Assembly: GCA_027452215.1 (NCBI GenBank)
Contig: DAIDGQ010000027.1
Span: forward strand, 62,001 to 126,000
DNA from: Granulicella sp.
Lineage (GTDB): Bacteria; Acidobacteriota; Terriglobia; Terriglobales; Acidobacteriaceae
DNA: 64,000 nt
Direction of reading: 5' to 3'
Shown here: positions 1-64,000 of the stretch, in pieces
Layout of the letters: each line of letters starts with the position of its first letter
How positions within the stretch are numbered: position 1 is the stretch's first letter
The notes under the pieces: generated by a model
What the model was told of the DNA's origin: nothing
What the model saw: only the letters and a program-made list of their open reading frames with translations
Databases searched by the model: none
Made by a program: the position numbers and the translations under genes

Positions 1-664
1 GGATGCTATGCTCGCGCGTCACACGTGAGTCGCCCTTGCAGGTGGCGCACGGCGTGCGGATGACGGAGCCTGTGCCGCTGCAGACGGGGCAAGTTCGAGC
101 GACGGCGAAGAAGCCCTGCTGCGACCGGATCTGGCCGCGGCCCCCGCACTGTTGGCAGGTCTCGGGCTGCTTACCGTTAGCGGAGCCGGTGCCACTGCAA
201 TCGTCGCAGGGCTCGGCGCGACGGATCTTGATCTCGCGTTCCACGCCAAAGACGGCCTCTTCGAACTCCAGCTTCATATCGAACTTGAGGTCGCGACCGC
301 GTTGCTGACGCGTAGCCCGGCGGTTGCCTCCGCCCATGTTGAACATCTCGCCGAACAGATCACCGAAGATGTCATTGAGATCGCCCTGGCCCTGGAACGG
401 ACTGCCACCGCCAAAGCCGCTAGACCCGTTAACCCCGGCATGACCGTAGCGGTCATAGGCCGCTCGCTTGTCAGGGTCGGAGAGGACCTGGTACGCCTCG
501 CTGCACTCCTTGAACTTCTCCTCGGCCTCAGGATTGTTCGGGTTGCGGTCAGGGTGGAACTGCATGGCGAGTTTGCGATACGCAGACTTGATTTCCACGT
601 CAGAGGCGTTGCGTTCGACGCTGAGGATTTCGTAGTAGTCAGTCTTCATCGTGGCTGTGGGCAT
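1..664 (-). CDS. dnaJ: Chaperone protein DnaJ (3' end cut by window edge)
   Basis: This is the Hsp40 co-chaperone that delivers unfolded clients to DnaK and stimulates its ATPase in the cytoplasm. About 221 N-terminal residues are visible. A J domain comes first, with HPD near residues 37-39 (MQFHPDRN). It is followed by a Gly/Phe-rich linker (GFGGGSPF). The zinc-finger region has [24 protein letters not shown] and a fourth CATCKGDS just before the edge, and the C-terminal substrate domain is missing. I chose the ATG at 664 because AGGAATCAGGA lies directly upstream. The in-frame ATG at 649, giving MKTDYYEIL, is the alternative and matches where most DnaJ proteins begin. The gene follows grpE on the same strand after a 174-bp gap that contains no dnaK. 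The family assignment is certain. Confidence 0.96.
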
Positions 665-838
665 TCCTGATTCCTGGTATGTGCGAATGACTCGATGGTC
701 GTTATTGTTCGGAGCTAAATCCCAACTCGTGATGCGTTCGTTTCACGCAGCCTCGAGTCCACTTCCAATCGGCAGGGATGTTGCTCATTCAACGGCTGCT
801 CATGCAATGGACCGCTGCTGATCCAGCGACATCCCTTG

Positions 839-1390
839 CTACTCACTCTTCTGCGCCGAATTGCTGGCGATGCGAACCAGAGCGGGGCGAAGCAGCTTGT
901 CGCGGAGCTTATACCCACGACGGATCTCTTCGAGGATCTGGTGGTCCGGATGCTCCAACGTTTCGATGCTCCCGAGGGCCTCATGGATTCGCGGGTCGAA
1001 CTGCGCACCAATGGCCTCCACCGGCTGCACGTTCAGGCCGCGCAGAGCTTCTTCCATCTGCTTCACGATCAACTGCACGCCGGTCCGGAGTTGCGCAACA
1101 TCGCCCGTTGAATTCAGGGCGAGCGCAAAGTTGTCGAGGACTCCGAGGAACGGCTCGACGGCAGACTGAACGGCATAGTCGCGAGCGTCCTGACGCTCCT
1201 TGATCTCCCGCTTGCGTGCGTTATCGAACTCGGCCTGGAGGCGAGCAAGCCGGTCGACCAGTTGATCGCGCTCACCCCGAAGCTGCTCAAGCTCCGCGTT
1301 GCTGTCCTGCGCTTCCATCCCGGCTTCGACGTCTACCTGCGCAGTCTCCGGTTCGTGAAGTTCGTTTTGTTCGATCTGTTCTGTGCTCAT
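839..1390 (-). CDS. grpE: Nucleotide exchange factor GrpE
   Basis: GrpE is the nucleotide exchange factor of DnaK: it releases ADP and client from the chaperone. The 183-residue protein has an acidic N-terminus, then a long coiled coil (about residues 30-80, rich in L/E/R, including QAEFDNARKREIKER), then the C-terminal beta-wing domain with GVQLIVKQMEEALRGL and FDPRIHEALGSIETLEHPDH. The start at 1390 is preferred because AGGA sits 7 nt upstream. An in-frame start at 1447 would add 19 basic residues and has no Shine-Dalgarno. The gene lies between hrcA and dnaJ on one strand, consistent with a HrcA-controlled stress operon. Confidence 0.94.
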   Translation of the reverse strand: MSTEQIEQNELHEPETAQVDVEAGMEAQDSNAELEQLRGERDQLVDRLARLQAEFDNARKREIKERQDARDYAVQSAVEPFLGVLDNFALALNSTGDVAQLRTGVQLIVKQMEEALRGLNVQPVEAIGAQFDPRIHEALGSIETLEHPDHQILEEIRRGYKLRDKLLRPALVRIASNSAQKSE

Positions 1391-1474
1391 AGTGTTTTCC
1401 TTTTGGCTACGCGACCAACGCGCGAAGCGGTCTTTGACGGTGGTCATGAATAAATCCAGTCTCTTTGCCGGCCG

Positions 1475-2560
1475 TTAGGGGGACAACGGCGCCATCTCGC
1501 CGCTGTCTATTCGATGCAGAAGCTGCGCAATGTATCCTACGGCGGATATGGCGCTCTCGTAATTCATGCGTTTGGGGCCAAGGATCGCGACCGTACTATC
1601 GCCGGAGATTTGCGCCGGGGCAGCGATGAGCACGAGCCCGGCCATACCAGGGTCCTGCTGCTCCAGGTCGAAGATCACGCGAACGGACTGCTCGGTGGTA
1701 TCGATGTAGGCGTTGAGCAACTCGATCAGCCGTTGCTTTTGCTCCAGCGCTGACAGCATGGCACGCAGGCGATCGCGGTCCGCAGGAAGGCCGATCAGGT
1801 TCGCTACTCCTTCGATGTAGACCGACTGCTGCTGCGCGGAACCAGCGGGAACGGTCCGAGACCACAGGTCAACCGCATCGGCAAGTTGCTGGTAGACGGC
1901 ACGCTCGTGGTCGATCCGGCGCGTCAGTTCGTTCCGCACCCTGTCGATGTTCCAGCCGCGGAAGTGCTCATTCAGGAAGTTGGCCGCCGTCTCGAGTTGC
2001 ACGGACGAAAGGTCCTGATCGAGCGCCAGGACGCGGTCGCGAACGATACCGCTTCGCGTGACAACCACGGCAAGGACGCGGCGCTGCGCCAGGCGGCTGA
2101 AATGGATGTGCTCCAGCAAGTCCGTGGACGCTGCCGCGCCAATAGCAAGCCCAACGCCGGAGGACAACGCAGCGAGGACGTGCGAGGTTCGTTCGAGCAG
2201 CGCAGACGTTCCCGCCAGGCCAGCGAAGCTGGTGTCGATCTTTGCATGGAGAGCTTCGCGATGCGTATGCGGTTCGATGCGTAGAGAGTTTGTGGTCGAA
2301 GTGGCTGCGCTCGTAAGCTGCCCAACGTAGAGGCGGAAGGCCTCGGCCGTGGGAATGCGCCCGGCGGAGGTGTGCGGCTGCTCCAGCAGCCCTGCGTCGG
2401 CGAGCTCGGCCATCTCATTGCGGATGGTGGCGGAGCTCATCGAGTTCGCGAACGCCGCCTGCGCCAGGGTTCCCGAGGAGATAGGCTCGCCGGTCGAGAT
2501 GTAGCTCTCGATGACCGCCGTGAGGATCTCGCGCTGCCGGGTTGTGATGGGTTTCGCCAC
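1475..2560 (-). CDS. hrcA: Heat-inducible transcription repressor HrcA
   Basis: HrcA is the repressor of class I heat-shock genes and normally binds CIRCE (TTAGCACTC-N9-GAGTGCTAA). The 361-residue protein opens with the winged-helix DNA-binding domain (TTRQREILTAVIESYISTGEPISSG split over residues 6-30; SSATIRNEMAELADAGLLEQPHTSAGRIP following) and continues with the GAF-like effector/dimerisation domain, ending in GPKRMNYESAISAVGYIAQLL. The length is typical of the family. The start codon is GTG and no strong ribosome site is visible. The gene heads the hrcA-grpE-dnaJ cluster. I see no canonical CIRCE in the 204 bp upstream; a different perfect inverted repeat lies there instead (2674-2712). 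Confidence 0.96.
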   Translation of the reverse strand: MAKPITTRQREILTAVIESYISTGEPISSGTLAQAAFANSMSSATIRNEMAELADAGLLEQPHTSAGRIPTAEAFRLYVGQLTSAATSTTNSLRIEPHTHREALHAKIDTSFAGLAGTSALLERTSHVLAALSSGVGLAIGAAASTDLLEHIHFSRLAQRRVLAVVVTRSGIVRDRVLALDQDLSSVQLETAANFLNEHFRGWNIDRVRNELTRRIDHERAVYQQLADAVDLWSRTVPAGSAQQQSVYIEGVANLIGLPADRDRLRAMLSALEQKQRLIELLNAYIDTTEQSVRVIFDLEQQDPGMAGLVLIAAPAQISGDSTVAILGPKRMNYESAISAVGYIAQLLHRIDSGEMAPLSP

Positions 2561-2673
2561 TAGATTGATTTTACGCGGGTCGTCAAGAGCAGAGGACCCT
2601 CCCTCCTATACTTTCGTGAGCAAGGCCCTGCGAAGAGAGGGAATAGGCCATAAATTACAGCGGCCTGGACCAC

Positions 2674-2712
2674 AAACTCCTGAGAAGAAAAGGTTTATCA
2701 TCTCAGGAGTTT
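2674..2712. promoter_or_regulatory. Perfect 12-bp inverted repeat between mrp and hrcA
   Basis: AAACTCCTGAGA (2674-2685) and TCTCAGGAGTTT (2701-2712) are perfect reverse complements separated by 15 bp. The element lies downstream of the mrp stop and 114 bp upstream of the hrcA GTG. It is either a factor-independent terminator of mrp (there is no T-run to support this) or an operator controlling hrcA-grpE-dnaJ. Its sequence does not match CIRCE. Confidence 0.5.
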
Positions 2713-2764
2713 GCGGTAGGAATGCTCTCTTCGGGGTTGAAACGACCCCACCCGTGACGCCCCG

Positions 2765-3598
2765 TTAGTTGATTTCGAGGACGACTTCCGCCTTGGCGGC
2801 GATCTCCTTGCAGCGTCCAATTACCTTCTCGGCGATAGCGGCAAACTCTTTTCCGCGAGCGGTTGCGTCGCCGGCGAGGGCCGCCGGAAGGCCGCGGTCT
2901 CCACCCTCGCGAACCTGCGGGTCAAGGTCGACCGAGCCGAGGAAGGGAAGGTTGTACTGCTTCGCCGTCTGCTGCGTCGCTCCAGCTCCGAACACGTCGA
3001 TCACAGTACCGTCCGGGAGGGTCATCTGCGACATATTCTCGACCAGCCCAAGGACTTCGACGTTGACCTGGTGGAACATCTCGAGAGCCTTGCGAGCGTC
3101 CTGCAGCGCTACGGACGAACCCGTCGACACGACGACCGCGCCCGTGAGAGGTACGGTCTGGACCAGCGAGATAACGACGTCGCCCGTGCCCGGAGGAAGG
3201 TCAACCACCAGGTAATCCAGCTCCCCCCACGCGACCTGTTGCAGGAACTGCTTGATGATCTGGTGGAGCATTGGACCACGCATCACCATGGGCTTATCTC
3301 CGGGAGAGATGAGGCCGATAGAGATGAACTTGACGCCGTGAGCGACGAGCGGCTCGATCTGATTGCCGTCGAGAATATTGGGCTGACGCGTCGCTCCGAG
3401 CATGGTCGGAACATTGGGGCCATAAATGTCGGCGTCGATCAGGCCGACCCGGTGGCCGAGCTTGGCGAGCGAGACCGCGAGGTTCACGGCTACGGTCGTC
3501 TTGCCCACTCCTCCTTTGCCGGAGCCAACGGCGATGATGTGCTGAATCCCGGGTAGAGCTTGCGGGCCTTGCGGGGTGGGTGCGTGCGAGTGGGACAT
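2765..3598 (-). CDS. mrp: Mrp/ApbC-type Fe-S cluster carrier ATPase
   Basis: This is a P-loop ATPase of the Mrp/NBP35/ApbC group, which carries and transfers [4Fe-4S] clusters in the cytoplasm. The 277-residue protein has the deviant Walker A GSGKGGVGKTTVAVNLA near residues 26-42, a Walker-A' aspartate stretch (LIDADIYGPN), switch motif LDYLVVDLPPGTGD, and the VENMS segment typical of Mrp. Many Mrp proteins carry an N-terminal MIP18/DUF59 domain and a CxxC near the C-terminus. Here the N-terminal domain is absent and I see no CxxC, so cluster binding may be altered. The ATG at 3598 is the only reasonable start. Confidence 0.9.
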   Translation of the reverse strand: MSHSHAPTPQGPQALPGIQHIIAVGSGKGGVGKTTVAVNLAVSLAKLGHRVGLIDADIYGPNVPTMLGATRQPNILDGNQIEPLVAHGVKFISIGLISPGDKPMVMRGPMLHQIIKQFLQQVAWGELDYLVVDLPPGTGDVVISLVQTVPLTGAVVVSTGSSVALQDARKALEMFHQVNVEVLGLVENMSQMTLPDGTVIDVFGAGATQQTAKQYNLPFLGSVDLDPQVREGGDRGLPAALAGDATARGKEFAAIAEKVIGRCKEIAAKAEVVLEIN

Positions 3599-3615
3599 GG
3601 AAGCCTCTTAAAGAT

Positions 3616-3733
3616 CAGGGATTAGGGATTAGGGACTAAGGACTAAGGACAATGGATGAGGAGTCGGGGTCTGGTTGAGGTTTCATCTCTGCAATCATGA
3701 GCCTAATCCCTGTTCCCTAATCCCTAATCCCTG
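3616..3733. repeat. Long inverted repeat built from GGGATTA-type units
   Basis: The left arm (3616-3635) starts CAGGGATTAGGGATTAGGGA. The right arm (3714-3733) is its exact reverse complement, a perfect 20-bp match with 78 bp between. The left arm continues as two ACTAAGG units, and the right arm is preceded by another CCTAATCCC copy at 3702-3710. The element lies between the thioesterase stop and the mrp start, both minus strand, so transcripts could form a large stem-loop here. It looks like a dispersed intergenic repeat rather than a gene. Confidence 0.7.
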
Positions 3734-3735
3734 TT

Positions 3736-4257
3736 TTACAGATGCCATTCCGGAGCAAGTGAGGCGCGGAGTTCCTTCTTGCGAAGAACTTCTGGAAAGC
3801 GCATCTCTCTGCGGCGGCCGGCATCTTCGTAGCGACGAATCTGGTGAGCGGTTTCGGGTACGACCTGCGGGACTTCAATCCTCTGGCCCGACGAATCGAC
3901 CGCGACGAACGTCAGATATGCGGACGAGACGTGGCGAAGTTTCTGCTCGCGTACGTCTTCCACCATCGCCTTGACGCCTACCTCCATGGAAGTTCGGAAG
4001 GCTCGATTAACGCTGGACTTGAGGATGAGCAGGTCGCCGACTTTGACCGGTGCTACGAAGTCGAGATGATCCATCGACGCGGTCACCGTGAAGGCTCGTG
4101 CGTGGCGGCTGGCGGCCATGGCTCCCACAAGATCGATGAACTGCATCAGGCGCCCGCCGAAGAGGTTGCCCAGTGCGTTTGAGTCGGCGGGGAAGATGAT
4201 CTCACTGCGCTCGGACTGGGAGGCACTGACGGGGCTCGTTTGCGGCGTTTCACTCAT
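3736..4257 (-). CDS. Acyl-CoA thioesterase (hotdog fold)
   Basis: The product hydrolyses acyl-CoA thioesters. The 173-residue protein has the YciA/BFIT-type hotdog signature: an N-terminal IIFPADSNALGNLFGGRL followed by the long helix (MQFIDLVGAMAASRHA), then VTASMDHLDFVAPVKVGDLL and a sheet ending in SSAYLTFVAVD. The Asn in the ALGNLFGG loop and the Asp of FIDL correspond to conserved catalytic or substrate-contact positions of the family. I start at the ATG at 4257 (MSETPQTS). The reading frame extends upstream to 4338, but that part would overlap the divergent TPR gene and has no family similarity. The C-terminal tail is arginine-rich. The acyl chain specificity is unknown. Confidence 0.88.
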   Translation of the reverse strand: MSETPQTSPVSASQSERSEIIFPADSNALGNLFGGRLMQFIDLVGAMAASRHARAFTVTASMDHLDFVAPVKVGDLLILKSSVNRAFRTSMEVGVKAMVEDVREQKLRHVSSAYLTFVAVDSSGQRIEVPQVVPETAHQIRRYEDAGRRREMRFPEVLRKKELRASLAPEWHL

Positions 4258-4330
4258 CCTTCCATTGTAACGGCGCTCCCGGAATAGGGTCGGCCTTGCA
4301 TCGGCCGAGTGCGGACGGCATCCTAGAGAC

Positions 4331-4639
4331 ATGGACAAGATTGGAATGCTTACAGGAATTTTGCAGCAGAACCCGAAGGACTCGTTTGCTCGCTATGGCT
4401 TGGCGATGGCATACGCCGCAGAGGGAAAGACGGACGAGGCGCTGCGCGAGTTTGCGACCACGACAGACTACAATCCGGACTATGTGCCTGCCTACCAGAT
4501 GTCAGCTCAGACGCTCATCAAAGCAGGAAGGATCGACGAGGCTCGCACGCGATTGCAGGAGGGTCTCGCCGCGTGCAATCGCACGGGCAACGCCCACGCC
4601 GCAAGCGAAATGCAGGGCATGGTGGACGAGATTTCGTAG
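4331..4639 (+). CDS. Small tetratricopeptide-repeat protein
   Basis: This is a 102-residue soluble protein made almost entirely of TPR-like helical pairs: PKDSFARYGLAMAYAAEGKT, then a second repeat (NPDYVPAYQMSAQTLIKAGRIDEA, residues about 48-71) and a partial third ending in EMQGMVDEIS. The Trp/Leu-Gly-Tyr-Ala-Pro pattern of TPRs is clear. Such proteins are protein-interaction scaffolds, and nothing here indicates the partner. It is divergent from the thioesterase and convergent with ribE, leaving only 18 bp to the ribE stop. There is no signal peptide. Confidence 0.8.
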   Translation: MDKIGMLTGILQQNPKDSFARYGLAMAYAAEGKTDEALREFATTTDYNPDYVPAYQMSAQTLIKAGRIDEARTRLQEGLAACNRTGNAHAASEMQGMVDEIS

Positions 4640-4657
4640 TCGCTCGTTCCCCAGGAA

Positions 4658-5311
4658 TCAGTAGCCGTTGGCCAGGAGATACGCAGGCGTCAGCCAGTCT
4701 CCCTGCGAAGCGGAGCGCTGGGCTGCTGCGTACTTCGCAAGGACATCGGTCTCGATGTTGACGGGCGATCCGGGCGCAAGCGTGTGCAGATTGGTGGATT
4801 TGTACGTGTGCGGAATGATCGCAATCTCGATGCGAGGAAAGTCAACTCGCGCGACTGTGAGCGAGATGCCGTCTATGGTGATCGAGCCTTGCGAAATAAT
4901 CTGCTGCGAAAGCTGCTGCGGCAGTTCCAGCGTCAGACGCCAGTCCGTGCTATCGAGATCGCGCTGCAGCGGCAGCAGTGAGACCACGGTGCCGGTCGCG
5001 TCGACGTGGCCCTGCACTACGTGTCCGCCGAGTGGCGAGCCCGCAGGAGTCGGGAGCTCGAGGTTGACCGTCGCACCTGCGGCGAGCGAGTCGAGCGTGG
5101 TGCGCTCAAGAGTTTCGGAGGCCAGGTCGGCAGCGAACTGGTCTGGGTCCGCGACCGGAATCGCCGTGAGGCAGACGCCGTTCACGGCAATGCTGTCGCC
5201 GGTACGCCATCGGCCTGCGAGCGCAGGCGCGGCGAGGACAAGGCGGGCCGCTCCCGAGGTCGGAGTGAGCGAGACGACGGTGCCGGTAGTTTCAATGAGG
5301 CCGGTAAACAT
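4658..5311 (-). CDS. ribE: Riboflavin synthase, alpha chain
   Basis: Riboflavin synthase dismutates two molecules of 6,7-dimethyl-8-ribityllumazine to riboflavin and the pyrimidinedione, the last step of riboflavin synthesis. The 217-residue protein begins with the invariant MFTGLIE and contains two tandem lumazine-binding beta-barrel repeats: the first with GDSIAVNGVCLTA, the second with GHVVQGHVDATG and GSITIDGISLTVA. The length is standard. It lies 32 bp downstream of ribD on the same strand, after ftsY, so ftsY-ribD-ribE is probably one transcript. I see no FMN riboswitch upstream of this group. Confidence 0.97.
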   Translation of the reverse strand: MFTGLIETTGTVVSLTPTSGAARLVLAAPALAGRWRTGDSIAVNGVCLTAIPVADPDQFAADLASETLERTTLDSLAAGATVNLELPTPAGSPLGGHVVQGHVDATGTVVSLLPLQRDLDSTDWRLTLELPQQLSQQIISQGSITIDGISLTVARVDFPRIEIAIIPHTYKSTNLHTLAPGSPVNIETDVLAKYAAAQRSASQGDWLTPAYLLANGY

Positions 5312-5343
5312 AACTACAGGGTACAGGGTTCAACGTCCGTCGT

Positions 5344-6522
5344 TCACGGAATGGTGGTCCACGGGTCGTGCAGGTAGCCCGTGACGCGTACGTCTTCGGC
5401 ATTGGGCGTAATGTCGGAGGGGAAGCTCGTGTGGGTAGCGTGCGTAAGCCGTTGCTGCAGCGAGTAGGGCGAGTCGTAGCCAGCGGCGAAGGGAATACCA
5501 TCGACGCCCAGTTCGCGCTCGGCATAGTAGAGGACCAGCTTGTCGACGAGATCTGCGCGCAGCAGGCTGGCGTTCAGCGAGGAGCCGGCTTCGACCAGGA
5601 CGCTCAGGATATTTCGCTCGGCGAGCGCGTTGAGCGCCGCGGCAAGTTCCAGGTGACCATAGCCGTCACTCGGGATGCGGAGCACCTCCGCGTTCCGCGC
5701 GCGAAGAGCGGACTCGCGGTCTGCTGGGGCGTCAGAGGAACAGAGAATGAGGAGGTCCTTCGCCGCGCTGGTGACGAGCCCAGAATCGAGTGGCGTGCGT
5801 AGCTCGCTGTCGAGCACGACGCGCAGCAGAGCGCGGCGGCGAGGCAGCCCAGTGCGGTCAGTGAGCGAAGGGTTGTCTGCAAGAACCGTGCCGATGCCCG
5901 TGAGGATGGCATCGGAGCCATGGCGAAGATGTTGCGCATTCGCGCGGGCCGCTGTGCCGGTGACCCAGTGCGGCGCGGTGGCGGTGCGGCTGGCAGGCGG
6001 CGGTGCTAGCATTCCGTCGACGGAGAGCGCCGCCTTGAGCGTGACGAAGGGACGGTGGTGCTGAATGAAGTGAGCGAACGCGTCGTTGAGCCGGCGACCT
6101 TGCTGAGCAAGCGGCGATTGCGGCGCGGCCACCGCGACGTCGATGTTGGCGGCGCGCAGTTTGGCAAGGCCCGCGCCGCTCACCAGTGGGTTGGGATCGA
6201 CGGTGGCGACGACGCAGCGCGCGATGCCGGCCGCGATCAGCGCGTCAGCACACGGGCCCGTGCGGCCGTGGTGCGAGCACGGCTCGAGCGTAACGTAGGC
6301 CGTGGCTCCGCTAACCTTGTGTCCCAGCGCGGCAGCTTGCTTCAGGGCCGCGATCTCGGCGTGGTCGCGTGCATCGTAGAGGTGTGCTCCTTCGCCGACG
6401 ATCGTCTCGCCCCTGGCCAGGACGCAGCCCACCGTCGGGTTCGGAGAGGCGAGGCCAGCAGCATCGCACGCGAGATCGAGTGCCCGCGCGAGGTATCGAT
6501 CGTCTTGCGGTGTGAGCGGCAT
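5344..6522 (-). CDS. ribD: Bifunctional riboflavin biosynthesis protein RibD
   Basis: RibD deaminates the pyrimidine product of GTP cyclohydrolase II and then reduces its ribosyl side chain using NADPH. The N-terminal zinc deaminase domain carries HAE (DARDHAEIAALKQA) and the zinc motif PCSHHGRTGPC. The C-terminal reductase domain follows (VTLKAALSVDGMLA, then a Rossmann-like segment with LVEAGSSLNASLL). The 392-residue length matches the bifunctional enzyme. I place the start at the ATG at 6522. A TTG two codons upstream (6528) is possible, and neither has a good ribosome site. The gene is 33 bp downstream of ftsY. Confidence 0.96.
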   Translation of the reverse strand: MPLTPQDDRYLARALDLACDAAGLASPNPTVGCVLARGETIVGEGAHLYDARDHAEIAALKQAAALGHKVSGATAYVTLEPCSHHGRTGPCADALIAAGIARCVVATVDPNPLVSGAGLAKLRAANIDVAVAAPQSPLAQQGRRLNDAFAHFIQHHRPFVTLKAALSVDGMLAPPPASRTATAPHWVTGTAARANAQHLRHGSDAILTGIGTVLADNPSLTDRTGLPRRRALLRVVLDSELRTPLDSGLVTSAAKDLLILCSSDAPADRESALRARNAEVLRIPSDGYGHLELAAALNALAERNILSVLVEAGSSLNASLLRADLVDKLVLYYAERELGVDGIPFAAGYDSPYSLQQRLTHATHTSFPSDITPNAEDVRVTGYLHDPWTTIP

Positions 6523-6555
6523 ACACAATCAGAATAGTCGCTGGCCAGTAGATGC

Positions 6556-7551
6556 CTAGTCGATGAGGGAGTTGACAAAGGAAGCCGGGTCGAACGGAAG
6601 GATGTCTTCCAGCTTCTCCCCGACTCCGGCGAAGCGAACAGGGAGGCCGAGTTCATGCGCAATGGCCACGACGATTCCGCCCTTCGCGCTGCCGTCGAGC
6701 TTGGTGAGGACGATACCCGTCACATGCGCCGCTTCGGTGAAGAGGCGCGCCTGCTGTAGCCCATTCTGTCCCGTAGTCGCGTCGATCACCAACAGCGTCT
6801 GATGCGGAGACCCCGGCACCAGGCGCTCCGCAGTGCGGCGCATCTTGTCGAGCTCCTGCATGAGGTCGGACTTCGTATGCAGACGCCCCGCCGTGTCGAC
6901 CAGGAGCACATCGATCGATCGAGCCTTGGCCGCGGTGAGCGCGTCGAAGAGAGCTGCCGAAGGGTCGCCTCCCTGGCGAGTCTTGATCAGGTCGACGCTG
7001 GACCGCTGCGCCCAGACCTCCAACTGCTCAATGGCTGCGGCGCGAAACGTGTCGGCTGCACACAGTAGAACAGTATGTCCCTCGCGACGGTAGAGTGCTG
7101 CAAGCTTGCCGCTGGTCGTGGTCTTGCCAGTGCCATTCACGCCGACCATCATGATGACCTCTGGCGGAGCTGTCGGGTGTGTGACAGGCTTGTCGACCGA
7201 ACTCAGGATGCGGAGGATCTCAGCCTTGAGGAGCGTCTTGAGTTCTGCTCCATCAGAGATTCCGTGGCGCAGGGCGCGGTCGCGCAGGTTCGTGATGATC
7301 TCGTTGGTGGTGGCCGATCCAATATCACAGGCGAGCAGCGCGAGCTCGAGGTCGTCGAGGGACGCAACATCAACTTCGCGAGTAAGCGCGACCACCGACG
7401 AGAGGGAATTGGACAGCGACTCGCGGGTGCGAGTCACCGCCTGCTTCATGCGGTCGAACAGGCCGCGCGGCGGGTTGCCCCTGGGCTCAGCCTGCTGGTG
7501 TTCAGGGTCGGGTGCTGGATTATCGCGCTTGCCGAAGATTGAAAAGGCCAT
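6556..7551 (-). CDS. ftsY: Signal recognition particle receptor FtsY
   Basis: FtsY is the SRP-receptor GTPase that docks ribosome-nascent-chain-SRP complexes at the membrane. The 331-residue protein is mostly the NG domain: P-loop GVNGTGKTTTSGKLAAL, DTFRAAAIEQLE, LLVDTAGRLHTKSDLM, VLTKLDGSAKGG and the C-terminal GVGEKLEDILPFDPASFV. The long acidic A domain of E. coli FtsY is reduced here to about 30 residues, as in many non-proteobacterial FtsY proteins. It is the first gene of the ftsY-ribD-ribE set. Confidence 0.97.
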   Translation of the reverse strand: MAFSIFGKRDNPAPDPEHQQAEPRGNPPRGLFDRMKQAVTRTRESLSNSLSSVVALTREVDVASLDDLELALLACDIGSATTNEIITNLRDRALRHGISDGAELKTLLKAEILRILSSVDKPVTHPTAPPEVIMMVGVNGTGKTTTSGKLAALYRREGHTVLLCAADTFRAAAIEQLEVWAQRSSVDLIKTRQGGDPSAALFDALTAAKARSIDVLLVDTAGRLHTKSDLMQELDKMRRTAERLVPGSPHQTLLVIDATTGQNGLQQARLFTEAAHVTGIVLTKLDGSAKGGIVVAIAHELGLPVRFAGVGEKLEDILPFDPASFVNSLID

Positions 7552-7686
7552 CGCTTATTAGTTTAGCGGATGGATTCGTCAGCGCCCGGGTACGCTTGCG
7601 CAGTAGACGCTGAGCCTGCACCGGCTGGCTCGTAGCTTCCGTAAACCATCTTTCCCGACAGCCACGCTACCTAGCCGTGCACCTGC

Positions 7687-9156
7687 TTATTCCGCCACAC
7701 CATCGTTTATTTGGGAGCAATCCATGCTCAGCGTCCCCTTGTTATTAAAAACCAGCCCATTGAAGCGAATGACACTGCCCGCCGCGATAGGTTTGCTATT
7801 GAGCAACTGCGTATTGCTATCCGCGTAAACGATCACGGTATTCGGGTTCGACAGCAGGGTGTTCTGCCCCGGCTGCACCGCAAAATCCGGAAACAGGTCG
7901 TACGGCGCAAGCGTAACAGTGTAGGTCGTGAAGCCGCCGCTCGTGGAGACCGAGCTAACGGTTCCATTGATGGTCTGCGGCACCAGCGTGGCCGTCGTTG
8001 CAGGGGCGTACGTGGGGCCGCCCTGCACGCTAAGCGCATGCGTGCTGAAGAGTACGTTCTGGCCCGGGACTAGGTTTGAAGCGTTGAAGCTTGCGGCAAA
8101 TGGGAGGCTCTGCAAGTTCGTGAGCTGACCGGAAATCTGGAACGTGGTACCGGCAAAGCTGAACAGCTCTATAACGCCCGTTGAAATGAGACCCCGTCCT
8201 TCAACTCCGACCGCAAGCACGGTGGGTACTGAAGCAGGCGTTTGTACCAGCGGCCCACTCGATATGGTCAGATTGGAAGGGTTCGTGTCATCCACAGCGA
8301 CCCGCGTAGCCAAGAGTGAACCGTCCGTTTGGATCGCTACGTCCATATCCACGGGCAAACCCGCGGCAAGCGCCGAAGCGCCGGCAATTCCCTGGAATAC
8401 GGTGTTGCTTCCCGTATTGACTTGCCACGTCGGACCATCGGCACCCGCCACACTGAAACTGGCACCATTCGCAGTGACGGTGTTGATCAGCCCAAGAAGG
8501 CCTGTTGCCTTTCCATTCGTGCTGTTCGTGGGCGAAGCCGCAATCGTCACAGGAGTCAGCGTCAAGGCCGCCGCAACGGAGTTTGTTCCGGACGTCAACG
8601 TGCAATCGAATGGCTGTACCGGCGAAACCGCCAGATCCAGCGCAAGTCCCATCGCGGTCCCGGTCACCGTGATGGGCGATGGCACGCTCACAGTCGAGTT
8701 GAGTGAGAGTTGGATTTGTCGATTGAAGGTATCCTGGTTGGCGGCAGCGTTCAGGCCAACACATAGCGGCGCGTTTGTCGGTTGGGCGACGTCGAAGGCC
8801 GCGGTAGCGGACGTGTAGACATCTTGAGGAATCATCACGGTCGCCAGCGGTTCGGCTGTGCCATTCAAATGCATCACTTCGGCATTCTGGGGCGTAGAAA
8901 ACACAGTGACCGTTTTACCTGACTGGCTGGTCAACGTCAGGCTGGTCAGGGTCAAATAGAGGTGGGAGATCTGATCGTTCGCTGTACTCGACACGAGAAC
9001 AACCACTGATGTATTGCCGGACGAAGTCGGACCAGGGCCATTGCCTCCCCCGCACCCGGAGATGAGGATGGCTGCCAGAGCGATGCCGCAGAGACAAACC
9101 ACTTTGAAACTTTGGAAAGCAGTCCGATGAGTACGTCGCAACAATGCAGAGACCAT
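7687..9156 (-). CDS. Secreted DUF4382-like lipoprotein
   Basis: This is an exported protein of 489 residues. An N-terminal signal peptide with hydrophobic core (VVCLCGIALAAILI) ends in the lipobox SGCGGG, so the mature protein is probably lipid-anchored. The first mature segment (VVVLVSSTANDQISHLYLTL, followed by LTSQSGKTVTVF) resembles DUF4382. The rest is Ser/Thr/Val-rich beta structure with repeated TG-rich stretches, typical of acidobacterial cell-surface proteins. I chose the ATG at 9156 because AAGGAG lies 7 nt upstream; the frame opens further upstream, but that sequence is not secretory. The function is unknown. It stands alone between ftsY and gpsA. Confidence 0.8.
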   Translation of the reverse strand: MVSALLRRTHRTAFQSFKVVCLCGIALAAILISGCGGGNGPGPTSSGNTSVVVLVSSTANDQISHLYLTLTSLTLTSQSGKTVTVFSTPQNAEVMHLNGTAEPLATVMIPQDVYTSATAAFDVAQPTNAPLCVGLNAAANQDTFNRQIQLSLNSTVSVPSPITVTGTAMGLALDLAVSPVQPFDCTLTSGTNSVAAALTLTPVTIAASPTNSTNGKATGLLGLINTVTANGASFSVAGADGPTWQVNTGSNTVFQGIAGASALAAGLPVDMDVAIQTDGSLLATRVAVDDTNPSNLTISSGPLVQTPASVPTVLAVGVEGRGLISTGVIELFSFAGTTFQISGQLTNLQSLPFAASFNASNLVPGQNVLFSTHALSVQGGPTYAPATTATLVPQTINGTVSSVSTSGGFTTYTVTLAPYDLFPDFAVQPGQNTLLSNPNTVIVYADSNTQLLNSKPIAAGSVIRFNGLVFNNKGTLSMDCSQINDGVAE

Positions 9157-9315
9157 GAAACGCTCCTTCGAGCTCAGGAGTATGGGTGCGTTAGGAGAGC
9201 TAAAACAACGGGAATTGCAATACCGGATAGTGTACACGCGGAGATGCTTACCTCCCGCAATCTCGCACTCTCGGCGACTTCGTTGTCTCAGCCGTAGGTT
9301 CGGTTGCAGGAGCAG

Positions 9316-10311
9316 CTACTCGGTGCGGCCAGGGCGGGACATAAGTTCGCGGATCGCATCCAGAGGTGCTTTATCCGCGTGGAGGATCGCGGCCATCTGC
9401 TCCGTGATGGGCATCTCGACCCCGTAGCGACGAGCCAGCCCAAGCGCTGCAGTGGTGGTGCTCACTCCTTCCGCGACCTTGCCGTTCAGGCCGGCGATGA
9501 TGTCCTCGAGCTTCCGGCCCTTGCCCAGTTCGACGCCCACCGTCCGGTTGCGCGAAAGCCCTCCCGTGCAGGTCAGCACCAGATCGCCAATGCCCGAGAG
9601 CCCGGACATGGTCTCGCGTCGGCCTCCGCAGGCCATCGTCAGTCGCGTGATCTCGGCAATGCCGCGCGTGATCAGAGCGGACGTAGCATTGTTGCCCAGC
9701 TCCAGGCCCGTGACGACTCCGGCCGCCAGCGCGATCACGTTCTTGAGCGCTCCTCCGAGCTCCGTACCGATAACATCCTCATTGCGATATGTCCGCAGCG
9801 ACGCTGAGCTGAAGTCGTCCTGCAGAGACTTCCCCAGGACCGGATCGTCGATCGCGAGCGTGATCGCCGTGGGCATCGCTGCCGCCACCTCCTGCGCAAA
9901 CGACGGTCCTCCGAGCGTGCCAATAGGATTGGACGGAGCATACTCGAACATGATCTGCGACATCCGAAGAAACGTCTTCTCCTCGATACCCTTGCTCGCG
10001 GACAGCAGAACCTGTTTGTGGCTGATCACCGGTCCGATCTGCGTCATGATCGAACGCAGCGCCTGCGACGGCGTAACGCACAGCACAATGTCCGCTCCGG
10101 CGACAGCCTGCGTAAGATTGTTCGTGACCTTGACGTCGGCAGGAAGAATGAAGCCCGGAAGGTAGCGGGTATTTTCGCCGGTATCGTTCAGTTGCGCGGC
10201 ATGATCGGGAGAGTGTGCCCAGAGGGTGAGTTTATGCCCGCTCCGGCGTGCGAGCGATACGGTTAGCGCGGTTCCCCACGCGCCTGCGCCGATGACTGCG
10301 ATGCGGCTCAT
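9316..10311 (-). CDS. gpsA: NAD(P)-dependent glycerol-3-phosphate dehydrogenase
   Basis: GpsA reduces dihydroxyacetone phosphate to sn-glycerol-3-phosphate, the backbone for phospholipids. The 331-residue protein starts with the nucleotide-binding motif IAVIGAGAWGTALTVSLA and contains LSASKGIEEKT, the GPSFAQEVA substrate loop, the catalytic region ALKNVIALAAGVVTGLELG with its lysine, and GIGDLVLTC. It overlaps plsY by 4 nt (ATGA), so the enzyme that makes glycerol-3-phosphate is translationally coupled to the acyltransferase that uses it. Confidence 0.97.
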   Translation of the reverse strand: MSRIAVIGAGAWGTALTVSLARRSGHKLTLWAHSPDHAAQLNDTGENTRYLPGFILPADVKVTNNLTQAVAGADIVLCVTPSQALRSIMTQIGPVISHKQVLLSASKGIEEKTFLRMSQIMFEYAPSNPIGTLGGPSFAQEVAAAMPTAITLAIDDPVLGKSLQDDFSSASLRTYRNEDVIGTELGGALKNVIALAAGVVTGLELGNNATSALITRGIAEITRLTMACGGRRETMSGLSGIGDLVLTCTGGLSRNRTVGVELGKGRKLEDIIAGLNGKVAEGVSTTTAALGLARRYGVEMPITEQMAAILHADKAPLDAIRELMSRPGRTE

Positions 10312-10973
10312 GCATTTACCTTCTTTTCGTTTGAGTCAGGGTTCGTGGTTGAGTCAGGCTTCTTGTTGCTTCCAAAGCGGCTCTCCGTTCCATGCAGGAG
10401 ACGCACAATATTGGCGCGGTGTTTGAGGATGCTCACCACCGAGATGCAGGTGAGCCCGGCAAGCAGCTCAGCCGAGCGCTTCGGTACCAGCAGCAGAGCG
10501 AAGATCGGAATCGAGATCGCCGCTAGGATCGATCCGAGCGACACCAGTCGCGTCATCGCGACCACCAGGATGAACAGGCCCAGCGCCGACAGCGCAACCC
10601 ACGGAACCAGCGCGACGAACACCCCAAGCGCTGTAGCGATTCCTTTGCCGCCCTTGAACTTCAGCCAGATTGGGAAGACGTGGCCGAGCACCGCGACCAC
10701 AGCCGCAGCGACCGCCAGCGCCGACGGACCGTGCGACGTGTTCGGCGCGAAGTGCATCGCGAGTATCACCGCAACATAGCCCTTGAGTGCGTCAAGCAGC
10801 AGCGTCAGCAGCCCAAGGCCCTTCCCGCCGGAGCGAGCTACATTCGTTGCTCCGATATTGCCGCTGCCCGTAGCACGAACGTCCTGGTGACGGAACAGGA
10901 GGACGAGCACATAGCCGAACGGAATCGATCCGAGCAGGTAAGCAGTCGTCAGTGTGAGCATCCAGAGAGTCAT
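10308..10973 (-). CDS. plsY: Glycerol-3-phosphate acyltransferase PlsY
   Basis: PlsY is an integral-membrane enzyme that transfers the acyl group of acyl-phosphate to glycerol-3-phosphate, giving lysophosphatidic acid. The 221-residue protein has several hydrophobic segments and the family motifs: GSIPFGYV, the Gly-rich GSGNIGATNVAR, GHVFPIWLKFKGGKGIATALG, and a C-terminal cytoplasmic tail. It is followed by gpsA with ATGA overlap and preceded by cinA with 31 bp between. The C-terminal 25 residues are charged and variable. Confidence 0.96.
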   Translation of the reverse strand: MTLWMLTLTTAYLLGSIPFGYVLVLLFRHQDVRATGSGNIGATNVARSGGKGLGLLTLLLDALKGYVAVILAMHFAPNTSHGPSALAVAAAVVAVLGHVFPIWLKFKGGKGIATALGVFVALVPWVALSALGLFILVVAMTRLVSLGSILAAISIPIFALLLVPKRSAELLAGLTCISVVSILKHRANIVRLLHGTESRFGSNKKPDSTTNPDSNEKKVNA

Positions 10974-11004
10974 ATCGTGCCGCTGTTGAGTTTACCAGTG
11001 CAAC

Positions 11005-12258
11005 CTATTGGAGGAAGTGACGAAGCATTTCGAGCGCGTGTTGGGTGCACCACAGGCGCACCCGCTCGCGGTCGCCCGTGATATGCAGTTGCCTCACCTG
11101 CGTGTCTTCGCCGTCAGTGAGGGCGATGTATACCAGGCCCACAGGCTTGGCCGCGTCGGGCCCGCGGGCGATCGCCGGCCCCGCAATCCCGGTAACGCTC
11201 AGCCCAAGGGTGCTCCCCGTCCGGCGGCGGATTCCCTCCGCCAGGGCGCGCGCCACCGGCTCGCTCACCGCTCCGTGTTCTTCGAGCAGGTACGCAGGAA
11301 CATCGGCAAGCGCTGTCTTACTCCGGTCAGAGTACGCAATCGCCCCTCCGAGGAAGACCCGCGAGCTGTTAGGCACTGCCGTAAGGCGCTCCCCAAGCCA
11401 TCCTCCCGTGCAGCTCTCCGCCACCGAGAGCGTATGGTTGCGTACCCCGAGCATCAGGAGCACAACCTCCTCAAGCGACTCCCCATTGAATGAAAAAATG
11501 TCGTCGCCCATCTCCGCCGCCACAAGGTCCAGGACGGCATCCACGCGGGCTTCGGCCTCGGCCAGCGTAGGCTTCACGCAAAGAAAGTGCAGCTGAATCT
11601 CCGCATGTCCCGCCAGGATCGTCGTCTCCACGTCCGGAAACTGCTGGTAGATCGGCGCCGTCCGAGCGTCAACCTGGCTCTCCGGAATCAGGGCCATGCG
11701 CAACATGCGGCGAGCCAGATGGTTCGCCGGAAGCGTTGCCGCAAGACGAGCCTTGCAGTCGTTGTCGAACAGCGGCTTCAGCTCCTTCGGAGGCCCCGGA
11801 AGCAGGATAACCAGCTTGCGAAACCCCTCGAACGTCGTGTCCAGCCACTGGCCCGGAGCGCTGCCGTTGGTGTTGGGCAGGATCGTCGCCCCGGCCAGAA
11901 CGTCGGCCTGGCGAGCGTTGTTCGCAGGCATCGCCATATTACGCGCCGCGAACCGCTGGGCCAGAGACTGCAGCAGCGTTTCGTCGCGGCGCAGTTCCAG
12001 CTGCAGAGCTTCGCCGACGCACTCGCGCGTTAGGTCGTCTTCGGTCGGGCCAAGTCCTCCCGACAGCAGGACGATGTCGGACCGGTTCAGCGCGATCCGA
12101 ATCGCCGCAGTCAGGTGCTTCCGATTGTCCCCGACAATCGTCTTGAAGGCGACCGACACGCCCAGGTCGTTCAGGCCCGCCGTAAGGTACAAGGAGTTCG
12201 TGTCCTGACGGTGGGGAGTCAGCATCTCGGAACCGACGGCGATGATCTCGGCTAGCAT
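11005..12258 (-). CDS. cinA: CinA-type nicotinamide mononucleotide deamidase / competence-damage protein
   Basis: CinA-type proteins combine an N-terminal MoaB/MogA-like domain (ADP-ribose pyrophosphatase activity in some homologues) with a C-terminal PncC domain that deamidates nicotinamide mononucleotide, recycling the pyridine nucleotide. The 417-residue protein shows both: AEIIAVGSEMLTPHRQDTNS and LLSGGLGPTEDDLTRE at the N-terminus, and AESCTGGWLGERLTAVPNSS with GLSVTGIAGP at the C-terminus. The start at 12258 overlaps the end of the upstream J-domain gene by 7 nt, and plsY follows after 31 bp. Confidence 0.95.
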   Translation of the reverse strand: MLAEIIAVGSEMLTPHRQDTNSLYLTAGLNDLGVSVAFKTIVGDNRKHLTAAIRIALNRSDIVLLSGGLGPTEDDLTRECVGEALQLELRRDETLLQSLAQRFAARNMAMPANNARQADVLAGATILPNTNGSAPGQWLDTTFEGFRKLVILLPGPPKELKPLFDNDCKARLAATLPANHLARRMLRMALIPESQVDARTAPIYQQFPDVETTILAGHAEIQLHFLCVKPTLAEAEARVDAVLDLVAAEMGDDIFSFNGESLEEVVLLMLGVRNHTLSVAESCTGGWLGERLTAVPNSSRVFLGGAIAYSDRSKTALADVPAYLLEEHGAVSEPVARALAEGIRRRTGSTLGLSVTGIAGPAIARGPDAAKPVGLVYIALTDGEDTQVRQLHITGDRERVRLWCTQHALEMLRHFLQ

Positions 12259-13175
12259 TTGTCTGGATTGATGTTAGCGCGAGAGCCTGTGCGCGCATGG
12301 CCTTTCCTTGGAAGAGGTTGGACGATCTCGGCCGTCAGCAGCGGTGAAGGGTCAAAGACCGGCTGGTGGCGCCGAATTCGAGCCTGATCGAGCTCGTACC
12401 GGCGCATCGCAATCCCGATGCTTCCCTTGACCCGTGCCGCCAGCTCGGCCAGCAGGTCCTGCCCATGCAGCGCCGCGCGCACAGTGCGCTCCCTCAGCTC
12501 CGCCATCTCCGACTGCGCCAGGGCTTCGATCTCCGCTTCGATAAGCGCCATGTCGGCCATAGCTTGTTCCATTTGCGAGAGCACATGCGCCAGTGCGGCG
12601 GCCGTGCTCGTCAGGTCGCCGCTATCTGTCGAAGGATCATACCCATGCAGCATACGGTGGAGCAGGTCAGCGTCGTCGCGGCGCAGCGCGTCGTTCGCCT
12701 GGGCCATCAGGTGGGTCCGGCGCAGCTCGTCCTGCGGATCGCTCGCGAAGTCAGGATGGATGCGTTTGGCCACCTCCCGGAAGAGTGCCTTGAGGTCGAA
12801 GAAGGCTTGCCGCGTCACGCCCTGCTGCGTTTCAGCTTGCTGCGTTTCAGCTTGCTGCGTTTCGGCTCGCGGCGTCTCGGCTTCTGCCGGAGGCTCGGAT
12901 TCGGCCTCCGCGAAAGCTTCGGGGATCGCCGCAGGCGAGTTGAGTTCGGCGATGCGCTCCTCCCACTCGTCCAGCTGGATGTAGAGCACTCCGACCTGCC
13001 GTATGTACCGCCCTTCAAAGCTGTTGAGCTGCGCGCGCAGTGCGGCGAGCTCAGCTTCCCGGTCCGCCAACGCCGAGCGTACGACGGCGAGCTCAGCCCG
13101 TCTGCGATAGAGTTCGGCCTCCTCCATCGTCGGCTGGCGGAAGATGGCTGCGGGCTGGGGCTTCGTAACTGGCAT
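12252..13175 (-). CDS. J-domain protein with coiled-coil N-terminus
   Basis: This 307-residue soluble protein is not DnaJ itself. Residues about 20-95 are a charged coiled coil (RRRAELAVVRSALADREAEL). Next comes a low-complexity linker containing a five-residue repeat, AETQQ three times in a row. A J-like domain sits near residues 125-175: FFDLKALFREVAKRIHPDF, with the HPD triad, then AQANDALRRDDADLLHRML. The C-terminus is a second helical domain. J proteins recruit DnaK to specific clients, and the client here is unknown. It starts the cinA-plsY-gpsA gene series and overlaps cinA. No strong ribosome site is seen at the ATG at 13175. Confidence 0.72.
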   Translation of the reverse strand: MPVTKPQPAAIFRQPTMEEAELYRRRAELAVVRSALADREAELAALRAQLNSFEGRYIRQVGVLYIQLDEWEERIAELNSPAAIPEAFAEAESEPPAEAETPRAETQQAETQQAETQQGVTRQAFFDLKALFREVAKRIHPDFASDPQDELRRTHLMAQANDALRRDDADLLHRMLHGYDPSTDSGDLTSTAAALAHVLSQMEQAMADMALIEAEIEALAQSEMAELRERTVRAALHGQDLLAELAARVKGSIGIAMRRYELDQARIRRHQPVFDPSPLLTAEIVQPLPRKGHARTGSRANINPDKC

Positions 13176-13377
13176 GTATCTGGTTTGATGTTAAGCGGTG
13201 ATATGGGGTTTGTGGGAGCTCATGCGCTGATACTGGGATGAGCCAGGGGATCAGCGAGTTAGAGCAATAGCTCGCGATGGAGTTCAGCCCTTGCGGGCAG
13301 TAATAAGACCTAAGCAGCAGGATGGAGTCCACAAAGCACTCACGACAGGGTCCGGGGCGGTGTCGAATTGAGTGCAC

Positions 13378-14502
13378 CTAGCGGGCTGGCTCGTAGCCCC
13401 CGGGTACGCCGTTCGGCGAGAGGACGAGCTGCCACACTTGCAGGGCTCTCGCGCGAAATGCGCCGGCACAGCTGAGCAGGTAATACTGCCACATGCGCTG
13501 GAAGCGCTCGTCGAATCGCTTCGCGAGGGTCCCTCGCTCGATCGACGCTCGGAAGTTCTTCGACCAGGCCATCAGGGTGAAGTCATAGTCCGCGCCGAAG
13601 TTATGCAGGTCTTCGACGACGAAACGGCCTTCCACCTCGGTCGCGATCTGGCGCAGTGAGGGAAGTTTGCCGTTAGGGAAGATGTGGGTGCTCATCCACG
13701 GTTCTCCAGCGATTTCGGTGCGAAGGCTCCCAATCGTGTGGAGGAGGAACAGGCCCTCCGGCCGCAGGCAGCGTCGGATCAAGTCGAAAAAGGTGGAGTA
13801 GTTCTTGACTCCAACGTGCTCAAACATACCCACCGAGACAATCGCATCCACTTGCCCGGTATAGGTGCGATAGTCCTCAAGGAGGATCTCGACAGGGAGG
13901 CCATCGCAGCGTGCGCGGGCGTAGCGTGCCTGGTGTTCGGAGATCGTGAGGCCGATGACGCGGACCCCGTAGTTCTCCGCCGCGAAGCGCGCAAAACTTC
14001 CCCAGCCGCAGCCGATCTCCAGCAACGTGCAGCCGGGCTGGAGATGCAGCTTACGGCAGATCAGATCATGCTTCGCGAACTGCGCATCGTCAAGCGTGCT
14101 GGCCCCGCTGTGAAGGTAGCCGCAGCTGTAGGTCATTTTGTCGCCGAGCATGGAGCGGAACAGATCTTCGTCCAGATCGTAGTGTCGCTTGCCGACTTCG
14201 AAGGCACGTCCAACGCTTTGCAGATTGGCGAGATAGGCCATGCCGGTGCCCAGCAACTGGGGAAGAAAAATTCCGGCCTTGCGGTCAATATCGGCCTTCA
14301 GGAGCCGGTAGAAGAGGTCGTCAAGACTTGGGCAGTCCCACCAGCCGTACAGGTACGAGTTGCCGAGACCGAGAGTGCCCTGCCAACGGATAAGGTTGAA
14401 CATCGCGGGGGTCTTCACACGGATGTCGCAGGGTTGAGGACCGTTCAGAAAGATTCCGGCCGATGCGAGGAGAGATTGAAACCAATGCTCTGCGGTTTGC
14501 AT
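13378..14502 (-). CDS. cfa: Cyclopropane-fatty-acyl-phospholipid synthase
   Basis: This SAM-dependent enzyme methylenates cis double bonds of membrane phospholipid acyl chains. The 374-residue protein has a family N-terminal lipid-binding region (VGKRHYDLDEDLFRSMLGD, MTYSCGYLHSGASTLDDAQ), SAM-binding motif LLEIGCGWGSFARFAAENYG, IVSVGMFEHVGVKNYSTFF with the conserved acidic site, and a C-terminal part (RMWQYYLLSCAGAFRARALQ) typical of CFA synthases. It is divergent from the ncRNA candidate at 14690 and may share that intergenic promoter region. Confidence 0.94.
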   Translation of the reverse strand: MQTAEHWFQSLLASAGIFLNGPQPCDIRVKTPAMFNLIRWQGTLGLGNSYLYGWWDCPSLDDLFYRLLKADIDRKAGIFLPQLLGTGMAYLANLQSVGRAFEVGKRHYDLDEDLFRSMLGDKMTYSCGYLHSGASTLDDAQFAKHDLICRKLHLQPGCTLLEIGCGWGSFARFAAENYGVRVIGLTISEHQARYARARCDGLPVEILLEDYRTYTGQVDAIVSVGMFEHVGVKNYSTFFDLIRRCLRPEGLFLLHTIGSLRTEIAGEPWMSTHIFPNGKLPSLRQIATEVEGRFVVEDLHNFGADYDFTLMAWSKNFRASIERGTLAKRFDERFQRMWQYYLLSCAGAFRARALQVWQLVLSPNGVPGGYEPAR

Positions 14503-14689
14503 GCGTCCTCCTGCAAGTCGCTACAACCATTGGATGTAGCGAGGGCCAAGCATACACGCTTGTACCGTTCCGATTATGTGACGAGCGCTGTTGAAAGCGG
14601 CGGGACTCACTAATTTCGCACTTTTGAGTCGACATTTCCACAGAAATTAACTTGTATTTTTACGCGAATTAAGTGGCATGATTCTTAGC
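14503..14689. other. Divergent intergenic region upstream of cfa and the ncRNA candidate
   Basis: The region contains an AT-rich block at 14640-14680, unusual in this GC-rich window, that probably holds the promoter of the plus-strand RNA. TTGTAT (14653-14658) and CATGAT (14678-14683) are 19 bp apart, a weak sigma-70 match. A TGGCATG...TTAGCA sequence also resembles a sigma-54 site, but its GG-GC spacing is one base too long. No coding sequence is supported here. Confidence 0.4.
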
Positions 14690-14966
14690 AACGGAGGAGA
14701 GATCCTCCAGAGAAGAGAGAAGAAATTGAGGCGGCTGGAGACTCGGACGCGAGACTCTACTTCGGGAAACCGAAGGACAACAGGCGCCGAAGATGACGCT
14801 CGCAGGACGTGACGGAACGGAAGAACGAAGGGCAAGCGGGTTCGCCTGCAGGTCCGGAGGGAAGCCGGGACGACAAGGTTATGATTCGGAGCCGAAGCCG
14901 GATCTTCGAAATATTCGGACGGCGGAAGGGCGAGTCCTCGAAAGGGGATTCGCCCTTTGGCTTTTG
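14690..14966 (+). ncRNA. Candidate structured non-coding RNA, about 275 nt
   Basis: There is no credible coding frame, but the plus strand folds into many local helices: GGAGGA-GAGA-TCCTCC (14693-14708, GNRA loop), a hairpin with CTCG-GACG-CGAG core (14737-14758), CTTCGG-GAAA-CCGAAG (14760-14775, GNRA loop), GTCCGG...CCGGGAC (14852-14871), and a closing intrinsic terminator at 14926-14965. A long-range pairing of GGAC/AGGCG (from 14776) with CGCCT/GTCC (to 14855) is also possible. An AT-rich promoter-like region lies upstream, and no plus-strand gene follows, so this is not a leader. It does not show RNase P, tmRNA or SRP RNA signatures. A 6S-like or lineage-specific RNA is possible. Confidence 0.5.
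14926..14965 (+). terminator. Intrinsic terminator of the ncRNA candidate
   Basis: AAGGGCGAGTCC (14926-14937) pairs with the segment ending at 14957 (GGATTCGCCCTT) through 12 bp with one G-U pair. The loop is short and the stem is followed by TTTGGCTTTTG. This is the strongest rho-independent terminator in the left third of the window, and it belongs to no annotated plus-strand gene. Confidence 0.75.
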
Positions 14967-15062
14967 TGGTCCTTCGCGGACGGCGAGGGTGGGGTTCATG
15001 TTGGGTTAGGAACGGGAACCATGTGGGGAAATTTGTCGAGTGCGTGGGGACTTGAAGATCGT

Positions 15063-15120
15063 CGGGGTCCTTCGACTGCGCAGCTCGCGAAGTGCCGCGA
15101 GCTGCTTCGCTCAGGATGAG
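15063..15120. repeat. REP-like intergenic repeat (CCTTCGACT...CAGGATGAG type)
   Basis: The stretch GGTCCTTCGACTGCGCAGCT followed by a CGCGAAGTGCCGCGAGCTG palindrome and GCTTCGCTCAGGATGAG resembles a short repeat seen between genes in many soil bacteria. It contains an internal inverted repeat (CAGCTCGCG / CGCGAGCTG). It lies at the 3' end of the membrane protein gene that stops at 15111 and overlaps its last codons. Confidence 0.45.
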
Positions 15121-15536
15121 TGAGTTTTGGTGGGGTTCGAGAAGAGCTTGAGAGCAGTGAGGTAGATCGCAGTCGTTAGGAACGAGACAACCGCTGCCAA
15201 ACCTACGAGATAGTAAGCTTCGCGCTTGTAATTGAGGCCGGTGTGGTTTGCGATCGCGGCGTAGATTCCGATGGCAAACATGATTCCCGGACCAATTAAT
15301 GTTCCGATGACTGCGAGTTTCCATATCGGCAGACTGTCTGCCTTTTTGGGAACTACGATTATCGGCAAGGCGATCAGCCAGCCGGGAATCACGAGAATGC
15401 TTGCGAAGTAAATGAAGCCGAATACATGCTCGAAGAGCAGATGCTTGTCTCCTGGAATGCCAAATGAAATGCCGAGGACCAACTCAGCAGTGATGGCGCT
15501 AGCGAATGAAAGCACTACTCGCTTCCAGCGGGTCAT
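15111..15536 (-). CDS. Small integral membrane protein, unknown function
   Basis: This 141-residue protein has four hydrophobic segments: VVLSFASAITAELVLGISFG, then HVFGFIYFASILVIPGWLIA, then AVIGTLIGPGIMFAIGIYAA, and YYLVGLAAVVSFLTTAIYLT. I recognise no family. The ATG at 15536 overlaps the TGA stop of the preceding NHL gene (ATGA), implying translational coupling; no separate ribosome site is present. An upstream extension of the frame would run inside the NHL gene and is rejected. Confidence 0.65.
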   Translation of the reverse strand: MTRWKRVVLSFASAITAELVLGISFGIPGDKHLLFEHVFGFIYFASILVIPGWLIALPIIVVPKKADSLPIWKLAVIGTLIGPGIMFAIGIYAAIANHTGLNYKREAYYLVGLAAVVSFLTTAIYLTALKLFSNPTKTHSS

Positions 15537-16690
15537 AGGAGGGGGAGGCCTTCTATACCCAGGTCCGCATGAAAAATGGTGGTGTTGGTGGCGAGCGCGG
15601 CGCACCCGTCGTCCAGGAAGCAGAGGCCCACCAGGTCGTTTCCGGCTACGGTGAGTTCGGCTTCCGGGGCGTTCGTCTCCTTCGAGTTCCAGATGCGAAC
15701 AATCCCGCGGTGCCCATGCAGAGAGGCTGCGACGTACAGGTTGCCGTCGATGTCGAAGGCCATGCCCTGCGGACGGCCCAGGCCCCGGTAGAACACAGTA
15801 GTATTGCCATGCGGATCGATGGCATAAATCGGCTGATTGGAGCTCGTGGTTGGAGCCGTCACCATCAGGACGCCGTCGGCGCGGAAGCAGAGGTGGTAGA
15901 ACGCAACCGAGGGCTCGAGCGTGGCGAACACAAAGATCTCCGGAGTGCTTCCGGCGCCTCGCGGGGTAAGCTTGAAGATCGTGCCGGAGCGGTCGCCAAC
16001 GTAGAGGCTGCCTTCCGGGTCGAAGGCGATGCCCGTAGCGATGCCCATCCCTTCAGCAAACGTAGACACGGCGCCGGCCTGCGTGATGCGATAGATGATG
16101 CCCTCAGCGCGCGAGCTCGCGTAAAGGTTGCCGTCCGGTCCAAACGCCAGCGCTGAGACATTCAGCAGCTCCCGCACGAACGGAGTGACCTGCAAGTCTC
16201 GCGCAACCCGGAAGATCGAGACCGGAACCTGCTCGCCGCGAGGCCCGGAGACCATCGCGAACAGATTGCCATCCGCGTCCACCGCCGGGTTCGAGATCAT
16301 GTGCAGGTCTTCAACCATGGGGACGCCGACGTTGGCGTGGAGCGCATTGCTGGCCAGCCCATTGCGCCGCAGCACCAGGTCCGACGAGATCGCCCCCGCT
16401 GGCACCCGCACCAGCGCTCGCGTAGGCCGCGCAAGATCCAGATTCGCCTGGATCTCACCGAAAAAGGCCTCTGGGTACTGTGGCCCGTCGTTCGTGTTAA
16501 GAATATGCGTGCCAATGACTTCGAAGCTTCCGCCCGGAATGGCAGTGCGAGGGAACAGGCGATCGAGGTGCGGGGCATCTGGGCGGGTTGGATGGAGAAG
16601 CGGCATCTCGCTTAGGGTATCCGCCAAGATTTGAGGATGCAAATGCGAGCCCCGCGGAACCAGGCCCGCAAGCTCGTCCTCAGCCGTCAA
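15533..16690 (-). CDS. NHL/SMP-30-like beta-propeller protein
   Basis: This 385-residue protein has repeated propeller blades with the pattern DGNLY/GSLY: AVDADGNLFAMVSG, FGPDGNLYASSRAEGIIYRI, FDPEGSLYVGDRSGTIFKL, FDIDGNLYVAASLHGHRGIV. The first 130 residues look like an IPT/TIG-type Ig fold (IPGGSFEVIGTHI). There is no signal peptide. Substrate and role are unknown; related propellers are lactonases, gluconolactonases or protein-binding scaffolds. The frame begins with a TTG overlapping the stop of the YedE-like gene; the ATG at 16606 (MPLLHPTRPD) is a good alternative start. Confidence 0.72.
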   Translation of the reverse strand: MTAEDELAGLVPRGSHLHPQILADTLSEMPLLHPTRPDAPHLDRLFPRTAIPGGSFEVIGTHILNTNDGPQYPEAFFGEIQANLDLARPTRALVRVPAGAISSDLVLRRNGLASNALHANVGVPMVEDLHMISNPAVDADGNLFAMVSGPRGEQVPVSIFRVARDLQVTPFVRELLNVSALAFGPDGNLYASSRAEGIIYRITQAGAVSTFAEGMGIATGIAFDPEGSLYVGDRSGTIFKLTPRGAGSTPEIFVFATLEPSVAFYHLCFRADGVLMVTAPTTSSNQPIYAIDPHGNTTVFYRGLGRPQGMAFDIDGNLYVAASLHGHRGIVRIWNSKETNAPEAELTVAGNDLVGLCFLDDGCAALATNTTIFHADLGIEGLPLL

Positions 16691-17115
16691 TCATGCCTTC
16701 CGAACAGCCGCCCATGCAGCCCCGCTCCCGCCAGAATGCCCGCCACGCTCAAAATCAGCGGCCAGTTCCCGACACCCAGCCCCGCGATCGCCGGTCCCGG
16801 GCATACGCCGCTAAGTCCCCAGCCCACCCCGAAGATGGCCGCCCCCGTCAGCGTAGCCGCGTTCAGCCGCGATGGATGCCTGTGAAAGACCGGCCCAAAC
16901 ACCGGCCGCTTCATCACCCTCGGCAGCAGCGCATAGGTGATCGCGGTGACTCCCGCCGCGCCGCCCAGCACCAGCAGCAGCCCCATGTTGTTGAGCAGCA
17001 GAAACTGCACGATGCTCTCCGGCTTCACCATCGTCGCCAGCGCGAGCCCGAAGCCGAACAAGCCCCCCGCCAGCAGAGCGGACAGCAGCACCGCACGAGA
17101 AGCCGTAGCCCGCAT
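16687..17115 (-). CDS. YeeE/YedE-family membrane protein, second half
   Basis: This is a 142-residue membrane protein with about four hydrophobic segments and the conserved cysteine motif GLSGVCPGPAIAGLG. It is the C-terminal-type half of a split YeeE/YedE (DUF395) sulfur-compound permease; family members move thiosulfate or sulfane sulfur across the inner membrane. The ATG at 17115 has GGAGGG 9 nt upstream and lies 1 nt past the stop of the partner half, so the two are made together. The frame continues upstream to 17265, but only inside the partner gene. Confidence 0.82.
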   Translation of the reverse strand: MRATASRAVLLSALLAGGLFGFGLALATMVKPESIVQFLLLNNMGLLLVLGGAAGVTAITYALLPRVMKRPVFGPVFHRHPSRLNAATLTGAAIFGVGWGLSGVCPGPAIAGLGVGNWPLILSVAGILAGAGLHGRLFGRHD

Positions 17116-17116
17116 A

Positions 17117-17593
17117 TCAAAACCCTCCCAGGGCATGCACCAGATGCGCCGTAAGAATCGCCGTGGCGAGAAACACCACGACTGCAAGGATCGACGGCAC
17201 CTGCCCCGACCCGACCCCGCATATGCCGTGACCGGACGTGCACCCTCCGCCCATGCGAGCCCCAAATCCAGCGAGGATCCCGCCCACGAATAGCTGCCAC
17301 AGCGGCACCCGCGTGATGAATCCCTGACTATGCCCGAGCGTGAACGTGAACACCGCAGCGCCCGCGATCATCCCCAGCGAATACATCATCAGCCAGCCTC
17401 GCTTGGACACCAGATTCACATGGCGGAAGAACGAGTGTCGCGATAACCACGACCAGAGCGCGCTATAGGTCGTACTCACGCCGCCAATCAACCCCGTCAG
17501 CGCGAACAGCACGCTGACACCGAGTCCGATCGAAATTCCGCCGAGTAAAAAGTGTCTCCATCCCTGCGGAAACCACTGCGCAATGCTGTGCAT
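17117..17593 (-). CDS. YeeE/YedE-family membrane protein, first half
   Basis: This 158-residue membrane protein carries the other YeeE/YedE hallmark, GARMGGGCTSGHGICGVG, near residues 113-130, where the cysteine is proposed to relay sulfur. Hydrophobic segments include HFLLGGISIGLGVSVLFALT and LGMIAGAAVFTFTLGH. The two-gene split arrangement, with each half holding one Cys motif, is common in this family. pgpA lies immediately upstream on the same strand with 18 bp between. Confidence 0.85.
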   Translation of the reverse strand: MHSIAQWFPQGWRHFLLGGISIGLGVSVLFALTGLIGGVSTTYSALWSWLSRHSFFRHVNLVSKRGWLMMYSLGMIAGAAVFTFTLGHSQGFITRVPLWQLFVGGILAGFGARMGGGCTSGHGICGVGSGQVPSILAVVVFLATAILTAHLVHALGGF

Positions 17594-17611
17594 CTGCCTC
17601 TCCAGCCGTGA

Positions 17612-18103
17612 TTAAAGTTTCGGAACGAAGTGGGTGATAACGGCCGCCGCGAGCAGTGCGAGCAGCCCCGCCGCCACATCGTCCAGCATGATTCCGGTTC
17701 CTCCGTGGAGAGCTTCCAGGCGACGGATCGGGCCCGGCTTCGTGATGTCGAAGAGCCGGAAGAGCACGAGGCCAAGCGCTGCATGCGCCCAGTCCGCAGG
17801 CAGCAGGATGAGAGCGAACAGTTGCCCCGCCACTTCGTCGATGACCACGAATCCGGGGTCTTCAGTGGCCGCCTCGCGCGAGGTGATCGTCGAGGCCGGG
17901 ATACCGATCGCCGTCATCACCACCGCGGCGACGGTCGTAGCAATCGCCAGCGTCGTCCGGTTCGGCACAAAGGCGTGCGCCGCCGCGTACCAGAGCAGAA
18001 TCGCGGCGACCGAGCCGTAGGTTCCAGGGCCCGGCTTCAAGTAGCCAGCGCCAAAAAAGGTAGAGAGGGTCCAGGCCCAGCGGGTTTTGAGTTTGGAGGT
18101 CAC
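17612..18103 (-). CDS. pgpA: Phosphatidylglycerophosphatase A
   Basis: PgpA removes the phosphate from phosphatidylglycerophosphate to give phosphatidylglycerol at the inner membrane. The 163-residue protein has the family motifs KPGPGTYGS, FVVIDEVAGQ, FRLFDITKPGPI and GGTGIMLDDVAAG, with membrane segments between them. It fits with the other phospholipid genes nearby (plsY, gpsA, cfa), although they are not in the same operon. The start is the ATG at 18103. Confidence 0.95.
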   Translation of the reverse strand: MTSKLKTRWAWTLSTFFGAGYLKPGPGTYGSVAAILLWYAAAHAFVPNRTTLAIATTVAAVVMTAIGIPASTITSREAATEDPGFVVIDEVAGQLFALILLPADWAHAALGLVLFRLFDITKPGPIRRLEALHGGTGIMLDDVAAGLLALLAAAVITHFVPKL

Positions 18104-18333
18104 TTGAGGATTTTACGCGGGTCCTCCACGCATAGCCGCCTCCTCGCGCTCCCACCATCTCAGAAGGCGTCGCCGTCACTCTCCTGCAGCAGTTGAGAAT
18201 GTGGATGCCTGCGATTGGCAACGACATCCTCGAGGCAGTTCTTCTCCACACAAGCCCCACTCTGCCGCTCGCCTCTGCTGTTCGTGAAGATGAGCCTACC
18301 CGATACAGGCCCTTGAAACCGTCTTTGAAACAA

Positions 18334-19245
18334 TCAGCCCTCAGCCCTCCGCTCTCCAGCCACCAGCGACACCCCCACCGTCACCCCGATCAACCCTGCA
18401 ATCACCACCAGCGACACCACCGGCCCAATCTCTACCCAATCCGCCGCCAGCATCTTCACCGCCGCAAACATCAACACCGCCGCCAATCCAAAGTGCAGGT
18501 ACCTCAGCTTCGACAGCATCGCCGCCAGCAGCACATACAACGACCGCAGCCCCATCACCGCCATGATGTTCGACGTGTACGCCAGAAACGGCTCCCGCGT
18601 AATACTCAGCACCGCCGGAATCGAATCCAGCGCAAACACCACATCCGTCAACTCCACCGCCACCAGCGCCAGCAGCAGCACGGTAGCCATCCGCTGCCCG
18701 CCTTCGCGTACAAAAAAGTGCTCCTGATTCTCACTGATCGGCTTCCATCGCGCCAGCCAGGCAATCCACCGCGGAGGCCTCGTCAAATCCGCATCCGGAT
18801 TCTCCGGCTTCAACAACCGCACCGCCGCCACCAGCAGGATCGCCCCGAACACATACCCGATCCAGTGAAACCGGTTCAGCAGCCCAATCCCTCCCGCAAT
18901 GAACGCTCCCCGCATCACGATCGCCCCGGCCACTCCCCAGAACAGCACCCGCGGCTGCCTCCCCGCCGGAATCCGGAACAGCCGGAACAGCAACAGAAAC
19001 ACAAACAGGTTGTCCAGGGACAGCGCCTGCTCCAGCGCATACCCCGCCAAATATTGCGTAGCCCCCACCGTTCCAAAGTGCCGGCTCAGCATCCCCGCCA
19101 GCCCCACCGACGCACTCACCCAAATCACCGTCGCAACCATCGCCTTGCGACGTATATCCGGCACTGCCAGGTGCAGCAGGTACTCTCCCCCCAGCAGCAC
19201 CACCAGCGCGACATGAAATGTAATCCAGTAAGAAAGTGGCGTCAT
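18334..19245 (-). CDS. TerC/Alx-family integral membrane protein
   Basis: This 303-residue polytopic membrane protein belongs to the TerC/Alx family, whose members export manganese or are linked to tellurite resistance. The signatures are LEQALSLDNLFVFLLLFRLF and VELTDVVFALDSIPAVLSIT, each with conserved acidic and Asn residues inside membrane helices. The central cytoplasmic loop is short (RPPRWIAWLARWKPISENQ). I see no convincing yybP-ykoY manganese riboswitch in the 111 bp upstream. No ter operon is present, so an Alx-like metal-homeostasis role is more likely than tellurite resistance. Confidence 0.9.
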   Translation of the reverse strand: MTPLSYWITFHVALVVLLGGEYLLHLAVPDIRRKAMVATVIWVSASVGLAGMLSRHFGTVGATQYLAGYALEQALSLDNLFVFLLLFRLFRIPAGRQPRVLFWGVAGAIVMRGAFIAGGIGLLNRFHWIGYVFGAILLVAAVRLLKPENPDADLTRPPRWIAWLARWKPISENQEHFFVREGGQRMATVLLLALVAVELTDVVFALDSIPAVLSITREPFLAYTSNIMAVMGLRSLYVLLAAMLSKLRYLHFGLAAVLMFAAVKMLAADWVEIGPVVSLVVIAGLIGVTVGVSLVAGERRAEG

Positions 19246-19356
19246 CGGAGCTCTCTTCGAAGCCTACACGGCATGACGCCCGAACCTTCCTTCAAGACAT
19301 CGGCTTGTGACCCAAGACCGCACTGAACATGCCAAATATCCGGCACATTTGCGCAG

Positions 19357-20274
19357 CTATCGTTGGTCAATCAGCTTCACCAGCTCCACAAACAAGTCCG
19401 CCGCAACCTGCAGACTATTCGCGCTAAGCTTGTCCATCGTGTCTGACTCATGATGGTGGTACGCCTCCTCATCGGACGCCGTACCATATTTGTAATCAAT
19501 CACATCCAGCACCGGAACACCCCTCTGCATGAACGGAATATGGTCATCGTCCACCGCCTGCGAGTCCTTGAACAGGTAACTCGAGTGCCCCGTAGCCTTG
19601 CCCGCCTTCGCCAGCAGATCCAGCAACCAGGGAGTCGAGTTCATCTCCCGGTTGATATTCATATCCTTCCACCCGATCATGTCCGCCAAAACAAAGGCTT
19701 TAACCCGTCCTATCGTCCCATCCGCCGACCATTTCGCCGCAATATGTCGCGTCCCATACAGCGAATCCGAGTCCGTCCACTCCTTATTAATCGACTCTTC
19801 CCCATCCGTAAACAACAGCCAAACCGAATACCCCTGCGGAGGATGCTCCCGGTAATATTGCCCAAGTGCGATAAGCAAAGCACTTGTGCACGCCCCATCG
19901 TTCGCCCCGATGAAGTGAATATCCTTCAGCCAGTAGTTTGTCTCGTAATGCGATGCAAGCACGATGATCCCGTCCCGCTTGCCCGGAAACTTCACAATCA
20001 GGTTATGCATCGTCAACGGCCCAATCGGCGTCCGCGCCACAAACCGGTCATCGACAAAGTTCCCCTTCGCCACTTCCGGCCCAAAATGCCCCTTAATGAA
20101 CGCTTCCGCCGCATCATGCCCCGGCGATCCGATGTACCTCTTCGGTGCAACATCCACATACTGCTGGGTTAACTTCAGAATCTCCTGCCCGCTGACAGCA
20201 TGGGCCTGAGCATACGAACAAGGCGAGACCGCGAGTGCGACGCACAGCACCAGCATCCAGGGGCGAAAAAGCAT
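19357..20274 (-). CDS. Secreted glutaminyl-peptide cyclotransferase / M28-type enzyme
   Basis: This 305-residue zinc enzyme has an N-terminal signal peptide (LVLCVALAVSPCSYAQA). Its motifs match the glutaminyl cyclase branch of the M28 fold: LASHYETNYW, GANDGACTSALLIALG, LLFTDGEES, then WTDSDSLYGTRHIAAKW and DDDHIPFMQRGVPVLDVID. Such enzymes convert N-terminal Gln to pyroglutamate on secreted proteins. The candidate metal ligands are the Asp in GANDG, the Glu pair in DGEES and the DDDH aspartate/histidine cluster. Its ATG directly abuts the tatC stop, so it is probably expressed with tatA-tatC. Confidence 0.83.
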   Translation of the reverse strand: MLFRPWMLVLCVALAVSPCSYAQAHAVSGQEILKLTQQYVDVAPKRYIGSPGHDAAEAFIKGHFGPEVAKGNFVDDRFVARTPIGPLTMHNLIVKFPGKRDGIIVLASHYETNYWLKDIHFIGANDGACTSALLIALGQYYREHPPQGYSVWLLFTDGEESINKEWTDSDSLYGTRHIAAKWSADGTIGRVKAFVLADMIGWKDMNINREMNSTPWLLDLLAKAGKATGHSSYLFKDSQAVDDDHIPFMQRGVPVLDVIDYKYGTASDEEAYHHHESDTMDKLSANSLQVAADLFVELVKLIDQR

Positions 20275-21069
20275 CTATACCGTTCCCTTCAGAGCTTCCT
20301 TCTTTTTGCGGCGGTTGGGATGCACAAAATAGGCCACTCCCACGCCCAGGAAATACAGCACCAGCATGGGCGAAGCAAACAAACACATCCCCACCGGGTC
20401 AGGAGTCGGGCAAATCACGGCCGCCACGAGAAAAATGGCCATAATCGCGTAGCGAAAATGCTTTAGCAGGAACTTCGCGTCCACAATCCCAAACAGCGCC
20501 AGGAAGAAGATCACAATCGGCAGCTCAAACGTAATGCCCAAACCAAGGATGACGGCCAGGAAAAACCCCGTATAGTCGTCAATCGTGATCATGTGCGAGA
20601 AATTCTTGCCGAAATCCTTGATCAGTACGACCATCGCTCCCGGCAGCACATACCGGTACCCAAACCACGTCCCAGCCAGAAACAGCCCGACGGTCGCCGT
20701 CATAAACGGCCACACATAACGCTTTTCATTGGCATACATGCCCGGCGAAATAAATAGCCACACCTGATAAAGGATGAAAGGCGATGCGATAATTGCACCC
20801 GCAACCAGCGATGTCTTAATGAAGAAGTTAATCGCATCCGTCGGATGCGTCATTGTCATCTGCAGCCCGATATCGACTAGCGGCTTCTGAATGTACCCTA
20901 CCAGCCGATTATGAAAGATATAGGCGACGATAAAGCCGGCGATTAGGTATCCGACGATCCAGAACAACCGGTTCCGCAGCTCCTCCAGATGCTCCATCAG
21001 GCTCATCCCGGGAAGCTCGGCACGGTCGTGTACGGCGGAGCGCGCGCGGTCAATCAGATCAGTCGCCAT
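20275..21069 (-). CDS. tatC: Sec-independent protein translocase TatC
   Basis: TatC is the signal-peptide receptor of the twin-arginine pathway in the inner membrane. The 264-residue protein has six membrane segments and the conserved N-terminal MSLMEHLEELRNRLFW with the essential Glu, plus PFILYQVWLFISPGMYANEKR and FGITFELP-like GLGITFELPIVIFFLALFGI. The C-terminal tail is very basic (NRRKKKEAL). The start overlaps the end of tatA by 11 nt. Confidence 0.97.
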   Translation of the reverse strand: MATDLIDRARSAVHDRAELPGMSLMEHLEELRNRLFWIVGYLIAGFIVAYIFHNRLVGYIQKPLVDIGLQMTMTHPTDAINFFIKTSLVAGAIIASPFILYQVWLFISPGMYANEKRYVWPFMTATVGLFLAGTWFGYRYVLPGAMVVLIKDFGKNFSHMITIDDYTGFFLAVILGLGITFELPIVIFFLALFGIVDAKFLLKHFRYAIMAIFLVAAVICPTPDPVGMCLFASPMLVLYFLGVGVAYFVHPNRRKKKEALKGTV

Positions 21070-21625
21070 GCGCTGTTATCTCCGGTGTAGACTCTGTGTC
21101 TGCATTTTCTTCAGTAGCCGCGGGGATAGCGTCCAGCAGGCCCCGCAGGGCACTATTGCGAGGCCCCGAGGTCTGCCGCTGCGGCGTGGGCAGCCCGGTT
21201 GATGGGGGCATAATGCTCAGCCCTCCCGACGTCGCAATCGGTATCGGTGTCCGTACCCCATCCACCATCTCGTAGCTCGGCTGAGGCATCGCCTCCGCAG
21301 CCGTCTCGCTCGTCCCCTCGGCGAGGGGAGTCTCCAAACCGCCCCCAGCCATCGTGTCTGAGGAGGTCGCCGAAAGCTCCAACGGCACCGATTCCACAAC
21401 AGGAGCCACCGGAGCAGCCGCTTCCATCGCGGCAATCTGCTTCTGCCGGTCAGCCTGCTCCGTCAAACGAAGCTCATCTTCCATCTGCATCTTGAACTCA
21501 TTCGACGCGCGTCGGAACTCTCCCACCCACTTGCCCAGCTCGCGGGCAAGCACCGGCAATCGTTTGGGGCCAAAGAGCAGCAGCGCCAGAACGAAGAGAA
21601 AGATACTGTCGGAAAAACTCGGCAT
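21059..21625 (-). CDS. TatA/TatB-type twin-arginine translocase subunit
   Basis: The 188-residue protein starts with one transmembrane helix (SDSIFLFVLALLLFGPKRLP) ending in the FGPKRLP hinge, then an amphipathic helix (ARELGKWVGEFRRASNEFK). A long Pro/Ser/Thr-rich cytoplasmic tail follows. The Pro hinge and long acidic helix are closer to TatB than to classical TatA. With only one such gene here, it may act as a bifunctional TatA/B. It overlaps tatC. No good ribosome site precedes the ATG at 21625. Confidence 0.88.
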   Translation of the reverse strand: MPSFSDSIFLFVLALLLFGPKRLPVLARELGKWVGEFRRASNEFKMQMEDELRLTEQADRQKQIAAMEAAAPVAPVVESVPLELSATSSDTMAGGGLETPLAEGTSETAAEAMPQPSYEMVDGVRTPIPIATSGGLSIMPPSTGLPTPQRQTSGPRNSALRGLLDAIPAATEENADTESTPEITAHGD

Positions 21626-21930
21626 ACTTGATCAGATGATACGGCCTTCACCGCGAGGTTGGAAGACACCCTTCAGGACGACCCTGTTGAAGAGACGGTT
21701 GGCCCGCTCCTTTGGATTGTTCCCCGGTGCTGGCTCTCCGGCCTTGCACCTCAAATCTCCAGTCCGCGTATCTCCCTCGCTTCCCGCGAAAACTGCTCGC
21801 TCAGCGAAACGCTTGCCGCCGCCGCGCGTCCTAAGCAACAGGACCATCCAACACGAGAGCACCTGCAACAATAGGAAGAGGCGGAAGTTCCGTCGTTGCC
21901 GTTTTGAAGAGTAGAGAGTGGAGCTAAAGT
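21626..21930. other. Divergent intergenic region between the tat genes and a lipoprotein
   Basis: This 305-bp region must contain promoters for both sides. Two compact inverted repeats are visible: GGTGC...GCACC with an inner GGC/GCC (21727-21751) and CTTCAGG...CTGTTGAAG (21671-21692). A minus-strand frame runs through it without a stop as far as 21632, 6 nt before the tat ATG, with moderately GC-rich third positions. It lacks a convincing start, so I do not call it a gene. A structured tat leader RNA is possible. Confidence 0.35.
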
Positions 21931-23142
21931 ATGGTTTGTATGACTCGCCGCAGAATAGTCCGTCGTTACGGTTTGCCAGTGTGCGCCCTCGTGCTGCTGT
22001 CTGCCCTGACGCTGTCGTTGAGTGGTTGCGGCTCCTTCTTTCAGTGCGAGGGCAAACCGAGCTGCCCAGCGACGGGAACAGGCACTGGCACCGGAACAGG
22101 CACCGGAACAGGAACAGGCACAACGACTGTGAATTACGCCTACGTCGCCAATAGTGCTACAGGATCCACCTATATCAATGGCTACAACCTCGGTGCAGGG
22201 GCGCTGACCGCCACTACTGGATCCCCTTATCTGCTGAACTACACGCCGTCAGGCATGGCGGTGACCCCGACGAACACTTTTTTGTATGTTGCGTCTGACC
22301 CGGCATCGTCCACCGGAGCCCTCTACGGATACTCCATTGGAACCGGGGGCGCTCTCACCATCCTCAGCAGCAACGGAGCCACTGAGCTTGCCGTCGAGAG
22401 CACAACCTCCATCGATATCTCGCCCGATGGGCAATGGCTATTTGCTCTCAGCGTGGACGGTCTGACCCTCGACGAATACAGCATCAACACCTCCACCGGA
22501 CTCATCTCGCTTGCCTCGATGTACAGCATCACAGGAGCCGCCAACGGCGTGGTCACCCCGTCCTCCGTCCGCGTTGCTCCCAGCGGAGACTACGTCGTTG
22601 TTGCTCTCGGAACCGCCGGTGCAGAGACGTTCTCCTTCGATACCACCACCGGCCTGGCGACGTTAGCGACGCTCATCTCCCCCGCCACCTCTTCCACCGG
22701 AATTTATGCCGTTGCCGTCGATAGCAATAATTACCTCTACTGCGTAGGCACCGCGGGTCTGCAGGTGTTTTCGGTCACGAATGCCGGGGTCGCGACCTTC
22801 GTCAAAACCTATCCCACTGGAAAGGGTGCTCATTCCGTCGTGGTCAACGGCACCTCCACATTTGTCTACGTCGGCAATGAAACCGACAGCACGATCTCCG
22901 GCTATGCCATCGGCACTAGCGGAGCCTTGACCTCGCTCACCGGATCGCCCTACAGCGCGCCGACAACCATTACGGCCCTGGCGCGCGATCGAACGAACGC
23001 CTACGTCCTCGCCGCCGGGTATAACGCGACCACCGGAATTCAGTTATTTTCCATTGGAACGAACGGAGCCTTGACATCGAGCGGCACGGCGGCCTCCGGC
23101 ATCTTACCAGCGGTTCCCGGGGAGATTGCTACGACCCATTGA
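21931..23142 (+). CDS. Secreted beta-propeller lipoprotein (lactonase/YncE-like)
   Basis: This 403-residue exported protein has signal core LPVCALVLLSALTLSLSGC, where SGC is the lipobox. Right after the anchor comes a low-complexity linker of alternating Gly-Thr (seven or more GT units, 22075-22125). The rest is a seven-bladed-type propeller with YVANSATGSTYINGY, FLYVASDPASSTGALYGYSI, FVYVGNETDSTISGYAI and similar blades. This is the pattern of 6-phosphogluconolactonase-like or YncE-like proteins, but no enzyme residues can be assigned. GTGGAG 8 nt upstream supports the start at 21931. Confidence 0.8.
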   Translation: MVCMTRRRIVRRYGLPVCALVLLSALTLSLSGCGSFFQCEGKPSCPATGTGTGTGTGTGTGTGTTTVNYAYVANSATGSTYINGYNLGAGALTATTGSPYLLNYTPSGMAVTPTNTFLYVASDPASSTGALYGYSIGTGGALTILSSNGATELAVESTTSIDISPDGQWLFALSVDGLTLDEYSINTSTGLISLASMYSITGAANGVVTPSSVRVAPSGDYVVVALGTAGAETFSFDTTTGLATLATLISPATSSTGIYAVAVDSNNYLYCVGTAGLQVFSVTNAGVATFVKTYPTGKGAHSVVVNGTSTFVYVGNETDSTISGYAIGTSGALTSLTGSPYSAPTTITALARDRTNAYVLAAGYNATTGIQLFSIGTNGALTSSGTAASGILPAVPGEIATTH

Positions 23143-23278
23143 ACTGATCTGCTCTAACGCATCCACCCGTAAGTCCGGCCTCCGGGCTCGCGCTACTCTT
23201 GATGTACAAGCACCCCGGCTTCGTTGGCATCCAACACCGGGTTGAACCCTGAAGAAGAAGTAAAGGCCTAGCCGGAAC

Positions 23279-24451
23279 ATGCAGAAGATCCTCTCGAAGC
23301 TGATGAATCGGCAACTGCCACATTTCGTCCTGCTCCTGGCAATGGCGTGGGGACTTGCTGGCTGTTCTCACTTTCAGATCAAGCCCCCTGAGAAACTCGT
23401 CTATGTGACAGCCAAGCAGACCTTCCTGCGAGATCGCGTCGCTGCCGTATCCAACCGCACCGGTACCGCCTCCAATGGTGAAAAGCTGGTCGTGCTCGAT
23501 CATGCTCGACGCTTCCTGAAGGTGCGAACTCCACGAGGCGAGGTGGGCTGGATTGAAGAGAAGCTCACCGCAGGCCAGGACGTAGCCGACAAGTTTGAGG
23601 AGCTCGGCAAAGAGCATCAGCAAGACCCCGTCGTGGCCACAGCCATTGCGCGCGACGAAGTTTATCTGCACATCTCGCCCGGACGTGAGACGACGCGGTT
23701 CTATCTCCTTGCTGAAAATGATCCGCTCAGCCTGCTCGAACGAGCCACCATCGTCAAGCCGGTCACCCCGGGAGCTGCTCCCGCCGCCAAGCCGGCCGCT
23801 GACGCCAACTCCAACGCTCCCACACCTCCCGCGATGGAAGACTGGTGGCTGGTCCGCAACGCAAAGGGCCAGACCGGCTGGATCTACTCCCGCATGATCG
23901 AGGTGTCCGCGCCCGATGCCCTCGTTCGTTACTCTGAGGGTCAGCGCATCGTCGGCGCCTACATCCTCGCCCACGTGGACGATCCCGAGTCAGGCATCCT
24001 CGACAACGGCAACACCGTCACCAGCATTCCCGAATACGTAACCCTGCTTTCGCCCTACAAGGCCGGGTTGCCGTATGACTTCGACCAGGTCAGGGTCTTC
24101 GTCTGGAATACCAAAAAGCATCGCTACGAGACCGGCTTCCGCGAGCACAATATCGTCGGCTACCTCCCCATAAAACTCGATGAGCGTATCGACCCCTATG
24201 GCAAATCCGCTATATCTTCAGAGAAGTTGCCGGCCTTCACCTATCGCGTCCTCGCCGGAGATCAGACCATGCCGACTCCAGATCCGGTGACCGGCCTGGT
24301 CAAGCCCGGCAGGACCATCGACAAGACCTATCGCCTTGAGGGCAACATCTGCCGCCGAATCCTCGCCCCGGGTTCCCCTCCGCCCGCCGAGGCCCATCCA
24401 GTTCCCGAGCCCGAGAAGAAGGCCAAAGCAGCCCGGAAGCGCAAAAAGTAG
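23279..24451 (+). CDS. Lipoprotein with two SH3-like domains
   Basis: This 390-residue exported protein has signal peptide LPHFVLLLAMAWGLAGCSHF with lipobox AGC. Two bacterial SH3-like modules follow: one near residues 38-100 (VTAKQTFLRDRVAAVSNRTG, then LKVRTPRGEVGWIEEKL) and a second interrupted by a Pro/Ala-rich insert (VTPGAAPAAKPAADANSNAP) before WWLVRNAKGQTGWIYSRMIE. SH3b domains often bind cell-wall peptides. The C-terminal half is not recognised and ends in a strongly basic tail (KKAKAARKRKK). A later ATG at residue 9 could also be the start. Confidence 0.75.
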   Translation: MQKILSKLMNRQLPHFVLLLAMAWGLAGCSHFQIKPPEKLVYVTAKQTFLRDRVAAVSNRTGTASNGEKLVVLDHARRFLKVRTPRGEVGWIEEKLTAGQDVADKFEELGKEHQQDPVVATAIARDEVYLHISPGRETTRFYLLAENDPLSLLERATIVKPVTPGAAPAAKPAADANSNAPTPPAMEDWWLVRNAKGQTGWIYSRMIEVSAPDALVRYSEGQRIVGAYILAHVDDPESGILDNGNTVTSIPEYVTLLSPYKAGLPYDFDQVRVFVWNTKKHRYETGFREHNIVGYLPIKLDERIDPYGKSAISSEKLPAFTYRVLAGDQTMPTPDPVTGLVKPGRTIDKTYRLEGNICRRILAPGSPPPAEAHPVPEPEKKAKAARKRKK

Positions 24452-24506
24452 CCGGCAATTGTCAGAAATTGCCGGAAATCCCCACATACGCCTTCTCTTT
24501 GAGAGG

Positions 24507-24575
24507 GCAGGATTTTGGTCCCGACGTAAGGGCTGCCAGGTCAATGCGGCTATAGCCGCTGAGGGAATACCGCGG
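24507..24575. repeat. Degenerate copy of an intergenic palindromic repeat
   Basis: AGGGCAGGATTTTGGTCCCG and GCGGCTATAGCCGCTGAGGG parallel the modules GGAGGGACTTTAGTCCCGCC and CCGGCTTTAGCCGCCGAAGG at 52354-52420. Each module holds a small palindrome (GGCTATAGCC here). The element lies between the convergent SH3 lipoprotein and DegT-type genes. I interpret it as a member of the same repeat family as the array at 52.2 kb. Confidence 0.45.
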
Positions 24576-24592
24576 ACTTATCCAGACCTTCC

Positions 24593-25762
24593 TCAGCAAT
24601 AAAAGCGTCGTATCGCCTCCACGACGCTCTCGAGCTCTTCCACCCGAAGGTCCGGATACATCGGAAGCGCCAGAACCTCTTCCGCCGCCCGTTCGCTGGC
24701 AGGGAAGTCGCCCAGCTTGTACCCCAGAGAGTGCAGGCTTTCCTGCAGGTGCAGCGGCCGAGGATAGTAAATCTCGCTGCCAATGGAATTCGCCACAAGA
24801 TGCTCCCGCAAAGCATCCCGCCGCGGAGCCCGGATCACATACTGATGGAAGACGTGTTCCGCATGAGGATCTGTAAACGGCAACACCACGCCGTCCGCAG
24901 TCGTCGTCCCCACAACCCCCGCAGCCGTGAACCGCTCGTCATACATCTTTGCCAGTTCGCGTCTGCGAACATTTCCAGCGTCCACCCGGCGCAACTTCAC
25001 CTCAAGAACCGCAGCCTGCAGCGTATCCAGCCGCGAGTTCCACCCCACCTCATCGTGGAAGTAGCGCCTCCTCATGCCGTGGGCGCGAAGCATCTTCGAC
25101 CGCTCCGCCGTCACCGGATCGCCGGTGGTCACCATGCCAGCGTCGCCAAAGGCGCTCAGGTTTTTGGTGGGATAAAAGCTAAAAGCGGCAACATCGCCCA
25201 GGCCTCCGGCATGCACACCGTTCCAGCGTGCCCCGAAAGCCTGCGCAGCGTCTTCGATGAGCTTTAGCCCGTAGCTTCCCGCAATCCCAGTCAGTGCGGT
25301 CATATCCGCGCACTGCCCGTACAGATGCACAGGCATGATCGCCGCGATCTGTTCCCCGCGCTGCTCCGCCAGCAGCGTCCGTGCGCTCTCCGGAGACAGA
25401 TTGAATGTCCGCTCATCGATGTCCACCAGCAGTGGCTTCGCTCCAGCGCGGAGAATCGAACTCACCGTGGCGAAGAAGCTGAATGGCGTTGTAATCACCG
25501 CGTCCCCAGGCCCGATCTCCAGTGCAGCCAATGCCAGCCACAGCGCATCCGTGCCGCTCGCGCAGCCAATTGCGAAGGGAACGCCACAGGCCTCGGCCGC
25601 CGCTTTCTCAAACTGCTCCACCTCCGGCCCAAGGATGAATCGTTGCGAGTCGCATACAGCGGTGATGGCTGCAAGCACTTCTTCCCGTATCTGGGCGAAC
25701 TCGCGGCTGAAGTCGAGCATCGAAACCGGGAGCAACTTCGTACTGGTGTTTACATCGAGCAT
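24593..25762 (-). CDS. DegT/DnrJ/EryC1/StrS-family PLP aminotransferase
   Basis: This 389-residue PLP enzyme of the sugar-aminotransferase family usually transfers an amino group from Glu/Gln to a keto-sugar nucleotide for cell-surface glycans. Features are FILGPEVEQFEKAAAEACGV, AIGCASGTDALWLALAAL, PVHLYGQCADM, LIEDAAQAFGARW, and the PLP lysine motif FSFYPTKNLSAFGDAGM. I start at the ATG at 25762 because AGGA lies 8 nt upstream; a start at 25798 would add 12 residues without a ribosome site. It stands alone here, with no sugar-nucleotide genes beside it, so the substrate cannot be named. Confidence 0.88.
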   Translation of the reverse strand: MLDVNTSTKLLPVSMLDFSREFAQIREEVLAAITAVCDSQRFILGPEVEQFEKAAAEACGVPFAIGCASGTDALWLALAALEIGPGDAVITTPFSFFATVSSILRAGAKPLLVDIDERTFNLSPESARTLLAEQRGEQIAAIMPVHLYGQCADMTALTGIAGSYGLKLIEDAAQAFGARWNGVHAGGLGDVAAFSFYPTKNLSAFGDAGMVTTGDPVTAERSKMLRAHGMRRRYFHDEVGWNSRLDTLQAAVLEVKLRRVDAGNVRRRELAKMYDERFTAAGVVGTTTADGVVLPFTDPHAEHVFHQYVIRAPRRDALREHLVANSIGSEIYYPRPLHLQESLHSLGYKLGDFPASERAAEEVLALPMYPDLRVEELESVVEAIRRFYC

Positions 25763-25950
25763 CTTTACCATCCTAATTGGTACAACCGGGGTCTCCATCG
25801 CGTTTTACGTTTCATATGCCCTTGTCGGGAAGCATCTAAAACGGTAGGGTGAATGGTGCAAGTCTGCTTTGCTGCAAGGTTCGACCGCGATCAATGAACG
25901 CGGAATTTTAAAAGAGATGGTTGAACATGATGATCAGAGGAGATCGGCCC

Positions 25951-26262
25951 ATGGATTCCAAGCCGGCACAGAATATTCAGGACACGTTCCTGAATACGGT
26001 CCGCAAGGACAAAAGCCCCATTACTATCTACCTCGTGAGCGGCGTCAAGCTGACAGGCAAGATACGTTCCTTCGACAAGTACTCTGTTCTGCTCGAGAAC
26101 AATGCGCAGGAGCAGTTGATCTTCAAGCACGCAATTTCCACGGTGGTGAGCGGTCGGCCCACAGGGTTTGGCGACGCGCGCAGTAGCAACGAAAGCCGCA
26201 CTCCCTCAACACCCGCCCAGTCGGAGAGCACGCCGCCGACTTCGGGCTCTACCACCGCATAG
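25951..26262 (+). CDS. hfq: RNA chaperone Hfq
   Basis: Hfq is a hexameric Sm-like protein that promotes small RNA-mRNA pairing. The 103-residue protein has Sm1 ([36 protein letters not shown]) and Sm2 with the RNA-binding FKHAISTV (canonical YKHAIST). The C-terminal 35 residues are Ser/Thr/Pro-rich and probably disordered. The ATG at 25951 has AGAGGAG 8 nt upstream; the frame also opens at 25921 (TTG). hflX follows after about 26-41 bp, the same pairing as in many Proteobacteria. Confidence 0.96.
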
Positions 26263-26288
26263 TCACTTCCAGTGACGATCTTTCGTGA

Positions 26289-27821
26289 GTGTCGCAAGGC
26301 AGGGTGTCCATTAAGCCAGCAGGGAAGACCAGAACCAATCGTGAAGCAGTCGAGCAGGATCTGCTCCGTGCCCGCCAGAAGACGTCGCGTGAAAGCGCCG
26401 TCCTGGTTGCGGTCGAGTTCACCTCGGACCGCTTCCGTCCGTCCAGCGTAGCGCAGCAGGCCCGCGCAGCGGCGGCCGTCTCCGGCCAGTCCGCTCTCAT
26501 CGTCGACTCGCTAGACTCACTCGAATCGCCAGCCTCGCCCGGCTCCAGGGAGACGCCTTCGGCCCCCCAACCTACCGTCGATCCTCCAGCCGACATTGAC
26601 TTCGACGCTTCGCTCGCCGAGTTCCAGGAGCTCGCCCGGTCCGCCGGAGCCACCATCGCCGCCGTCCTCATCCAGCGACGAGGCCGTCCCGATCCCGCCA
26701 CCCTCGTCGGGGGCGGAAAGCTCGACGAGATCATCGCCACCGTTGCCTCCACCGGAGCCAGCCTCGTCCTCTTCGATCACGATCTCACCCCATCCCAAGC
26801 CCGTAACGTCGAGGCTCGCCTGCCCTGCACCGTCATCGACCGAACCCAGTTGATCCTCGACATCTTTGCCCGCCACGCACGAACCCGCGAAGGTCAGCTG
26901 CAGGTCGAGTTGGCGCAGCTCGAATACCAGCTACCCCGCCTCGCCGGTCGCGGAAAGACTATGTCGCAAACTGGAGGTGGCATCGGAACCCGCGGCCCCG
27001 GTGAGACTCAGCTCGAGACCGATCGCCGCAGGATCAACACAAGATTGGATCGCATCCGCCAGCAACTCGAAGCCGTGCGGCGCATTCGCCGCCAGCAGCG
27101 AGGCCGTCGCGAGGCCGTCCCTGTCCCCACCGTCGCTCTCGTCGGCTATACAAATGCTGGTAAATCCACTGTTTTCAATGCGTTGACCGGAGGGGAAGTC
27201 CTAGCATCGGAGAGGATGTTTGCCACCCTCGACCCCAAACTGCGCCAGCTCAGCCTACCTTCGCGTCGCAAAGTGCTGCTCTCAGACACCGTGGGCTTCA
27301 TTCGTAACCTCCCCCACGCCCTCGTAACAAGCTTTCGGGCCACGCTCGAGGAGGTAGAGCGAGCCGAGCTGCTGCTCCACGTCCGGGACGCCGCCAGCCC
27401 CACTCTCGACGAACAGCGAGCCCAGGTCGAGGCCGTCCTCGCCGAACTCGATGTCAAGGGAAAGCCAACCCTCCAAGTCCTCAACAAGATCGACCTTCTG
27501 CCCGCCGGAGCGGCTCTGACCCCGGGCCTCCAGGCACCCGCCACGGTCGCCGTCTCAGGCCTGACAGGTGCTGGTCTCGACGATCTGCTTCATGCCATCG
27601 ATGCCGCCCTGACTGCAGATCCGCTTGAAACCGCAGAGTTTCGGATACCGCAGGCCGAGGGCCGCGTCCTTGCCGCGCTCGAGCGGGGAGCCACCACCAC
27701 GGCGCAGAGATTTGAGGGAAATCTCGTCTATCTCTCCGTGGTTGGACCAGCGTCTCTGCTCAAACGCTACGGCCGCTATCAGCACCGGCACGGGACGCCG
27801 GCGACTGTTGCAGAAAGTTAG
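26289..27821 (+). CDS. hflX: GTPase HflX
   Basis: HflX is a ribosome-associated GTPase that splits stalled or heat-damaged 70S ribosomes. The 510-residue protein has the HflX-specific N-terminal domain ([54 protein letters not shown]), the glycine-rich linker [20 protein letters not shown], and the G domain with [26 protein letters not shown] and NKIDLL. An extra low-complexity stretch of about 70 residues precedes the conserved part. Two GTG codons (26289 and 26304) can start it; the second has AAGGCAGG just upstream. Confidence 0.95.
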
Positions 27822-28050
27822 CGCCAGAAACAGTACAGGCCGCCTGATCGGGAGCGGAGGTGGTGTCCCGTATCACGCGGCCTGCATGACCCGGAACGGG
27901 TCTCAGGTGGTAAGACCATTCTACGCCTGTGCGAATCTCAAAAACAACGAAAATTATCCTAAAATCTCGCCGTCGATTTGAATAGGGATAGACGCCGTGC
28001 TGCCGCTTAGAGCAGGGCTTCAATCTGCCATCGATTTGCACGCCTGTTCT
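27822..28050. other. Intergenic region downstream of hflX with a two-step hairpin
   Basis: CAGGCCGC (27836-27843) pairs with GCGGCCTG (27877-27884), and inside it CGGGA (27849-27853) pairs with TCCCG (27866-27870), giving a nested stem of 13 bp. It lies 15 bp after the hflX stop and may act as its terminator, although no T-run follows. The rest, up to the atp promoter at 28051, is AT-richer and shows no gene. Confidence 0.45.
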
Positions 28051-28079
28051 TTGACTTTGCCACCCTGCTTTGCTACAAC
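28051..28079 (+). promoter_or_regulatory. Sigma-70-type promoter of the atp operon
   Basis: TTGACT (28051-28056) and TACAAC (28074-28079) are separated by exactly 17 bp. This is the best promoter match in the window and lies upstream of atpF'. Transcription would begin near 28086, leaving a leader of about 117 nt with a possible long stem (AGAGG...AGCCC with GGGCT...CCTCT) and a GCAAG/CTTGC hairpin just before the start codon. Confidence 0.65.
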
Positions 28080-28202
28080 TAAGAGGAACGAAAAGCCCAG
28101 AGTTTGCATTGCTTGAGCTGCGCTCGGCGGTAGAGAAACGGGCTCCTCTCGCTCTTGGAAGCAAGTTGTTTGCTTGCCCTCCTGAAGTACCCAAAGAATC
28201 TC

Positions 28203-28667
28203 ATGGAAATTTTGCATCAACTTGGCGGTCTTGTGCTCGGCTCTGTGCCGACAATGTTGCTATTCATCCTGCTCGTCGCGGCCTACGGATTTCTGGTCCG
28301 CCGTCCCCTTGAAAAGACCCTCGCGGAGCGGCGATCCCGCACCAGTGGTGCCATCGAGCAGGCACGTACCGCCATCGCGGCCGCCGAAGCCGAAACCACC
28401 CTCTATGAAGAGAAGCTGCGCGCCGCACGAAGCGAGATTGTGGCTGCGCGCGAGCGTCGGCTCCAGCAGTGGCAGGCAGAGCGAGATCAGGCCCTCGAGT
28501 CGGCTCGAGCTGCATCGCTGGACAAGGTGAAGGCAGCGCGGACTGAGATTGAAGCCCTCTCGCTCGACGCGCGCAAGCAGATTGAGCAGGCGACCGCTCA
28601 GTTGAGTGAACAGATCATGCGGGCTGTCCTTCCGTCCGGAACCGGGTTGTCGGAGGCGCGCCAGTAA
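28203..28667 (+). CDS. atpF': ATP synthase F0 subunit b-type, first copy (b')
   Basis: This is one of two peripheral-stalk b subunits that hold F1 against rotation. The 154-residue protein has an N-terminal transmembrane helix (VPTMLLFILLVAAYGFLV), then RRPLEKTLAERRSRTSGAIE, and a long Glu/Ala/Arg-rich coiled coil. The ATG at 28203 is preferred over the upstream TTG at 28155, because the b' pattern begins here. Its TAA stop overlaps the next ATG by one base (TAATG). Having two different b genes is usual for cyanobacteria, alphaproteobacteria and Acidobacteriota. Confidence 0.9.
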   Translation: MEILHQLGGLVLGSVPTMLLFILLVAAYGFLVRRPLEKTLAERRSRTSGAIEQARTAIAAAEAETTLYEEKLRAARSEIVAARERRLQQWQAERDQALESARAASLDKVKAARTEIEALSLDARKQIEQATAQLSEQIMRAVLPSGTGLSEARQ

Positions 28668-29371
28668 TGACTTCTATCTGCATCCCGGCGAAGCTTCGCC
28701 GCTTGGTGATGATCGCGCTCGGCATCTTGCTGCTGGTCTCTTTGGGTAGCACAGTCCGCGCGCAAAGTGCGCCGGCGACTCCCCAGACAGCCGCCAGCGC
28801 GACCGACAAAAAGCAGACCGTCATCAACGAGACGGACGAATATCGTCTGTCTCCCACGGTCGTCAAGCTCGGCGCTCTGCTCGGCATGAAGCCCGAGACG
28901 GCAGCGAATGTTTTCACCATCTTCAATATTCTGATCCTCGTCGGCGCCATCGGCTATGGCCTGATGAAGACCCTTCCGAAGGCCTTCCGCGATCGCAGTT
29001 CCTCCATCCAGAAGCATCTCGTCGATGCGCGCACGGCAACGGAAGAGGCCACCTCTCGGCTCAGTTCGGTTGAAGACCGGCTCTCCAAATTGGATCAGCA
29101 GATCGCCGCCATGCGAACCCAGGCAGAGGCCGACGGAGCAAAAGACGAGCAGCGCATCAAGGCCAGCGTCGAAGAGGAGAGGGCCAAGATCGTCGCAGCC
29201 GCAGAGATCGAAATTCAGAGCGCAACCACCCTCGCACGCCGTGAAATCCAGAAATACGCCGCCGAGCTCGCGATCGAGCAGGCTGCACGCAAGCTGGTCG
29301 TCACGGCAGACACGGATCGTCTGCTGGTCGAAAGTTTTGCTCACAAGCTCGGCGAAGGGAGCAACAACTAA
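28667..29371 (+). CDS. atpF: ATP synthase F0 subunit b, with a signal-peptide-like N-terminal extension
   Basis: This is the second stalk subunit, 234 residues, longer than the usual 155-185. An extra N-terminal region carries a hydrophobic, signal-like stretch (LVMIALGILLLVSLGSTVRA, then QSAPATPQTAAS) followed by about 35 polar residues. Only then comes the expected membrane anchor (NVFTIFNILILVGAIGYGLM) and the coiled coil (TATEEATSRLSSVEDRLSKL). The first helix may be cleaved or may form a second membrane segment. The start overlaps the b' stop (TAATG), and its own stop overlaps atpH the same way. Confidence 0.9.
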   Translation: MTSICIPAKLRRLVMIALGILLLVSLGSTVRAQSAPATPQTAASATDKKQTVINETDEYRLSPTVVKLGALLGMKPETAANVFTIFNILILVGAIGYGLMKTLPKAFRDRSSSIQKHLVDARTATEEATSRLSSVEDRLSKLDQQIAAMRTQAEADGAKDEQRIKASVEEERAKIVAAAEIEIQSATTLARREIQKYAAELAIEQAARKLVVTADTDRLLVESFAHKLGEGSNN

Positions 29372-29919
29372 TGGCTGCCATCGATCTCCGCTACGCGCGA
29401 GCCCTGGCCGCCGTCATCTCCGACCAGAAGCTGAATGTTGTCGCGACTCAAGGCCAATTGAATGATTTTGTCGAGACACTCGAGGCCAGCGCCGAGCTCC
29501 GCGAGGTACTCACGGACCCCTCGATTCCCGAGACTCAAAAGCTGGGAGTGCTGGATGCGATTGCCACAAAATCCGGCATGAGCAAGGCGGTGCGGAATTT
29601 TATTGCCGTTATCGCGCATCACCAGCGCCTTCACGAGCTGCGCGCGATGGTCGCCGCGTATGCCATGATCGCGGATGAGACTTCGAGTGTGGCCGAGGCG
29701 GAGATTGTCAGTGCGCAACCGCTCGACGAAAGCAACCGCAAACTGCTTGAAGACAAGATTGCAAAGATAACCGGCCTGCAGAACGTCCATGCAACCTACA
29801 CGCAGGACGCTACGCTGCTGGGCGGAGCTGTGGTGACCATCGGGTCGACCGTCTACGACGGCTCAATTCGAGCCCAGCTGCAACAACTCAAGGCACGGCT
29901 GATTGCAGCCGGAGCGTAG
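29371..29919 (+). CDS. atpH: ATP synthase F1 subunit delta
   Basis: The delta subunit links the b stalk to the top of the alpha3beta3 hexamer. The 182-residue protein has the OSCP/delta pattern: IDLRYARALAAVISDQKLNV at the N-terminus, LTDPSIPETQKLGVLDAIA, VRNFIAVIAHHQRLHELRAM, and the C-terminal signature LLGGAVVTIGSTVYDGSIRA. It is translationally coupled to atpF by a TAATG overlap and followed 39 bp later by atpA. Confidence 0.96.
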   Translation: MAAIDLRYARALAAVISDQKLNVVATQGQLNDFVETLEASAELREVLTDPSIPETQKLGVLDAIATKSGMSKAVRNFIAVIAHHQRLHELRAMVAAYAMIADETSSVAEAEIVSAQPLDESNRKLLEDKIAKITGLQNVHATYTQDATLLGGAVVTIGSTVYDGSIRAQLQQLKARLIAAGA

Positions 29920-29943
29920 ATCAGGATACGCAACAAGATTTGA

Positions 29944-31503
<1,560 letters not shown>

Positions 31504-31523
31504 GAACGACGGCATAAGGACGA

Positions 31524-34096
<2,573 letters not shown>

Positions 34097-34100
34097 GCGT

Positions 34101-34532
34101 ATGGCTGAGGCTGGAAACAATTCGGGGCTGCTCGCGGTCAGGCTGGTAACGCCGGACCGCGTGCTGCTCGACGCCACAGCGGCGGCGGTCGAACTGCCAT
34201 CGATGTCGGGCTACATGGAGACGCTCTACGGTGCCGCACCGCTTCTCGCGGAGCTTGGGGCGGGCGAAGTTCGTTTGCATGGAGGCTCGGCCGGTGAACA
34301 GACCTTCTTCGTCGCCTGGGGCTTCGTGGAGGCCCTGCCAGAGCGAGTCACAATCCTCGCCGAGACAGCCCTGCATCCTAATGAGATTGACCCGGCGGAG
34401 GCTCAGGCTGAGCTCAAGCATGGTGAAGCTCTCTGGAACCAGGCCGGCGACGATCAGGAAAAATATGACGAAGCCAATGCCGTAACCCGTGTCGCCGAAG
34501 AAAAGATCGCCAGCGCACAAGGCAAGCACTGA
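34101..34532 (+). CDS. atpC: ATP synthase F1 subunit epsilon
   Basis: This subunit is part of the central stalk and an inhibitor of ATP hydrolysis. The 143-residue protein has the N-terminal beta-sandwich (AVRLVTPDRVLLDATAAAVE, LPSMSGYMETLYGAAPLLAE) and ends with the two-helix domain (DPAEAQAELKHGEALWNQAG). The usual GHAP-type motif is replaced by GAAP. A strong hairpin 25 bp past the stop closes the operon. Subunits a and c (atpB, atpE) are not in this window. Confidence 0.94.
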   Translation: MAEAGNNSGLLAVRLVTPDRVLLDATAAAVELPSMSGYMETLYGAAPLLAELGAGEVRLHGGSAGEQTFFVAWGFVEALPERVTILAETALHPNEIDPAEAQAELKHGEALWNQAGDDQEKYDEANAVTRVAEEKIASAQGKH

Positions 34533-34556
34533 GTCTCAACTTTGAATCGAAAACCG

Positions 34557-34580
34557 GAAGCCCCGTGCGAGCGGGGCTTC
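34557..34580 (+). terminator. Hairpin terminator after atpC
   Basis: GAAGCCCCG (34557-34565) and CGGGGCTTC (34572-34580) form a perfect 9-bp stem with a 6-nt loop, 25 bp after the atpC stop. No U-run follows, so termination may be assisted, but position and strength suit the end of the atp operon. Confidence 0.65.
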
Positions 34581-34959
34581 ACCGTCTACGGAAATGAGCG
34601 CCCTTCACTACCGGTGTGGCGCTCTTCCGGAAGGCGTGGATACGCCCCACTTCGGATACATTTTTCCCCAAATGACTCATAAGATTGCAGTTGGGTGTGG
34701 ATGTAGGGCCTCCCGTTAGTATTCAAAACGTGTCCCATCCAGCGGCCAGAGGGCAAGCTCGCGCGTAGATCGCGAACGCGTAGGGACGAGTTTCGAGGTA
34801 GTCGGCGGAGGCTGTAAATTTGATTCCACTGAATTTAATGTCACCTGTGCTGAGTTGACCCTGAACCGTTCGCCAGCATCACACGACTAACAATCCAGAA
34901 TTGTTGCAGCCTGTCTACAGAAGCGTGAAGTTGATGGGTCGAACGGGGTCAAGATCAAG
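34581..34959. other. Intergenic region with further hairpins upstream of the sulfotransferase-like gene
   Basis: GAGCGCC...GGCGCTC (34596-34624) and GGCGT-GGAT-ACGCC (34633-34646) follow the atpC terminator. The rest holds no coding frame, but is AT-richer near 34815-34850 (CTGTAAATTTGATTCCACTG), a plausible promoter area for the gene starting at 34960. Nothing matches a known riboswitch. Confidence 0.35.
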
Positions 34960-36912
34960 ATGAAGCATCGAGTATCGGTCTATGTTGCTGTGCTGGCAGG
35001 ATTAATTTCTATCTCAGGGTGCGGAGCGAATCAGTTCGTCCTTCTGCCATTTATCCCGACCTCGACTCCAGTAGCTGCCCAAAACGGCTCCGTGAGCATC
35101 AGTCCCACCTACGCGGCTCTCGGTTTCGGCGGATCCACACAGTACGCAGCCACCGTCGCAGGTGGAGGAGGGGGCACGATCCTGTGGCTGGTGAACGGTG
35201 TGATCGGCGGCAATGCGAAGGTGGGCACCATCAGCTCCAGCGGCCTCTATACGTCACCTACGACATTCTTTCAGTCGCAAAACGTAAGCGTGACCGCTGC
35301 ACTCGCTAGCTCGCCGCAGACCAACTACGCGACCGCCGTCATGTCGCTCATCACCAGCGGTGTCGTCACATCCACCGCCAATCCGCAGGTCGCAACCTAC
35401 ACCATTAACCTTCCGGTCCCCGGTTCCGTCTACATCCAGTTCGGCAAAGATACGAACTACGGCTTCCCCACATCGGCACAGTCTACCTCGGCTCAGATTG
35501 GAGGAGCGGTGCCGGTCCTGGTAGCCGGAATGCTGGGAAACACCGCCTACCACATGCGTGCGCAGGTGCTTCTAGGCGACGGCGCGACCTTCACCGACAC
35601 CGACCATACCTTTTCGACAGGCCAGCCCTTCAAGACCTCCCCCGTGATCGCGGGACCCGTAAACGGAGGAACTCCGCAGCCCGGAATTGAGTTGTTCGAT
35701 ACCGCGCAACCCCAGGCTCCCGCAATGGCCTTTGCCACCGATCTGAGCGGCAACGTGATCTGGACCTACAGCTACGCCCAGTCCGGCGCGGGTGAATCCG
35801 GGACACCGCAGGACTTCGTGCAGCCAATCCAGTTCCTTCCCAACGGGCATTTCCTGGTCCAGATTTCCTACCTCTCCTCGATCCCCCTGCATAAGGGAGC
35901 GACCGTGCAGCCCGGCACCCTCGATGAGGTTCGCGAGGTCGATCTCGCCGGCACCACCATCCATTCGCTCACAGCGACCCAGGTAATCTCGGCCGTGGCG
36001 GCGAACCCCGCGCTCTCCGGACAACTCACTGGCACCACGCTCGGAAGCCTCCATCACGACGTTCTCGCCCTGCCCAACGGCCACATGGTGCTGCTGTTCT
36101 CTGCATCGAAGACCGTCAACGTGACCCCAGCCGTAACTGGAGCCGGGGGGACAACGTTTAGCGGACCGACGACGGTGCTCGGCGATGCGCTGGTGGATGT
36201 CGACCAGAACTTCAATCCCGACTGGGTCTGGAACTCCTTCAGCCATCTTGATGTCAACCGTCACCCTTGGCCAGTTCAGTTTCCTGATTGGACGCACTCC
36301 AACGCGATGCTCTACTCCAGCACAGACGGCAATCTTCTGCTCTCGGTACGGCACCAGAATTGGATCATCAAGATCGACTACAACAACGCGACGGGGAGCG
36401 GAAACATCCTCTGGAGGCTCGGTGAGGGAGGAGACTTTACCCTCAACGGCGGCACCGATCCGACCGATTGGTTCTACGCCCAGCATGGCCCCAACTACTT
36501 CACCACCAACACCACCGGCATCTTCACCCTTGGCGTAATGGACAATGGCGACGATCGAGAGCTTCCGGGAACGCCCATCGGCAGCTGCGTCGCAGCGGGG
36601 AGCACCGCGCCCACCAGCCTCTGCTATTCCACCATGTCCGTCCTGCAGGTGAACGAGTCCCAGATGACCGCGACCTTGACGGAGCACTATCAGCCCACGC
36701 CCGCGATCTATAGCTTCTTTGGCGGGGATGTCGCGCTCCTCCCCAACGGGGATCGCCATGTCGCGTTCAGCTCTCCGGTCGGAGGATCGCAGGTCTATGA
36801 GCTCAATGGCTCCCCCGGATCGGAGCAGGTCGTGTGGAAGGCTGTCACCGCGGGAACCAACCAATACCGCACAGAGCGCCTGCCGAGCCTGTACCCCGGC
36901 GTCACCTGGTAG
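34960..36912 (+). CDS. Secreted arylsulfotransferase (ASST)-like lipoprotein
   Basis: This 650-residue exported protein has signal core VYVAVLAGLISISGCGAN with lipobox SGC. Residues about 45-210 are Ig-like and fibronectin-like domains (VSISPTYAALGFGGSTQYAA). The C-terminal 420 residues form a propeller with ASST-type motifs: LHHDVLALPNGHMVLLF, WTHSNAMLYSSTDGNLLLSV, RHQNWIIKID, ILWRLGEGGDF, YAQHGPNYF and LGVMDNGDDR. Family enzymes transfer sulfate between phenols using a His nucleophile; the HH and QHG histidines are candidates. Whether it is active cannot be told. It is convergent with the methyltransferase, 2 bp apart. Confidence 0.82.
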   Translation: MKHRVSVYVAVLAGLISISGCGANQFVLLPFIPTSTPVAAQNGSVSISPTYAALGFGGSTQYAATVAGGGGGTILWLVNGVIGGNAKVGTISSSGLYTSPTTFFQSQNVSVTAALASSPQTNYATAVMSLITSGVVTSTANPQVATYTINLPVPGSVYIQFGKDTNYGFPTSAQSTSAQIGGAVPVLVAGMLGNTAYHMRAQVLLGDGATFTDTDHTFSTGQPFKTSPVIAGPVNGGTPQPGIELFDTAQPQAPAMAFATDLSGNVIWTYSYAQSGAGESGTPQDFVQPIQFLPNGHFLVQISYLSSIPLHKGATVQPGTLDEVREVDLAGTTIHSLTATQVISAVAANPALSGQLTGTTLGSLHHDVLALPNGHMVLLFSASKTVNVTPAVTGAGGTTFSGPTTVLGDALVDVDQNFNPDWVWNSFSHLDVNRHPWPVQFPDWTHSNAMLYSSTDGNLLLSVRHQNWIIKIDYNNATGSGNILWRLGEGGDFTLNGGTDPTDWFYAQHGPNYFTTNTTGIFTLGVMDNGDDRELPGTPIGSCVAAGSTAPTSLCYSTMSVLQVNESQMTATLTEHYQPTPAIYSFFGGDVALLPNGDRHVAFSSPVGGSQVYELNGSPGSEQVVWKAVTAGTNQYRTERLPSLYPGVTW

Positions 36913-36914
36913 AG

Positions 36915-37775
36915 TTAGCTCCCCAGCTTCTTCGCTTCGTCCGCTAGCCTCTGCGTCATCAGCGCGATCGCGCCCGGATGCTCGTCGATCAGAATATACT
37001 TCCGGCCATTGCGCAGCGCCGCGACGCCAGTCGTTCCGGAGCCCGCGAAGAAGTCCAGTACCGTGTCCCCGGCGTTGCTGTGGACGCGCACGATTCGCTC
37101 TAAGATTCCCAGCGGCTTCTGCGTCGGGTAGCCCGTCTTCTCCTTGCCCGTAGGCGAAACGATCGTGTGCCACCACACGTCCGTCGGCGTCTTGCCGCGA
37201 GCCGCTTTTTCCGCTCCCACCAGCCCCGGCGCCATGTAAGGAATCCGATCCGTCGCATCCAGGTTGAACGTATAGCTGCCGGGATCTTTGCTGTACCAGA
37301 GGATATTGTCGTGCTTAGCGGGCCATCGTTTCGTGGAGCGAGCGCCGTAGTCATAGGCCCAGATAATCTCGTTCTGAAAGCACGCGCGCCCCGCCCCGCC
37401 ATCCAGCGCAAACACCTCGTCGAGCATCACCTTTACATAGTGAACCTCGCGCGGATCGATGTGCACAAACATCGATCCAGTGGCAGTGAGGATGCGTCGT
37501 GCCTCCGTCATGCGAGGCCGCAAAAATCCGATGTAGTCGTCGAAAACATCCGCATAGATCGGAGTGGATTCCAGCTTCTCCGTGCGATAGCGATTGCCTC
37601 CGAACCCCGTGCGGTCGCCCTCCGCGTCGCGCACGGTGCGGATGCGGCCGCGCCTCTGCGTCACGCCCGTGTTGAACGGAGGGTCTATATAAATCAACTC
37701 GACGCTCGCGTCCGGCAACGAGCGCAGCGCGGCGAGATTCTCTCCTTCGAGGATGCAATTTGCAACGCGATTCAA
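36915..37775 (-). CDS. Site-specific DNA methyltransferase (N6-adenine/N4-cytosine type)
   Basis: This 286-residue beta-class-like methyltransferase has motif IV VELIYIDPPFNTGVTQRRGR near residues 26-45 and motif I near the C-terminus, DTVLDFFAGSGTTGVAALR, with YPTQKPLGILERIV before it. Other parts are MFVHIDPREVHYVKVMLDEV and IIWAYDYGARSTKRWPAKHD. The TTG at 37775 is my preferred start (GGAG about 8 nt upstream), because the longer frame to 38000 runs into the TIGR03435 gene and has no methyltransferase similarity. No restriction endonuclease is adjacent, so this is an orphan. The target sequence is unknown. Confidence 0.85.
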   Translation of the reverse strand: MNRVANCILEGENLAALRSLPDASVELIYIDPPFNTGVTQRRGRIRTVRDAEGDRTGFGGNRYRTEKLESTPIYADVFDDYIGFLRPRMTEARRILTATGSMFVHIDPREVHYVKVMLDEVFALDGGAGRACFQNEIIWAYDYGARSTKRWPAKHDNILWYSKDPGSYTFNLDATDRIPYMAPGLVGAEKAARGKTPTDVWWHTIVSPTGKEKTGYPTQKPLGILERIVRVHSNAGDTVLDFFAGSGTTGVAALRNGRKYILIDEHPGAIALMTQRLADEAKKLGS

Positions 37776-37825
37776 AAAGTGTCTCCGAGCTGAGTCTATT
37801 ACCGATCGCGTCCGATCGGTCGCAC

Positions 37826-38620
37826 TCAGTTTGCCGACGGCCGTTCCACCGAATCGACGACGAGCGCATCGGCCAACCCGCGCGTCGCCTCCAGCTTCAG
37901 TCCAAGCTGCTGCTGCATTGCAGTAAAGAGTGGGGGACAAGGCGCATCCGCCGGTGCTACCGCCAGCTCCCCTCCAAATTGCGTCTCGTCGGGAGCCCAC
38001 TCCAAGTCGAAATCATAACGTCCCGAGAGACCCGTCTTATCCACCACCGGCCGATCGAAGATCGCCCGCTGCATCAATGCTGCAAGGTCATGCATCGTCG
38101 CATTCCGTGCCGGAAGAACCACGCGTTCCGGATACACAACGCTGATCAACTGGGCCGGATCATCCAGTGGAGAGGTGCTCGGCTTCAGCTTCGGCCCTCC
38201 CTTCGCGACCTCAAGCTGGTAGATCGAAAACTCCTTTTCTTCGCGATGAAACGTGAGCTTGAACCTGTCCGACAAAAGATTGCGAAGCATCGCCATCTGC
38301 TCGTCGTGCGTCGGGCGAACCGCGCCTGGAGTTACCGCGAGGATGTCGTAGTGGTCCGATTCCATCCAGCCCGGCCCTCCCGATATCACCCGAGGACTCA
38401 CCTCATAAGCCGCCGCAATCAGCAGCTTCAGCGTGTAATCTTTCTCCACAAATCGGTCCGTGCCCTGCATCGTAATGAACCGGGATGACTTTGCCTCATG
38501 AGCCGCGGGCTTGATCGTCGCCACCTCAAACGCATCGAAACGAGGGCGCGCAGCAGGTGTCTGCGCCATGAGTCCCGAAACCGAAATCGCCAGAGCCGCC
38601 GCTGCCATTCGTCGCATCAT
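37826..38620 (-). CDS. TIGR03435-family secreted protein
   Basis: This 264-residue protein has signal peptide MAAAALAISVSGLMAQ. Family features are RFDAFEVATIKPAAHEAKSS, LKLLIAAAYEVSPRVISGGP, MLRNLLSDRFKLTFHREEKE, YQLEVAKGGPKLKPS, IFDRPVVDKTGLSGRYDFDL and LGLKLEATRGLADALVVDSV ending near ERPSAN. TIGR03435 is a domain strongly expanded in Acidobacteria, often present in dozens of copies; its function is unknown. It is divergent from the hydroxyacyl-CoA dehydrogenase gene. The methyltransferase follows on the same strand after 50 bp. Confidence 0.88.
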   Translation of the reverse strand: MMRRMAAAALAISVSGLMAQTPAARPRFDAFEVATIKPAAHEAKSSRFITMQGTDRFVEKDYTLKLLIAAAYEVSPRVISGGPGWMESDHYDILAVTPGAVRPTHDEQMAMLRNLLSDRFKLTFHREEKEFSIYQLEVAKGGPKLKPSTSPLDDPAQLISVVYPERVVLPARNATMHDLAALMQRAIFDRPVVDKTGLSGRYDFDLEWAPDETQFGGELAVAPADAPCPPLFTAMQQQLGLKLEATRGLADALVVDSVERPSAN

Positions 38621-38753
38621 GGGTTGTCCCTCGAGAGCCGAACTCGTGCTCCATCATTCTCTCGCACTCCGTGTGAAATGGTGAATTCCAGCGTCATGCA
38701 CCCGCACCAAAGTATAGTGAGGTTGCAAAGCTTTGCTTTGCAGGAGACGCAGT

Positions 38754-39614
38754 ATGAGTACATCGGAACATCGCCTGGGAGTCGTCGGAGCAGGAACCAT
38801 GGGCAACGGCATCGCCCACGTATTTGCACGAGCCGGCTTCGACGTTGCGCTCTACGAGGTCAGCGAGCAGGCGCTCCAGCGAGGCCTCGCTGCCATTCGC
38901 ACTAACCTCGATCGCGAAGCCTCCAAGGGCAAGATCGATCCCGCCGAGGCTCCCGCAATCTTCGCTCGCATTCGCCCCGTTCTGCGGCTCCAGGAGCTCA
39001 GCTCATGCACCCTCGTCGTCGAGGCGGCCACCGAACGCCTGCAGGTCAAGCAGCAAATCTTTCGCGACCTCGACGAACTGTTGAAGGAGGACGCGATCCT
39101 CGCAACCAACACCTCCTCGATCTCCATCACCAAGCTCGCCGCAGGCACCGGCCGCCCGGATCGCGTCATCGGCATGCACTTCTTCAACCCGGTTCCGGTC
39201 ATGGCATTAGTCGAAGTCATCCGAGGCCTCCAGACCTCCGACGCAACCTATGAGACCGTCCGCGCACTCGCGCTGGACGCGGGCAAAACTCCCGTCGAAG
39301 TCAACGACGCAGCCGGCTTCATCTCCAACCGAGTCCTCATGCCTCTGCTCAACGAAGCCATGTTCGCCGTCATGGAAGGTGTCGCCACAGCGGAGGCTAT
39401 CGACGAAATCTTCCGCCTCGGTATGGCCCACCCGATGGGTCCGCTCACCCTCGCCGACTTCATTGGCCTCGACGTCTGCCTCGACATCATGCGAGTCCTC
39501 GAAGACGGTCTCGGCGATCCAAAATACAGACCCTGCCCACTCCTGATCCGCATGGTCGACGCAGGCTGGCTTGGCCGCAAATCCGGTCGCGGCTTCTATC
39601 AATACAAAAGCTAA
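38754..39614 (+). CDS. 3-hydroxybutyryl-CoA / 3-hydroxyacyl-CoA dehydrogenase
   Basis: This NAD-dependent enzyme oxidises 3-hydroxyacyl-CoA or reduces acetoacetyl-CoA. The 286-residue protein has LGVVGAGTMGNGIAHVFARA near the N-terminus, VVEAATERLQVKQQIFRDLD, ATNTSSISITKLAAGTGRPD, RVIGMHFFNPVPVMALVEVI with the catalytic His, and the C-terminal domain with GFISNRVLMPLLNEAMFAVM. The length fits the short Hbd/PaaH form without a hydratase domain. AGGAG 7 nt before the ATG at 38754 fixes the start. A TATAGT -10-like box lies at 38713. A MaoC-type gene follows 23 bp later. Confidence 0.94.
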   Translation: MSTSEHRLGVVGAGTMGNGIAHVFARAGFDVALYEVSEQALQRGLAAIRTNLDREASKGKIDPAEAPAIFARIRPVLRLQELSSCTLVVEAATERLQVKQQIFRDLDELLKEDAILATNTSSISITKLAAGTGRPDRVIGMHFFNPVPVMALVEVIRGLQTSDATYETVRALALDAGKTPVEVNDAAGFISNRVLMPLLNEAMFAVMEGVATAEAIDEIFRLGMAHPMGPLTLADFIGLDVCLDIMRVLEDGLGDPKYRPCPLLIRMVDAGWLGRKSGRGFYQYKS

Positions 39615-39637
39615 ACACCAGACCTAGGAGCAGGGAA

Positions 39638-40105
39638 TTGGCGACAGCGTTGTACTTTGAAGATCTACAGCCGGGCATGAAGTTCAACTCCATCCGTAGC
39701 TACTACGTCTCAGCGGAGGAGATCAAAGAATTCGCCGCCAAGTACGATCCGCAGCCGTTCCACATGGACGAGGCCGCCGCGGAGAACACCTTCTTCAAGG
39801 GGCTCGCTGCCTCGGGATGGTTGACTGCGGCCATCGTGATGCGCCTCCGCGTGGAGTCCACGACCATCGCCGGAGGCATGGTCGGCGCCGGGGTCGAGGA
39901 GATCCGTTTCACCCAGCCTGTTCGTCCTGGCGATTCACTCCGCACCGAGGCCGAGATTCTCGCCGTCCGCCGATCCAGCTCGCGGCCCAGCGTCGGTGTC
40001 GTCCGGTCGCGAACCCTCGTCTTCAACCAGCGCGACGAGGTCGTCATGAGCTCCACCGTGAACTTCCTCGCTCCCCTTCGAGTCGCCTCCGGATCCACCA
40101 CCTAG
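39638..40105 (+). CDS. MaoC-family hotdog hydratase
   Basis: MaoC-like enzymes hydrate trans-2-enoyl-CoA (R-specific) or related thioesters. The 155-residue protein has YFEDLQPGMKFNSIRSYYVS, IKEFAAKYDPQPFHMDEAAA with the catalytic Asp-x4-His pair, GLAASGWLTAAIVMRL, and VGAGVEEIRFTQPVRPGDSL. The start is a TTG with an AGGAG about 8 nt upstream. Paired with the dehydrogenase above, it suggests a short fatty-acid or polyhydroxybutyrate-type route, but the substrate is not defined. Confidence 0.88.
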   Translation: MATALYFEDLQPGMKFNSIRSYYVSAEEIKEFAAKYDPQPFHMDEAAAENTFFKGLAASGWLTAAIVMRLRVESTTIAGGMVGAGVEEIRFTQPVRPGDSLRTEAEILAVRRSSSRPSVGVVRSRTLVFNQRDEVVMSSTVNFLAPLRVASGSTT

Positions 40106-40187
40106 AGGAACCACGACGGAGTCCAGCCGACGTCCTCACGCTCCGTGCGTACCGTTAAATCACAGGTCGTCGGCGTATCGTTGAAGA

Positions 40188-41171
40188 GTGCGAATGACAG
40201 TGCTGGCATCGGGCTCCAAGGGCAATGCGACGGTGATCGCCGCAGGCTCGACGACCATCCTCGTCGATGCTGGATTGTCCTGCAAGGAGCTGCTCCGCCG
40301 CATGGCGCAGGTAGGAGAAGATCCCGCCGCGCTCAAGGCCATCCTGATCACGCACGAGCATCTCGACCACGTAGCCGGGCTGTCCGTGCTCGCCCGGCGC
40401 CTCAAGATCCCGGTCTTTTTTACCGAGCAGACGCATCGCGCCTGGGTCCGTATGCTGACCCCTCGTTCCACCATGAGCTACGCCAAATGGCTCGAGCTCA
40501 TGCAGCGCGAGAAGGAAGCCCGCGCCGAGCAGACCGCCGCCGCCTTCGCTCCAGAAGCTGCCAGCACGGATTCGCCAGATAGCAACGAAAGCGAATCCGA
40601 AGCCCCCGCCACCGCCGAGCGCTCCGAACCAGCCGCCCCCAAAGTCAAGGCCGACCCCGCCTTTCTCCCAGCCATCGAGTACTTCCGCGCCGGTCACAAC
40701 TTCTCTATCGGCGACATCGACATCAATCCCTTCACCATCCCGCACGACGCCGTCGACCCCTGCGGCTTCGTCTTCCACGCTCGCTCCGAGTCGATCCGCA
40801 TGGCCATCGCCACCGACCTCGGCTACGTCCCCCCCAACGTCAAGATGGCCCTCAAGCAGGTCGACGTCCTCCTGCTCGAATCCAACCACGACCTCGAGAT
40901 GCTCAAGGACGGCCCCTACCCCTGGTCGGTCAAGCAACGAGTCCTCTCGCGCGTCGGCCATCTGTCGAATACCGCGGCAGCAGAGTTTCTCCAGCGCGAC
41001 TACGATGGCGGAGCCCACACCATCGTCCTCGGCCATCTGTCTCAGAGCAATAACCTGCCTGAGCTCGCCCGCCTCGCCGCCGAGCAAGCCATCGGCACCC
41101 GCATGAGCCTGCTCGGCAATCGCGTCCTGCTCGCCGCGCAGGATGCCCCTCTCGACCCGATCTGCCTCTGA
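40188..41171 (+). CDS. MBL-fold hydrolase (YycJ/WalJ-like)
   Basis: This 327-residue metallo-beta-lactamase-fold protein has an N-terminal TVLASGSKGNATVIAAGSTT and metal motif LITHEHLDHVAGLSVLARRL, with VLLLESNHDLEMLKDGPYPW and VLGHLSQSNNLPELA at the C-terminus. This is the YycJ/WalJ pattern (exonuclease-like). An acidic, Ala/Glu-rich insertion of about 50 residues (residues about 105-150, containing STDSPDSNESESEAPATAER) is absent from typical YycJ, which is about 264 residues long. A GTG at 40188 starts it (MRMTVLASG). Confidence 0.88.
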   Translation: MRMTVLASGSKGNATVIAAGSTTILVDAGLSCKELLRRMAQVGEDPAALKAILITHEHLDHVAGLSVLARRLKIPVFFTEQTHRAWVRMLTPRSTMSYAKWLELMQREKEARAEQTAAAFAPEAASTDSPDSNESESEAPATAERSEPAAPKVKADPAFLPAIEYFRAGHNFSIGDIDINPFTIPHDAVDPCGFVFHARSESIRMAIATDLGYVPPNVKMALKQVDVLLLESNHDLEMLKDGPYPWSVKQRVLSRVGHLSNTAAAEFLQRDYDGGAHTIVLGHLSQSNNLPELARLAAEQAIGTRMSLLGNRVLLAAQDAPLDPICL

Positions 41172-41270
41172 CAGCCGCCGCTCCATTCGCACCACGACAT
41201 CTTCAGCGGCAACATGGCCCTATCAACGAATCTTAGAATCAACTAGAATGAATAGAGCGTTAAGAGATTC

Positions 41271-41780
41271 ATGGCGACAAATTCAACTCATCCCCGAGAA
41301 GCTGGTCAAGAAACCTGCAACGACCCTGTAGTCGGAGCGATTCTCTCGGGCTGGCGCTACGACATCTCCGGCATCTCTCCCGACCTCCGAGTTGATTACG
41401 AGGCTCACCTCTACGGCTGCGCCCACTGTCGCCGCAAGCAGCGCCTGCATCGCACCGTAGACGTCCTTCTGCTCGCCGCAACGTCGCTTTCCTTCGCTGC
41501 GTTTCTGCTGGCCGCGCTGGTCATGCACCGCGTGGAGGCCATGAACCACATCAGCAACGTCCAGCATCTGCATCTGCACGATCAGGCCATCCCTCTGCTG
41601 CGCATCCCGTCCAGCGTCTCCATCAGCCTGGAGGCCGTGGCGATCGTCGGCGTGCTGGTCTCCATGCTTCTCTGGACCCTCGTCACCATTACGACGCCCA
41701 TCCCCAGCATGGTCTCCGCCATCTTCCGGGAGCGAATCTCGCCGGAACTGCGCGAGCGCCTGCGCAAGCAGGCTGCCTGA
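41271..41780 (+). CDS. Membrane protein with an N-terminal CxxC site
   Basis: This 169-residue protein has residues 1-60 soluble with YEAHLYGCAHCRRKQRLHRT (a single CxxC, possibly zinc or redox). Membrane segments follow at VLLLAATSLSFAAFLLAALV and VAIVGVLVSMLLWTLVTITT, with a His-rich loop (VQHLHLHDQ) between them. I recognise no family. It is located between the MBL hydrolase and the rhomboid gene, which starts 21 bp after it, suggesting co-transcription. The function is unknown. Confidence 0.65.
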   Translation: MATNSTHPREAGQETCNDPVVGAILSGWRYDISGISPDLRVDYEAHLYGCAHCRRKQRLHRTVDVLLLAATSLSFAAFLLAALVMHRVEAMNHISNVQHLHLHDQAIPLLRIPSSVSISLEAVAIVGVLVSMLLWTLVTITTPIPSMVSAIFRERISPELRERLRKQAA

Positions 41781-41801
41781 TCCGAACCCGCGCCCACGAC
41801 C

Positions 41802-42692
41802 GTGACCAACCTTCCCCAGACTGAACCGCTGCAACCATCGCCGACCGCCGAGCCGTTCGAAGCCATCATTCCAGCCAGGGTAGAGAAGCGCGTCTCGCTC
41901 TGGGGGTACCCCGCCACTTATCTCCTCATGGGCATCAACTTCGCCGTCTTCGCGGCGATGTTCAGCTCCGGCCCTGTCATGGCTCTCATCCATCAGCACG
42001 ACTGGGCCGGCGTCCTCACCGCCTCATTTGACCGCGACACCCTGGTCCGCTTCGGCGGCACCGCCACCGACCTCGTTCAGCAGGGCGAGTGGTGGAGGCT
42101 CATCACCGGAACCTTCGTCCACCTCACCATCCTGCACATTGCGCTCAACATGTGGTGTCTCTGGAACCTTGGCCTCTTCGGTGAGCCGCTCCTCGGCAAG
42201 CGAGGCCTCATCGCCGTCTATCTCCTCACCGGCACCGCCGGCATGATGTTCTCCTACACCTCCAGCATCCTCTACAAGCAGATCGGCATGACCGTCGTCG
42301 GTGCGTCCGGAGCCGTCTTCGGCATCGCCGGAATCCTGATCGTGCTGCTCTCCAACCGCAAGCTCTCTCTCCCCTGGGACGAGCTCCGCAGCCTGCGCCG
42401 CCAGGTCATCTTCTTCGCCATCGCGAACCTCGTCATCGGCATGACCCCCAACATGCTCGGCCTGGCCTCCCCCAGCCAGCTCAGACTCGTCCACCTGGAC
42501 CTCGACATGCTTCCCCGCATCGACAACTCGGCCCATATCGGAGGCTTCCTCACCGGCCTCGCCCTCGGCCTCCCGCTCTTTCCCCGGATGGCATCCGGCC
42601 GCTCCAGCTACCGGCAGCGTCAGAAGCTCACCTTCACGCTGGCCGCCCTGCTCCTCTGTCTCTTTGGCTACGCTCTTTCCAAGTTCGCCTAG
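41802..42692 (+). CDS. Rhomboid-family intramembrane serine protease
   Basis: This 296-residue membrane protease cleaves membrane proteins within the bilayer. The signatures are GEWWRLITGTFVHLTILHIA and ALNMWCLWNLG in the second helix, the catalytic serine in VVGASGAVFGIAG, and the catalytic histidine in IDNSAHIGGFLTGLALGLP. A loop between helices contains about 25 extra residues. GTG is the start. A bidirectional terminator follows. Confidence 0.92.
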   Translation: MTNLPQTEPLQPSPTAEPFEAIIPARVEKRVSLWGYPATYLLMGINFAVFAAMFSSGPVMALIHQHDWAGVLTASFDRDTLVRFGGTATDLVQQGEWWRLITGTFVHLTILHIALNMWCLWNLGLFGEPLLGKRGLIAVYLLTGTAGMMFSYTSSILYKQIGMTVVGASGAVFGIAGILIVLLSNRKLSLPWDELRSLRRQVIFFAIANLVIGMTPNMLGLASPSQLRLVHLDLDMLPRIDNSAHIGGFLTGLALGLPLFPRMASGRSSYRQRQKLTFTLAALLLCLFGYALSKFA

Positions 42693-42711
42693 CGCAGAAC
42701 CACCACAAAAC

Positions 42712-42744
42712 AAAAGAGCCAGCTGACCTCCGGCTGACTCTTTT
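42712..42744. terminator. Bidirectional terminator between rhomboid and XRE genes
   Basis: AAAAGAGCCAGC (42712-42723) and GGCTGACTCTTTT (42732-42744) form a stem of about 12 bp with one mismatch and an 8-nt loop, flanked by A and T tracts. It can serve the rhomboid gene on the plus strand and the XRE gene on the minus strand. Confidence 0.8.
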
Positions 42745-42773
42745 CTAATGCTTGATCCTGCCCCGCCAGCGTC

Positions 42774-43187
42774 TTAGCTGACTGACGTCGTAGCCGTCGC
42801 CGCAAACTTCCGAACCATCGCCAGTAGCAGCTTGCGATCGCTCTCATTCAAGCTCGCCGAGTAGCGCTGCACCTGCGTCAAAAACCGAATCTCATCTTCG
42901 CTCAGCGTCACGCTGTAGTTTTCCTTCACCGGATCTTCCGAGAAGAACTGGCTCAGCGGCATCTCCAGCGACGCCGCAATCTTCTGCAGCGTCTCCAGCG
43001 ACGGTACCGTGTGACCGTTTTCTACACGTGACAGGTAGCACCGCAGCAGACCCGTGCGCTTCTCGATGTCTCCCTGCGACATCCCGCGCTGCAGACGGAA
43101 GTCGCGGATCGTGGCCCCGATATTGATTGGAGTCGGCGCCGAACTCACGAACTGCTCTTCCAGCGATACTGTGTGCATATTTGCCAT
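42774..43187 (-). CDS. XRE-family transcriptional regulator
   Basis: This 137-residue regulator has a Cro/C1-type helix-turn-helix at residues about 25-80: GATIRDFRLQRGMSQGDIEK, RTGLLRCYLSRVENGHTVPS, LETLQKIAASLEMPLSQFF. The C-terminal part (VTLSEDEIRFLTQVQRYSAS) is helical and may dimerise. I start at the ATG at 43187. Upstream codons back to 43223 are in frame, but would lie in the probable promoter, and no ribosome site supports either start. An inverted repeat (43253-43284) lies upstream and could be an autoregulatory operator. Confidence 0.85.
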   Translation of the reverse strand: MANMHTVSLEEQFVSSAPTPINIGATIRDFRLQRGMSQGDIEKRTGLLRCYLSRVENGHTVPSLETLQKIAASLEMPLSQFFSEDPVKENYSVTLSEDEIRFLTQVQRYSASLNESDRKLLLAMVRKFAATATTSVS

Positions 43188-43252
43188 TAGCCGTAAAGTA
43201 ACTATCCAGAGCGAGTGTGGCAAGAGCTAAGTTTAAAATCCTTCTCGTACTC

Positions 43253-43284
43253 GTACCATTCCAGATTCGTGTACGGAACGGTAC
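43253..43284. promoter_or_regulatory. Near-perfect inverted repeat upstream of the XRE regulator
   Basis: GTACCATTCC (43253-43262) and GGAACGGTAC (43275-43284) match as an inverted repeat with one mismatch and a 12-bp spacer. The two half-sites are centred about 22 bp apart, roughly two turns of DNA. It lies 66 bp upstream of the XRE ATG and just after fabG, so it may be an operator or a weak terminator. Confidence 0.4.
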
Positions 43285-43321
43285 TTGAGCTTCTGATCCC
43301 TAAATGCGCCCATAAAGCGGG

Positions 43322-44068
43322 TTAGCCCATGTACATCCCCCCATTTACGTCCATCGTATGGCCCGTGATGTACCCTGCTCCTTCGCTCGCCAGGAAGCTC
43401 ACCGCAGCCGCAATATCCCCATCGTTCCCGTAGCGCGCCAGAGGAATCTGCGTCAGGATCCCCGCCTTCTGCGCGTCCGTCAGCTCGTCGGTCATCGCCG
43501 TCTGGATAAATCCCGGAGCAATCGCGTTCACCGTGATCCCCCGGCTGGCAAACTCCCTCGCCAGCGACTTCGTCAGCCCGATCAGCCCCGCCTTCGACGC
43601 CGCATAGTTCGCCTGTCCCGCCGCTCCCGTCTCCCCCACCACCGACGTAATGTTAATCACCCGTCCCCACCGGCCCTTCATCATCGACGAAATCACCGCC
43701 TGCGTCAGCAGAAACGCCCCCGTAAGGTTCGTCCGCAGCACCTCCTCAAAATCCGACAGCTTCATCCGCAGCGCCAACCCATCCTTGGTAATCCCGGCGT
43801 TATTCACCAGGATCTCCACCTTCCCCAGGTCCACCAGCACCGCCTTCGCGCAAGCCTTGATCGACTCCTCGCTGCTCACGTCCAGCGCATAGGCCTTCGC
43901 CTTGCCACCCGCGGCAGCAATCTCGGCGGCCACGGCCTCCAGCTTTTCGACATTCCGTGCAGCCAGCGCTACGGTCGCCCCGGCCCGGGCCAGCTCAATC
44001 GCACAAGCCCGTCCAATCCCCTGGCTCGCGCCGGTAACCAGCGCGATTCTTCCTTCGAGAGTGCTCAT
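43322..44068 (-). CDS. fabG: 3-oxoacyl-[acyl-carrier-protein] reductase FabG
   Basis: FabG is the NADPH-dependent reductase of fatty-acid elongation. The 248-residue short-chain dehydrogenase has the cofactor motif ALVTGASQGIGRACAIELA, ILVNNAGITKDGLALRMKLS, the catalytic set INITSVVGETGAAGQANYAA with YxxxK (YAASK), NAIAPGFIQTAMTDEL, and C-terminal GYITGHTMDVNGGMYM. The start overlaps the end of the upstream membrane-protein gene by 4 nt. The rest of the fab genes are not nearby. Confidence 0.95.
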   Translation of the reverse strand: MSTLEGRIALVTGASQGIGRACAIELARAGATVALAARNVEKLEAVAAEIAAAGGKAKAYALDVSSEESIKACAKAVLVDLGKVEILVNNAGITKDGLALRMKLSDFEEVLRTNLTGAFLLTQAVISSMMKGRWGRVINITSVVGETGAAGQANYAASKAGLIGLTKSLAREFASRGITVNAIAPGFIQTAMTDELTDAQKAGILTQIPLARYGNDGDIAAAVSFLASEGAGYITGHTMDVNGGMYMG

Positions 44069-44526
44069 GAATTTCCTTCCGACCGCTTCAACCGTGCTTG
44101 CACATTTCTCATCGCACGGAGGAAAGCCGCTGTCATCATAATATTTATAGTTGTCCCGATAAGCCTCGGAAGCGATGACTCACCTCTAGTTTCCCATAGT
44201 CCGTATAGAAGAATGAGTGGCATGAGGATCACCCAAGTGCGAAACATTCGAACTTGGCGTTCCAGACGTCTACGAGTCTTTGCATCAAACGAACCTTCAG
44301 ACGATCTGCTTATGGCATCGTTAGAGACCATTTTCAGGGCTATGAATTGTTTACAAAGAAGAATAACGATGACAAACATGGCAACCCACAATAAAAGGGC
44401 TGCGATGCCGAAGCCGCGTGGCGAGATGTGGTGCGTTACAAGAAGGTAAGTCAGGATGGATAATGCGCTGGCCAAACCGAGGACAGCAATTATGATTCTC
44501 TTCGAAAACCACGCATCCAAAGTCAT
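44065..44526 (-). CDS. Hypothetical membrane protein
   Basis: This is a 153-residue protein with three to four hydrophobic helices: IIAVLGLASALSILTYLLVT, then GIAALLLWVAMFVIVILLCK, then TWVILMPLILLYGLW and GTTINIMMTAAFLRA. A basic segment lies between (SFDAKTRRRLERQVRMFR). There is no recognised family. The base composition is lower in GC than its neighbours, hinting at weaker selection or acquisition. Starts at 44526 (ATG, GAGAG 6 nt upstream), 44532 (ATG) and 44541 (TTG) are possible. It is coupled to fabG by an ATGA overlap. Confidence 0.6.
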   Translation of the reverse strand: MTLDAWFSKRIIIAVLGLASALSILTYLLVTHHISPRGFGIAALLLWVAMFVIVILLCKQFIALKMVSNDAISRSSEGSFDAKTRRRLERQVRMFRTWVILMPLILLYGLWETRGESSLPRLIGTTINIMMTAAFLRAMRNVQARLKRSEGNS

Positions 44527-44597
44527 GTCCATCTCTCTCAACGGAATCTCAATAAACGTACCAAATCACAGGTCAGCACGATATCCTTGTGCACGTC

Positions 44598-46175
44598 ATG
44601 TCCGATAGCCCCAAGCAGCCAGCCGACCAGAAGCCCTCGCAGAACTCCACCGAAGTCTACGCCATCCACGGCGCCGAGCCCGAGGTCCTTGCCTACGCCA
44701 TGGCCAAGTACTCCCGTTCGTCCCTGACCATGCGAGAGTCGCTCACCGAGATCAGCTCCCAGCGAGCCGAGCAGTTCCTCAACACCTTCTACTTCCAGTA
44801 CGGCCATCGATCCATCGCCGACCTCGCCCACATCCCCTTCGCCGTCGAGCGCCTCAGCCTCCTCGCCGCCATCGCCCTCGTCGACGAGACCCGCTGGGAC
44901 GGCCAGGAGCGCTCCACCCGCTACCAGAACTTCCAGCGCTCCGGCTGGTTCACCCCTCCACTCGGCAGTCACGCCCGAGCCTCCTACACCCACGCCATCG
45001 AAAGCCTCTTCGCCTCCTACCAGACCCTCAGCGCAGGTATGTTCGAAGCCCTCAAAGCCGCCATCCCGCAGCCCGAGGAGATGAAGCAGGACGTCTACGC
45101 TCGCACCCTCAAGGCCCGGGCCTTTGACGCCGCCCGCTACCTCCTTCCGCTCGCCACCAACACCTCGCTCGGCCAGATCGTCAACGCTCGCACCCTCGAG
45201 AACCAGGTCTCGCGCCTGCTCTCCAGCCCCTTCCACGAGATCCGCGAGCTCGGCCTCAAGCTCCGCACCGCCGCCAGCGAGCCCGCCTGGAACGTCCAGC
45301 GCGACAAGCTCGAAGAGCTCGCCGGTGAAGGTGTCGTCAACCCCGAGGCCACTGCCCAGATCCTCAACGACCTTATGCCTCCCGTGCGAACCGCTCCCAC
45401 CCTCGTCAAATACGCCGAGGCCAGCGAATACCAGATCTCCAGCCGCAGGGAACTCACCCAGGCCGCGCGCGAGCTCATGGATGGCGTCCAGATCTATCCC
45501 GCCCCCATCGTCGACCTGCTCGACGACGAGGAGCATCTCGAGGTCGAACTCGTCACCTCGCTCCTCTATCCCAACTGCCACTACTCCTACCGCCAGCTCC
45601 GAGGAGCCGTCGGAGCCCTCACCGAGACCCGCCGCAACGAGCTCCTCAAAATCGGAACCTCCCATCGCGGCAAGCACGACGAGCTCCTCCGCTCCTTCCA
45701 CTCCGGCCACGGCTTCCGCTTCGACATCCTCATGGACATCGGTGGCTTCCGCGACATGCACCGCCACCGCCGCTGCGTCCAGCTCATCCAGGAGTTCTCC
45801 GACGTCCACGGCTACGACGAGCCCGTCTGCCCCGGCCAGCCCACCCTCGCCGAAGCCGGCCTTGACGCCGCCTACAAGGCCGCCATCGAAGCCGCCTTCA
45901 CCGCCTACCGCACCCTCCGCGACAGCGGCGAGCCCGAAGCCGCACAGAGCGCGCAATACCTCCTGCCGCTAGGCACCCGCTGTCGCGCCATGTTCAAGAT
46001 GGACTTCGCCGAAGCCCTCTACATCGCCGAGCTACGCTCCACCGTAGCCGGCCACTTCAGCTACCGCCGCGTGGCCTGGGAGATGTACCGAGCCGTAGCC
46101 GTCCGCCACCCCGCCCTCGCCGACCTCTTCCGCATCGAAGACGTAAACCTCCCCACAGACCTCCTCAAGAGGTAG
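44598..46175 (+). CDS. Tandem ThyX-like (FAD-dependent thymidylate synthase family) protein
   Basis: This 525-residue protein has two ThyX-like halves, whereas classical ThyX is about 220-250 residues. The first half carries YFQYGHRSIADLAHIPFAVE, ERSTRYQNF (resembling the SxRY part of the ThyX motif) and AARYLLPLATNTSLGQIVNA. The second has GGFRDMHRHRRCVQLIQEFS with RHR, and SAQYLLPLGTRCRAMFKMDF followed by STVAGHFSYRRVAWEMY. The canonical RHRxxSxxxxSxR signature is not complete in either half. It may be a structural paralogue with a different role or a heavily diverged enzyme. ATG at 44598; a GTG three codons upstream is possible. Confidence 0.8.
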   Translation: MSDSPKQPADQKPSQNSTEVYAIHGAEPEVLAYAMAKYSRSSLTMRESLTEISSQRAEQFLNTFYFQYGHRSIADLAHIPFAVERLSLLAAIALVDETRWDGQERSTRYQNFQRSGWFTPPLGSHARASYTHAIESLFASYQTLSAGMFEALKAAIPQPEEMKQDVYARTLKARAFDAARYLLPLATNTSLGQIVNARTLENQVSRLLSSPFHEIRELGLKLRTAASEPAWNVQRDKLEELAGEGVVNPEATAQILNDLMPPVRTAPTLVKYAEASEYQISSRRELTQAARELMDGVQIYPAPIVDLLDDEEHLEVELVTSLLYPNCHYSYRQLRGAVGALTETRRNELLKIGTSHRGKHDELLRSFHSGHGFRFDILMDIGGFRDMHRHRRCVQLIQEFSDVHGYDEPVCPGQPTLAEAGLDAAYKAAIEAAFTAYRTLRDSGEPEAAQSAQYLLPLGTRCRAMFKMDFAEALYIAELRSTVAGHFSYRRVAWEMYRAVAVRHPALADLFRIEDVNLPTDLLKR

Positions 46176-46179
46176 CACC

Positions 46180-46569
46180 CTGACGTCTGAGGAGCTGAAT
46201 TCGCTGGCTAAGCAGACCCTCGATGCTGCCTTTCGTGTCCATACCGCATTGGGCCCAGGCCTGTTGGAAAGCGCATACTCGGCCTGCCTGATCCACGAGC
46301 TGCGCAAGGCAGGACTCGAGGCGAAGACCGAAGTACCCGTTCCGCTGGTCTATGACGGGGTGAAGATGACTGAGGTTGGCTACCGGATCGATATCCTCGT
46401 CGCGAACGAGCTTGTCATCGAGGTCAAATCGCTGGAGGTCATTGCGCCCGTCCATCTTTCGCAGCTGCTCTCCTACCTCAAGCTCTCCAACCGGCGTCTA
46501 GGCCTCCTAATCAACTTCAACGTCGAAAGACTAAGAGACGGAATATATCGCCGAGTGAACAAGCTATAA
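46180..46569 (+). CDS. GxxExxY-family protein, probable CTG start
   Basis: The family name comes from the motif GPGLLESAY, seen here at about residues 26-34, followed by ACLIHELRKAGLEAKTEVPV, PLVYDGVKMTEVGYRIDILV and ANELVIEVKSLEVIAPVHLS (nuclease-like E-x-K core IEVKS). Conserved relatives begin about 25 residues before this motif. The only start that gives that length is the CTG at 46180, with AAGAGG 8 nt upstream and just 4 bp past the ThyX-like stop. The TTG at 46249 would begin in the middle of the motif. The function is unknown; the fold suggests a PD-(D/E)xK-like nuclease. Confidence 0.75.
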   Translation: MTSEELNSLAKQTLDAAFRVHTALGPGLLESAYSACLIHELRKAGLEAKTEVPVPLVYDGVKMTEVGYRIDILVANELVIEVKSLEVIAPVHLSQLLSYLKLSNRRLGLLINFNVERLRDGIYRRVNKL

Positions 46570-46652
46570 AGCTCAAACGCAAAGAGCCAACGAAGCAAGT
46601 CTCACCACGGCACCCTCCGCGAACCTTTGCTCCCTTCTCCGCGTCCTTAGCG
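46570..46652. repeat. Short intergenic repeat-like sequence (CTTCTCCGCGTCCTTAGCG type)
   Basis: CACCCTCCGCGAACCTTTGC followed by TCCCTTCTCCGCGTCCTTAG resembles a short sequence often found between bacterial genes next to GxxExxY genes. It lies between convergent genes and could act as their terminator region. No stem stronger than 5 bp is seen. Confidence 0.3.
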
Positions 46653-47339
46653 TCAAAGCTTCTCCGCACCAGCCGCAAACCGGAATGGATTAAAGTTCGT
46701 GTTCGTATCGAACGTATCCACATGCTCGACCCGCTTCAGCCAGTTCACCACCAGGTACGTCAGCGGAGTAGCCAGCACCTCATACACCACCTTGAACAAA
46801 TAACCCGTGACGATTATCTGGACCATCTTGTGTACTGAAAACGTCCCTGCAAACGTAATGAAGATGACCAGCGTCGTATCGACGGCTTGCCCCACCACGG
46901 TCGACCCTACCGTCCTCGTCCAAAGCCACTGACCCTTGGTCATCAGCTTCAGCTTGGCCATCGTGTACGAGTTCGCAAACTCTCCCGCCCAGAACGCCGT
47001 CAGGCTCGCCACCAGGATCCGAGGAAGTATCCCGAACACCGTCACAAACGCCTGCTGATTATGAAACTCCGGGTCCGACGGCAGCGCGATCACCAGCGCC
47101 GACACCGCATACAGCAGCGCCGTCCCAAAGAACCCCAGCCAGATCGCTCGCCGCGACGCCGCATACCCATAAATCTCCGTAAAAATGTCCCCAAAGATAT
47201 ACGTAACAGGGAACAGCAGCATCGCTCCCGAGGTCGAAACCGGCCCCACGCGAATCACCTTCTGCGCCACCAGGTTGGACACCAGTAAAATCACCACAAA
47301 CGTCGTAGTCAGAGCATCAAGATAGCGAAATCGGCGCAT
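46653..47339 (-). CDS. Queuosine precursor transporter (YhhQ/VUT family)
   Basis: This 228-residue integral membrane transporter imports 7-cyano-7-deazaguanine or related precursors for tRNA queuosine. It has six hydrophobic segments: LTTTFVVILLVSNLVAQKVI, LLFPVTYIFGDIFTEIYGYA (with the conserved acidic pair), RAIWLGFFGTALLYAVSALV, AFWAGEFANSYTMAKLKLMT, VVGQAVDTTLVIFITFAG and YLFKVVYEVLATPLTYLVVN. These match the family. queG, the last enzyme of queuosine synthesis, lies 2.6 kb away but is not in the same operon. Confidence 0.9.
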   Translation of the reverse strand: MRRFRYLDALTTTFVVILLVSNLVAQKVIRVGPVSTSGAMLLFPVTYIFGDIFTEIYGYAASRRAIWLGFFGTALLYAVSALVIALPSDPEFHNQQAFVTVFGILPRILVASLTAFWAGEFANSYTMAKLKLMTKGQWLWTRTVGSTVVGQAVDTTLVIFITFAGTFSVHKMVQIIVTGYLFKVVYEVLATPLTYLVVNWLKRVEHVDTFDTNTNFNPFRFAAGAEKL

Positions 47340-47417
47340 ATTGAAAGCCTACCTTAGACCACCCTCAGGATGCCCTTCGATATTCGCGCCCTAGTTCGAC
47401 TGACTTTCGCCTTTGTT

Positions 47418-47447
47418 TTGCTTTTTCAAATCTCCAGATGCTAGTAT
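47418..47447 (+). promoter_or_regulatory. Possible recA promoter with extended -10
   Basis: TTGCTT (47418-47423) and TAGTAT (47442-47447) are 18 bp apart, and TGC directly before the -10 makes an extended -10 element. It overlaps the upstream in-frame ATG at 47438, supporting the GTG at 47495 as the true recA start. No obvious LexA box (CTGT-N8-ACAG or GAAC-N4-GTTC) is seen. Confidence 0.45.
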
Positions 47448-47494
47448 CGGGTCGTACTCAAACCGATATTTATTCCCTGAGGAGACCCCCTATC

Positions 47495-48568
47495 GTGGCT
47501 GACGACCGTAGCAAAGCGATCGAAACCGCACTCGCGCAACTCGACAAGCAATTCGGCAAAGGGTCGGTGATGCGGCTTGGCGCAAAGGAGGCCGTCGGCC
47601 CCATCGCGGTCATCTCCACCGGTTCAATCTCCTTCGACGCAGCTCTCGGCGTAGGTGGAGTTCCTCGCGGCCGCGTCATCGAAATCTTCGGACCAGAGAG
47701 CTCCGGTAAGACCACCATCACCCTCCAGATCATCGCCGAAGCCCAGAAGTCCGGAGGCCTCGCAGCCTTCGTCGACGCCGAACACGCGCTCGATCCCGCC
47801 TACGCCCGCAAGCTCGGCGTCGACATCGACAACCTCCTCATCTCGCAGCCCGATTACGGCGAACAGGCCCTCGAAATCGTCGAGGCCCTCGTCCGCTCTG
47901 GTGCCATCGATGTGCTCGTAGTCGACTCCGTTGCCGCTCTCGTTCCCAAGGCCGAGCTCGACGGCGAGATGGGAGACTCCCACATGGGTCTGCAGGCCCG
48001 CCTCATGTCCCAGGCCCTCCGCAAGCTCACCGGTACCGTCTCGAAGTCGCGAACCTGCCTCATCTTCATCAACCAGATTCGCGAAAAAATCGGCGTCATG
48101 TTCGGCAACCCCGAGACCACCACCGGAGGCAAGGCCCTCAAGTTCTACTCCTCCATGCGAATCGACATCCGCCGCATCGGCGCGGTCAAGGAAGGCGACG
48201 TCGTCGTCGGCTCCCGCACCAAGGTGAAGGTCGTCAAGAACAAGGTTGCCGCTCCCTTCCGCGACGCTGAGTTCGACATCCTCTACGGCGAAGGAATCTC
48301 CCGTGAGGGCGACACCCTCGACCTCGCCGTCGTCAACAATATCGTCGACAAGTCCGGAGCCTGGTACAGCTACCAGGGTGAGCGCATCGGCCAGGGACGC
48401 GAAAACGTCCGTAGCTTCCTTAAAGAAAACAAGGAAATCTTCGGCCGCATCGACTCCGAGCTGCGCAAGAAGCTCGGCATCAAGGCACTCAGCGAGGCCG
48501 ACATCCCCGCCGTTCCCGACAACGGAGCCGAGCACGCGGTCGCCGCCGTCAAGACCAAACGAGGCTAA
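47495..48568 (+). CDS. recA: Recombinase RecA
   Basis: RecA is the ATP-dependent strand-exchange protein and SOS coprotease. The 357-residue protein has [20 protein letters not shown], Walker [61 protein letters not shown], Walker [21 protein letters not shown], the DNA-binding L2 region [20 protein letters not shown], and a C-terminal tail with a few acidic residues. The GTG at 47495 with GAGGAG upstream gives the standard N-terminus ([10 protein letters not shown]); the ATG at 47438 would add a non-conserved extension lying over the promoter. Confidence 0.98.
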
Positions 48569-48594
48569 CCCCCTTCCCACCCATCAGCTACCCC

Positions 48595-48625
48595 GGCGGC
48601 CCGGTTCCTCATGGACCGGGCCGCC
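48595..48625 (+). terminator. recA terminator
   Basis: GGCGGCCCGGT (48595-48605) and ACCGGGCCGCC (48615-48625) form a perfect 11-bp, very GC-rich stem with a 9-nt loop, 26 bp after the recA stop. No T-run follows. Confidence 0.7.
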
Positions 48626-48706
48626 CTGCGTCCACCCTCCGAAACTCCCCGAACTGGCGCATGATACCGCTTTCATGTACAAATAGCATGGTTTCGGAGA
48701 ACGCAA

Positions 48707-49900
48707 ATGAGCCGCATGCTGAAGTGTCTGTCGATGATCTGCCTCGCCGCCGGGTTCGCCCTCCTCGCCCCAGCCCCCGCACGTGGTCTGGATAATGGTG
48801 CCGCCCGCACTCCGCCGATGGGCTGGAACAGCTGGAACAAGTTCGCCTGCAAGGGCATCAGCGAAGCTGTCATTCGAGCCTCCGCCGACGCCATCGCCTC
48901 CAACGGCATGAAGGACGCCGGCTACCAGTACGTCAACATGGACGACTGCTGGCAGGTCAGCCGCGACTCCTCCGGCAACATCGTCGCCGACCCCGAGAAG
49001 TTCCCCTCCGGCATCAAGGCGCTCGCCGACTACGTCCACAGCAAGGGCCTCAAGCTCGGCATCTACACCGACGCCGGAACCAAGACCTGCGCCGGCCGCC
49101 CCGGCAGCATGGGCCACGAGTACCAGGACGCCCAGCAGTACGCCAACTGGGGCATCGACTACGTCAAGGAAGACTGGTGCAGCACCCTCCCCGGCCAGAG
49201 CAGTGAAGCCTCCTACACCCTCATGCGCGACGCCCTCGCCGCCACCGGCAGGCCCATCGTCTTCAGCATCTGCGAGTGGGGCTCCACCAAGCCCTGGCTC
49301 TGGGCCGGTCCGGTTGGCAACCTGTGGCGTTCCACAGGAGACATCCAGGACTGCTGGGACTGCAAAAAGTCCTGGGGAGGCAACGGCCTCCTCCAGATCC
49401 TCGACCAGATGGATCCGCTCTACAGCTACGCCGGCCCCGGCCACTGGAACGACCCCGACATGCTCGAGGTCGGCAACGGCGGCATGACCACCGACGAATA
49501 CCGCGTCCACTTCAGCCTCTGGGCGCTCTTCTCCGCGCCTCTGCTCGCCGGCAACGACCTTCAGCACATGACCCCCGAGGTCCGTGACATTCTCCTCAAC
49601 AAGGACGTCATCGCCATCGACCAGGACCCCATGGGCATCCAGGGCCATCGCGTCCACAAGGCGGGCGACCTCGAAGTCTGGTCCAAGCAACTCGGCGACG
49701 GAGGCCGCGCCGTAGCGCTCGTCAACCGCAGCGCCACGCCCGCAACCATCTCCGCCGATTGGCGCGACCTCGGTTATCCGCCATCGCTCCCCGCCGCCGT
49801 CCGCGACCTCTGGGCGCACAAAGACCTCGCCCAGCACACCGGCAGCTTCTCTGCCGAAGTCCCCAGCCACGGCGTAGTCATGGTCCGCATCAAGCCCTGA
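48707..49900 (+). CDS. Alpha-galactosidase, glycoside hydrolase family 27
   Basis: This secreted enzyme removes terminal alpha-galactosyl residues from oligo- and polysaccharides. The 397-residue protein has signal peptide LSMICLAAGFALLAPAPARG. GH27 motifs are ARTPPMGWNSWNKFACKG, YVNMDDCWQVSRDSSGNIVA, LKLGIYTDAGTKTCAGRPGS, nucleophile region GIDYVKEDWCSTLPG (YxKxDxC written YVKEDWC, Asp nucleophile), acid/base region RSTGDIQDCWDCKKSWGGN, and PGHWNDPDMLEVGNGGM. The C-terminal beta domain ends the protein. It stands as a single gene, consistent with plant polysaccharide use. Confidence 0.95.
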   Translation: MSRMLKCLSMICLAAGFALLAPAPARGLDNGAARTPPMGWNSWNKFACKGISEAVIRASADAIASNGMKDAGYQYVNMDDCWQVSRDSSGNIVADPEKFPSGIKALADYVHSKGLKLGIYTDAGTKTCAGRPGSMGHEYQDAQQYANWGIDYVKEDWCSTLPGQSSEASYTLMRDALAATGRPIVFSICEWGSTKPWLWAGPVGNLWRSTGDIQDCWDCKKSWGGNGLLQILDQMDPLYSYAGPGHWNDPDMLEVGNGGMTTDEYRVHFSLWALFSAPLLAGNDLQHMTPEVRDILLNKDVIAIDQDPMGIQGHRVHKAGDLEVWSKQLGDGGRAVALVNRSATPATISADWRDLGYPPSLPAAVRDLWAHKDLAQHTGSFSAEVPSHGVVMVRIKP

Positions 49901-49939
49901 CGCCCCTGCCCGCGGCTCCCAGTGCGCGACAATAGCGGA

Positions 49940-51073
49940 ATGTCCCTCACCCTCGAAGACCGCCAGTGGATCGAGCAGCGAGCCCGCGCCGCCGGCTTCG
50001 ATCTCTCCGGCATCGCCCCCGTCTCCGACCCCTCCAGCCCCTCCGCCGCCGAGGCCGACCGTCGCTACGCCGAGTGGATCGCCGCCGGTCGCGCCGGAGA
50101 GATGGACTATCTCAAGCGAGCCGACGAGGCCGGCGACTACCTCCGCGGCGACCTTCGCCGGGCCATCCCCTGGGCGCGCTCCGTCATCGTCTGCGCCGTC
50201 AACTACAACGCCGACGCACCCCGCTCCATCGATCCCGCGCCCGCCAACTCCGGCTGGATCGCCCGCTACGCCTGGAGCGGCTGCAGCGACTCCACCGCCG
50301 CCTCCGACTACCACGACGTCCTCCTCCCCCAACTCCGCGTCATCGAAGCCGATCTCCGCCAGCGCTTCGGCGCGGCCTTCGACTCCCGCTGCTACGTCGA
50401 CACCGGCCCCCTCGTCGAGCGAGGCTATGCCGCCCGCGCCGGAGTCGGCTGGGTCGGCAAAAACACCTGCATCCTCAACCAGCAGCAGGGCTCCTGGCTC
50501 CTCCTCGGCGTCATCGTCACCTCGCTCGAGCTAGCTCCCGACGCCCTCACCCTCCCCTCCGCCGACCGCTGCGGCACCTGCACCCGCTGCATCGACGCCT
50601 GCCCCACCGACGCTCTCCTCGCCACCTCCGACCCCCTCTCCGCCCGCCAGATGGACGCCTCCCGCTGCATCGCCTATCTCACCATTGAGAAGAAGGGAAG
50701 CATCCCCGCCGACCTCCGCCCCCTCATCGGCCGCCAGGTCTTCGGCTGCGACATCTGCCAGGACGTCTGCCCCTGGAACCGCAAGGCCCCCATCGCGCAG
50801 ACCAGCCCACTGCCCGCGCGCCACCAGCTCGTCAACCCTGCACTCGACTGGCTCGCCTCCCTCGACCGCCCCGCCTTCAACCGCGTCTTCCGCAACTCTC
50901 CCCTCGAGCGAACCCGCCGCAAGCGAATCCTCCGCAACGTGGCCATCGCCATGGGCAACAGCGGCAGCGCCGGTTTCCTCCCGCAACTCGATGCCTGGGC
51001 CTCCTCCGAAGATCCCATCCTGGCCGACGCCGCAGCCTGGGCCGCCCAGCGTCTTCGCCGCCCTCCCGCATAA
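49940..51073 (+). CDS. queG: Epoxyqueuosine reductase QueG
   Basis: QueG reduces epoxyqueuosine in tRNA to queuosine, using cobalamin and two [4Fe-4S] clusters. The 377-residue protein has DLSGIAPVSDPSSPSAAEAD, MDYLKRADEAGDYLRGDLRR, YVDTGPLVERGYAARAGVGW, VGKNTCILNQQQGSWLLLGV, ferredoxin motif ADRCGTCTRCIDACPTDALL and second cluster site GCDICQDVCPWNRKAP. The C-terminal helical repeats are short. The ATG at 49940 (MSLTLEDRQW) is preferred over the upstream GTG at 49922. It follows GH27 by about 40 bp, but functional linkage is unlikely. Confidence 0.95.
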   Translation: MSLTLEDRQWIEQRARAAGFDLSGIAPVSDPSSPSAAEADRRYAEWIAAGRAGEMDYLKRADEAGDYLRGDLRRAIPWARSVIVCAVNYNADAPRSIDPAPANSGWIARYAWSGCSDSTAASDYHDVLLPQLRVIEADLRQRFGAAFDSRCYVDTGPLVERGYAARAGVGWVGKNTCILNQQQGSWLLLGVIVTSLELAPDALTLPSADRCGTCTRCIDACPTDALLATSDPLSARQMDASRCIAYLTIEKKGSIPADLRPLIGRQVFGCDICQDVCPWNRKAPIAQTSPLPARHQLVNPALDWLASLDRPAFNRVFRNSPLERTRRKRILRNVAIAMGNSGSAGFLPQLDAWASSEDPILADAAAWAAQRLRRPPA

Positions 51074-51136
51074 AGCTCCCACACGATTTCCGAAGCTTTC
51101 GCATTTCGCCACCGGCCAGCAACGTAAACTTGCATC

Positions 51137-52156
51137 ATGGCTATCGAACGACTCAGCATCGTGCCCCGCCGAGTGCCCGTCACCGAGATCCAGAAATCCT
51201 CCGGCAGCCGTGGCGAAGGCCCCGACAGCACCACCGCGCAGCCTGCCGGCGAAGAGAACGTCTCCCCCAGCCTCGTCGCCTCCGACGCCATCCCCGTCGC
51301 CCAGGGAGGAACCTGGCAGCAGATCGTCGCCCTCGCCCACTACATGTCCAAGACCGAGGTCCACACCTACGCCTTCAGCGTCGCCGCCCAGGTCATCCTC
51401 TCGCTCTTTCCCTTCATCGTGCTGCTCCTCACCGTCGCCCAGCGAGTCTTCCACTCCCCCCGCCTCGTCGACGTCGTCGGCCAGATGATGACCAACTTCC
51501 TCCCCAGCAATCAGGACTTCGTCATGCGCAACATGCGAGTCCTCGCCTTCGCCCACACCCGCACCCGCATCTTCTCCGTCATCATGCTGCTCATCACCAC
51601 CACCGGAGTCTTTCTCCCCCTCGAGGTCGCGCTCAACAGCGTCTGGGGAGTCAAGAAGAACCGCAACTACCTCCACAACCAGATCGTCTCTCTCGGCCTC
51701 GCCGCCGGAGTCAGCGTCCTCGCCATGGCCTCGGTCGCCCTCAGCGCCGCGCAGCAATCGGTCATGAGCTTCATCTTCTTCGGCCACACCAACAACATCG
51801 TCTTCACCGTCGTCGGAGACAGTTTTCTCCGTATCTGCGCCGGCCTCGCCAGCATTGCTCTCTTCTTCCTCATCTACTGGGGCCTCCCCAATCGCAAGAT
51901 CCCCGCCCGCTCCGTTCTACCCACCGCCATCGTAATGGGCCTCTTGTGGGAGGGAGCCAAGTACCTCTACATCCTCGCCCTCCCGCATCTGGACTTCCGC
52001 TCCATCTACGGCCCCTTTGAGGTCTCTGTTGGACTCATCATGTGGGCCTTCATCAGCGGCCTGCTGCTCCTCGCCGGAGCCTACGTCTCGGCCACCCGCC
52101 AGGCCCTCCGCGAAGCCCGCAAAGCCGACCTCGCCCGCGAACAGTCCGCCCGCTAA
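51137..52156 (+). CDS. YihY/virulence factor BrkB-family membrane protein
   Basis: This 339-residue protein has a 60-residue polar N-terminus and then at least six membrane helices: VHTYAFSVAAQVILSLFPFI, VIMLLITTTGVFLPLEVALN with NSVWGVKKNRNY, LGLAAGVSVLAMASVALSAA, LASIALFFLIYWGLPNRKIP, and SVGLIMWAFISGLLLLAGAY. These match YihY/BrkB (formerly misassigned as RNase BN). The physiological role is unknown; a transport or export role is suspected in the family. The C-terminus is charged (REARKADLAREQSA). Confidence 0.88.
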   Translation: MAIERLSIVPRRVPVTEIQKSSGSRGEGPDSTTAQPAGEENVSPSLVASDAIPVAQGGTWQQIVALAHYMSKTEVHTYAFSVAAQVILSLFPFIVLLLTVAQRVFHSPRLVDVVGQMMTNFLPSNQDFVMRNMRVLAFAHTRTRIFSVIMLLITTTGVFLPLEVALNSVWGVKKNRNYLHNQIVSLGLAAGVSVLAMASVALSAAQQSVMSFIFFGHTNNIVFTVVGDSFLRICAGLASIALFFLIYWGLPNRKIPARSVLPTAIVMGLLWEGAKYLYILALPHLDFRSIYGPFEVSVGLIMWAFISGLLLLAGAYVSATRQALREARKADLAREQSAR

Positions 52157-52202
52157 CCACGCACCAGGCTCCTCCGCAACGACGAAGTCTCTGCACAAGC
52201 CT

Positions 52203-52380
52203 GAGCCTTCAAGAGGCTGGGACTTTAGCCCAAACCTCAGCATTCAACTGGCAGGGCTTCAGTCACGACTCTCAGCATCGAAGTGGCAGGCCTTGGGTAC
52301 ATGACCCTCAAGATCGAAAGGGCAGTGTCTTAGTCATTGCACTTCACTTCGAAGGGGAGGGACTTTAGTCCCGCCCTAAC
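52203..52380. repeat. Degenerate tandem repeat, five units of 35-36 nt
   Basis: The units begin at 52203, 52238, 52273, 52309 and 52345. Each starts near AGC-AT-CGAA, contains GGCAGGG or GGGAGGG, and then a TTTAGTC-like core, and the fifth holds the palindrome GGGACTTTAGTCCC. Conservation between neighbours is only partial, so this is an old array. There are no spacers, and the units do not alternate with unique sequence, so it is not a CRISPR. A further related module, CCGGCTTTAGCCGCCGAAGG, follows at about 52401. Confidence 0.6.
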
Positions 52381-52439
52381 CGCGGCAGCGAACGCCCGGC
52401 TTTAGCCGCCGAAGGGAATGCCGCCCCCCACGCCGCCCC

Positions 52440-53702
52440 CTACAGCTTCGCGTGGAACGACTTCACCACAATGTCATTCGCATGTCCGCCCGAGGGCAAC
52501 ATCGTAAACAACGCAGGCCCCTCTTTGCTCTGCATCCGAATCACCGCCACATCCGCAGAGCCCGAGTCCGCCACCAGCAGCAAATGCTCATCCTCCGAGA
52601 ACGCAATCGCATCCGGCCGCGATCCCGTCCGAACGCTCGCCTCCACATGTCCGTCGTCAATGCTGTACATCGCCACCGACTCCGCCCCGAAGTTCGTCAC
52701 CCACAAGCTCGAGTCATCGCCGCTGATCACTCCGCTCACCGGCTTCGACCCGATCATGTACGTCCCCAGCACCTCATTGGTCCACGTCGAAATCTCCGAG
52801 ATGCTGTCCGAATCGAAGTTCGTCGTAAACACCTCGCCTCCATCCGGCTTCACCGCCAGGTGTGTCGGTGTCTTCCCCACATCCAGCAGGCAAAGCATCT
52901 GGTCGTGCTGCAGCGAAGCATCCTGCTTCCCGCGCCACGAATCCGCCGACGCCGCCAGCCACACCACCATCACCTGGTGCGATCCCGAGCAAGCCACAAA
53001 CGCCTTCGATCCCGACTGCGGCTCACCCGCCGAGTTCGCCACCACCACCACATCCGTCGCTCCCGCGCACCCCGGAAACGCCTCCCGAAACACCAGCGGA
53101 TGCTCCTTCGAGTCCGTAATGCTATACACCGACAAACTTCCCGCAATCCGGTTGCTCACCACCAGCGTCCGGTTGTCCGCCGTCACCCTCGCCATCCCGG
53201 GGCCTTCGCCCGTCGCGGCCACAGCCATCTCCCGTCGCCCGTCCAGGTCCAGCACGCTCACCGTATTCGACGCCGAATTCGCTACATACGCCCGCTTGCC
53301 ATCCGGTGCTACTTCAATAAAATACGGCGTCCGATGGACTCCAATCGTCGCTGCAACCCGGTTGTTCGTTGCATCGATCACCGAAACCGAATCGCTCCCC
53401 GCATTCACGGCATACACTTCATTCCGCACCGGGTTCACAGCCAGCCCCGTCGGCTGACGCCCCACCTGGATCACGCGGTCCTGCCGCAGATACACCAGGT
53501 CCAGCACCGTCACCGTATTCGCCGCGCCATTCGAGATATACGCAAACTCGTGATAGTTCGCCGGATAGCTCGGAAAGCGACTCCGACTGCAGCCACTCAG
53601 TCCCACCACCACGGCTATCGCGAGCACCAGCGCCAGCCCGCCCCGGAGCGAACTTCGGCCGCAGCCCTTCAACCTCAAATCGATGCGACCGGCAGGCTTC
53701 AT
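52440..53702 (-). CDS. YncE-like beta-propeller lipoprotein in the ccm operon
   Basis: This 420-residue exported protein has signal core LALVLAIAVVVGLSGCSRSR with lipobox SGC. Seven or more propeller blades carry the YVTN pattern: FAYISNGAANTVTVLDLVYL, VYAVNAGSDSVSVIDATNNR, AYVANSASNTVSVLDLDGRR, LWVTNFGAESVAMYSIDD, LLVADSGSADVAVIRMQS. The start at 53702 is fixed by the ATGA overlap with ccmD. Similar propellers sit in respiratory and cytochrome operons. The role is unknown, but co-expression with heme export genes suggests a periplasmic partner in cytochrome biogenesis or electron transfer. Confidence 0.85.
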   Translation of the reverse strand: MKPAGRIDLRLKGCGRSSLRGGLALVLAIAVVVGLSGCSRSRFPSYPANYHEFAYISNGAANTVTVLDLVYLRQDRVIQVGRQPTGLAVNPVRNEVYAVNAGSDSVSVIDATNNRVAATIGVHRTPYFIEVAPDGKRAYVANSASNTVSVLDLDGRREMAVAATGEGPGMARVTADNRTLVVSNRIAGSLSVYSITDSKEHPLVFREAFPGCAGATDVVVVANSAGEPQSGSKAFVACSGSHQVMVVWLAASADSWRGKQDASLQHDQMLCLLDVGKTPTHLAVKPDGGEVFTTNFDSDSISEISTWTNEVLGTYMIGSKPVSGVISGDDSSLWVTNFGAESVAMYSIDDGHVEASVRTGSRPDAIAFSEDEHLLLVADSGSADVAVIRMQSKEGPALFTMLPSGGHANDIVVKSFHAKL

Positions 53703-53818
53703 CCGCGGCTCTTGCGCCACTGCACGGCAAGCCATGCACCGTATCCAAACTCCAAAATCCAGACCACGCAGTACGCGTAGACCAGGTGCCGCTGCGAGAG
53801 CGTATGGAAGGGAATCAT
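53699..53818 (-). CDS. ccmD: CcmD-like small membrane protein
   Basis: A 39-codon frame: M-I-P-F-H-T-L-S-Q-R-H-L, then VYAYCVVWILEFGYGAWLA, ending KSRG. The hydrophobic helix with Tyr/Trp residues followed by a basic tail (WRKSRG) is the pattern of CcmD, which tethers CcmE to CcmABC. AGGAGG lies 5 nt before the ATG. The gene begins with an ATGA overlap on the ccmC stop and ends with an ATGA overlap on the propeller gene. Both overlaps, the Shine-Dalgarno and the position strongly support a real gene. Confidence 0.82.
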   Translation of the reverse strand: MIPFHTLSQRHLVYAYCVVWILEFGYGAWLAVQWRKSRG

Positions 53819-54573
53819 CGTGCCTCCTGAAATCCTGAACCGCCTTCATCGCCAAGGAAGCCCAGAGCGTACGCATTCGCCTTCCGCTGCCTCCGTCGCT
53901 CAATCGCGAACCGCAATCCCAGCACAAACGCTCCCCACATCGCCCACGCCAGCATGTTCCACAGCACCGCCGGCACCATGCTCGGATCAATCCCCGAGTC
54001 CGCTCCGCCCCCAAACACCGCCGCCGGATGCTGCGTCCTCCACCACCGTATCGACATAAAACAAATCGGCACATCGATCGCCGCAAAGATCGCCAGCACC
54101 GCAGCAATCACCGCGGTCTGCCCGGTAGCCGAGTACCTCCGCACCAGCAGGTAGCTAACATACAGCAGCCACAGCAGCAGGTACGTCGTCATCCGCGCAT
54201 CCCACGCCCACCAGATCCCCCACGCCGCCCGTCCCCACAGCATCCCCGTCGCCAGTCCAATGCTTGAGAACAGCACCGTCACTTCAGCCGACGCCAGCGC
54301 AAATGCGTCCGCCCCCGCCGCCCGCTCCACATTCCGGTTCCGCCAGTACAGATACAGCAGCGACGCCCCGCAGTTCAGGTACGGAAACACAAAGCTCAAA
54401 ATCGTATGCGGCAGATGATAAAAGAAGACGCGATACAAGTTGCCCATCGTCGCCTCGGTAGGAGCCGTCATCGCCTCGTAGAAGCCGAACGCCAGCATCA
54501 ACAGCGTCAGGCCAAACCACCCTAGCGCCCACTTCGGCATTGTTCCGGAAGAGTTTCGAATGTTAGTCACCAT
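53815..54573 (-). CDS. ccmC: Heme exporter protein CcmC
   Basis: CcmC binds heme at the periplasmic face and transfers it to CcmE. The 252-residue protein has six membrane helices, the WWD-type motif WGRAAWGIWWAWDARMTTYL, and the flanking histidines VFFYHLPHTILSFVFPYLNC and SIRWWRTQHPAAVFGGG. I start at the ATG at 54573 (MVTNIRNSS); MPKWALGW at 54540 is another candidate with GGA a few bases upstream. A frame extension to 54717 would overlap ccmB and is rejected. Confidence 0.92.
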   Translation of the reverse strand: MVTNIRNSSGTMPKWALGWFGLTLLMLAFGFYEAMTAPTEATMGNLYRVFFYHLPHTILSFVFPYLNCGASLLYLYWRNRNVERAAGADAFALASAEVTVLFSSIGLATGMLWGRAAWGIWWAWDARMTTYLLLWLLYVSYLLVRRYSATGQTAVIAAVLAIFAAIDVPICFMSIRWWRTQHPAAVFGGGADSGIDPSMVPAVLWNMLAWAMWGAFVLGLRFAIERRRQRKANAYALGFLGDEGGSGFQEAR

Positions 54574-54619
54574 CCATGATCTTATCGCGTCGCCGCACTT
54601 GTAGAGACGATTCTTCCCG

Positions 54620-55300
54620 CTAATCCGCAGCAAGAATCGTCTGGAATAACAACACGCACGCAGTCGTAAACACCACCACATACGCAACCAGAACCTTGAT
54701 CCACAACGTAGGCTCAAACTCGCCCGTCAGCACCGACGTCGTCGCCTGGATCATCGCCAGCAGCGCCGGAATCGAGATCGGCAGCAGCACCAGCGGCAGC
54801 AGCGTCTCCCGGTTCCGCGACCTCAGACTCAACGCCGCAAAGAACGTCCCATTCACCACCAGAGCCCACGTCCCCAGCGGCAGAATGATCAGCAGCTTCC
54901 ACGTCTCACCCAGCGGATGCAGGTTATAAAACACCGTGAAGATCGGAGCCAGCACCACCTCCACCGCCGTCACAAACAAAAAGTTCGCCAGCGCCTTACC
55001 CACAAACAGCGCCGACGCCGGAGCCGCCGACAACCTATGCGCATCCAGCACATGATTATTCGTCTCCCTCGCCCACGACTGATTCAGCGCCGTCATCGCC
55101 GCAAACAGCAGCGCCACCCACAGCAGCCCTCCGCTAATCTGCCGCGTCATCGTCGGGTACGACGCCGGATCAAACGCAATCGCCAGCACCACCACCACCA
55201 GCAGCGCAAAGAACAGCATCCCGTTGATCGAGTCCTTCGTCCGCCACTCCAGCCGCAAATCTTTTCGCAGATGTGTCAGCACATGCTGTGCATAGTTCAT
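54620..55300 (-). CDS. ccmB: Heme exporter protein CcmB
   Basis: CcmB is the membrane-spanning part of the CcmAB transporter for cytochrome c maturation. The 226-residue protein has six helices and a typical N-terminal motif: THLRKDLRLEWRTKDSINGM, LLWVALLFAAMTALNQSWAR, RLSAAPASALFVGKALANFL, and RNRETLLPLVLLPISIPALL. The start overlaps ybaK by 4 nt (ATGA). Confidence 0.94.
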   Translation of the reverse strand: MNYAQHVLTHLRKDLRLEWRTKDSINGMLFFALLVVVVLAIAFDPASYPTMTRQISGGLLWVALLFAAMTALNQSWARETNNHVLDAHRLSAAPASALFVGKALANFLFVTAVEVVLAPIFTVFYNLHPLGETWKLLIILPLGTWALVVNGTFFAALSLRSRNRETLLPLVLLPISIPALLAMIQATTSVLTGEFEPTLWIKVLVAYVVVFTTACVLLFQTILAAD

Positions 55301-55800
55301 GCGTGCCCTCCGGCGCTCTTCGACAGGTCCGCCAGCGTAGCCTTCGTCGCACGCAAGTAATCCGCCGGAGCCAGCAGCACCTGCAATCCCCTCTGCCCCG
55401 CCGACACCGAGATCACATCAAACAACTCAATCGTCTCGTCTGCAAACGCAGGGAAGGGCTTCTTCGCAGCAAGCACCGTAACCCCGCCCCTCACATACCC
55501 CGTCAGCGGCTCAACATCCTTCAACGCCGCCAGCTCAACCTTCCGCACTCCTGCCACCACCGCCAGCTTCTTCAAATCCAACTCAACGTCTCCCGGCAAC
55601 ACCGCAAAAAAATGCTCGCCATCATTCGCCCGCGTCACCAGCGTCTTGAACACCTGCTCCGCCGGCAAGCCAATCTTCTGCGCCACCTCGCTCGCCGATT
55701 CATGCTCCGCCCCCACCTCAAACGCCCGCAGCTCATACCGAATCCCCAGCCCATCCAGCAGCCGAGCCGCATTCGTCTTGTGAGTCTTCTCGTGGCTCAT
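55297..55800 (-). CDS. ybaK: Cys-tRNA(Pro) deacylase YbaK
   Basis: YbaK hydrolyses mischarged Cys-tRNA(Pro) to protect translation. The 167-residue protein has the YbaK/EbsC pattern: TNAARLLDGLGIRYELRAFE, SASEVAQKIGLPAEQVFKTL, FFAVLPGDVELDLKKLAVV, and GYVRGGVTVLAAKKPFPAFA with the conserved Lys and GxxP region. It is inserted between ccmA and ccmB with ATGA overlaps on both sides, an unusual place for a tRNA-editing gene. Confidence 0.93.
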   Translation of the reverse strand: MSHEKTHKTNAARLLDGLGIRYELRAFEVGAEHESASEVAQKIGLPAEQVFKTLVTRANDGEHFFAVLPGDVELDLKKLAVVAGVRKVELAALKDVEPLTGYVRGGVTVLAAKKPFPAFADETIELFDVISVSAGQRGLQVLLAPADYLRATKATLADLSKSAGGHA

Positions 55801-56543
55801 AGCCCACCCGTCTCAATCAGCGACACCAGTCGTCCCTGGCTCAGCGTCAGCGTCGACTGCGCCAGTGGCTGCGCCAGCTGCGCCTGGTGCGTCGTCAGCA
55901 GCAGCGTCCGCGCCAACCCACTCCGGCTCGGCTCGGCCACATACGCCAGCAACCGCTCAATCATCCTCTGCGCCGACCCCACATCCAGATTCGAAAACGG
56001 TTCATCCAGCAGCAGCAGATCCGGCTCCGACAGCAGCACCCTCGCCAGCGACGCCCTCTGCCTCATCCCCTGCGAGTACTCGCCCACCCTCCGCGCCCGC
56101 AGCGATCCTACCTCAGGATCCAGCCCCACCTCGCGCAGCGCCGTCGCCGCCTGCACCTCCAGCTCCGCGCGCCCCACCCCCTCCGTATGAAGGCTTCCAA
56201 AGTACGTCAGATTCTCCAGCCCCGTAAGCTCGTCATACAGCATCGTCGCGTGGCTCATATACGCGATCCGCCCACGCTGGTCGTCCGGGCTCTCGCCAAA
56301 CACGCTCACCGTCCCATAGCTCGGCGACGTCAGCCCGGCAATCAACTTCAGCAGCGTCGATTTTCCCGCGCCATTCTCCCCCAGCATCACCACGCTCGAC
56401 CCCGCCGCCAGCGTCACCGACACCTCGCGCAGCGCCACAAAGCTTCCATACAGCCTCGAAACGCGGTCCAACACCAACGCGGGCGCCGCAATTTCATCCG
56501 GTCTCGCTGCGGCTGCGTCTCGAACTTCGTTCGTCATCGGCAT
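55797..56543 (-). CDS. ccmA: Heme ABC exporter ATP-binding protein CcmA
   Basis: CcmA is the ATPase that drives CcmB, releasing heme-loaded CcmE. The 248-residue protein has Walker A VVMLGENGAGKSTLLKLIAG, Q-loop ISYM-like RIAYMSHATMLYDELTGLEN, signature VGEYSQGMRQRASLARVLLS, Walker B PDLLLLDEPFSNLDVGSAQR, and LLLTTHQAQLAQPLAQ. I start at the ATG at 56543 (MPMTNEV), after AGAAAG. It is the first gene of the ccm operon. Confidence 0.94.
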   Translation of the reverse strand: MPMTNEVRDAAAARPDEIAAPALVLDRVSRLYGSFVALREVSVTLAAGSSVVMLGENGAGKSTLLKLIAGLTSPSYGTVSVFGESPDDQRGRIAYMSHATMLYDELTGLENLTYFGSLHTEGVGRAELEVQAATALREVGLDPEVGSLRARRVGEYSQGMRQRASLARVLLSEPDLLLLDEPFSNLDVGSAQRMIERLLAYVAEPSRSGLARTLLLTTHQAQLAQPLAQSTLTLSQGRLVSLIETGGL

Positions 56544-56677
56544 ATCTTTCTGTGAGTATAGAGCCCCGCCCAAAACCCAATTGTGATCAGCGTCTCTCTC
56601 CAAAAAGGAAAATGGTGGTTGCAAACCCCTTCGTTCGGTGATAAGAATTAAACATTCCTCTCGCTACGGCGGGTCGG
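56544..56677. other. Divergent promoter region of ccmA and the SAM-riboswitch operon
   Basis: This 134-bp stretch contains AT-rich positions (AAAAAGGAAAATGGTGGTTG, GATAAGAATTAAACATTCC) that may hold both promoters. On the plus strand, TTCGTTCGG...GATAAGAATTAA precedes the riboswitch by about 30 bp; I cannot define -35/-10 boxes with confidence. Confidence 0.35.
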
Positions 56678-56791
56678 ATTTCATGCAGAGTGGTTGAGGG
56701 ACGAGCCCTACGACGCCACGACAACCGGACAGAACACAGTACCGGTGTCAACTCTCTCCTGGATCGGCGCAAGCCTCAGGGTACATGAGAT
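56678..56791 (+). promoter_or_regulatory. SAM-I-type (S-box) riboswitch upstream of the threonine-synthase-like gene
   Basis: The sequence follows the S-box consensus closely. P1: ATTTCATG (56678-56685) pairs with CATGAGAT (56784-56791). After AGAG comes GTGG and then GAGGGACGAGCCCTACGACG, matching the conserved GAGGGA-x-x-GCCC-x-A-x-GA of P2. Next comes GACAACC, the counterpart of GGCAACC. P3 is ACCGG/CCGGT. Then GGTGTCAACTC corresponds to GGTGCTAATTC, and P4 is CCTG...CAGG with an inner GGC-GCAA-GCC. A hairpin downstream (TTCGGTGGA at 56791 with TCCACGAA at 56825) could be the expression platform. It binds S-adenosylmethionine if functional. Confidence 0.85.
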
Positions 56792-56904
56792 TCGGTGGAA
56801 GCAGACCCGTATCTGAGCCTGACCTCCACGAACCTCCGTACCGAGACCTCCAGACAAGAGAGCGGCCTCCAGGACCATCACCCTTCGACCATCGGAGTCG
56901 ATCA

Positions 56905-58227
56905 ATGGTGTCTTCCTGTAAGAGCTACGAGTCTTCAGCAACAAAATACGAGCTGCGCTGCAATGAGTGCGGCAAGAGCTACGGCAACCAGCCCCTCTCG
57001 GCCTGCGCCGATTGCCTCGCCCCCCTCGAAGTCCAGTACGACCTCGAATCCGTCCGCGGCCGCTTCACCCGCGAGACCGTCGCCGCCGGCCCCGCCAACA
57101 TCTGGCGCTACAAGGAGCTCCTCCCCATCCCCGACGGCTTCCTCCCCGACCTCCCCGTCGGCTTCACGCCCCTCGTGCGTGCGAAGAACCTCGGCAAGCG
57201 AATCGGCGCAGACAACCTCTACGTCAAAAACGACTCGGTCTGTTTCCCGACGCTCAGCTTCAAGGACCGCGTCGTCTCCGTCGCCCTCGCCAACGCGCAG
57301 GCCTTCGGCTTCACCACGGTAGGCTGCTCGTCCACCGGCAACCTCGCAAATTCCACCGCCGCCCAGGCCGCCCGCCTCGGCATCAAGGCCTGCATCCTCG
57401 TCCCCGCCGACCTAGAGTACGCCAAGATCCTCAACACCCAGGTCTACGGCGCGCGCCTCGTCCGCATCGACGGCAACTACGACCATGTCAATCGTCTCTG
57501 CACCCAAATCGCCGACGAATACAGCTGGGGCTTCGTCAACGTCAACCTCCGCCCCTACTACGCCGAGGGCTCCAAGACCGTCGGCTACGAGATCGCCGAG
57601 CAGCTCGGCTGGCGTCTCCCCGATAACATCGTCTGCCCCATGGCCGGCGGCTCGCTCATCCGCAAAATCCGCAAAGCCTTCAAAGAGCTCATCGCCCTCG
57701 GCCTCGTCGAGCCCAAAGATGTCCGCTTCTTCGGAGCCCAGGCCACCGGCTGCTCGCCCATCTCGCAGGCCGTCAAAAACGGCTGGGACTACATCGAGCC
57801 GCAGCGCCCCAACACCATCGCCCGCTCACTCGCCATCGGCAATCCAGCCGACGGCCCCGCAGCCGCAAAAATGATCCAGGAGACCGGTGGCTGGGCTGAA
57901 GATGTCTCCGACGTCGAGCTCGTCTCCGGCATCCAGGAGCTCGCCGAAACCGAAGGCATCTTCACCGAGACCGCCGGAGGCGTCACCACCGCCGTCGCCG
58001 CCCGCCTCTACTCGCAGGGCCGCATCGGCCGCGACGAGACCACCGTCGTCTGCATTACCGGCAACGGCCTCAAGACCACTGACGCCCTCGAAGGCCGCTA
58101 CGCCACCGAGATCGCCGTCAAGCCCAAGCTCGCCGCCTTCGACGAGTACATCCGTGGCATCGACGGCCAGCTCATCACCAACCTCAACGCCGAAGCCGAC
58201 CTCGTCCTCGCCGGAGGTGCACGGTGA
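56905..58227 (+). CDS. thrC: Threonine synthase-like PLP enzyme
   Basis: This 440-residue fold-type II PLP enzyme has an N-terminal zinc-ribbon-like CNECGKSYGNQPLSACADC. The PLP lysine motif is VCFPTLSFKDRVVSVALANA, and the phosphate and substrate loops are VGCSSTGNLANSTAAQAARL and TVVCITGNGLKTTDALEGRY. By family it would convert O-phosphohomoserine to threonine. However, it lies under a SAM riboswitch and is coupled by a GTGA overlap to a sulfur-carrier gene, which points to homocysteine or methionine synthesis instead. The ATG at 56905 has GGAG 8 nt upstream; the frame upstream runs through the riboswitch. Confidence 0.88.
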   Translation: MVSSCKSYESSATKYELRCNECGKSYGNQPLSACADCLAPLEVQYDLESVRGRFTRETVAAGPANIWRYKELLPIPDGFLPDLPVGFTPLVRAKNLGKRIGADNLYVKNDSVCFPTLSFKDRVVSVALANAQAFGFTTVGCSSTGNLANSTAAQAARLGIKACILVPADLEYAKILNTQVYGARLVRIDGNYDHVNRLCTQIADEYSWGFVNVNLRPYYAEGSKTVGYEIAEQLGWRLPDNIVCPMAGGSLIRKIRKAFKELIALGLVEPKDVRFFGAQATGCSPISQAVKNGWDYIEPQRPNTIARSLAIGNPADGPAAAKMIQETGGWAEDVSDVELVSGIQELAETEGIFTETAGGVTTAVAARLYSQGRIGRDETTVVCITGNGLKTTDALEGRYATEIAVKPKLAAFDEYIRGIDGQLITNLNAEADLVLAGGAR

Positions 58228-58535
58228 GCGTAAAAATCGTTCTCCCCACCGCCCTCGCCCGCCACACCGACGGCAAAAAATCCTTCGACTCTCAGGCCAC
58301 CGATCTCCCCGGCCTGCTAGCCGAATTCGACGCCAAATTTCCCGCACTCTCCCAAAACGTCAAGGACGACAACGGCAAACTCCGCCGCTTCATCAACGTC
58401 TACGTCAACGACGAAGACATCCGCTTCCTCGGCGGCGACGCCCACCAATTCGAAGACGGCGACGAAGTCATGCTCATCCCCTCCATAGCCGGAGGGTGCT
58501 CCGCGCACGGCGAGTCCTGCGCGGACGGCGAGTAG
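58224..58535 (+). CDS. ThiS/MoaD-family sulfur carrier with a C-terminal extension
   Basis: This 103-residue ubiquitin-like protein has core VKIVLPTALARHTDGKKSFD, LRRFINVYVNDEDIRFLGGD, and AHQFEDGDEVMLIPSIAGG. In active carriers the Gly-Gly must be the C-terminus, because it is adenylated and turned into a thiocarboxylate. Here GG is followed by 12 residues (CSAHGESCADGE), made of two similar short units at the DNA level. A protease would have to remove the tail. The GTG start overlaps the thrC stop (GTGA), so the two proteins are made together. Confidence 0.88.
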   Translation: MSVKIVLPTALARHTDGKKSFDSQATDLPGLLAEFDAKFPALSQNVKDDNGKLRRFINVYVNDEDIRFLGGDAHQFEDGDEVMLIPSIAGGCSAHGESCADGE

Positions 58536-58580
58536 CGCTCCGCGCAAAAGCCATCGCCTGACACGTTTCCTCGATCACCA

Positions 58581-58626
58581 CAACTCCGGGTGCCCCATGT
58601 CTCGATTCTGAGACGTGGGTTTCCAC
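58581..58626. repeat. Dispersed hairpin repeat (CCGGGTGCCCCATGTCTC type)
   Basis: CCCATGTCTC (58594-58603) pairs with GAGACGTGGG (58610-58619), one T-G wobble, loop of 6. It is preceded by CTCCGGGTG and followed by TTTCCACC. The block looks like a known style of acidobacterial intergenic repeat and may also serve as a bidirectional terminator between the convergent sulfur-carrier and aminotransferase genes. Confidence 0.55.
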
Positions 58627-58641
58627 CAATTTTGCCCTGAG

Positions 58642-59844
58642 CTAACCCCGATACTCTCCCAGCCGCCGGCAAGCCTCCACCAACTCCGCATCCTTCTTCG
58701 CAAAACAAAACCGCAACAGATTCTCCCCCGGATTCACGCCCCTCTCATCCGGAGCAAAAAACGCCGACCCCGCCACCGCGGCAATCCCCGTATCAGCCAG
58801 CAGCCTCCGTGCCTTCTGCTTCGCATCGATTCCCGGAATGCTAGACGAATCAGCCAGCACATAATAAGCCCCCGCAGGAATCGAAGGCGTCAGCCCAGCC
58901 CCCCTCAGCGCCGCACAAATCACATCGCGCTTCGCCTCATACTCCCCCGCCAGATCCGAGTAGAAATTCTGCGGCAATTGCAGCAGACCCGCCGCCGCCC
59001 CATACTGCAGCGGCGAAGGAGCACAGATATAAATCAGGTCATGAAAATATCCAATCGCCGGCAGCCACCGTTCACTCGCCGCCAGATACCCCAGCCTCCA
59101 CCCCGTCACCGAAAACGTCTTTGAAAATCCCGAGATCGTAATCGTCCGTTCCGTCATCCCCGGAATCGTCGCAAGGCTCACATGCCGCGCGCCATCGTAG
59201 ATAAAGCACTCGTACATCTCATCCGTGAAAACAAAAAGATCAAACTCAATCGCTATCTCAGCGAGAGCCTCCAGCTCACTCCGCGAAAAAACCTTCCCCG
59301 AAGGATTCGACGGACTATTCAAAATCATCGCGCGAGTCTTCGGCGTAATCGCAGCCCGCAGCCGCTCCACATCCAAGGCAAAATCCAGCCCCGCCAACGG
59401 CACCACAACCGGCACCACCCGCATCGCGCGCAGCGTGCTCACGTGGTACCCATAGAACGGCTCAAACACGACGCACTCATCGCCCGCATTCAGCAGCGCC
59501 ATCAGCGCCGCATTCATCGCTCCCGTCGCCCCACTCGTCACCAGCACCTGCGAATGAGGATCGACCTCCAGCCCATTGAAGCTCGCAAACTTCTGCGAGA
59601 TCGCCTCCCGCAGCGGAGCAATCCCGTCCAGCCGCGTATAGATATTCTTCCCCGACCGGATCGACTCGATCGCCGCCTCCACCACCGCATGCGGAGGGTC
59701 CGTATCGCACACGCCCTGCGCCATATTGATGCCACCCACATCCGCGCAGGCGACCGTCATGGCGCGTATCTCAGACTGAATAAAATGCGGAGCAAGTTCA
59801 CTAACGCGAAGATTGCCGGAGGGAGAATTCGTCATCGTAGGCAT
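58642..59844 (-). CDS. Class I/II PLP aminotransferase (aspartate/kynurenine type)
   Basis: This 400-residue fold-type I aminotransferase has INMAQGVCDTDPPHAVVEAA, NIYTRLDGIAPLREAISQKF, VLVTSGATGAMNAALMALLN, MILNSPSNPSGKVFSRSELE, the PLP lysine ITISGFSKTFSVTGWRLGYL, and LLRFCFAKKDAELVEACRRL. The pattern fits the kynurenine/methionine-type group of aminotransferases (MtnE-like members use methionine analogues). The start is unclear: ATG at 59844, 59835 or 59877. The hairpin at 59848-59874 covers the first codons of the longest form and favours the shorter ones. Confidence 0.87.
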   Translation of the reverse strand: MPTMTNSPSGNLRVSELAPHFIQSEIRAMTVACADVGGINMAQGVCDTDPPHAVVEAAIESIRSGKNIYTRLDGIAPLREAISQKFASFNGLEVDPHSQVLVTSGATGAMNAALMALLNAGDECVVFEPFYGYHVSTLRAMRVVPVVVPLAGLDFALDVERLRAAITPKTRAMILNSPSNPSGKVFSRSELEALAEIAIEFDLFVFTDEMYECFIYDGARHVSLATIPGMTERTITISGFSKTFSVTGWRLGYLAASERWLPAIGYFHDLIYICAPSPLQYGAAAGLLQLPQNFYSDLAGEYEAKRDVICAALRGAGLTPSIPAGAYYVLADSSSIPGIDAKQKARRLLADTGIAAVAGSAFFAPDERGVNPGENLLRFCFAKKDAELVEACRRLGEYRG

Positions 59845-59847
59845 AGG

Positions 59848-59874
59848 AAAGGCGCGCAATCTCTGCGCGCCTTT
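59848..59874. terminator. Perfect 11-bp hairpin at the aminotransferase start
   Basis: AAAGGCGCGCA (59848-59858) and TGCGCGCCTTT (59864-59874) are perfect reverse complements with a 5-nt loop and A/T ends. It lies 3 nt upstream of the ATG at 59844. It can terminate the DUF3309 transcript from upstream, or be a 5' leader attenuator of the aminotransferase. Confidence 0.65.
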
Positions 59875-59922
59875 CATCTTAGCGAAGGCATAGCCGTTTC
59901 TGAAAGCGAATGAGTCCCGGCC

Positions 59923-60075
59923 CTAAATAATATGCAGCAGCCAAAGTATGATCACGATAATCAGAATCGTTCCTAAGCCGCCGCTGGGACCATACCCCCA
60001 GTTACGAGAGTACGAGTAAGTGGGAAACGATCCAAAGAGCAGAAGGAGCAGAATGATGACAATAATTAATTCCAA
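59923..60075 (-). CDS. DUF3309-family small membrane protein
   Basis: A 50-residue frame starts with TTG at 60075, with GGAGG 7 nt upstream. The sequence runs LIIVIILLLLLFGSFPTY, SYSRNWGYGPSGGLGTILII and ends WLLHII, two hydrophobic helices flanking an aromatic YSRNWGYGPSGGLG loop. This is the DUF3309 pattern, a widespread tiny membrane protein of unknown function, often seen in stress-related contexts. The ribosome site and family motif make it convincing despite its size. Confidence 0.8.
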   Translation of the reverse strand: MELIIVIILLLLLFGSFPTYSYSRNWGYGPSGGLGTILIIVIILWLLHII

Positions 60076-60271
60076 GACGTGCCTCCAATAAAGGTTCTAT
60101 CCAACATCAACCTCCAGATAGATGCCTCCCGGCCCGGCGCTGTTATCCCGCTGCAATCACGACAAAATAAACACTCTCCAGGCAACGCGCCTCCCCCAAT
60201 CGCCCTCTTACGATGGGTTGGTGGGGCGCTCAGCGCTAATCCTGTTCCCAATCCTATTCAAGGCGGAAAAC

Positions 60272-60421
60272 ATGTTCTTACTCCTGGCACTGATCCTGAT
60301 TCTCGCGTGGGCGGGCTGCTTCTTCCTCTTCCACATCACCGCGTTCCTGATCCACATCCTCCTCATCTTCGCGCTCATCTCGTTCATCTTCCACTTCATC
60401 TCAGGACGCAAAGCAGCGTAG
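60272..60421 (+). CDS. lmo0937-like (DUF5670) small membrane protein
   Basis: This 49-residue protein reads LLLALILILAWAGCFFLFHI, TAFLIHILLIFALISFIFHF and ends ISGRKAA, i.e. two membrane helices with a short loop and a basic tail. The pattern is like lmo0937-family membrane proteins. The ATG at 60272 follows GGCGGAAAAC. The frame continues upstream to 60122, but that part is polar and not conserved. It is divergent from the DUF3309 gene, and the two share an intergenic region. Confidence 0.72.
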   Translation: MFLLLALILILAWAGCFFLFHITAFLIHILLIFALISFIFHFISGRKAA

Positions 60422-60441
60422 CTTTCCCCTCCTCCAAAACC

Positions 60442-60469
60442 AAAGCCGAACCCCATGGGGTTCGGCTTT
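60442..60469. terminator. Bidirectional terminator between the lmo0937-like gene and lon
   Basis: AAAGCCGAACCCC (60442-60454) and GGGGTTCGGCTTT (60457-60469) are a perfect 13-bp inverted repeat with a 2-nt centre (AT). It suits both the plus-strand small gene and the minus-strand lon. Confidence 0.85.
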
Positions 60470-60497
60470 GCTCTTGCTTCACCTGTCTCGCGTCCGT

Positions 60498-62924
60498 CTA
60501 CTGACGAGCCACATTCGCCGCCGGTTCCTGAGGTGGAATCGGCGGTGGAGTTGCCTTGCTCAGCGCCTCAGGAGTCTCCGCCGCCAGCTTCAGCGGCTTC
60601 GTCACCAGCGCAATCTCCAGCACCTCGTCCATCTGCTCCACCCAATTCAACTTCATCTCGTTCTTGATCAGGTCCGGCAGATCCTCCAGGTCTCGCTTGT
60701 TGTCCGCCGGAAGAATCGCCTCGCGAATTCCCGCACGATGCGCCGCCAGCAGCTTCTCCTTCAGCCCGCCGATTGGCAGCACTTTGCCTCGCAGCGTAAT
60801 CTCGCCGGTCATCGCAATATCCCGCCGCACCTCGATCTTCGTCAGCGCACTCGCCAACGCCGTCGCCAGCGTAATCCCCGCCGAAGGCCCGTCCTTCGGA
60901 ATCGCTCCCTCCGGCACATGCACATGGATATCGACGTTGCGATAGAAGTCCCGCGGCAACCCCAGATGATGCGACCGCGAGCGAATGTACGTCAGTGCAG
61001 CCTGCGCGGACTCCTGCATCACGTCGCCGAGCTGCCCCGTCGCCGTCATCTTGCCCTTGCCGTCCAGCACCTGCACTTCCGTCTGCAGAATCGATCCGCC
61101 CATCTCCGTCCACGCCAGCCCCGTCACCAGCCCAATCTCCGACTTCTCCTGCACCTGCGAGTCGCGATACTTTGCAACCCCCAGCAGGGAACTCAGCGAC
61201 TCCATCGTCACCGGCTCCGTATGCTGATCGTTGCCCACAACCTTCCGAGCCACCTTGCGGCAGACATTCCCAATCTCGCGTTCCAAATTCCGAACGCCCG
61301 CCTCACGCGTGTACGCACGAATAATCTCGCGCAGCGCATCGTCGGTAAAGTTCACCTGCACGCCCGTCAGCCCGGTAGCCTCAAGCTGCTTCTTCACCAG
61401 GTACTGCTTGGCAATCTCCAGCTTCTCCAGCTCCGTGTATCCGGTCAGCCGCAAAATCTCCATGCGATCCTGCAGAGGCCCGGGAATCGTATGCAGCACA
61501 TTCGCCGTCGCCACAAACAACACCTGCGACAGGTCATACTCCACATCAAGATAGTGGTCCTGGAACGTATTATTCTGCTCCGGGTCCAGCACCTCCAGCA
61601 GCGCCGACGCCGGATCGCCCCGGAAGTCGTTCGCCATCTTGTCAATCTCATCCAGCATGATCACCGGGTTCTTCGTTCCGGCCTTCTTCATCGACTGAAT
61701 AATCTGTCCCGGCAGAGCTCCAATATACGTCCGCCGATGCCCGCGGATCTCCGCCTCATCGCGCACCCCGCCCAGCGACATCCGCACAAACTTCCGCCCC
61801 GTCGCCTTCGCAATCGACATCCCCAGCGAAGTCTTGCCCACGCCCGGAGGCCCGACAAAGCAAAGAATCGATCCCTTCGGATTCTTCACCAACTGCCGCA
61901 CCGCAAGAAATTCCAGTATGCGATCCTTGATCTTCTCCAGCCCGTAGTGGTCCTCGTTCAGCACCTTCTCCGCGTTCTCAATCGACCGAATCTCCTTCGA
62001 CCGTTTCTTCCACGGCACCGCGAGTAACCAGTCCAAATAATTTCTGGAAACCGTAGACTCAGCCGACATCGGCGGCATCGCCTCCAGCTTCTTCAGCTCC
62101 TGCATGGCCTTTTCCTGCACCTCTTTGCTCATGCCGGCTTCTTCAATCTTCTTCTTCAGCTCGTCGAATTCGCTCTTCTCGCCGCGCCCGAGCTCCTTCT
62201 GAATCGCCTTGATCTTTTCGTTGAGGTAGTACTCTTTCTGCGCCCGCTCCATCTGCCGCTTCACTCGCGACTGAATCGTGCGATCCATATTCAGCTTCTC
62301 AATCGCAATGTCCAGCGTGTCCGCAACCCGCGACAGCCGCACCTCCGGATCGAACACCTCCAGCAGTTGCTGTTTCTCTTCAATCGCCAGAGGGAGATTC
62401 GCTGCAATCACGTCCGCCAGCTTCGCCGGCTCATCGGTCCGCAGCGCCGCCGCCGCCTCCTGGTTCAACGACTGCTGCAGCTTCCCGTACTGCTCAAACA
62501 ACTGGTGCACGCGAGCCACCAGCTGCTCGGTCGCCGCGCTCGACGGAAGCTCCGCAGTCGACGTCTTCACCGTCGCTACAAAGAACCCATCGTCGTCATT
62601 GATCTCGCTCGCCCTCGCGCGTTCCACGCCTTCCACCAGCACCTTGATGTTGCCGTCTGGCATCCGCACCGATTGCACAATGTTGCCAATCACGCCGACC
62701 GTATAAATATCCTCGGCCGTCGGCTCATCCACGGATGCGTCATGCTGCGTCGCCAGAAAAATTCTGCGGTCGCCGCTAAGCGCCTCTTCCAGCGCTCGCA
62801 CACTCGATTCACGCCCCACAACAAATGGAGCCATCATGTGAGGGAAGATCACCATCTCGCGGATGGGCATCATGGGGAGTTTGCGCTGAGCGCCATTAAG
62901 TATTTCGCGTTCGTCGTTTTTCAT
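60498..62924 (-). CDS. lon: ATP-dependent Lon protease
   Basis: Lon is a hexameric AAA+ serine protease degrading damaged and regulatory proteins. The 808-residue protein has an N-terminal LON domain ([20 protein letters not shown]), Walker [21 protein letters not shown], Walker [20 protein letters not shown], sensor region [20 protein letters not shown], and protease domain with [20 protein letters not shown] (catalytic Ser in the GPSAG) and [20 protein letters not shown] (catalytic Lys). GGGAGG is close to the ATG at 62924. It lies downstream of clpX and is transcribed in the same direction. Confidence 0.97.
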
Positions 62925-63071
62925 AGGCCTCCCGATTAGACGTTGCTCGCGCGCGAACGATGCGCGTGCTCAGCTTGAACGAAATTGTACGCGCACACAG
63001 GGCAGGGAATTGCACAATCCCTCCGCCTTATTCAACACATCAAACCGCACTTCACATTTCAACGCACAACA

Positions 63072-63099
63072 AAACGGGCAGCCCAGTGGCTGCCCGTTT
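63072..63099 (-). terminator. clpX terminator
   Basis: AAACGGGCAGCC (63072-63083) and GGCTGCCCGTTT (63088-63099) form a perfect 12-bp stem with a CAGT loop. On the minus strand it is followed by TTTTGTTGTG, a good U-rich tail. It separates clpX from lon, so lon needs its own promoter in 62925-63070. Confidence 0.85.
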
Positions 63100-63124
63100 C
63101 GCTATTACCAAAGTTCGTAACCGA

Positions 63125-64000
63125 TCAGCCTGCTTTTTCCAGCACCACCGGGATCATGATCTCTCTCGACCGAACCATCTCCTCCGTAATCACGAGCTCC
63201 TTCACCTTCTTATTGCCAGGCACGTGATACATCAAATCCAGCATCAGCTCTTCAAGAATCATCCGCAGCCCGCGAGCCCCAACCTTACGCTGCAACGCCT
63301 CGCGAGCAATCTCACGAGCCGCCTCGTCACTCCACGTAACCTTCACGCCCTCATAGTCGAACAGCCGCGCATACTGCTTCAGAATCGCATTCCGCGGCCG
63401 CGTAAGGATGTCGATCAGCGCAGCCTCATCCAGCTCATCCAGGATCCCCAGCACCGGCAGACGTCCCACAAACTCCGGAATCAGCCCATACTTCAGCAGG
63501 TCTTGCGGCTCCGCCTGGCGCAGCAGTTCAGAATCCCGCTGTGCGCGGATCGGCGTCACAATATCGCCTTCCTTCGAGATCGCCTCGCCGATCGCCTTGA
63601 ACCCCAGCGCCTTTTTCCCGATGCGTCGCCCAATCACCTTCTCAAGCCCCACAAACGCTCCGCCGCAGATGAACAAAATGTTCGTCGTATCGACGATCGT
63701 GAACTCCTGGTGAGGATGCTTGCGCCCGCCCTGCGGAGGAACATTCGCAATCGTTCCTTCCAGCAGCTTCAGCAGCGCCTGCTGCACGCCCTCGCCCGAC
63801 ACATCGCGGGTGATCGACGGGTTCTCATCCTTGCGCCCAATCTTGTCAATCTCGTCGATATAAATAATCCCCTGCTGAGCCTTCGCCACGTCCCCATCCG
63901 CGGCCTGCAGCAGCTTCAGAATAATGTTCTCAACATCTTCGCCGACATATCCCGCCTCCGTCAGCGTCGTCGCGTCCACAATCGCAAACGGTACATCCAG
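63125..64000 (-). CDS. clpX: ATP-dependent Clp protease ATP-binding subunit ClpX (5' end cut by window edge)
   Basis: ClpX is the AAA+ unfoldase that feeds substrates to ClpP. About 291 C-terminal residues are visible: [20 protein letters not shown] and [20 protein letters not shown], Walker [80 protein letters not shown] and [20 protein letters not shown]. The zinc-binding N-terminal domain and Walker A lie outside the window. The start of the protein is not in view. Confidence 0.97.

Follow-up and report, generated by a model that had tools for sequence, protein, structure and literature searches.

Organization of the locus

The window (the whole stretch of 64,000 nt of DNA that was analyzed) contains a riboswitch leader followed by two overlapping genes. 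The metM row below rests on homology and on a tree, whereas the leader, the GGAG, the Gly-Gly and the tail are read from the sequence.

56678 to 56791, + strand: SAM-I (S-box) riboswitch aptamer (RF00162, 66.0 bits against a gathering score of 44.4)
56792 to 56904, + strand: leader from the aptamer to metM, presumed expression platform
56894 to 56897, + strand: Shine-Dalgarno-like GGAG
56905 to 58227, + strand: metM-type PLP enzyme (ThrC family, fold type II), probable homocysteine synthase
58224 to 58535, + strand: metO-type sulfur carrier (ThiS/MoaD/SAMP family; Pfam ThiS, 42.9 bits, cut-off 22.5)
58491 to 58496, + strand: Gly-Gly of the carrier (residues 90-91)
58497 to 58532, + strand: 12-residue tail after the carrier Gly-Gly

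In the covariance-model search, the RF00162 match covers the full length of the model (positions 1-108, E 3.8e-13). The match is thus significant, a point on which the first-pass annotation had made its reading depend. It is the sole gathering-level Rfam match within the window and the sole SAM-I match of the 2.53 Mb assembly (listed completeness, 59%). The mechanical ORF of the enzyme begins at 56785, within the aptamer; the start is likely the ATG at 56905, seven bases past the GGAG, which would give a protein of 440 aa. This protein has zinc-ribbon-like cysteines (19/22/34/37) and, by alignment, a PLP lysine (K120). It scores 231 bits against Pfam PALP and 277 bits against the NCBIfam thrC model TIGR00260 (cut-off 167), and with profile models its ThrC-type score is far above its cysteine synthase score. 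Its stop codon TGA overlaps the start codon of the carrier in the motif GTGA, the carrier running from GTG 58224 to TAG 58535 (103 aa). The first-pass annotation had described a SAM-I-type aptamer, a ThrC-family PLP enzyme and a ThiS/MoaD-like partner joined by this overlap, and the model scores now confirm all three. MetM and MetO are reportedly due to Hasebe et al. 2024 (Appl Environ Microbiol 90:e01247-24), for Streptomyces albulus.

The SAM-I aptamer and its leader

The aptamer core is nearly invariant in an alignment of 25 leaders of the genus. The terminator search found no terminator-like site on the + strand between the aptamer and metM, the lone site of this type in the leader being on the opposite strand (shuffles average 2.2), so that a + strand transcription terminator acting as the switch was rejected. 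The hiding of the ribosome site was evaluated in silico for 24 of the 25 leaders, G012 being unscored. The ON and OFF proxies differ little, with a mean probability of an unpaired Shine-Dalgarno sequence of 0.47 versus 0.42 (0.43 ± 0.03 for the shuffled segment); the expected direction was obtained in 15 of the 24 leaders and the shuffled control overlaps. A GGTAC/GTACC pairing in the leader looked suggestive by eye. The folding of the whole leader gave no signal (z = -0.85).

A possible stem of four pairs surrounds the GGAG when the window (56888-56901) is set beside 24 leaders of the same genus. All four pairs are present in 13 of the 25 leaders, with several differing pair combinations, and a stem this short could arise by chance.

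Conservation of the gene order and of the riboswitch

The survey set consisted of the window's own genome and 60 relatives, 61 genomes altogether. A MetM-type gene (56-100% identical) is found in 50 of them, and in 49 of these 50 genomes the carrier gene lies at most 185 bases downstream; the exception is G057, where the carrier is 3.6 kb away and a contig end truncates the gene. SAM-I was detected in 42 of the 61 genomes, every one belonging to the 50 MetM genomes, and in none of the 11 genomes devoid of MetM. The aptamer is located 100-253 bases upstream of metM in 41 of the 50 genomes and on another contig in G048. The order aptamer, enzyme, carrier, which the first-pass annotation had proposed to look for in relatives, is borne out by these two counts (49/50 and 41/50). 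Among the eight MetM genomes without SAM-I, four have a SAM-II-like RNA (see below) and G031 has neither, while three have short or no sequence upstream of the gene (G057, 0 bases; G032, 167; G023, 257).

The same organization is seen in actinomycetes, for which the best 80 loci listed by the profile scan were retained and 20 of these were scanned for RNA. SAM-I is directly upstream of metM in all 20 scanned loci, three of them from Streptomyces, and a carrier is present downstream in 77 of the best 80 loci listed. The Nonomuraea record NZ_LT559118.1, for example, has a MetM-type gene with SAM-I upstream (68.7 bits) and the carrier downstream. This 11.85 Mb replicon is filed as a plasmid and is probably a chromosome.

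SAM-II-like aptamers in related families

Five matches to SAM_alpha were found directly upstream of metM, at 34.6, 25.7, 25.5, 24.9 and 23.3 bits, all below the cut-off of 36 (E 2e-4 to 0.23). They occur in G060 (two copies), G052, G058 and G055, genomes in which SAM-I is missing there and the conserved SAM-II core is kept. The elements are located as follows.

L049:2746-2940: SAM-II-like aptamers of G060, in tandem
L046:1840-1912: SAM-II-like aptamer of G052
L048:1918-2091: SAM-II-like aptamers of G058, in tandem
L050:1995-2065: SAM-II-like aptamer of G055

A SAM-II consensus pattern run over 148 loci recovered the same places and no others (L032 and L050 being from the same genome), and a looser pattern revealed the second copy in G058; the pattern having been derived from the SAM_alpha matches themselves, it shows the absence elsewhere and is no independent test. 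Terminator-like hairpins follow the SAM-II-like RNA in all four genomes, although the second G060 copy has none behind it. Our literature search returned no paper linking SAM-II to metM or to Acidobacteriota; the one paper mentioning both lists SAM-II in other groups in the passages concerned.

These data make it likely that the metM operon is a site where whole classes of SAM riboswitch take each other's place, with SAM-I in most of this bacterial class and in actinomycetes, and SAM-II-like elements, probably acting as transcriptional attenuators and in tandem in two of the four genomes, in related families. The window would fall among the SAM-I loci, and its carrier would need trimming before loading. 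Such an apparent exchange of SAM-I for SAM-II before one and the same gene would offer a tidy case for studies of riboswitch replacement.

The carrier and its tail

In the same genus, all 26 carriers have at least one residue past the Gly-Gly, and these tails are unrelated in sequence and in length. A loaded carrier would need a Gly-Gly end, and therefore we infer that the tail is trimmed. The profile search found a Prok-JAB protease in 58 of the 61 genomes and none in the window's own, 59%-complete genome. In many relatives, a second ThiS-type carrier is encoded beside a Prok-JAB gene (e.g., G041:C76:107472-108168 and G039:C66:49214-50043), a cluster which looks like the CysO-type cluster, and the Prok-JAB protein of this second cluster might also serve the metM carrier.

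A probable route from O-phosphohomoserine to homocysteine

Taken together, these data argue strongly that metM and metO of the window form an operon governed by a SAM-I riboswitch, and that this operon very probably serves a carrier-thiocarboxylate route from O-phosphohomoserine to homocysteine. A homoserine kinase would supply O-phosphohomoserine, and the MetO-type carrier, after the putative trimming of its tail, would be activated at its C-terminal Gly-Gly and receive sulfur as a thiocarboxylate. The MetM-type enzyme would then, on PLP, eliminate the phosphate of O-phosphohomoserine and attach the sulfur of the carrier to the gamma carbon. Homocysteine would be set free from the carrier, methylated to methionine and converted to SAM. 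We also infer SAM binding and the direction and step of the control: at high SAM, the leader would bind it and expression would fall, whereas low SAM would let metM and metO be made. The observations behind this reading are the homology of the aptamer, the conserved gene order, the separation of the enzyme from ThrC and the existence of thrB and thrC as a pair of their own elsewhere in this genome. The first-pass annotation had suggested that the enzyme makes homocysteine from O-phosphohomoserine and a carrier thiocarboxylate; homology and comparative genomics make this the best-supported reading.

The survey also covered other homocysteine routes. MetX, counted above 300 bits, a cut of our own since no genome of the 61 reached the curated cut-off of 500, was found in 13 genomes and MetA in five; HcyBio was found in none of the 61, and MetY passes its cut-off in 15 according to the tool tally. 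Within the 50 MetM genomes, seven have MetX and five MetA, and neither is recognizable in 38; when only the MetM genomes at least 95% complete are considered, 26 of 31 have neither. As for the 11 genomes without MetM, six have MetX and five neither MetX nor MetA. The absence of MetX and MetA from most MetM genomes fits a role of MetM as the usual methionine supply, though not the sole one everywhere. In the window's genome, two candidates for these routes were rejected. The protein at C27:41493-42428 reaches 167 bits as MetX against the cut-off of 500, passes the cut-off of another subfamily (PRK07581) and has, by eye, a signal-peptide-like start. The genome's one Cys/Met PLP enzyme was not retained as MetY, its best matches being cystathionine gamma-lyase/synthase models, all below cut-off.

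These counts also bear on the possibility that homocysteine is made from O-phosphohomoserine and free sulfide, or from acetyl or succinyl homoserine, with the carrier as an accessory. Free sulfide is used by sulfhydrylases of other families, and MetX or MetA could supply the acyl ester in 12 of the 50 MetM genomes. No recognizable maker of such an ester exists in the other 38, however, ThrC relatives take a phosphate ester, and both variants leave the conserved adjoining carrier unexplained, so that we consider this possibility unlikely.

Relationship with threonine synthases

The window's genome has a thrB (G000:C35:43411-44193, above cut-off) which overlaps a separate thrC of canonical type, scored as thrC by NCBIfam. 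The idea that the window enzyme is the only thrC of its genome, raised in the first-pass annotation as a point to be checked, was consequently discarded. In the survey, thrB is present in 49 of the 50 MetM genomes, with no match in G055. In G042:C51, G041:C36 and G044:C40, a ThrC-family gene and thrB face metM and its riboswitch head to head, an arrangement which makes the two presumed users of O-phosphohomoserine neighbors.

To place the enzyme, it was compared, together with 17 relatives and 15 proteins from actinomycetes, with six ThrC; S. albulus MetM being absent from the set, the three Streptomyces among the actinomycetes stand in for it in the comparisons. In the 40-row tree the 33 MetM-type rows part from the six ThrC rows (support 98/94 and 97/95), and the same split receives 100/100 in 39 rows, once the very long row L004 is removed; both runs gave a warning of long branches meeting at the ThrC rows and flagged four rows of unusual composition. 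On the ThrC side lies the product of the thrC that overlaps thrB in the window's own genome, which groups with the structurally solved ThrC whereas the window enzyme does not. The alignment has 16 positions fixed differently in the MetM-type (33 rows) and ThrC (six rows) sets and 43 fixed in both.

These results weigh against an additional threonine synthase (or synthase/deaminase) placed under SAM control by coincidence, beside a carrier belonging to another pathway. The passing of the NCBIfam thrC cut-off by the window enzyme speaks for it at first sight, but this pass is not discriminating because a MetM-type protein of Streptomyces also lies above the TIGR00260 cut-off (264.8 bits). A homologue from Microcystis, with a metO-like neighbor and 51.6% identical to S. 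albulus MetM, does support it: in the available part of PMC12172450, threonine formation and threonine deamination by this protein were both observed in vitro, the sole signal near methionine was a peak that was not identified, and methionine was not increased in treated cells. Against it, the genome already has a ThrC-family gene overlapping thrB, and the window enzyme is only 31% identical to the product of that gene, compared with 51-56% to the actinomycete MetM-type proteins. Also against it are the carrier, which follows the gene in all MetM genomes but one (49 of 50), and the SAM riboswitch, which is ill-suited to the control of threonine supply, and we regard a second threonine synthase as very unlikely. 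A role as cysteate synthase, or as a different ThrC-family PLP enzyme acting on sulfonate or sulfur, can practically be dismissed, the TIGR03844 match (44 bits) being weak, far under the cut-off of 324.9 and under the thrC score too.

Several observations count against the route through the carrier thiocarboxylate: the in vitro activities of the Microcystis homologue, the 12 of 50 MetM genomes with MetX or MetA, the MetM genome without a thrB match (G055), the lack of Prok-JAB in the window's incomplete genome, the thrC score of the enzyme, the long-branch and composition warnings of the tree, and the small difference between the ON and OFF proxies of the leader. TIGR00260, a threonine synthase equivalog model, accepts the MetM-type proteins of both the window and Streptomyces, and misnaming in public annotation is therefore likely. 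Judging by the survey, 38 of the 50 genomes with MetM may have, among the families searched, no recognizable homocysteine maker other than a gene to which annotation routinely gives the name of threonine synthase. The riboswitch context and the adjoining carrier would provide a simple rule for correcting this annotation.

Comparison with known systems

Canonical ThrC (e.g., Thermus 1uim, Aquifex 2zsj) shares with the window enzyme the fold family, the presumed substrate and the 43 common fixed positions; it differs by an identity of 34-36%, the 16 positions fixed differently and a separate branch. In the CysO/CysM system, a carrier thiocarboxylate and a PALP-family enzyme act on a phosphate ester amino acid, O-phosphoserine being converted to cysteine. 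The product is thus different, and by its profile scores the window enzyme is of ThrC type, with cysteine synthase far behind. In the HcyS/HcyD/MetY system of Wolinella, a carrier thiocarboxylate gives the sulfur for homocysteine after a JAB-type protease has trimmed the carrier; MetY, of fold type I, is one of the Cys/Met-metabolism PLP enzymes, whereas the window enzyme belongs to the ThrC/PALP family.

The closest system is that of S. albulus, in which, according to the available part of PMC12172450, MetM synthesizes homocysteine from O-phosphohomoserine, metO encodes the adjoining carrier and a SAM riboswitch precedes metM. As far as that part shows, the two systems have in common the ThrC-family enzyme, the adjacent carrier gene, the upstream SAM riboswitch, and O-phosphohomoserine and homocysteine as proposed substrate and product. 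The first-pass annotation had hinted that the arrangement was new; this did not hold, the series SAM riboswitch, metM, metO having been in print for Streptomyces by 2024-2025. Our literature search found no description of metM-metO in the lineage of the window, although the primary S. albulus paper may list it. The window differs from the known case by its lineage, by an enzyme 51-56% identical to the actinomycete MetM-type proteins, and by the 12-residue tail of its carrier, whereas 63 of 77 actinomycete carriers (among the best 80 loci listed) end exactly at the Gly-Gly. The window locus is a further example of the route known from Streptomyces, the arrangement and chemistry of which were in print by 2024-2025, and it extends this recently reported methionine route to another lineage.
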